IMG/VR virus record: IMGVR_UViG_3300045947_000024
Coordinates: 1 to 22,814 of that record
Origin: a virus
Reading direction: 5' to 3' (one strand)
Length of the DNA: 22,814 nt
Shown here: piece by piece, positions 1 through 22,814 of the stretch
How positions within the stretch are numbered: the stretch's first letter is position 1
Layout: each line of letters opens with the position of its first letter
Translations under genes and position numbers: made by a program
Notes under the pieces: model-generated
Seen by the model: only the letters and a program-made list of their open reading frames with translations
The model's database searches: none
What the model was told of the DNA's origin: nothing

Positions 1-99
1 ATCGAAACCGACTTTCTGACCGGCGAACGAATCGGCGTGTTCGATCGCACGGATTCACACTGGAACTGTCCGCGCGCCGAACGGTTCCGCCGGCGCTGA
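1..99 (+). CDS. possible 3' end of a rightward gene, uncertain
   Basis: The plus strand is open from base 1 to a TGA at 97-99 (32 residues, ending in PRAERFRRR) with mostly G or C at third codon positions. It would converge on the leftward operon with touching stop codons (TGATCA). However, one minus-strand frame is also open and GC3-rich here, and a GTG at 103 would continue the operon's usual GTGA overlap leftward. The fragment is too short to decide and I do not recognise the product. Confidence 0.22.
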   Translation: METDFLTGERIGVFDRTDSHWNCPRAERFRRR

Positions 100-561
100 T
101 CACACGACATCGATCCAGCCAGGCGGCAGGTACGATCGTACCGCCGCGAATCGTCGTTCCGCGTCGATCGTGCGGCGGACGTCGACGACCGGTCCGACGA
201 TTGCGGCTTCGCTGTCGGTTAGCCGCCGGCGCAGATGAATAAATCGATCGTTCAGTTCGATCCATTCGTGCCGGCGATCGCCCGCGCCGTCCAGCACGGC
301 ATACGCCAGCAGTCGCCTGGTAAGCGTGTCGCCGCCGGCCGTGCTGACGTGCCAAACTGGCCCGCCGAATCCGGCCTCCAGTCATTCGTAACCGGAATTG
401 ACCGTCAGCCGGACGCTATGGCCGGCGTGCCGCCAGCCGAAACGCGGATGGACGGTTTCGACCGCCAGGCGGCAGTGATAGTGCAGCGCGATCGCCCGCT
501 GCTGACTGACACGCAGCCGCAGCACGTCGGCGGCGGACCGCATGCGTTGAAAGGTCGTCAC
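100..561 (-). pseudogene. small phage protein split by an in-frame TGA
   Basis: From a GTG at 561 that overlaps the upstream stop (GTGA), the frame reads 59 residues to a TGA at 382-384. The same frame then runs on without another stop to 100. The two halves (about 59 and 93 residues) read as one protein: ...RLTVNSGYE, stop, LEAGFGGPVWHVSTAGG, then GDRRHEWIELNDRFIHLRRRL. A TGG in place of TGA would restore a 153-residue protein with a Trp, which fits the context. The second half has no ATG and only an internal GTG at 297. The pattern GGPVWH...LxxLDGxGD...EW...HLRRRL is familiar from phage hypotheticals, but no function is known to me. It could be a nonsense mutation, a sequence error or readthrough. 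Confidence 0.6.
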
Positions 562-737
562 GGCTTGCTCCACAGCTGTAAGGCGTCCATGATCGAACGC
601 GCCGGTACCTGTTCCCATGCCGCGAATTCTTCCAGCGTCATGTTCGTTGGTTCGTGTGTCGCGACGCGGACGACACACCAGTACACGAGGCGCCGCGGCA
701 GACGCCAGGCGATCCACATGAAACAGCGATCGCGCAT
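558..737 (-). CDS. small conserved phage protein (WIAWRLPRRLVYW type)
   Basis: A 59-residue protein that starts at ATG 737, six bases after the nuclease stop, and ends in a TGA that overlaps the next GTG (GTGA). It is rich in aromatic and basic residues at the N terminus (MWIAWRLPRRLVYWCVVRV) and has a C-terminal acidic helix (MTLEEFAAWEQV) ending near MDALQLWSKP. Short proteins with this aromatic block then a threonine/leucine/acidic tail recur in phage accessory operons; their function is unknown. ATG 719 is an alternative start, but 737 is closer to the upstream gene and has a weak AAAGG about ten bases before it. Confidence 0.65.
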   Translation of the reverse strand: MRDRCFMWIAWRLPRRLVYWCVVRVATHEPTNMTLEEFAAWEQVPARSIMDALQLWSKP

Positions 738-743
738 TCGTGA

Positions 744-1178
744 TTAACCTTTCGTTTCCCAGTCCGATCGCGACTGCCAGCCGCCGCCGCGGCGTAGATA
801 ACCGCGCTGTTCCAGCCAGGCGATCACGTCGTCGACCGTGCCGGCGGCGTATTCGGCCGTCGACCGCTGTACGACGTCGCGAAAGTGTGTCTGCGCCGGA
901 CTGAATCGTCCGCCGCTGGCTTTCTGTTCCAGGAACAGGACCGGCCGCGGACCGTCGCCGCCGGCGTGTCCTGGCAGAAAGACGACCAGATCGGAAATAC
1001 CAGGCGTTTGGCACGTCCCCTGAAATTCGCTGACGAACGTGCCGCAGCACGGACACGGCCGACCGCGCGGGCGGCGCGTGCCGAGCTGGTACACGTCGGC
1101 GCCGATCGTCGCGAACAGCTGCACCGTATTCGCCTGTTCGGTTTTTTCGAGTACCTGAAAATCGCGCCGGCGCGTCAT
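744..1178 (-). CDS. VRR-NUC domain nuclease
   Basis: A 144-residue protein with a PD-(D/E)xK fold signature of the VRR-NUC family: a conserved N-terminal acidic helix (E11/E14), PGISDLVVF with Asp63, LFLEQKASGG with Glu84 and Lys86, and SPAQTHF with Gln96. These are the expected metal-binding and catalytic positions. VRR-NUC proteins act on branched or structured DNA in phage replication and repair; the substrate here is inferred only from the family. Between strand one and Asp63 there is a cysteine cluster (C42, C44, C45, C56) that could hold zinc. The ATG overlaps the upstream stop as ATGA. The C-terminal part, DVIAWLEQRGYL, looks helical. Confidence 0.88.
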   Translation of the reverse strand: MTRRRDFQVLEKTEQANTVQLFATIGADVYQLGTRRPRGRPCPCCGTFVSEFQGTCQTPGISDLVVFLPGHAGGDGPRPVLFLEQKASGGRFSPAQTHFRDVVQRSTAEYAAGTVDDVIAWLEQRGYLRRGGGWQSRSDWETKG

Positions 1179-1402
1179 TTTCGTTTGCCTGACGTCGCCA
1201 GCGCTCGCGGCAGGACCAGGACGATCCGCGTCCGCTGACCGCCGACCGATTCGTCAGAAACGTGTTCGTCGGCGTCGATCACGAACACGTCGGACGGCTG
1301 GATCTGGACTGCGGCGCGTGACACCAGCGCGGCCAGGTCGGCGAGCACTTCCGGATCGGTCGTCCAGCCGAACGTCGTGCCGCGTTTCGATCGCTTACTC
1401 AT
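1175..1402 (-). CDS. hypothetical protein, 75 aa
   Basis: Lies between two genes that it overlaps by ATGA at both ends, which supports translation coupling and the ATG at 1402. The N terminus is basic (MSKRSKRGTTFGW). The middle has a predicted helix (PEVLADLAALVSRAAVQI) and the C terminus alternates hydrophobic strands (DVFVIDADEH, TRIVLVLPRAL). I do not recognise a family. Its position directly before the nuclease suggests an accessory or replication role at most. Confidence 0.6.
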   Translation of the reverse strand: MSKRSKRGTTFGWTTDPEVLADLAALVSRAAVQIQPSDVFVIDADEHVSDESVGGQRTRIVLVLPRALATSGKRK

Positions 1403-1656
1403 GACGACTGACCTGCTGTCTTTGGTACGGCGACGACTTTCGTCCGTGGTCCGATCAGCGGCGCCAGCTGATTCGCGCAGTCGCGATCCGTTTCGCCGAA
1501 AAACAGCATAACGACGAAACTCGCCGGAAAGCCGGGGTGTGTTTCTGCCGTCACGCGGATCGGTTCGCCGGCGATCAGCCGGTCGACATTTCCGCGTGTC
1601 AGTCCGAGAACGGCGATCGTTTGGCCGTCGCCGCCGGTCGCGCAGGCTGTTACCAC
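1399..1656 (-). CDS. conserved hypothetical protein, 85 aa
   Basis: First gene of the leftward block to the left of the att core. The start is a GTG at 1656 behind a G-rich stretch (GGGGGCGAAA) that can serve as ribosome site. The protein has the layout of a small alpha/beta phage family I recall: an early hydrophobic strand (IAVLGLTRGNVDRL), a central strand (FVVMLFFGETDRDCANQL) and the ending PLIGPRTKVVAVP. The GETxxxxxxxLxPLIGPxTKV pattern is its most conserved part. Function unknown. It shares a 4-base ATGA overlap with the next gene. Confidence 0.68.
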   Translation of the reverse strand: MVTACATGGDGQTIAVLGLTRGNVDRLIAGEPIRVTAETHPGFPASFVVMLFFGETDRDCANQLAPLIGPRTKVVAVPKTAGQSS

Positions 1657-1686
1657 TTTCGCCCCCGATCCGATGTCGCGACCAGA

Positions 1687-1700
1687 CGCGACCGGTCGCG
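1687..1700. repeat. 14-bp perfect palindrome beside the att core
   Basis: CGCGACCGGTCGCG is a perfect palindrome between the hypothetical gene starting at 1656 and the tRNA fragment. An extra CGCGACC half-copy lies just left of it. It could be a binding site in the left attP arm, an operator for the gene at 1399-1656, or chance in GC-rich DNA. Confidence 0.4.
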
Positions 1701-1754
1701 AGGGTAAGTAAGACTGACCGAATTTGCTAAGGAAATACTGCGATCTGCGGATAA

Positions 1755-1799
1755 TTCGTAATCAGCAGGTCGCGCGTTCAAGTCGCGCCGCCGGCCCCA
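1755..1799 (+). other. attP: attP core: 3' half of a tRNA-Thr(CGT) gene
   Basis: The plus strand carries an anticodon loop TTCGTAA (anticodon CGT), stem strand TCAGC, variable loop AGGTC, a five-pair T stem GCGCG/CGCGC around TTCAAGT, acceptor strand CGCCGGC and C-CCA. No matching 5' half exists: the acceptor partner GCCGGCG and a D arm are absent upstream, and the anticodon stem's left strand (GATAA) pairs poorly with TCAGC. This is what a tyrosine-integrase att core in a tRNA gene looks like, with the crossover near the anticodon loop. The integrase gene is about 2.15 kb to the right. Amino-acid identity rests on the loop alone; discriminator C is not typical for Thr. Confidence 0.75.
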
Positions 1800-1813
1800 A
1801 GCAAACAAACGAC

Positions 1814-2142
1814 TTACGGCGATCCAGTGTTAGAAACATCACCGTCAGTTTCACTTTCAGTTTCACTTAGTTTCACTTTCGACTTTGCGCCGGTTTCAGA
1901 CCGACTTTCGCCTGGCCGGTGCAGCGCCAGAATCAGCCGATCGATCGCGTCCGGTCCTGGTTGATAGCCGGCCGCGGCGCCACGGTCCAGCCACGTCACG
2001 CAGCGGTCCACATGGACGACCGGTCCGCCCGTCACCAGGCCAAACTGCCGCGCCGCGTCCAGCGCCAGCAGCGCCGATGCCAGATCGACGGACCTCCTGC
2101 CATTCGGCCGGCGTCGCCGGATCCGCCGGCGGCGGTTTTCAT
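1814..2142 (-). pseudogene. small phage protein broken by two one-base insertions
   Basis: Three frames together give one coherent protein. An ATG at 2142, in the usual ATGA overlap, is followed by a frame starting KPPPADPATPAEWQEV, then a frame reading VDLASALLALDAARQF, then GLVTGGPVVHVDRC...GYQPGPDAIDRLILALH. Removing one A from the AAAA after the ATG and one C near 2090 joins them into 108 residues in a single frame (329 minus 2 is divisible by three). The intact open part is 73 residues from a GTG at 2035. The WQExVDLAxALLALDAARxxGLVTGGPxVxxxRC pattern is known to me from phage hypotheticals without function. Decay and sequencing indels are both possible. Confidence 0.55.
1847..1878 (+). 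repeat. three 10-bp direct repeats near the att core
   Basis: AGTTTCACTT occurs exactly at 1847-1856, 1859-1868 and 1869-1878, about 50 bp right of the tRNA fragment. Tyrosine integrases use short direct repeats of this size as arm-type sites flanking attP. The repeats also code for the Ser/Glu/Thr-rich tail of the leftward gene here (KLSETESETD), so a coding repeat is the alternative. Confidence 0.55.
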
Positions 2143-2780
2143 CGGCGTTTGCCTTTCGTCGCCGGCGGATCGATCGCTACCGTCGCCGGCGTCCGGCGTC
2201 GTCGTCGTCGACGTCCGGCGGCGTCGTGATCGGTTGCGCCCGGCCGGTCCGGCTGGCCTGGTCGGTTCGGCTGGCCTGGCTGGATCGGCTGACTGGGCCG
2301 AAGCCGCCGGCGACGCCGCCGGGCGTGTTCGGCGTCGTGTCGCTCATCTGTCGTACCTCCGACCGAACCGGCAGCACGATCGACGCCAGCGATCACGGCG
2401 TCGACGGCGGCTTGTGCCGCCTGACCGCGCCGCAGAAAGTCCGCCAGCAGGTCGCCGTCGTCCAGGTCGCGCCAGGTCGTCGCGTCGTCCTGGCTGGCGA
2501 TCCAGGCGCCGACGTCGATTTCGATCTGAAAGGCATTGCGCGGCAGCGGCGCGATCACCTCGCGTTTGAATCGCTGATGGTAATGGACCGCCTGGCGCGG
2601 CGTCAGGCCAGCGTGTAACAGGATCGCCAGCGCCAGCTGCGCCGGTCCGCTGCCGGCATAGCCCCAACAAAAGCCGGTCGGCGAATGGTTCCAGACGGCT
2701 TGTGACGGCCGCGGATCCAGCCGCCGGCCGTCGACATACACGACGCCGCCGCGATCGGTCCAGCGTCCGGTAATCGTCAC
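2139..2780 (-). CDS. DUF6166 family protein
   Basis: Starts at GTG 2780, overlapping the upstream stop (GTGA). Residues about 15-95 carry the DUF6166 pattern: VVYVDGRRLDPRPSQ, then HSPTGFCWGYAGSGPAQLAL, then a helical stretch and RNAFQIEIDVGAWI. The family is widespread in phages and bacteria and has no established function. Family members usually end soon after this; here the frame continues for another hundred residues that become Arg/Pro/Gln-rich, so the true end is probably near 2344, where a TGA in another frame overlaps the next ATG. That would need a small indel. The N-terminal two-thirds are secure, the tail is not. Confidence 0.75.
   Translation of the reverse strand: MTITGRWTDRGGVVYVDGRRLDPRPSQAVWNHSPTGFCWGYAGSGPAQLALAILLHAGLTPRQAVHYHQRFKREVIAPLPRNAFQIEIDVGAWIASQDDATTWRDLDDGDLLADFLRRGQAAQAAVDAVIAGVDRAAGSVGGTTDERHDAEHARRRRRRLRPSQPIQPGQPNRPGQPDRPGATDHDAAGRRRRRRRTPATVAIDPPATKGKRR
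2177..2347 (-). CDS. hypothetical protein, 56 aa, low complexity
   Basis: ATG at 2347 is preceded by a strong ribosome site (GGAGG, eight bases upstream), the best argument that this frame is used. The product is polar and repetitive, with a duplicated QASRT unit, a DVDDDDA stretch and an Arg-rich end. It lies wholly inside the C-terminal extension of the DUF6166 frame, so one of the two overlapping readings is probably not translated as shown. The operon's overlap habit would put its stop at 2139, which would need a one-base shift in the GAC repeat. Confidence 0.38.
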   Translation of the reverse strand: MSDTTPNTPGGVAGGFGPVSRSSQASRTDQASRTGRAQPITTPPDVDDDDAGRRRR

Positions 2781-3013
2781 AGGACCAGCCGCGCCGGAAA
2801 CGCTTGCGGTTCGGACGGTCGGACGGCTGGCGTCGCGTGCAGTTCGCGATCGAATGCCGCGGTATCGTCGGCCGACTTGACCGCGATCCGCGTGACCATC
2901 ATTTGAATCGCGATACCGCCGTCCGTCGTGCCTTGCCAGATACGCGCCGGCACGCTGCCGCCGGCGGTCACGATGTCGATCACGCGATCGGTGCTTTCGA
3001 TTGTGGCTTTCAC
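2777..3013 (-). CDS. small conserved phage protein, 78 aa
   Basis: GTG start at 3013 and stop at 2777, with GTGA overlaps at both ends. The protein begins MKATIESTDRVIDIV and continues with VPARIWQGTTDGGIA, a beta-rich core (VTRIAVKSADDTAAFDREL) and ends PQAFPARLVL. I know this layout (MKAxIExTxxV...PxRxWxGxTxxG...FxREL...FPxRLVL) from small phage hypotheticals. It shares its first residues with the gene at 3525-3750, so the two may be distantly related or share a leader. Function unknown. Confidence 0.75.
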   Translation of the reverse strand: MKATIESTDRVIDIVTAGGSVPARIWQGTTDGGIAIQMMVTRIAVKSADDTAAFDRELHATPAVRPSEPQAFPARLVL

Positions 3014-3240
3014 TGGATCTGCCTCCGCATGAATTCGCGCAGTACGGACAGCATGTCGTCGCGGTTTGCCGTGCTGAGATAGAACGTCGCGCCGCCTTCA
3101 CCTTCACCTGGCAGTCCGGTCGGACCGTAGGAAAACAGAAACAGCGTGAAACCGAAGCCGGCCGGCATATCGGCCTTTAGCCGCCGTCCAAGGTCGCGTA
3201 ATCGGCTTTCGATTTCCGGACTGCGGACGTTGAAGCCGGC
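3010..3240 (-). pseudogene. phage protein without a usable start codon
   Basis: The frame after the TAG at 3241-3243 reads 76 residues of clearly coding sequence: AGFNVRSPEIESRLRDLGRR, MPAGFGFTLFLFSYG, GATFYLSTANRDDML and LREFMRRQ. Small phage proteins with NVRSxEIExRLRxLG and FGFxLxLFSxG are familiar, but their function is unknown. The frame has no ATG, GTG or TTG before the internal ATG at 3168, which would remove a third of the conserved part. The stop of the previous gene and GCCGGC follow directly, as if the start (for example TAATGG) had lost two bases. Either the gene is silenced, or it depends on readthrough of the TAG or on a rare start. Confidence 0.58.
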
Positions 3241-3528
3241 CTAGGCGTCAACGACGACCGGCGGCGCCGCCGGCGGCGCGGTTTCGGCCGCGTCCGCAGT
3301 CGCGAACGCTTCGCATTCGGCTTGCAGCGATTCCAGGATTTCGACGCCTTCGTTTTCGCCGATCGCGTCGTCGCCGATCGTGTTCGCGACGGCCATGAGC
3401 AGCGCGTACGAACCGGCGTAAAAGGCGCGGCGGCATTCGTCGACCTGGATCGCCGGCGCGTCGTCTGGAATGACGCCGGCGCGGTAGCTGGCGAACATAT
3501 CCGCGATTGACAGCCGCGGCGGCGTCAT
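3241..3528 (-). CDS. small conserved phage protein, 95 aa
   Basis: ATG at 3528 overlaps the preceding TGA (ATGA). The protein has a DVxDA-type middle: VIPDDAPAIQVDECRRAFYAG, then SYALLMAVANTIGDD, ENEGVEILESLQAECEAF, then an Ala/Pro-rich tail. The PPDAPxxQxxExRRAFYAG...LxxxxxxIGxD...AECxAF pattern is one I have seen in phage hypotheticals; function unknown. It is mostly helical and acidic. It ends with TAG at 3241-3243 and is followed in the same frame by the startless gene. Confidence 0.72.
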   Translation of the reverse strand: MTPPRLSIADMFASYRAGVIPDDAPAIQVDECRRAFYAGSYALLMAVANTIGDDAIGENEGVEILESLQAECEAFATADAAETAPPAAPPVVVDA

Positions 3529-3750
3529 GACGGCGGTACCGTGTCGGCGTCGCCGTCGAACGGCAATTTCGCATGCTGTTCGGCGAAGTAATCGGACACG
3601 AACGCCAGGACACGCTGGCGTGCGCGATCGTTCGGCAGCTGGCGCAATATGCCCATCGTGACGACAGAACGCGCGGACGTCCGCGTCCTGCAGCGCGTCG
3701 CGGATCGCTTGCGCCTCTTTCCGGTCTTTCACTTCGACTGTGGCTTTCAT
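3525..3750 (-). pseudogene. small phage protein with a one-base insertion
   Basis: Starts at ATG 3750 (ATGA overlap) with MKATVEVKDRKEAQAIRDAL and QDADVRAF. The frame then shifts: removing one T at about 3666 gives VVTMGILRQLPNDRARQRVL, AFVSDYF and a TGA at 3527-3525 that overlaps the next ATG. The repaired protein has 74 residues, and 226 minus 1 is divisible by three. This matches a common phage pattern (MKATxEVxDRKExxxIRxxLxDxxVRAFVxxMGxLxxLPxDRARxRVLxFV). As read, the first frame runs on into the next gene and gives an artificial 169-residue product. The second part could restart at ATG 3656. Confidence 0.68.
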
Positions 3751-3953
3751 ATCGCTTTCACCGGTCCGGATTGTTCGATCTGGTCAGCAATGTCGCGCAG
3801 TATTTCTGGAATTCGTAAGGTGAGGTCCAGCGGCAGCTGCGCCGAAAATCCATTTCCGCGATCGCCGTCGAACACGACAAGTAACACGCCGGCGGCGTGC
3901 GTGTCGCGCCGGATGCGCGTGGTTTCCGGATCGTACTTTCCTGGACCGATCAT
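3747..3953 (-). CDS. hypothetical protein, 68 aa
   Basis: ATG at 3953 overlaps the integrase stop (ATGA) and its own stop overlaps the next ATG. The product begins MIGPGKYDPETTRIRRDT, has a hydrophobic strand AAGVLLVVFDGDRGNGF and a helical end (LRIPEILRDIADQIEQ). It looks like a compact alpha/beta protein. I have seen small phage proteins with GVLLxVxxGxxGxGFS followed by PxxLRxIADxIE, without a function. Being directly coupled to int, it would be made together with it. Confidence 0.66.
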   Translation of the reverse strand: MIGPGKYDPETTRIRRDTHAAGVLLVVFDGDRGNGFSAQLPLDLTLRIPEILRDIADQIEQSGPVKAI

Positions 3954-5533
3954 CGGTTTGCCTCCGCGTCCGGCAGCTGGATCGCGCCGGTCAGATTCAG
4001 ATCGCCAGACATGCGCCGATCGCCGGCCCACGCCGGTACCCACTTGGCATATCGGTTGAACGTCGTGGACCGCTGGCGATGGCCGAGCATCCAGGACACC
4101 CAGGTAACTTTTCCGCTGTCTTTCAGCAGATGCAACGTCGCAAACGTGTCGCGGCAGTCGTGGATCGTGTGGCGTTCGTCGCCGGCGCCGATCGCGTCCA
4201 TGCCGGCCACGAACACCCGTTCCGCAGTCGTCGAATCCGACAGGACACGCACGCCGCGATCGGTCCGAAACACGTAGTCGCGATCGGTCCATTTCCGGCC
4301 AGCGGCGAACGCCTGTTCGCGCTGGATCCGCTGCAGGTCGCGCAGTACCGGAATCAGTTCCGCGTCAATTTCGATCGTGCGGCGGCGTTTGCTTTTCAGC
4401 GTCACGTCGCCGTCACCGGTCGGACTGGCGGCAGCGGCAGCTGGCGAATAGTTCCGCTCGAGGATCGCCAGGCCGCGATCCAGATCGACGGTCTGCCAGC
4501 GCAGTCCGGCGGCTTCGCCGCGACGCATGCCGGTCAGCAGCAAGGTCAGAAAGTACGCATACCAGCCGCGGTACTGACCGCGCCGATCGAACGTGATCCG
4601 CTGTCGCGCCGGATCGTCGACGACCGGCAGCGGCGTCGGTTGCAGGTTCGCGCCGGCCGCTTTGCGGCTGAAATACCGGTTGTACGGCAGCGGCACGTCA
4701 TAGCGCCGGCAGACGGCGCCGAGCTCCGTCGCCGACAGCCACAGCGGCGCCGCGACCGCGGCCAGCGACGAATTCGACCAGACACGCGCGTGCAGCTGTT
4801 CGCGTGTCAGCGTGACGCGATCCAGCCGGCCGGCGCGTGTCGTGACGTCGACGCCGCTGACGCCGGTTCGCAGCCAGCTCAGAAACGCCGTCGCCTGGAC
4901 CGCGGACAGCGGATTCGGTTCCGGTTCCTCGTAGTCGCCGGCGCTGTCGTCGCGCAGTTCTTTGGTCAGCTGCAAGCACGGATTGTGCGACAGATGGCCG
5001 AACCGCACGGCCCAGCGCAGACACGACGACACGACACGGATGATCGCTTTCTGTGTCCCCCAGCCGACGCCGGCGGCGGCGCGTGTCGTGACGACCAGGA
5101 CGATCTGTTCGGTGCCGATCGCCTTGACCTTGACCGGTCCGAGCGTCGGATAAACGTGTGTTTCCAGCGTGTCGCGATACATCTTCTGCGTTGACGGTTT
5201 CTTTCGCGACACGATCGCCGTCTGCCAGCGTTCGGCGAATTGCTGGAACGTGCCAGGATCGCCGGCCAGGTCGTTCTGGTCGGCCGGTCGCGGCGGCGCG
5301 GCTTTCGGCTTCGCCGGCACGGCGGTCGCAGCTGGCGGCGGCGGCGGCAGCGCGGCGGCGTTCGCTTCGTGCCGCGCCTTTTCCGCGACGGCTTCGGCTT
5401 CGGTCGCAAAGAACAGCGCGAACGTCCGCCGTTTGCCGGTCGTCGGATCCGGACCGCGCCAGAACACGCCCCACGGGGCCGGCCGGCCGGCGACGTGCCG
5501 GACCGTCATGGTATGGACCAGCGGTCGCGCCAT
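3950..5533 (-). CDS. int: tyrosine integrase with an inserted HTH-like segment
   Basis: A 527-residue site-specific recombinase. ATG 5533 is chosen because it overlaps the upstream stop (TAATG) and begins an Arm-type domain (1-60), followed by a Pro/Ala linker (61-82) and a core-binding domain (94-195, TFQQFAERWQ). The catalytic set is visible: Arg337 (TGMRRGE), Lys382 region in a beta hairpin (LKSKRRRTIEI), His458/Arg461 (HDCRDTF), His485 (LGHRQ) and nucleophile Tyr495 (FNRYAKW). Between the first helix of the catalytic domain (about 208-235) and the TGMRRGE helix there are some 70 extra residues (236-305), with LTREQLHARVW, LSATELGAVCRRYDVPLP and NRYFSRKAAG. This resembles a stand-alone HTH-like motif seen elsewhere (LxxxVW...CRRxxIPxPxxGYWxxxxAGK). 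It probably recombines the att core at 1755-1799. Confidence 0.95.
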   Translation of the reverse strand: MARPLVHTMTVRHVAGRPAPWGVFWRGPDPTTGKRRTFALFFATEAEAVAEKARHEANAAALPPPPPAATAVPAKPKAAPPRPADQNDLAGDPGTFQQFAERWQTAIVSRKKPSTQKMYRDTLETHVYPTLGPVKVKAIGTEQIVLVVTTRAAAGVGWGTQKAIIRVVSSCLRWAVRFGHLSHNPCLQLTKELRDDSAGDYEEPEPNPLSAVQATAFLSWLRTGVSGVDVTTRAGRLDRVTLTREQLHARVWSNSSLAAVAAPLWLSATELGAVCRRYDVPLPYNRYFSRKAAGANLQPTPLPVVDDPARQRITFDRRGQYRGWYAYFLTLLLTGMRRGEAAGLRWQTVDLDRGLAILERNYSPAAAAASPTGDGDVTLKSKRRRTIEIDAELIPVLRDLQRIQREQAFAAGRKWTDRDYVFRTDRGVRVLSDSTTAERVFVAGMDAIGAGDERHTIHDCRDTFATLHLLKDSGKVTWVSWMLGHRQRSTTFNRYAKWVPAWAGDRRMSGDLNLTGAIQLPDAEANR

Positions 5534-5856
5534 TAGCGTCGCTCCGCTGGATAGCCGCGGAGCGCCAGCGCGATCCGGCGGTCGTCGTCTGACAGGTCCG
5601 CGCCGGCGGCGCGGCTGCGGTGCTGACGGTTCGCCAGCCAACGGTCGTAGTCGGATTTACGCACGAACGTTGCCCTTCCGAGGCGAGAGACCGGCAGCGG
5701 ATCGTCTGGATCGACGATCAGCCGTTGCAGCGTGCGGACGGACAGCGACGCGTACCGCGCCAGGTCGACCAGACGAAGGTACCGATCGTCGTCCGGCGGC
5801 GTCGGTAAGGCGTCCGGACTGTCGCACGATTCGCGCGGCGGCGTCGTTCGGATCAT
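5533..5856 (-). CDS. MerR-like HTH protein, probable excisionase
   Basis: A 107-residue protein with a winged HTH of the excisionase/HTH_17 type: YLRLVDLARYASLSVRTLQR, then PLPVSRLGRATFVRKSDYDRWL (residues about 26-75). Such proteins bend DNA at att sites to steer integrase toward excision, or act as regulators. The gene sits directly upstream of int and overlaps it (TAATG), which favours excisionase. The first 25 residues are polar and unstructured. ATG 5856 also overlaps a TGA in a third frame (ATGA), the operon's habit, but the upstream gene is not read in that frame here; see the regional finding. Confidence 0.85.
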   Translation of the reverse strand: MIRTTPPRESCDSPDALPTPPDDDRYLRLVDLARYASLSVRTLQRLIVDPDDPLPVSRLGRATFVRKSDYDRWLANRQHRSRAAGADLSDDDRRIALALRGYPAERR

Positions 5857-6004
5857 TCGGATCGCTGTGTTCGATCGCGTCCAGCCAGTGTCGGACGGCG
5901 CGACGAATCTGATCGGTAACAGGCATGCCGGTCTGTTCGCGGATCGCGAATAGCCGGCGCTGATCGTTGGCGCTGAACTGAATCAATAGGGAATATGTCG
6001 ACAT
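5657..6004 (-). CDS. ribbon-helix-helix regulator
   Basis: Residues 1-45 form an Arc/CopG-like ribbon-helix-helix: a beta strand TYSLLIQFS, helix one ANDQRRLFAIREQTG, and helix two VTDQIRRAVRHWLDAIE. Two such chains pair through the strand and bind operators. ATG 6004 is preferred; a GTG at 6022 would add six residues. After IEHSDPNDPN the frame becomes Arg-rich and overlaps the excisionase-like gene by 200 bases, so the real C terminus is probably near 5853, where a TGA in another frame overlaps the next ATG. The start codon lies inside the palindromic repeats at 5993-6016, which suggests autoregulation. Confidence 0.75.
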   Translation of the reverse strand: MSTYSLLIQFSANDQRRLFAIREQTGMPVTDQIRRAVRHWLDAIEHSDPNDPNDAAARIVRQSGRLTDAAGRRSVPSSGRPGAVRVAVRPHAATADRRSRRSAAGLSPRKGNVRA

Positions 6005-6016
6005 ATGTCCACATAT
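5993..6016. promoter_or_regulatory. tandem palindromic operator over the RHH start
   Basis: ATATGTCGACATAT (5993-6006) is a perfect 14-bp palindrome, and ATATGTCCACATAT (6003-6016) is its near-copy shifted by exactly 10 bp, one helical turn. Such spacing suits side-by-side binding of RHH dimers. The repeat covers the ATG of the RHH gene, and a TAATAT on the minus strand (6018-6013) could be a -10 box whose transcript would start nearly at that ATG. Confidence 0.68.
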
Positions 6017-6027
6017 TAGCACCCCGC

Positions 6028-6285
6028 TCAGATCCAGATTTCCACGACGGCCGGATCGTCGGCCGGATCGCGGTCCAGGCGAATCAGCTGTTTCGCCGCC
6101 AGGTGGGCGCGAGCTTCGGCCAGCGTCGGAAACAGCAGCGCCGCCGTCGACGGCCGATCGCAGCCGGCGGTAATGTGCCGGCGGCGGACGACGACATGCG
6201 CCGGAAAGTCGCGCGGCCGGTCGTAGACGGTCCAGATCGTCAACAGAATGTCGTCGTGCGGCGCCGCCGCGGTTTCGATCATCAC
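6028..6285 (-). CDS. conserved phage hypothetical, 85 aa
   Basis: Start at GTG 6285, overlapping the upstream stop (GTGATG; ATG 6282 is also possible). The sequence has a clear family pattern that I recognise from phages of GC-rich bacteria: LLTIWTVYDRPRDFPAHVVV, a central RRRHITAG segment, ALLFPTLAEARAHL and the ending DRDPADDPAVVEIWI. It is an alpha/beta protein of unknown function; the aromatic WTVYDxPxDFPxHxVVR block is the most conserved part. It ends 24 bases before the RHH start codon, with the operator in between. Confidence 0.75.
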   Translation of the reverse strand: MMIETAAAPHDDILLTIWTVYDRPRDFPAHVVVRRRHITAGCDRPSTAALLFPTLAEARAHLAAKQLIRLDRDPADDPAVVEIWI

Positions 6286-6482
6286 GCGCCTCCGGTCGGT
6301 TTTTTCCGTGTCGCCGGCGACAGCAGATCGACCAGGATCCGGCCGTCGTCGTCGGATAGCGACGTCATGCGGGTCGCCAGCAGCGCGACCGCCGATCGCA
6401 GTTTGGTCAGTTCGACCAGCAGCGCGTCATAGTCGCGTTCGGTCGCGGTCGGCTGCGTGCGGAATGGCGGCAGCTGGATCAT
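6282..6482 (-). CDS. hypothetical protein, 66 aa
   Basis: ATG at 6482 overlaps the preceding TGA (ATGA), which decides the start against longer in-frame readings that are Arg-rich. After a short proline-containing leader, residues 14-55 form a probable long helix with heptad-like spacing (YDALLVELTKLRSAVALLATRM), followed by SDDDGRILVDLLSPATRKK. It may be a small coiled-coil protein. No family recognised. Confidence 0.6.
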   Translation of the reverse strand: MIQLPPFRTQPTATERDYDALLVELTKLRSAVALLATRMTSLSDDDGRILVDLLSPATRKKPTGGA

Positions 6483-6922
6483 CGCGTCACCTGGCGCCGC
6501 GGTTCGTCGTTCTGCTGACGATAGGCAATATCCATCGCGACCGCGTACAGCGGCTGGCCGGATCGATCGCGTGCGTACGGATCGATGCCTTGCGCTAGAC
6601 AGGTCTGTTTCACGGCTTCGGTCGCGCCGGCGGCGTCGGATTCCTTGCGAATGCACGCATGCGCGATCGCGACGACACGTTTCAGCGTCGACGGTTGCCC
6701 CTTCGACGGCGGCGTGACCGGCAGCGGCAGGGGCAGATTTTGCGCGACTGGCGGCGCTGTACCTGTATTACTTGTACTTGTACTTGTACGTACAGGATCG
6801 GTACGTTCTACAGATACAGGTACAGCGCCGCGGTCGTCGGCGATCGCCGGCGCGACCGCGGCCGGACTGACCAGTAACACGCCGCCGCAGTGCGGACAGC
6901 GCAGTAACGCGGCGTCAGCCAT
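6479..6922 (-). CDS. zinc-finger-like protein with a GTAC-rich linker
   Basis: A 147-residue protein. It opens with one CPHCGG motif (residues 9-14); a second pair is missing, so zinc binding would need dimerisation or is lost. Residues about 30-70 are a Thr/Ser/Pro-rich linker (RTDPVRTSTSTSNTG). The C-terminal part (75-140) is a helical domain with VVAIAHACIRKESDAAGA, QTCLAQGIDPYARD and MDIAYRQQ. The linker DNA is unlike its surroundings: codons GTA, ACA, AGT and CCT replace the usual GC-ending ones, and it contains an 18-bp inverted repeat. Function unknown; a DNA-linked or regulatory role is only suggested by the CxxC motif and position after the repressor. Confidence 0.68.
   Translation of the reverse strand: MADAALLRCPHCGGVLLVSPAAVAPAIADDRGAVPVSVERTDPVRTSTSTSNTGTAPPVAQNLPLPLPVTPPSKGQPSTLKRVVAIAHACIRKESDAAGATEAVKQTCLAQGIDPYARDRSGQPLYAVAMDIAYRQQNDEPRRQVTR
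6751..6831. repeat. 18-bp perfect inverted repeat with a GTAC-rich loop
   Basis: GCGGCGCTGTACCTGTAT (6751-6768) is exactly complementary to 6814-6831. The 45 bases between hold three tandem CTTGTA copies and several GTAC palindromes. The block lies inside the linker of the zinc-finger-like gene and shifts its codon use toward A/T at third positions. It could be an operator array, an RNA hairpin, or a recently inserted repeat. Confidence 0.8.
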
Positions 6923-6938
6923 GTCGAACCTGGCGGCG

Positions 6939-7193
6939 TTACAGCCAGCTGATCAGAATCAGGACCGGCGACAGCTGCCGCAGTCCGCGCCGACTCGCCG
7001 CCAGTGCATCGTGCAGCCGGTCGACCGACACGCCGAGCGCTTTCGCGATTCGTCGAATGGTGGAATGCCGTGGATCGGCGATTTTGCCGCGTTCCAGGAC
7101 GGAAATGGTCGTTTGATTGACGCCAGCCATCACGGCTAATTCCGGCTGTGTCAGTCCTGCACGTTTGCGTAACCGTCGCAGGTTAGAAGCCAT
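6939..7193 (-). CDS. XRE-family repressor (CI-like)
   Basis: An 84-residue protein made almost only of a lambda-repressor-type HTH: LRRLRKRAGLTQPELAVMAG, VNQTTISVLERGKI and TIRRIAKALGVSVDRL (residues 4-60). It has no dimerisation or cleavage domain and ends with a hydrophobic tail (SPVLILISWL). It is the first gene of the leftward early operon and faces a divergent HTH gene across 128 bp, the usual place of a phage repressor pair. It is probably a DNA-binding switch protein acting on the intergenic operators. The start at ATG 7193 has no clear ribosome site and may be leaderless. Confidence 0.88.
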   Translation of the reverse strand: MASNLRRLRKRAGLTQPELAVMAGVNQTTISVLERGKIADPRHSTIRRIAKALGVSVDRLHDALAASRRGLRQLSPVLILISWL

Positions 7194-7202
7194 AGGCGGC
7201 GC

Positions 7203-7232
7203 ATCCTACAGAAAAGCGTGAGCGGCTGTCGA
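7203..7232 (-). promoter_or_regulatory. leftward promoter candidate for the early operon
   Basis: On the minus strand TCGACA (7232-7227), an 18-bp spacer and TAGGAT (7208-7203) fit a sigma70-type promoter (five of six and four of six consensus bases). Transcription would begin about 7196, only a few bases before ATG 7193, giving a leaderless or nearly leaderless mRNA. Confidence 0.5.
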
Positions 7233-7261
7233 CCATTTTTTTCGTCACACGGCCGGGGTGC

Positions 7262-7293
7262 ATTTTCCACGGATGAAAATAGGTATTTCGTCA
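7262..7293. promoter_or_regulatory. operator-like repeats in the divergent region
   Basis: ATTTTC (7262-7267) and GAAAAT (7275-7280) form an inverted repeat, overlapping a second one, AAATA-GG-TATTT (7277-7288). TTTCGTCA at 7286-7293 recurs at 7240-7247. These A/T-rich symmetric elements stand out in this GC-rich DNA and are the likely binding sites for the divergent XRE proteins. Confidence 0.45.
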
Positions 7294-7309
7294 TATTTTG
7301 CCGGCGGCG

Positions 7310-7315
7310 TAGACT
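7310..7315 (+). promoter_or_regulatory. rightward -10 box candidate
   Basis: TAGACT ends seven bases before ATG 7322, so transcription would start at or next to the start codon (leaderless). No convincing -35 box is seen; the matching position (about 7287) falls in the TTTCGTCA repeat, consistent with repression or activation there. Confidence 0.4.
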
Positions 7316-7321
7316 ACGGCC

Positions 7322-7750
7322 ATGCGGGATCCGGCGCTGTGGCGCGAAGTCGGCCAATTACTACAGCGCGAACGCCGGCGGCGCCGCTGGACCTTACGCG
7401 ACGTGATGCGCCGCGGCGGTCCGAACTATGCGACGGTCCAGGCCCACGAACGCGGACGCGTACGCACGACGACCGCGCTGACGGCGCATCTGACCGTCTT
7501 TCGCTGGCGGCTGTTTGATGTCATGCAGCTGATCGCGAACACCCATCCGATCGTCGCGTCCAGCGACGTCCTGGCCGTGTTCACGTCTTACGAGGAAACG
7601 ACCGACGCCGGAAAAGCAGCACTGCACACAATGGCGGCACTTCTGCCGCCGTCGCCACGGCATACACGCCGGCGATCTGGACCAGGGACCGCTGACGGTC
7701 CGACGAACAGCGGCGAAATGCCGCGACTAGCTGGCGTTCGGCGCGACTGA
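7322..7750 (+). CDS. XRE-like HTH regulator, rightward (1)
   Basis: A 142-residue protein. Residues 5-65 read as a helix-turn-helix of the XRE type: LWREVGQLLQRERRRRRWTL, DVMRRGG, YATVQAHERGRV and LTVFRWRLFDVMQLI. The recognition helix is probably NYATVQAHERG. The remainder is a helix (SSDVLAVFTSYEETTDAGKAAL) and a Pro/Arg-rich tail that may be disordered. It is divergent from the CI-like gene and would act as its counterpart (Cro-like or second repressor). The start codon is the first ATG after a -10-like box; there is no ribosome site, which fits a leaderless transcript. Confidence 0.75.
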   Translation: MRDPALWREVGQLLQRERRRRRWTLRDVMRRGGPNYATVQAHERGRVRTTTALTAHLTVFRWRLFDVMQLIANTHPIVASSDVLAVFTSYEETTDAGKAALHTMAALLPPSPRHTRRRSGPGTADGPTNSGEMPRLAGVRRD

Positions 7751-7846
7751 TCGACCGAACGTCCGCGGCCGAATGCAAAACAGATCGGCTGTACATGACG
7801 CTTCGACTCCGCACGGAAAACCGACGCACGACGGCAAATGGTTCGG

Positions 7847-7851
7847 GGAGG
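7847..7851 (+). promoter_or_regulatory. strong ribosome site before GTG 7860
   Basis: GGAGG within a run GGGGAGGGGG lies eight bases before GTG 7860. It is the strongest Shine-Dalgarno sequence on the plus strand here and decides the long N terminus of the next gene. Confidence 0.6.
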
Positions 7852-7859
7852 GGGTATAG

Positions 7860-8261
7860 GTGCCGAATCCTATGATGTTCACCATACATCACTGGCGAGC
7901 ACTATGCGGAATCGGACTTGCCGGTTCCGCACTTGGCCAGCTGTACGCTGCCGGCTTCTGCGTGCTACGACGGACGATCGGTCAGAACGTTCGCCAGCTG
8001 CGGCTGCAGCGCGGACTCTCACAGCAAGCGTTAGCCGACCGGATCGGCATGCGCCAGCCGCAGCTGAACGGCATTGAACACGGCCGCTATGGTCTGACCA
8101 AACCGGTGACACTGATTCGCCTGGCGAAAGGTTTGGAATGCCTCGTCGACGACCTGCTGATCGGCATTGACGACGCGTACGACGAGCTATTACAGTCGCG
8201 CGGCTTCGACGTCATGCGCGAACCTGGCCGGCGCCGCGGTCCGCGCAAGCCGCCGAAGTAA
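7860..8261 (+). CDS. XRE-family regulator, rightward (2)
   Basis: A 133-residue protein with a canonical XRE domain at residues 38-95: RRTIGQNVRQLRLQRGLSQQ, ALADRIGMRQPQLNGIEHGR and TLIRLAKGLECLVDDLL. The strong ribosome site points to GTG 7860, which adds a 36-residue leader containing a mostly hydrophobic stretch (ALCGIGLAGSALGQLYAAGF). That leader is odd for a repressor and has different codon use, so it may be a membrane or regulatory segment, or the true start may be GTG 7962. The C terminus is basic (GRRRGPRKPPK). Its stop lies 3 bp from the stop of the convergent late operon. Likely a third member of the lysogeny switch. Confidence 0.82.
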   Translation: MPNPMMFTIHHWRALCGIGLAGSALGQLYAAGFCVLRRTIGQNVRQLRLQRGLSQQALADRIGMRQPQLNGIEHGRYGLTKPVTLIRLAKGLECLVDDLLIGIDDAYDELLQSRGFDVMREPGRRRGPRKPPK

Positions 8262-8264
8262 TCC

Positions 8265-9392
8265 TTACGTCGTCGGGTCCGCCGCCGACGAAACCGCCGG
8301 TCGTTGCAGCAAGGCAAAGACGTCCTCGACCGTCGCCGCGTGCAGCACAATCAAATTGCCGAGATACGCGGTCAGCGGTCCGCGCCCCGGCCGCGCGGCG
8401 TCGTTGGCGTCGGCGTTACCGATGCCGACGTGCAGATGCCAAGTCGAGAACGGCTGATCGGTATCGGCGGTAAACGTCCAGGCGTCCAGGACCAGGACCG
8501 GATCGCGATCGACGTCCGCCGCCCAGATCCACGCACACCAGTCGCGACCGCCGATCGGCGCGAAAACCCAGAACGTCCGGAACAGCTTTTCCGCGACCAA
8601 ACCGAATTCGGCCGCGAGCGGTCCTGGACATTCGCCATAGTCGCGCTGTTCCTTCGGCGGCGCTCCGTGCGGCATCACGACGCGGAGCGTATTGCCGGCG
8701 TCGTCGACCGAATGTGCGCCGCGAAAGCACGGCGGATAATGCGGCGTCGCGCCGGACAGGCTTTGCGGCTGAAACATCGTGACGTAGCCTTTCGGCTTGC
8801 CGTCATATTCCGACAGCGCCGGATCGCCGCCTGGCGGTTGATTGTGCGTCGCGTGCCGCGCCGTCGAATAATTGATCTGCCATTCAAAAAAGCCGCCGCC
8901 GCTGCGATCGTCGCCGATGTACGGGAAACCTTTTTGATTGTTGATGGCCGTATGCGCGTAATGGAATTCGGCGCCGAGCCATTGATCCCAGGTGACAAAG
9001 ACGACCTTGCCGTTCGCCGGCGGAATCGGCACGACGATGCCATTCCCGAAGTTCCCGCAGCCGTCCGGTAAGACCAGTTTGCCGAGGTCCTGCCGACGCG
9101 GATCCGGATCGTCCGGATAGCAGTACGACAGGCGCCGCGGTTCCGCCTTGCTGTACAGCGCGTCGATTTCCGCCTGGTCGCGAAACGACACGGCCGCGAC
9201 ACAATCCGACCGGACCCGTAGCGCGTTGAAGTACGCATGATCGACGCCGCCGCCGTCCGGCGGTTCGGGCAGCGGTTCGCCGCCGCCGGCGTCGGTCGTT
9301 ACCGTGACGTCGCCGGACATTCGTGTGACCGTGCCGTTTGACGCCGTGAGCGTGAGCTCGAGGAACTGGATTTCGGCGCGTGGTTTCGTCAT
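8265..9392 (-). CDS. putative jelly-roll (glycan-binding-like) protein, 375 aa
   Basis: Last gene of the late operon; I cannot assign a named family. There is no signal peptide. Residues 1-55 include a Gly/Pro/Asp-rich linker (GGGEPLPEPPDGGG). The rest is rich in aromatic residues and short strands: VVFVTWDQWLGAEFHYAH, GGFFEWQINYS, TFWVFAPIGGRDWCAWIWAAD and WHLHVGIGN. The ending RGPLTAYLGNLIVLHAATVE plus ALLQRP resembles, from memory, concanavalin-like proteins of soil bacteria that close with a GPLxxYxRNVVxL strand. A virion-attached glycan-binding or depolymerising protein is an inference from position after the fibre. Eight or so cysteines are unusual for a tail protein. ATG 9392 follows AAAGGA by eleven bases. 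Confidence 0.72.
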   Translation of the reverse strand: MTKPRAEIQFLELTLTASNGTVTRMSGDVTVTTDAGGGEPLPEPPDGGGVDHAYFNALRVRSDCVAAVSFRDQAEIDALYSKAEPRRLSYCYPDDPDPRRQDLGKLVLPDGCGNFGNGIVVPIPPANGKVVFVTWDQWLGAEFHYAHTAINNQKGFPYIGDDRSGGGFFEWQINYSTARHATHNQPPGGDPALSEYDGKPKGYVTMFQPQSLSGATPHYPPCFRGAHSVDDAGNTLRVVMPHGAPPKEQRDYGECPGPLAAEFGLVAEKLFRTFWVFAPIGGRDWCAWIWAADVDRDPVLVLDAWTFTADTDQPFSTWHLHVGIGNADANDAARPGRGPLTAYLGNLIVLHAATVEDVFALLQRPAVSSAADPTT

Positions 9393-9410
9393 GGCGTCGT
9401 CGTTCCTTTC

Positions 9411-10058
9411 TTAGAACCGGCCGCGCGTGCCCCACACGTTCGTCGGCGCGAATGCGTGAACCTGGAACGACACAGCGGCGGACATGCCAGGCCCCGGACA
9501 GTGATTCTGGATAATGTCGATTTCCCAGGTTCCGAGCGCGCCTTGCACGGACGGACCGCCGGTCGCGTGGTAGGCAATGACGTCGCCGGAAATGTTCACG
9601 CAGTTTCCCGCCTTGCAGACGTAGCCCCAGCGCGTGTCGGTCTGCCGCAGCGTGTCGATTACTTTGTCCAGAAACGCCCACGCCGCCGGACCGTAGACGT
9701 CGACGCAACTTTGCGCGAGCAGCTGCGGGTGCGTCGCCGCGATCGACTTGACGACCGGTTCCGCGCTGGCCGGATACGGCAGGACGCCGCCGGCCGGCGG
9801 ATCCGGTGCGCGGGGCAGCTGCGGATTCACCGGCGACACATTGCCGATGCCAGGCGGCGAACCGTTGCCAGGCGTCGGCGGCGGGGGGTGGTTCACGTTG
9901 TCGTTATTGTTCGTGTTCGTGCTGGTATTGGCGTTATTCACCGTCACGATCGGACTCGGCGCGGTCAGGATGAAACGACAGCCGGTGATGGTGACGGCGA
10001 GCACGACAATCACCAGGCGGCGTACTTGGCTGTCGGATCGGTCGGGTACTGTCGCCAT
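9411..10058 (-). CDS. phage-borne lipoprotein, 215 aa
   Basis: ATG 10058 is chosen because GGGAGG lies eight bases upstream and because it starts a lipoprotein signal peptide: a basic n-region (QVRR), a hydrophobic core (LVIVVLAVT) and lipobox ITGC with Cys27 for lipidation. A longer frame from 10142 would bury this signal. Residues 35-90 are an Asn/Thr then Pro/Gly-rich spacer (NTNNNDNVNHPPPPTPG), suited to a surface-anchored protein. The C-terminal domain (about 90-215) has four cysteines and the pattern RWGYVCKAGNC, DVIAYHATGGP, GTWEIDIIQNHCPGPG and a W-G-T-RGRF ending, like domains I recall from Acidobacteria-type secreted proteins; no activity is known. It may be a lysogenic-conversion or superinfection-exclusion lipoprotein, by location and anchoring only. 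Confidence 0.82.
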   Translation of the reverse strand: MATVPDRSDSQVRRLVIVVLAVTITGCRFILTAPSPIVTVNNANTSTNTNNNDNVNHPPPPTPGNGSPPGIGNVSPVNPQLPRAPDPPAGGVLPYPASAEPVVKSIAATHPQLLAQSCVDVYGPAAWAFLDKVIDTLRQTDTRWGYVCKAGNCVNISGDVIAYHATGGPSVQGALGTWEIDIIQNHCPGPGMSAAVSFQVHAFAPTNVWGTRGRF

Positions 10059-10173
10059 AGCCGGCGCCTCCCGTTCGCCCGGGCGCCATTGTGCCGAAAT
10101 TCGTTTCTGTGCGGGGAACAATTCTTTCGTCACCGATTTCACGCGACAGGAAAGTTCGTGCTAGAACTGGCCG

Positions 10174-10323
10174 CTAATGCAGGACGACGACGACGACGAC
10201 GACGTACTGCGTGCCGCCGGTCAGCACGTTCCGCGGCTGGAAGCTCGCGCCGGCTGGCAGCTGCCAGTGCCGCCGCCGCCGGCGGCGCCGCCGCGCCGGA
10301 CCTGGCGCGACTGGCTGGCGAAG
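10174..10323 (-). pseudogene. remnant of a small tail-module gene
   Basis: Between fibre and lipoprotein, two minus-strand frames carry coding-looking sequence with nearly all G/C third positions: first FASQSRQVRRGGAAGGGGTG, then in another frame WQLPAGASFQPRNVL and TGGTQY followed by seven Val and LH, stop at 10174-10176. They join only if the frame changes in the GGC-rich stretch near 10270. There is no start codon before the first part. The end looks like the C terminus of a fibre or tip protein. I read this as a broken gene or a lost end of the fibre gene; it could also be chance in GC-rich repeats. Confidence 0.4.
10183..10203 (+). repeat. (GAC)7 trinucleotide repeat
   Basis: Seven perfect GAC units. 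Read on the minus strand they encode seven valines at the end of the gene remnant. Such a tract can expand or contract without changing frame, but the remnant around it is already frame-broken. Confidence 0.85.
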
Positions 10324-10956
10324 TTATTTCGCGTAAATCGCGACGCCGCGTAAATTGGTCGTATTGGTCAGGTGGTCAGTCGTCAGCACGCCCGTGGTGA
10401 CCGTCGCCGTCGTCGTCGCGCCGCACGCGAGGTACGGCTGTCCCGGTACCGGATTAATCTGCACTGACACATGCGCGACCGCCAGCTGATACCACAGCGT
10501 TATGACGCCGCCGCCCTGCAGCGTTCCACTACGGACCGGCACGGGCAAGCCGACGATCGATAGCTGCAGCCCCGCCGGCGGCGTGCCTTTGTTGGACAGA
10601 TAGACGTCGAAGCCGACGACGACCAGATCGCCCAGGACGATCGACCAGCCGGATCGATTGTTATAGGTCGCGCCAGGAATCGGCGTGTTCTGCGTACCGA
10701 ATGAAGGTGTCCAGGTCTGCAGCGCCGGCAGTCGTGCCGGATCGATCGTGCCGGACGTGATTACGCTGGCCGCGAGCGCCGTGATCGGATCGCTGCCGCC
10801 GGTATTGTGCGACGGCGCATGCGCCCCGCCGCCGATCAGCGCCAGCGCCGCGTCGATCTGGTCATACAGTTCGGTTTTCCATGCGGCATTGATTACGGTT
10901 CCGGTCGTACCGCTGCCGTCGTCGTCGATCATCGGCGTCCGTGCGATCGTCGCCAT
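10324..10956 (-). CDS. tail fibre / receptor-binding protein
   Basis: A 210-residue protein directly after the hub (3-bp gap, ribosome site GGAGGGG before ATG 10956). Residues 1-45 are an attachment-like N terminus with a helix (NAAWKTELYDQIDAALALIG). Residues 46-80 have a motif common in phage tail fibres, GGSDPITALAASVITSGTID plus PARLP. The C-terminal 130 residues are beta-rich with many Thr, Gly and Val (WSIVLGDLVVVGFDVYLSNKG, SGTLQGGGVITLWYQL), as expected of a receptor-binding tip. It is short for a fibre, so it may be a tip protein whose length comes from the hub repeats. It would form trimers at the tail end and bind the host surface, by family context. Confidence 0.78.
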   Translation of the reverse strand: MATIARTPMIDDDGSGTTGTVINAAWKTELYDQIDAALALIGGGAHAPSHNTGGSDPITALAASVITSGTIDPARLPALQTWTPSFGTQNTPIPGATYNNRSGWSIVLGDLVVVGFDVYLSNKGTPPAGLQLSIVGLPVPVRSGTLQGGGVITLWYQLAVAHVSVQINPVPGQPYLACGATTTATVTTGVLTTDHLTNTTNLRGVAIYAK

Positions 10957-10959
10957 TGC

Positions 10960-13900
10960 TTACCCCTCCGGTAAGTCACGCCAGCGGCGTAACAGGTCCT
11001 CGAAACTGAAGCGTTCGGAACTGGCTTCGACGTCGAACGTCGGCAGTAGATCCGGCGTCGTATGCGACACGCGGACCGTCTGGATCATGAACGTCGCGCT
11101 GAGCGCATACGGCGCCGACAGCAGATTGACCGTCACCGGTCGACCGCTGCGTGAATTGATGTCACGCGACTGGTAGCGAATCCGGATCTGCAGTTCGCGC
11201 CGTTGCTGCAGATGTGCGCGACCGCGGGCGCGAGCTTCCGCCGCCGACAGCCGGCGATCCTGGATTACATCTTCGATCACGCCGCTATGGACGCCGGCGG
11301 CGGCGGACGTGAACAGCAGCGCCACGGCAGTCTGCGCCGCCAGGTCGTCGACCTGGATCCACAGGTTCACGTCGTCGCCTTCGACGATCGGATACTGAAT
11401 CGCGCCGTCACCGGACGCCGGCACGCCGGTCAGCGCCGGCGCGACCGTGACGGTCGAGTTATAGGCGATCGACGCCGTGATCGATCCAGGTCCGGACGCC
11501 GGAATGCCGGTCAGCGTGTTTCCGCTGACGCCGGTATGCCGGACGACTTGCTGGCCATTGCCGATCACGGCCCAGCCGCCCGTCGACGGAAACGCGCCAG
11601 CGCCGGCGACGATCAGCGACGTCGCGCCGGCATTCACGCTGCCGGATGGCTGTGACAGTCCGGACGTGTCGGCGCCTGGCGGCGCGGCGCCGAGCGTCGC
11701 ATCACTGGCGGCGTCCGGTCCATAGGCCGACGTCGTGTTATCCGCGATCGTCGCGAGCAGCTGCAGCGCCGCCTGGCCGGCTTTCGTGCGGTAGAGCTTT
11801 CGCGCCGTCGTCGCCGCCGGTCCGATCGGCACGCTGGTCAGATTGACGCGCGACGCGATCGCCGTCGCCGTCGCCGGCGGCGCGGCGCCGAGGCTGGCGT
11901 CCGGCGTCGTGTCGGTCGCGGTCGTCGTCGTATTGTCGTTCAGCGTCAGCGCCAGGCCGAACGGTCCCATCGCATTCGCCCGGGTGCGGTAGACGCGGCG
12001 TGCCGTCGTGTCCGGTCCGCCGATCGGAATCGCGGTCAGCTGCACCTGGCGCTGGCCGGCCGTGTTCACACTCGGCGGCGCGACGCCGCCGCCGCCGGCG
12101 ATATCCGTGAACGACGTTGACGAATTGTTCGCGATCGTGCCGACGTGACCGTACGCCCCGCCGCCGGATCGGTAGACGCGCCGCGCCGTCGTGCCGGCCG
12201 GTCCGGTCGCGACGGACAGCGGAACCGATGTCGTCCAGCTGCCGGTCGTATTCGTCGCCGGCGGCGGTCCGCCCAGCGCCGAGAACGGCGCCGTATCCGT
12301 GTACGCCGTCGTCGTGTTATCCGCGATCCGCGTCAGAAACATCAGACCGCCGCCGCTCTGCGTGCGGTACAGCTGTCGGGCGATCGTGCCGGTCGGTCCG
12401 GTCGGAATGTGTGTCAGCGGAATGGCGTTGAACGCGGCCGTCAGCGTGATCCACGGACCGGACGGACCGGCGGTCGTCTGACCGGTCGCGGTTTCAAACG
12501 TGACCGCGTACGCGTATTCGGCCGGCGGCATCGATCCGCCAGTCGTCGGCGTGCCAGGAACCGGCCCCGTCGACGGCGGCGCCATCGCGTTTTGGATCAT
12601 CGTGACCGGCAGACTGGCCGGACTCATCAGCGATTCGCCGGACGGCGTTTGGAACGTCACGCCGTAGTAGTACGTGCCTGGCGGAATCGCGCCGCCGAAT
12701 CCTGGCGTGCCTGGCGTCGGCGCCGCCAGCGGAACCGGCGCGTCGGGGATCGTCGCGACCGCGCCGGCGCCGATCGTCGTTTCACCGGTCGCGGTCACGA
12801 ACGTGGCCGCCCAGGAATGGCAGCCAGGATCCGGACCGACGCCAAGTAGCTGACTGCCGATCGTCAGCGCCGGCGGCGGCGCGATCGTGCCGACGATCAG
12901 CGTCAGCCGCGGACCGACCAGCGATTCGCCGGCGGCGGTCACGTAACTGACCGCGTACGCGTGTTCGCCTGGCTCAATGCCGCTACCGCCGACGACCAGG
13001 CCGACCGGCGCGACGACTGGCGCGGCGCCTGGACCGACCAGCGATCCGCCGCCGCCGACCAGGACGCCGCCGTACCGGATCCGCTGCGGACCGGACATGA
13101 CGACGCCGCCGGCGGCTTCGTACCAGCTGGCGGTCGCGATCGGCATGATCGTCTCGCCTGGCCGAACTTCCGCCAGCGCCGCGGCGCCGCCGGCTTCGAC
13201 ATAGACGCGCGTGACCAGCTGTGATCCGTCGCGATCGACGACCAGATCGGTCAGCGTCGCATGCGTCGCATTGACGATCGACGGCGGCGTGACGTGCGGT
13301 TCGTCGTTGACGAACAGATGCACTTGTCGCGCGTAGTCGACGTACCAATAGCCGCCGATCCGTCGCGCCAGCGCGGTCAGCGAGGACGACAGTTCTTCGT
13401 TCGTCGTCGTGAATTCGTCCAGCGCCGGCAGACCGGCCGCGATATAGCGCGTGCCGTACCCGGGCGCGCCGGCCGTCACCAGGTCGATCGCGATCGTCGT
13501 CGCACTGGTCGCGGTCCAGCGTCGCGCCACAAGCCGTTGATTCAGCCCCCAGGTCCAGTCAATCGCGTTGACGTCGTGCCAGTAGTTCGCCGGCGTGCCG
13601 ACGTAGCCGTGACTGACGTTGAGGATCTGACCGGCGAACAGCCGATCGGCATTGTTCTTCGATCCGATCGTCACGATCACGTCGGATCCGATTTTCGGCA
13701 CGACGCCGCGGACGCGGAACGTACAGCGGTTCGGCTGATCGTTCAGCGCGTCGGTAATCGTCAGGCCGCCCACGATTTTCTCGAGCGAATCCGCCGGCAG
13801 CGTGCCGACGTGGACGCCGCCGACGCTGACGAAGCCGCGGCCGGACGTGTAGTTCGATCGCGTCGCGCCGCTGCGGGCGACGTTCGACAGCGCGTACAGC

Positions 13901-14019
13901 CAGGCGGTCGTTCCGACGACCAGCGGCCAGCCGGATCGCGTCGCGCCGGATCGCGCCAGCTTCGACCGCGCCGGCGTGATCGCTTTCTGCGTGCCGCTGA
14001 TCGCGAACGTGATCGTCAT
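10960..14019 (-). CDS. tail hub protein with inserted adhesin-like repeats
   Basis: A 1019-residue baseplate hub or tip protein after the tape measure (ATGA overlap). Residues 1-300 are hub-like: VSVGGVHVGTLPADSLEKIV, DALNDQPNRCTFRVRG, DRLFAGQILNVSHGY. Residues 300-870 hold repeats. Four units with Y/W-A-V/A-x-F-x-TA-x-G-E start near 352, 401, 450 and 501 (about 50 apart). Then four units with TAR-x-LYRT...IADNTTTAYTDT start near 546, 611, 671 and 738 (about 60-65 apart). Residues 815-890 resemble the hub motif GGWxxIGxxQxxRxTGxSGxTLTGIPASG, and 920-1019 return to hub sequence. So the repeats look inserted in a hub domain. The N terminus has two copies of ARSGATRS. It should bind the tail tip and probably contact the host. 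Confidence 0.88.
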   Translation of the reverse strand: MTITFAISGTQKAITPARSKLARSGATRSGWPLVVGTTAWLYALSNVARSGATRSNYTSGRGFVSVGGVHVGTLPADSLEKIVGGLTITDALNDQPNRCTFRVRGVVPKIGSDVIVTIGSKNNADRLFAGQILNVSHGYVGTPANYWHDVNAIDWTWGLNQRLVARRWTATSATTIAIDLVTAGAPGYGTRYIAAGLPALDEFTTTNEELSSSLTALARRIGGYWYVDYARQVHLFVNDEPHVTPPSIVNATHATLTDLVVDRDGSQLVTRVYVEAGGAAALAEVRPGETIMPIATASWYEAAGGVVMSGPQRIRYGGVLVGGGGSLVGPGAAPVVAPVGLVVGGSGIEPGEHAYAVSYVTAAGESLVGPRLTLIVGTIAPPPALTIGSQLLGVGPDPGCHSWAATFVTATGETTIGAGAVATIPDAPVPLAAPTPGTPGFGGAIPPGTYYYGVTFQTPSGESLMSPASLPVTMIQNAMAPPSTGPVPGTPTTGGSMPPAEYAYAVTFETATGQTTAGPSGPWITLTAAFNAIPLTHIPTGPTGTIARQLYRTQSGGGLMFLTRIADNTTTAYTDTAPFSALGGPPPATNTTGSWTTSVPLSVATGPAGTTARRVYRSGGGAYGHVGTIANNSSTSFTDIAGGGGVAPPSVNTAGQRQVQLTAIPIGGPDTTARRVYRTRANAMGPFGLALTLNDNTTTTATDTTPDASLGAAPPATATAIASRVNLTSVPIGPAATTARKLYRTKAGQAALQLLATIADNTTSAYGPDAASDATLGAAPPGADTSGLSQPSGSVNAGATSLIVAGAGAFPSTGGWAVIGNGQQVVRHTGVSGNTLTGIPASGPGSITASIAYNSTVTVAPALTGVPASGDGAIQYPIVEGDDVNLWIQVDDLAAQTAVALLFTSAAAGVHSGVIEDVIQDRRLSAAEARARGRAHLQQRRELQIRIRYQSRDINSRSGRPVTVNLLSAPYALSATFMIQTVRVSHTTPDLLPTFDVEASSERFSFEDLLRRWRDLPEG

Positions 14020-16346
14020 GCGCGCGTGCCGGTACTGCGCCAGTCGTCGGCCAGTGCATCTTTCACGACGCGGGCGATCTCGTGTTTGTCGCCCATCACG
14101 GTATTGACGTTGATATTCGTCGTGGTCGTCGTGCCGCCGCCGCCGCCGACGAATGGCGCCATGAATGCCGCCGCGGCGCCGAACGGTCCGCCGTACATCT
14201 GTTCCAGGTTCGCCTGCGAGCTATACAGCAGATTCGGCGTCGCCGTGCCGCCGCCGAAGCCGCCGGTAAAGTCCACGTATGGATTGTTGTACGAATCGAA
14301 TCGCACGGTTCCGCCGGCTTCGGCCGCGATTTTCGCCCATTCGGACGACGGTTTTCCGCGCAGCGACGGACCGCGCGACGCGATCTGTCCGGTCATGGTG
14401 CCTTGACCTTGCCGTACCAGATCCATCGCTTCGGACCAGCTGACGGACATTTTCTGGACGGTTTCGGCCGCGAACCGTACTTTGTCGCTCATGTCGACGG
14501 CGGCGCCGCCGGCGGTCGTCAGCGCGTCGGTACTGGCCTCCGCGGTCTGATTCAGGACGGTAAGACTGGCGCTGTTATCGTCGACCGGCTTTTTCAGCTG
14601 CGCCAGCGATTGATTGAACAAAGTCGTCGCCGGAATCAGACCGGTCCGCAGATGCGCGGTCAGCTGTTCGACTTCGGTAGACGTGTCGGCGATCGGCCGT
14701 TTGTACGCCGCCAGTCCGTCGCCGAACGATCGCAGATTCGGAATCAGCCCGTCGACCGTCTGACCGGTCCGCTGCAGCGCCGCGGTCGTCGTATCGGCCG
14801 CGGTCGCGTGGTCGCGTGCGGCCGTCGACGCGGCTTCGTGCGCGCGTTGGGCGCCTTCCATTGCGGCTTTCGTGTCGACGAGGACCTGGCGCGTCCGGCC
14901 GAGGGCTTCGATCACGACGCCTTGCCCTTGCGCCAGGTCGACCGACGCGGCCAGCTGTTCCTGTGCGCGTAACCGTGCCGCGGTCATTTCGGTCGCAATG
15001 GCGCGTGTCTGTTCGGCGACGCCGCGAAACTGATCGCCGACGCCTGGCGCCTTTGCTGCCAGTTCGACCAGCCAGGCGGTCGCGCTGGTCATTTTTTCGA
15101 CGAAGAACATGATCGCCGTCGTGATCGCATCGATCGGCGTTTTGACGACGCCGAACGCCCGCGCCGCGAACGTGCCAAAGTCAACGACCTTGATCCCCGC
15201 GTCGACGACGGCGATCGCGGCTGTGTTGATCCAGTTCGTCATGCCGGCGATCATCGCTTCCGTCGATCCGCCGAACGCGCGGACCATGGCCTCCTGTAAC
15301 GCCTTGACGCCGGTCGACAGGACGCCGGATTCGTTGACGGCTTTGCCGAGTTCGGCGCGGTAGTTCGACCAGCTGACCTTACCTTGCTGGATCATTTCGT
15401 CCAGACCGGCGGTCTGTTCGCCCAGCCGGCGCGTCGACGCCGCCACGGCGTCCAGAATGCCGGCGCGTGCGGCTTCCAGCTTTTCGTTCTTTTCCAGTTC
15501 GCGACCGACGATATTGTTCGCGTCGGCGTATCTCAGTTCGGCCTCCGTCAGATTGACGTGAATGCCTTCCATTTCCAGCGCCCGCGTCCGGCCGGTCAGC
15601 ATGGCGTCATTCATCAGGTCGAACGCTTCGCTGACGTCTTTGCCGGTCGCATTCGCCAGCGCGAACGCGCCGTCCGCCAGGACGCCGAACGAACTTTCCG
15701 TCAGCGCCATGCCGGCATTCAGATCGCGATTGACCGTTTGCATGAGTTCCATGTCGGTAATCGTGTTCTGCGTGCCGGCACGCAGCCGCGTCAGCAGCGT
15801 GTCGCCAAGCAAGCCGGCACTGCCCGTCAGCGTGTCGAATGAACTGGACAGATCGGCGACGTCGGATCCCTCGACAATGATGTTCGCCAGTTCCACGCCC
15901 AGCTGTTTCGCCAGGTCGATCACCAGCTGTAAGCCGGCGGACAGCAGTTCGGCGCCGAGGTTGCCGATCGCCGTTCCGATCGCGATCATCGTCGTCGACA
16001 GACCGGACGTCTGTTCGTTGACGTTCTTTGTCGACGCGGCCACGGCGTCCAGCGCCGGCGGGCCTTCGGATTCGAGCGCGCCGTACTGTGTCACGCCGTT
16101 CGCGACCGCCGCGTTCAGGCCCTCCTGTTCTGCCGCGGTCAGCGCCGCCGCGTCGCCGATGTCGTCGAGCGCGGCTTCGGCGGCGGACGCCTGGGCGGCG
16201 ATGTCGCCGCCGTCGAACGCGGCGGACGCCGCGGCCAGGTCGCCGGCGAGGCCCTCGATTGCGCCGTTCGCGTCGTCAAGACTGCGTTCCAGGTCGTCCA
16301 GGTTCGCCGCGACGCGAATGACCATTCCTGGATTACTGCCAGCCAT
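14016..16346 (-). CDS. tape measure protein
   Basis: A 776-residue helical protein just downstream of the tail chaperones, as expected for a tape measure. Residues 15-130 are coiled-coil and Ala/Asp-rich. About 140-180 (IGTAIGNLGAELLSAGL and following) and 360-415 are hydrophobic segments typical of tape measures that can insert into membranes during DNA ejection. Residues 530-600 contain two similar units, GLIPNLRSFGDGLAAYKRPI and GLIPATTLFNQSLAQLKKPV, each followed by an acidic Ser/Thr stretch. The C terminus is Gly/Thr-rich. At about 0.15 nm per residue, as known for other tape measures, the tail would be near 115 nm. GGAGG lies 11 bases before ATG 16346. Confidence 0.92.
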   Translation of the reverse strand: MAGSNPGMVIRVAANLDDLERSLDDANGAIEGLAGDLAAASAAFDGGDIAAQASAAEAALDDIGDAAALTAAEQEGLNAAVANGVTQYGALESEGPPALDAVAASTKNVNEQTSGLSTTMIAIGTAIGNLGAELLSAGLQLVIDLAKQLGVELANIIVEGSDVADLSSSFDTLTGSAGLLGDTLLTRLRAGTQNTITDMELMQTVNRDLNAGMALTESSFGVLADGAFALANATGKDVSEAFDLMNDAMLTGRTRALEMEGIHVNLTEAELRYADANNIVGRELEKNEKLEAARAGILDAVAASTRRLGEQTAGLDEMIQQGKVSWSNYRAELGKAVNESGVLSTGVKALQEAMVRAFGGSTEAMIAGMTNWINTAAIAVVDAGIKVVDFGTFAARAFGVVKTPIDAITTAIMFFVEKMTSATAWLVELAAKAPGVGDQFRGVAEQTRAIATEMTAARLRAQEQLAASVDLAQGQGVVIEALGRTRQVLVDTKAAMEGAQRAHEAASTAARDHATAADTTTAALQRTGQTVDGLIPNLRSFGDGLAAYKRPIADTSTEVEQLTAHLRTGLIPATTLFNQSLAQLKKPVDDNSASLTVLNQTAEASTDALTTAGGAAVDMSDKVRFAAETVQKMSVSWSEAMDLVRQGQGTMTGQIASRGPSLRGKPSSEWAKIAAEAGGTVRFDSYNNPYVDFTGGFGGGTATPNLLYSSQANLEQMYGGPFGAAAAFMAPFVGGGGGTTTTTNINVNTVMGDKHEIARVVKDALADDWRSTGTRA

Positions 16347-16353
16347 AAACGTC

Positions 16354-16737
16354 TTACCCTCCGAATCCTGACGCGGTTATGGACGTCTGTACGGCGTCGG
16401 CGATCCGATCGGCGTGCGGTCCCTCTTCCAGCGCCGCCGACGCGAACAGGAACGGCCGTTTCGTCATGTACTGCGTACCGAATTCCAGCCAGTACGGCAG
16501 CTGCCGCCGCACTTCGCGCGTGACCAGGACGACGTAACCGGTTCCGTCGTACGTTTCTTCGGCGTGAATACCGCGCGACGTGTCGCCGGTCCGCCGCGCC
16601 ACCCGCGCCTGACTTTCGCGGACGATGCCGTTCGCCGACGTCAACGACGCGGCTTTCGTGCGGTCGCGCATGTCGGCCAGCAGCGCGTCGAACGCCTGGC
16701 GGACCGGTCCAGTGTCGACGGTTGCGGTCAGCGTCAT
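16354..16737 (-). CDS. HK97 gp10-like neck/tail component
   Basis: A 127-residue protein with the gp10-like pattern: an N-terminal amphipathic helix (AFDALLADMRDRTKAASLTS), then VRESQARVARRTGDTSRGIH, a central beta strand (GYVVLVTR), and LPYWLEFGTQYMTKRPFLF plus a closing helix (SAALEEGPHADRIADAV). EFGTxxMxxRPFLxxA is the signature. Family members join head and tail during assembly. Here the gene lies after the chaperones and just before the tape measure, not between connector and terminator as in HK97, so it may serve as a tail component instead. ATG 16737 overlaps the TGA of the frameshifted chaperone. Confidence 0.78.
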   Translation of the reverse strand: MTLTATVDTGPVRQAFDALLADMRDRTKAASLTSANGIVRESQARVARRTGDTSRGIHAEETYDGTGYVVLVTREVRRQLPYWLEFGTQYMTKRPFLFASAALEEGPHADRIADAVQTSITASGFGG

Positions 16738-17428
16738 GCCGTCCGCCTCGCGTCCAGCGCGTCCTGGACCAGCTGCAGGTCGTTTGCTTTGACCAGCTGC
16801 AGAATCGGCGGATCGACCTTGCCCTGGCCGCGCGCCTGATAGACGACGTAACCGCGCGAATACGCGCGGGCTTCCAGGATGCGATCGACCATGCCGGCCG
16901 GCAGTCGCATGTATTCGCGCCAGGCGTCAGACGGCAGACAGCAGAATTCCTCACACAGCCGCGATAAGACCAGTTCCAGCGGCGGCGGTCCGTCGCCGTC
17001 TAAGGCGCGGTGGATCGCTAGGTAGAAGTTTTTTTTTCCCCGTCGCCGTTCGGCAAGGTCAGGTCGAGGATCTGCCGTGCCAGCCAGTCCGCGGCGCTGT
17101 CGTCCAGGTCGTCCAGGCGTTCGGCCGATACCGGCTCGTCGTACGACCAGGACACGACGCCTTTTTCCAGAATGACTGACCGCGCGAACCGCTGAAACGG
17201 ATCGGACTTCGCGGCTTCGACCTGGCGATCGGCGTTCGTGACGGCGCCGAGCTCCTGCCGAAATGCCGCCATGCCGCCGATCCGTTTCACAAAGTCGAAC
17301 GACGCGAATTGCTGTTCCTGCCGCGCCTTTTCCAGATGCCGGCCGGCCAGCTTTTGAATCGTGACCGTATGCGGCGGATCGAACGGAATTTCAATCGTCC
17401 GCTGTGTGCGTGACGCAAAGATTGACAT
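16734..17428 (-). CDS. tail assembly chaperone fusion made by -1 frameshift (GT type)
   Basis: If ribosomes slip back one base on the A9 tract at 17037-17029, translation leaves the G frame and continues without a stop to the TGA at 16736-16734, giving about 231 residues. The distal part begins NFYLAIHRALDGDG and has LELVLSRLCEEFCCLP, AWREYMRLPAGM, DRILEARAYSRGYVVYQ and ILQLVKANDLQLVQ. It has mostly G/C-ending codons, so it is real coding sequence, yet no start codon begins it near the junction. In lambda and many siphoviruses this slip makes the gpGT chaperone that loads tube protein on the tape measure. Its end overlaps the next ATG, like neighbouring genes. Confidence 0.82.
17018..17428 (-). 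CDS. tail assembly chaperone (G type)
   Basis: A 136-residue protein from ATG 17428, seven bases after the tail-tube stop (longer in-frame readings are Arg-rich and overlap it). It has a beta-rich N terminus (RTIEIPFDPPHTVTIQKLAG), a helical middle (HLEKARQEQQFASFDFVKRI, FRQELGAV) and a C-terminal acidic helix (DSAADWLARQILDLTLP). It ends after the A9 tract with KKTST and TAG. Position after the tube and before the tape measure, small size and the slip site fit lambda gpG-like proteins, which coat the tape measure during tail assembly. Confidence 0.85.
   Translation of the reverse strand: MSIFASRTQRTIEIPFDPPHTVTIQKLAGRHLEKARQEQQFASFDFVKRIGGMAAFRQELGAVTNADRQVEAAKSDPFQRFARSVILEKGVVSWSYDEPVSAERLDDLDDSAADWLARQILDLTLPNGDGEKKTST
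17029..17037 (-). promoter_or_regulatory. slippery A9 tract for -1 frameshift
   Basis: The sense strand reads GAC GGG GAA AAA AAA ACT with nine A in a row. Tandem AAA codons can re-pair one base back, after which the next codon is AAC and the frame stays open. The unslipped frame stops three codons later at TAG. It is the classical kind of site between gpG and gpT. Confidence 0.8.
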
Positions 17429-17435
17429 GACCGTG

Positions 17436-17870
17436 TTAGGACCAGACCGCCGCGCCGGTCGGCTGGACCGTCGCCGTGAATTCCGTGAGCGCGGCATTCT
17501 GCGCCGCGACTTCGTAATCGATCAGCCGCGTTTCGACCGTGAACGTTTTGCCGTCGCCGAAGCCGATCGCCAGCGTGCGCGTCCCGCCGTTCGGATCACA
17601 GTCCGCGTCGCGGACCTGCAGAATGTCGTGCGGACCGTCCGGCGTCGTGTCGAACAGACCGCTCATTTTGATGGCTGGACAGCCGCGCAGACCGGTCGGA
17701 ACGTGTTCGTTCCAGCGATCGCCGAACGCGGTACTGTCCTGGGTGCGGACTTCGATTTTCGCGCCGCCGATTTCCATGAAAAAGTTTTCGATCGCGACCA
17801 GCTGGCCGGTCGGACCCGGGCCGTCGTCGAAGCCGACCGTTACATCTGGCGATCCGTATTTGCCTGGCAT
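17436..17870 (-). CDS. tail tube protein homologue (2)
   Basis: A 144-residue beta-rich protein, with GGAGG five bases before ATG 17870. It starts MPGKYGSPDVTVGFDDG and has AIENFFMEIGGAKIEV, TAFGDRWNEHVPTGLRG, SGLFDTTPDG and TFTVETRLIDYEVAAQNAAL. The GDRWxEHxPTGLR and xGxFDT block matches the gene directly upstream (17883-18599), so the two are paralogues. This layout fits major tail tube proteins that stack as hexamers. One copy may form the tube and the other a distal or minor tube protein; the sequence does not show which. Confidence 0.8.
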   Translation of the reverse strand: MPGKYGSPDVTVGFDDGPGPTGQLVAIENFFMEIGGAKIEVRTQDSTAFGDRWNEHVPTGLRGCPAIKMSGLFDTTPDGPHDILQVRDADCDPNGGTRTLAIGFGDGKTFTVETRLIDYEVAAQNAALTEFTATVQPTGAAVWS

Positions 17871-17882
17871 GGTCCCTCCGTG

Positions 17883-18599
17883 TCAGTGCCGTTTCAGGCT
17901 GGCGAGCACGCGTACCGTGCCGTCGCCGTCCAGGTTTCCGCTATAGACGACATAGCGATCGATCGTGCCGGCGATCGGCAATGTTTTCGCCGCGCCGGCC
18001 GCGACGACGCTGGCGAACGCGATCAGGTCCGCGAACACGATGCCGTCCGGACTGTCGCGCAGTGTGCCGACAAAGCCGGTCGGACCGGTCAGCTGCGTGA
18101 CCAGCTGTAACGCTTCGCCGCCGCCGGCGGTCGCGGCGCCCTGATCGATCACGGCGGACGTCCAGTCCGCGGTCTGCGGATCCGGGGCTTGCACGATCGC
18201 GCTTTCGCTGACGGCGCCGCTGACGGTATACGTGACGTTCGCGCGTGTCAGTTTGGCGTTTTTCGCTTCGACGCTGTACGACTGGTTATACACGCCAGTC
18301 GCGACGACGGCCGTACCGCCGGCGGGGCCGACCGCCATGACCAGCGTGCGCGGCGTCAACGGCATGCCTTGAAACGCTTCGTGAATCGTGTTCTGGCGCG
18401 TGTCGAAAAATGCGCCGGTCTGCGTGACCAGGACGCGGCGCAGACCGGTCGGCGTGTGTTCTTCCCACCGATCGCCGAGACCGGTCGTCTGTTCCAGGAC
18501 GTTTTCGACCTTGTGTGTCGCCGTCTGCACTTTCGCCGGCAGCAAGTCGAAGCCGTCGACCTGGAACACGCTGAAGTCTGCCGAACCGGCTTTGCCCAT
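17883..18599 (-). CDS. tail tube protein homologue (1)
   Basis: A 238-residue protein, ATG 18599 with GGAGGTAATC just before it. Residues 1-150 match tail-tube architecture: ADFSVFQVDGFDLLPAKVQ, GLGDRWEEHTPTGLRRVL, TGAFFDTRQN, TLVMAVGPAGG. The C-terminal 80 residues are a further beta domain (LQLVTQLTGPTGFVGTLRD, YVVYSGNLDGDGTVRVL), probably displayed on the tube surface. It is about 95 residues longer than its downstream paralogue. By position between the tail terminator block and the chaperones, one of this pair is the major tail protein. Confidence 0.82.
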   Translation of the reverse strand: MGKAGSADFSVFQVDGFDLLPAKVQTATHKVENVLEQTTGLGDRWEEHTPTGLRRVLVTQTGAFFDTRQNTIHEAFQGMPLTPRTLVMAVGPAGGTAVVATGVYNQSYSVEAKNAKLTRANVTYTVSGAVSESAIVQAPDPQTADWTSAVIDQGAATAGGGEALQLVTQLTGPTGFVGTLRDSPDGIVFADLIAFASVVAAGAAKTLPIAGTIDRYVVYSGNLDGDGTVRVLASLKRH

Positions 18600-18601
18600 G
18601 A

Positions 18602-18910
18602 TTACCTCCGCGGCCGGCGCGGGAGCGGCGGCATCGGTTCATTGCGGATCGTGTCCGCGTATGACGTACCGACGGCGCTGATTTTCCCGCTGGCCAGCAG
18701 CGCGTCGATCGATCCGTCCGGCACGCGGCTACACAGTTCGCCAGCTGCCGCCAGTGTGTCGTTCGCCAGGTTCGACAGCCGGACGTTCGCGCGGAACGCT
18801 GGCCCGCGAGTATAGCTGTCCTGGCATGGCGTCGCCGCGCCGGCGGCGGCAGCGCTCGCGCCGCGGACCGTCACCGTCGCCCGCCGGATCGTTACCGTTT
18901 CGTCGGCCAT
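18602..18910 (-). CDS. hypothetical tail-module protein, 102 aa
   Basis: ATG 18910 overlaps the upstream gene by 19 bases and has GAGGAG about nine bases before it. The N-terminal half is an alternating strand with Ala-rich turn (TVTIRRATVTVRGASAAAAG), then a helical part (RLSNLANDTLAAAGELCS) and IDALLASGKISAVGTSYADT, ending in a basic proline stretch. No family recognised. Located between the tail terminator and tube genes, it probably belongs to the virion or assembly module. Confidence 0.68.
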   Translation of the reverse strand: MADETVTIRRATVTVRGASAAAAGAATPCQDSYTRGPAFRANVRLSNLANDTLAAAGELCSRVPDGSIDALLASGKISAVGTSYADTIRNEPMPPLPRRPRR

Positions 18911-19101
18911 ATGGTTCGCTCCTCAAAGGCATGTCCGCAGCGCCGGCAGACGTCATGCACGGTCCGACCGAAGCCAGCGGAGGCCTGGCGCTGGTCTGGA
19001 CCAGCGCCGCAGCGCGGACACAGCCGCGACGCCGGCCGGCGTGCCGGTTCGCCGGATTCGTCCAGGATCAGCGGCGGTCGGTCGGATTCCGGATCGATCA
19101 C
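18892..19101 (-). CDS. small zinc-ribbon phage protein, 69 aa
   Basis: GTG 19101 overlaps the upstream TGA (GTGA). Two Cys pairs, LCPRCGAGPDQRQ and VCRRCGHAFEE, are separated by a Gly/Phe loop (SAGFGRTVHD) and would form a zinc ribbon. The CPxCGAGPxxRxxSxGFGxxHxVCxxCG pattern recurs in phage tail modules, often without known function. The N-terminal 25 residues are polar and proline-rich. It may bind nucleic acid or be a chaperone-like assembly factor. Confidence 0.78.
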   Translation of the reverse strand: MIDPESDRPPLILDESGEPARRPASRLCPRCGAGPDQRQASAGFGRTVHDVCRRCGHAFEERTIWPTKR

Positions 19102-19547
19102 GGAAAGTCCTGTTCTTCGACGTACAGCCGAAACTGTGTGACCAGTTCTGTCACCTTGATTCCGCTCAGCTGTTCAAACGGTAGAAGCACATTCCGATCG
19201 TGCGGCAGGTACCACGGCGTCCAGCCGACGACCGGCAGCGCCGACGACCGCAGCAAGTCGATCACGGTTTCAATAATCCGCTGGGCTTCTGACTGGCCGG
19301 CGTACGTGGAAAACGCATGGACGTTGACGGCGATTTCCATCAGCCACGGTCCGCGGCCGAGGCTGCTGACGTTCGTTTCGGACGCCAGTTCGTACCAGAC
19401 GAACGGAAAATCGGCCGACGAGTCGACGGACGGATCGTCCGTGACTTTGCGTCCGCCGGCGCCGACCGGCGGCGGCGCCGTCAATGCCGGCACGTTCAGC
19501 ACTTTGAACACGGCTTGACTGACCGGCTGCAGCGCAGAATTCGCCAT
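19098..19547 (-). CDS. tail terminator protein (DUF3168-like)
   Basis: A 149-residue protein whose ATG directly follows the TGA of the head-closure gene. It has the tail-terminator layout: N-terminal helix (LQPVSQAVFKVLNV), a strand with a Tyr/Pro block (DFPFVWYELASET), WLMEIAVNVHAFSTYAGQSE plus a long helix (AQRIIETVIDLLRSS) and a C-terminal strand (VTELVTQFRLYVEE). Members of this family form the ring that caps the finished tail and joins it to the head. Gene order (connector, closure, terminator, tube) supports this. Confidence 0.83.
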   Translation of the reverse strand: MANSALQPVSQAVFKVLNVPALTAPPPVGAGGRKVTDDPSVDSSADFPFVWYELASETNVSSLGRGPWLMEIAVNVHAFSTYAGQSEAQRIIETVIDLLRSSALPVVGWTPWYLPHDRNVLLPFEQLSGIKVTELVTQFRLYVEEQDFP

Positions 19548-20138
19548 TCAGGCCCCCTGCACTTCGCCGCATTCCAGGATCAAGTACCGATGCGCGAACG
19601 CCGGATCGGCGTGCGGCAGGACGCCGGCAATCTCGAGCAGCGTCGGCGCCGATTCCTGAAACTTCGTCCATTTCAGCCGCATGTGTGGCCACAGATCCGG
19701 TTGATAGTGAATCGTGACGCGATAGGTCGCGATCGATGCGACGGCTTCCGCGGCCAGGCGTTCGCTAGCTGTCAACGGCTGGACCTGGCCATAGACGACG
19801 CCGACATCCCACCAACCCGATCCGCTCCCGCCTTGCGAATCCGATCGAAAGTCGACCGTGATCGATCCGGACGCCGGCGAGTCCAGCGTGTCAGCGACGT
19901 CGTACGAAAACGACGTCGGACCGGTCACGACGATCTGGATCTGTTCGCCGTTATAGCCGAGCGGCATCGCGCCGCGGACGGCGACGTAATCACCGGTCGT
20001 CAGTCCGTGCGGCGTCGCGGTCACGGCGTCGGCACGGCCGGCGGTCTGCGACAGCGACGACACGACGGACGACGGCGGATCGTCCGATTGAATGGTCAGC
20101 GGTTCGGTCATGCGTCCGATCGGATTGACAGGCGGCAT
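19548..20138 (-). CDS. head-closure (head-tail adaptor) with an inserted beta domain
   Basis: A 196-residue protein. Residues 1-20 (GRMTEPLTIQS) and 108-196 (GWWDVGVVYGQVQPLTASER, ATYRVTIHYQPDLWPHMRLK, APTLLEIAGV, RYLILECGEV) match the Phage_H_T_join/SPP1 gp16 family, which closes the head and connects the tail. Between them, residues about 25-100 read ADAVTATPHGLTTGDYVAVRG, YNGEQIQIVVTGPTSFSYDV and SPASGSITVDF. This is a small beta domain that I recognise from other phage proteins (HGLTTGDxV...YNG...VTGPTTFxY), seemingly inserted in an outward loop. Start ATG 20138, four bases after the upstream stop. Confidence 0.82.
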   Translation of the reverse strand: MPPVNPIGRMTEPLTIQSDDPPSSVVSSLSQTAGRADAVTATPHGLTTGDYVAVRGAMPLGYNGEQIQIVVTGPTSFSYDVADTLDSPASGSITVDFRSDSQGGSGSGWWDVGVVYGQVQPLTASERLAAEAVASIATYRVTIHYQPDLWPHMRLKWTKFQESAPTLLEIAGVLPHADPAFAHRYLILECGEVQGA

Positions 20139-20142
20139 GTCG

Positions 20143-20472
20143 TTACCGTGCCGTGCCGATATGCCAGGGGGCCAAAAGCGTCTGGACGCGGTACGACAAG
20201 GCGCCGCCTTTTTGCGGTTCCGGATTGTCGTCCGTGCCGCGGTTCGCCCACTGGTCGGCCAGGACGTTGAGGATCGCGGCGCGAACGTTCCGCGGCACGG
20301 TCGTCGCCGTCCACGGTTCCGCCGGCAGATTGAAATTCAGAAACGCGCCGACGATCGCCGTCGCGTCGTCGACTTTCGACTGAATGAACGCATCCCGTAA
20401 GGCGTGCGCGACGTCGATCTGTTCTTTGGCGTCGGCCAGCGTCACGATCGGTCCGGCAAAGACGTCGCCCAT
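20143..20472 (-). CDS. head-tail connector (gp6-like)
   Basis: A 109-residue mostly helical protein with LADAKEQIDVAHALRDAFI, KVDDATAIVGAFLNF and VPRNVRAAILNVLADQWANR, ending with PQKGGALSYRVQTLLAPWHI. This is the layout of HK97 gp6-type connectors, which form a ring below the portal. The ATG at 20472 overlaps the upstream stop (TAATG). Order portal, CBM-like protein, connector, head closure supports it. Confidence 0.82.
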   Translation of the reverse strand: MGDVFAGPIVTLADAKEQIDVAHALRDAFIQSKVDDATAIVGAFLNFNLPAEPWTATTVPRNVRAAILNVLADQWANRGTDDNPEPQKGGALSYRVQTLLAPWHIGTAR

Positions 20473-20999
20473 TACCGATCCGGACCTTTCCAGTCTTTAC
20501 CGCGGCGGACCATGAGCGTCCAGGCGCCGACGTCGTTGCCGGGGCGCAGCTGTGTCGACTGGTTACAGTGCCAGAGGTTTCCGCCGGCGGTCACGACGTC
20601 GCCAGGCGCGTACGGCCGGCCGGCGACGTAGACGCCTTGATAGACGACCAGCGGCGGCGTCAGGACGACCTGGACGCCGTTTGCGAAACAGAACGTGAAC
20701 GTCCGTACGCCGTCATAGACCAGCGGCGGATCGGCGAAGCCGATGCCGTCCGCGCCGCGATCGCCGACCGGTCCTGGTAGCGCCGGCCGCGCCTCGACCG
20801 CGGCCAGGCGTTCGCGGACGGCGCCGACGTCGCCAGCCAGCGCGACCAGCGCGGCGGCGGTCGGCGGATCGGTCGTCCGGCGTTCCAGGTCCGCGATCCG
20901 CGTGTCGACTGCCGCCAGGCGCGTCAGGACCGGTCGCAGCGCCGTTCTGAGGACTTCCAGGACGTCCGCCGCCAGACGGACGGGATCAAGCCGCGGCAT
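20472..20999 (-). CDS. coiled-coil protein with chitin-binding-like module
   Basis: A 175-residue protein. ATG 20999 is chosen over a longer frame because GGAGG lies six bases before it. Residues 8-72 form a coiled coil (LAADVLEVLRTALRPVLTRL, TRIADLE, VRERLAAVEA). A collagen-like Gly linker (PGPVGDRGADGIG) leads to LVYDGVRTFTFCFANG and to residues 118-170, which match the carbohydrate-binding 5/12 pattern: YQGVYVAGRPYAPGDVVTAG, NLWHCN, ...GAWTLMVRRGKDW. Such proteins often follow the portal in phages of GC-rich bacteria. It may be a capsid or neck decoration that sticks to glycans. It overlaps the portal gene by 14 bases. Confidence 0.8.
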   Translation of the reverse strand: MPRLDPVRLAADVLEVLRTALRPVLTRLAAVDTRIADLERRTTDPPTAAALVALAGDVGAVRERLAAVEARPALPGPVGDRGADGIGFADPPLVYDGVRTFTFCFANGVQVVLTPPLVVYQGVYVAGRPYAPGDVVTAGGNLWHCNQSTQLRPGNDVGAWTLMVRRGKDWKGPDR

Positions 21000-22410
21000 A
21001 CCAGTCCTCCGCGCTGAGGGCTTTGTGGAAGGCATCGCGGAATGCCGCGTTCAGGTCGTCGTCGTCCAGGTCGTCGTCGTCCGCCGGCAGCGGTCCGCTG
21101 ACCGCCGGCGTCGCCGGCGGCGGCTTGCTGAACGGCTGATCCTGGTCGCGTTCGGCCAGCGCCGTCAGACTGTAATTCTGCTGCTGCATGTACGGCGTAT
21201 CGCCGCCGTCGACCGGTCCGAGGCCAAAGTAGCGGTACCTGGCTTCGTTCGGCGTCATGGCGCCCGATCCGATCGCGTCGACGGCGGCTTTCGTCCGCGT
21301 CGGCGAATCCAGCCAGATCAGATCGTCGATCGCGAATTCAGTGCCGTACGGCCGGATCAGTTCCAGTCCGTCGTCGAGCGCGAATTCCAGCGCCGTCATA
21401 TGCGCTTGCAGACATTGTGAATAGAACTGCTGTGTCGCCTGTTCGCTGTTCGCCGCCGGCGTCGCCTTGCTGGTATTGACCAGGCCGATCGGAACGTGGA
21501 AACAGCCGGCGATCGTTTCGTCGGACCAGTGCAGCTGATCGATCAGCTGTGCATCGGCGGCGGATTGTGCCGTGGCTTCGTATTTCATGCCGGCGTCGAG
21601 GACCGCGGCTTTGCCGACGTTCGTGCCGCCGTGCCGCGCGTACCAGTTTTCGAGGATCGCGTCGGCCTCCTGTTCGGTCAGCGGTAACGGCGACGTCAGG
21701 ACGCCGGACGGCTGCGATCCGTTGGCAAAGAACGTCGTGGAACTTTCCTGAATGCGGAGGCCTTGCAGCGCCGCCAGGCCGCACGCATAGATCGGACTGA
21801 CGCCGACCAACGGATGAAACAGCGGTACCATGAGGTCGTGAATCAGTTCGCGCGCCGGCACGGCCGGAAAGTTCGGATCGAATCGATCCGGCGTCAAGCC
21901 GTTCAGGTCGTCGCGTCCGAGCTGGTAATAGACCGCGCCGTCCGGCGCGACCAGCGGCGTGACTTTCGTCGGATCCAGCACGTACAGCGCGACGACGACG
22001 CCGCGGCCGTCACGCTGTTTCAAGACATAGGTATTACCGTGGAGCAATTTCGATGCGATCCACAGTTCCACGAATTTCTGGATCGACTGGTAGCGGTTCG
22101 GCTTCCGCAGGACCGGCGAATACGCCGGACTGGTCGTGTCGGTCCACACCGTTCCGAGGTCGGTTTCCGTCGCGCTGACCAGGCGTAGTCGGCACTTTCC
22201 GATCGTTTCGGCGATCAGCGTCGCGCAAGCAAAGACGGTCGGATTCTGTGTGACGTCCGATAGCGCGATTTCTTCGTTCTTCTGCCAGGCGCCCGTGTAC
22301 GGTTCACGGACGACCGGCCAGCTGCCGCGGTACCGGCGTCGTTCCGGTACCGGCGTCAGCGGACCAGTCGCCCGCGTCAAGCGAAGTTCGTAGCCGAACG
22401 GCAGTTTCAC
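20986..22410 (-). CDS. portal protein (HK97 family)
   Basis: A 474-residue portal protein, GTG 22410 overlapping the capsid stop (GTGA); in-frame sequence upstream of it lies inside the capsid gene and is Arg-rich. Hallmarks in order: ALSDVTQNPTVFACATLIAE, GKCRLRLVS, LRKPNRYQSIQKFVELW, LLHGNTYVLKQRDGRG, ALYVLDPTKVTPLV, LIHDLMVPLFHPLVGVSPIY, FFANGSQPSGVL, WSDETIAGCFHVPIGLVN, FYSQCLQAHMTALEFAL and MTPNEARYRYFGL. The C terminus is Pro/Asp-rich and acidic (DDDDLDDDDL). Portals form the dodecameric DNA channel of the head. The capsid gene being upstream of the portal is the reverse of the usual HK97 order. Confidence 0.95.
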   Translation of the reverse strand: MKLPFGYELRLTRATGPLTPVPERRRYRGSWPVVREPYTGAWQKNEEIALSDVTQNPTVFACATLIAETIGKCRLRLVSATETDLGTVWTDTTSPAYSPVLRKPNRYQSIQKFVELWIASKLLHGNTYVLKQRDGRGVVVALYVLDPTKVTPLVAPDGAVYYQLGRDDLNGLTPDRFDPNFPAVPARELIHDLMVPLFHPLVGVSPIYACGLAALQGLRIQESSTTFFANGSQPSGVLTSPLPLTEQEADAILENWYARHGGTNVGKAAVLDAGMKYEATAQSAADAQLIDQLHWSDETIAGCFHVPIGLVNTSKATPAANSEQATQQFYSQCLQAHMTALEFALDDGLELIRPYGTEFAIDDLIWLDSPTRTKAAVDAIGSGAMTPNEARYRYFGLGPVDGGDTPYMQQQNYSLTALAERDQDQPFSKPPPATPAVSGPLPADDDDLDDDDLNAAFRDAFHKALSAEDWYAAA

Positions 22411-22814
22411 GATCGCCGTTTGTGATTCGTTTCCGGTTCCACGTCGACGGCCGGCGTCGGCTGGCGCCGTCCGGTCGCCGGATTCAGCATGAGCGACGGC
22501 GTATAGGTCGCGCCGCTGACGAACTTCACGGCGTTCGGCGTGATCCGTTTCCAGTTCACGTACCGCTCTGCGCGGAGGCCGACCAGGTTTTCCTGCCACA
22601 GCGACCGCATAACGACAGTCGCATCTGGCGGATTCATCGGCGCCGAATCCATCTGCACGGACGCCTCTTTCGACACGTCGACCGTCACCTGGCCGTCGTC
22701 GGCGTACAGGATGTACGGCGCCGCGACGCCAATGACCCAGCCGTTCGCGGTATTCGACGTGATCACGTTGAAACCTTCGGCGTTTCCGCCTTTGACGCCG
22801 ATGCCGGGGAACAG
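22407..22814 (-). CDS. major capsid protein (HK97 fold), C-terminal part
   Basis: The last 135 residues of a major capsid protein; the gene continues beyond the right edge. Visible: GWVIGVAAPYILYADDGQVT, VDVSKEASVQMDSAP, ATVVMRSLWQENLVGLRAER, and YVNWKRITPNAVKFVSGATY. The LWQxNLVGLRAERxxxWKR block is the typical end of HK97-fold capsid proteins in phage genomes. A Lys/Arg-rich tail (ETNHKRRS) follows. The stop overlaps the portal GTG, so capsid and portal are translationally coupled. Confidence 0.9.
   Translation of the reverse strand: MFPGIGVKGGNAEGFNVITSNTANGWVIGVAAPYILYADDGQVTVDVSKEASVQMDSAPMNPPDATVVMRSLWQENLVGLRAERYVNWKRITPNAVKFVSGATYTPSLMLNPATGRRQPTPAVDVEPETNHKRRS

Follow-up and report, generated by a model that had tools for sequence, protein, structure and literature searches.

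The classification of tyrosine recombinases relies on terminal domain additions or on minor elaborations within the catalytic fold. In the sections of the tyrosine recombinase survey cited here (Smyshlyaev et al. 2021, PMC8138268), insertions in the catalytic domain are short or beta-stranded, a helix between the core-binding and catalytic domains is also reported, and the catalytic-domain insertions of some recombinases with an arm-binding domain shape the DNA substrate; a helix-turn-helix (HTH) domain between helices A and B is not among the insertions that those sections describe. The integrase reported here has the catalytic pentad plus tyrosine of IntTn916/Tn1549 and of lambda-type integrases and probably also their three-domain layout, with Tn1549 as its best structural match. 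As far as the same sections go, however, the insertions of those enzymes are short or beta-stranded and occupy other sites, such as the one flanked by strands 2 and 3, whereas in the window integrase helices A and B enclose an entire HTH-like domain. The integron integrases likewise carry, within the catalytic fold, an insertion that is peculiar to their lineage and that they need in order to function; it is small and specific, and the cited sections do not describe it as an HTH (PMC8138268). Our protein is instead of phage type and has a putative arm-binding-type domain. In engineered Cre-type recombinases, zinc-finger domains inserted within the chain can make activity depend on their site (PMC11631766, Nat Biotechnol 2024). 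These fusions also place a DNA-binding-type domain within the recombinase chain, but they are engineered, the zinc finger being set between residues 278 and 279 by way of flexible linkers, whereas the protein discussed here is natural, its insert is HTH-like and in another loop, its DNA binding is presumed, and a dependence on a bound site would be at most a possibility. No description of such an HTH-in-recombinase fusion was found in the open-access literature searched, subscription papers being mostly beyond the scope of that search.

The window, that is, the whole stretch of 22,814 nucleotides that we analysed, is the IMG/VR virus record IMGVR_UViG_3300045947_000024; among its phage genes are those for a portal protein and for an excisionase-like protein, and a 30-kb contig has a near-identical stretch (99.99% over 10.5 kb). 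The tyrosine integrase gene occupies 3950..5533, where the first-pass annotation had placed it, and lies on the minus strand (5533→3950), encoding 527 amino acids from an ATG at 5533; it was recognized from its translation, from Pfam Phage_integrase and core-binding domain matches and from PHROG integrase families. An N-terminal arm-binding-type domain (residues ~9-61, 5351..5509) was assigned from AlphaFold secondary structure by fold pattern alone, with strands at 9-12, 22-28 and 35-41 and a helix at 45-61, at moderate confidence and with no Pfam arm-binding hit. The core-binding (SAM-like) domain follows (residues 95-190, 4964..5251; Pfam PF22022 and PF14659, pLDDT >90), and then the first helix of the catalytic domain, helix A (residues 209-224, 4862..4909), placed by alignment with the related integrases of loci L012 and L003 and seen as helix 211-223 in the model. 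The remaining catalytic domain (residues 320-498, 4040..4576), supported by Pfam, alignment, AlphaFold and Foldseek, holds R337, K380, H458, R461, H485 and Y495, a set that is complete and conserved in the integrase alignment, so the earlier statement that all catalytic residues remain holds.

The Pfam Phage_integrase match of this protein (50.6 bits against a cut-off of 27.1) covers residues 326-497 and begins only at profile position 26, which indicates that the initial part of the catalytic domain has been displaced. In a full-length AlphaFold model, made with 44 integrases and integrase sequences only (the inserted domain being folded separately), the core-binding and catalytic folds are confident, with pLDDT mostly >90. 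Foldseek with the full model returned the Tn1549 integrase ahead of other solved structures and also lambda integrases, with E values down to 5.6e-10. The beta-stranded insertion between catalytic strands 2 and 3 that marks the IntTn916 and IntBPP-1 subgroups is absent, a helix (364-369) and no additional strands lying between strands 360-362 and 376-378 of the model. By sequence and predicted fold, the window protein is a phage tyrosine integrase with core-binding and catalytic domains and a putative arm-binding-type domain, and with predicted recombination activity.

The departure from this plan lies between helix A and the first catalytic arginine. Aligned with L012, its nearest relative (51% identity across the aligned region), the window integrase shows ~97 additional residues, at roughly 225-319; against L003 (45%) the surplus is ~72. 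In L012, NPLTQAQADAFLAW nearly adjoins FLTLLHTGMRRGE, so that ~10 residues separate the positions equivalent to W220 and F328, compared with 107 in the window protein. Counted from residue 187 as far as the Arg box (334), the window protein has 148 residues and L003 has 79, while 96 other integrase ORFs have at most 53 (median 45), the comparison drawing on 103 integrase rows from fetched loci; L012 and 95 further integrase ORFs lack the insert. The first-pass annotation had described an insertion of about 70 residues (236-305) before the Arg helix; the insertion stands, but its extent was underestimated, the inserted segment being residues ~225-319 (4577..4861), absent from the close relatives, with the motif at 243-295 (4649..4807). 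It had also allowed that these residues might belong to the normal catalytic fold, which the AlphaFold model contradicts, as the catalytic domain closes without residues 226-314. Those residues are of low confidence, because the other rows of the alignment lack them, and the position of the insert is undefined in the full-length model.

In a tree built without the insert columns, the window integrase falls beside the insert-free L012 (98/85), with L003 as sister of both (100/100). The simplest reading of these three sequences is that the insert was gained in the window lineage rather than lost in the relatives. The insert is coding sequence with a GC3 of 0.85, similar to that of the remaining gene, and keeps the reading frame, codon periodicity and a hydrophobic helix pattern. 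No further copies of it were detected within the window beyond short chance matches, and only one virus was found with an integrase carrying an insert of the window type. The L003 integrase (L003:5001-6497) has a same-site loop of 39 residues, longer than usual and with no detectable HTH motif; we considered whether this loop might be a decayed copy of the domain and rejected the idea, as it gave no profile score.

Within the insert, residues 243-295 match a domain of the form LxxxVWxxPxxxxAxxxgvSdxxlxKxCxxxxIPxPPRGYWAKxxaGk, here called the VW…PPRGYW domain. The initial motif query, a hand-written consensus, served only as a lead; the statistics quoted come from profiles of fetched sequences. 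Even when the window sequence is left out of the profile, the window segment is recovered over all 52 positions (E = 3.2e-5 for 10,000 sequences), and with a 103-sequence profile the segment scores 28 bits, the best of 20,000 shuffles of the same segment reaching 11.5. Folded with 60 family members, the segment gives a compact helical domain of HTH type (helices 244-253, 257-264, 268-277 and 287-292; pLDDT ~90 in the core), in agreement with the earlier description of it as HTH-like. Foldseek with this segment model returned mostly HTH DNA-binding domains, none of them significant. The insert is thus predicted to adopt an HTH fold apart from the catalytic core, although the family alignment may itself favour an HTH fold, so that we take the segment model as support rather than proof. 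Taken together, the profiles and the model indicate that the window insert is a divergent member of the VW…PPRGYW family. It has NRYF in place of RGYW, has also lost the near-invariant proline after VW, and forms the longest branch of the domain tree.

The same domain ends two kinds of phage endonuclease, HNH and PDDEXK_5 (PD-(D/E)XK), and is C-terminal in ankyrin proteins too, whereas in ~400-aa proteins encoded by plasmids, phages and chromosomes it is N-terminal. Profiles therefore agree with the first-pass annotation that the motif occurs in unrelated proteins, two other integrases among them, and its presence in endonucleases, ankyrin proteins and ~400-aa proteins disposes of the concern that it might be confined to integrases. 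Most known copies are terminal, whereas the window copy is nested. The sharing of the domain among HNH/PDDEXK_5 endonucleases, ankyrin proteins and ~400-aa mobile-element proteins can be seen in alignments A3 and A8 (for example L005, L008, L009, L146 and L183), and two tandem copies ~140 residues apart are present in proteins of four Bacillota genomes (L224, L225, L226 and L227) and of L180.

RWP-RK is a domain of plant and algal regulators. It is the most frequent Pfam look-alike (PF02042), matching 9 of 13 domain members below the cut-off of 29.3 bits with a best E of 4e-4; the window segment alone, searched against Pfam, does not match it. HTH families of Pfam give sub-threshold matches among family members, no Pfam family covers the domain, and no solved structure matches it beyond the HTH core. 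It is apparently an HTH-like domain family with no existing name. Clear copies were found in bacterial genomes of four phyla (1/297, 13/284, 1/301 and 13/300, ~1,180 genomes), with weak partial matches only in five more genomes of the 297-genome set; motif searches of the same genomes yielded no further integrase fusion. The viral collection was scanned with closer sub-alignments of the domain, the diverse alignment being too variable.

Surveying integrases for the insertion, as had been proposed from the sequence, turned up two further viral cases, in integrases unrelated to that of the window. In L209 the domain occupies the same loop between helices A and B (residues 194-242), scoring 57 bits with the domain profile, and the Pfam integrase match, which at 26.3 bits falls just short of the cut-off of 27.1, starts at residue 260 with position 19 of the profile. 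In L185 it lies in a later catalytic-domain loop, the one that leads from the helix following the Lys region to the second catalytic Arg box. Both inserts keep RGYW. The integrases themselves are divergent: the two Arg boxes of L209 read TGMDPGT and KDIR, L185 has YDLR, and such degenerate motifs make the recombinase activity of both doubtful. The gene directly upstream of the L209 integrase (L212:4983-5300) encodes a 105-aa protein resembling the N-terminus of that integrase, a free-standing duplicate of its arm-binding-type region.

In the domain tree all three nested copies belong with the ~400-aa and ankyrin proteins, in a clade separate from that of the endonucleases. Within it, L185 groups with ankyrin proteins (95/86) and the window copy joins a group of proteins that have the domain at their N-terminus (87/86), while L209 lies elsewhere on a branch without a resolved position. 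Uniting the integrases of the window and of L209 in a single clade is rejected, though weakly (p = 0.026, with long branches). As the three inserts sit in different branches, independent captures are the simplest reading, suggested by these sequence comparisons.

Proteins with a free-standing copy of the domain also occur beside integrases. In four loci such a protein is encoded directly downstream of an integrase gene on the same strand, with 4-78 nt between the stop-to-stop frames (L009:1490-3664, L182:73-2631, L218:1723-3450 and L103, which include plasmids, a viral contig and a chromosome). These proteins are possibly partners of the integrases. An integrase is in reach in 6 of 47 loci of the N-terminal type and in 0 of 63 of the endonuclease type, a difference that is suggestive but confounded, since the two types occur in different kinds of element. 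A candidate motif-integrase fusion in Sinorhizobium (H140) was rejected, the motif protein being a separate gene that starts right after the integrase stop.

What might the nested domain do? We lean towards a complete phage integrase with a captured HTH module that would add a DNA contact beside the recombination site. On this reading a predicted HTH domain of mobile-element type has been spliced in frame into the surface loop that joins catalytic helices A and B, and from there it could touch DNA next to the core site or the attachment site, or at the junction with arm DNA; integration or excision might thereby gain in affinity, acquire a sequence preference or come to need licensing, much as happens with the zinc fingers inserted into engineered Cre-type recombinases. 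The HTH fold, the place of the domain in homing-type endonucleases and its recurrent fusion or adjacency to integrases make the added contact plausible, and the C-terminus of an endonuclease is usually its DNA recognition part, which also counts in favour. Against it count the net charge of the insert, only +6, its undefined position in the full-length model, the doubtful activity of L209 and L185 and the finding of just one virus with this integrase and insert; the lost RGYW and longest branch leave room for a relic or an altered function of the window copy. More tentatively, the protein could be a natural 'DNA-licensed' recombinase, whose nested HTH must bind its own sequence by the core site before catalysis, in a fusion made repeatedly by viruses that captured a mobile-element HTH.

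The same loss of signature residues on a long branch would fit a passenger, placed in a permissive loop by illegitimate recombination and since then functionless, tolerated and drifting, drift accounting for the missing RGYW. The nearest relatives manage without the insert, and the loop varies in length without the domain too, as in L003. We nevertheless regard this as unlikely, given that the insert maintains its frame, codon periodicity and hydrophobic helix pattern, and that L209 has reused the same loop for a well conserved copy.

Some HTH domains act as protein interfaces, and instead of DNA the nested domain might bind an excisionase-like protein, another protomer of the integrase or some factor of the host. 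The window does encode a suitable candidate, a 107-aa excisionase-like HTH protein (5533..5856, minus strand; PHROG 66 excisionase, E = 5.7e-8) encoded immediately upstream, with its stop codon and the start codon of the integrase gene sharing letters in the sequence TAATG, and the absence of RGYW from the window copy would also suit a changed partner. L003 and L012 have homologues of this gene as well, however, so its presence does not explain the insert, and related copies of the domain are found in endonucleases; we consider protein contact improbable. Plain elongation of the loop with a chance resemblance to an HTH, for which the moderately long L003 loop with its undetectable motif might be cited, is contradicted by the shuffle control and by the far clearer copy in the same loop of L209, and can hardly be credited.

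A loop of the tyrosine recombinase catalytic domain can evidently take a whole domain. If the DNA-contact reading is right, the window integrase would be a naturally occurring template for recombinases that choose their site through an inserted DNA-binding domain, so far an engineering design, and the licensed form, if true, would be the natural counterpart of the zinc-finger-dependent recombinases. The finding also points to a DNA-binding-like domain family common to phage homing-type endonucleases, plasmid proteins and integrases.

Two other features of the window may be recorded. The portal protein has its best match, among those listed (41%), in Stenotrophomonas phage SOVA965 (PP079418.1; L098), which also has an HNH endonuclease bearing the VW…PPRGYW domain, and this may be coincidence. 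A phage protein of 1019 amino acids (10960-14019, minus strand) contains, as judged by eye, several repeats of the form '…TARRxYRT…NTTTxxTDT…', possibly tail-fibre-like modules.
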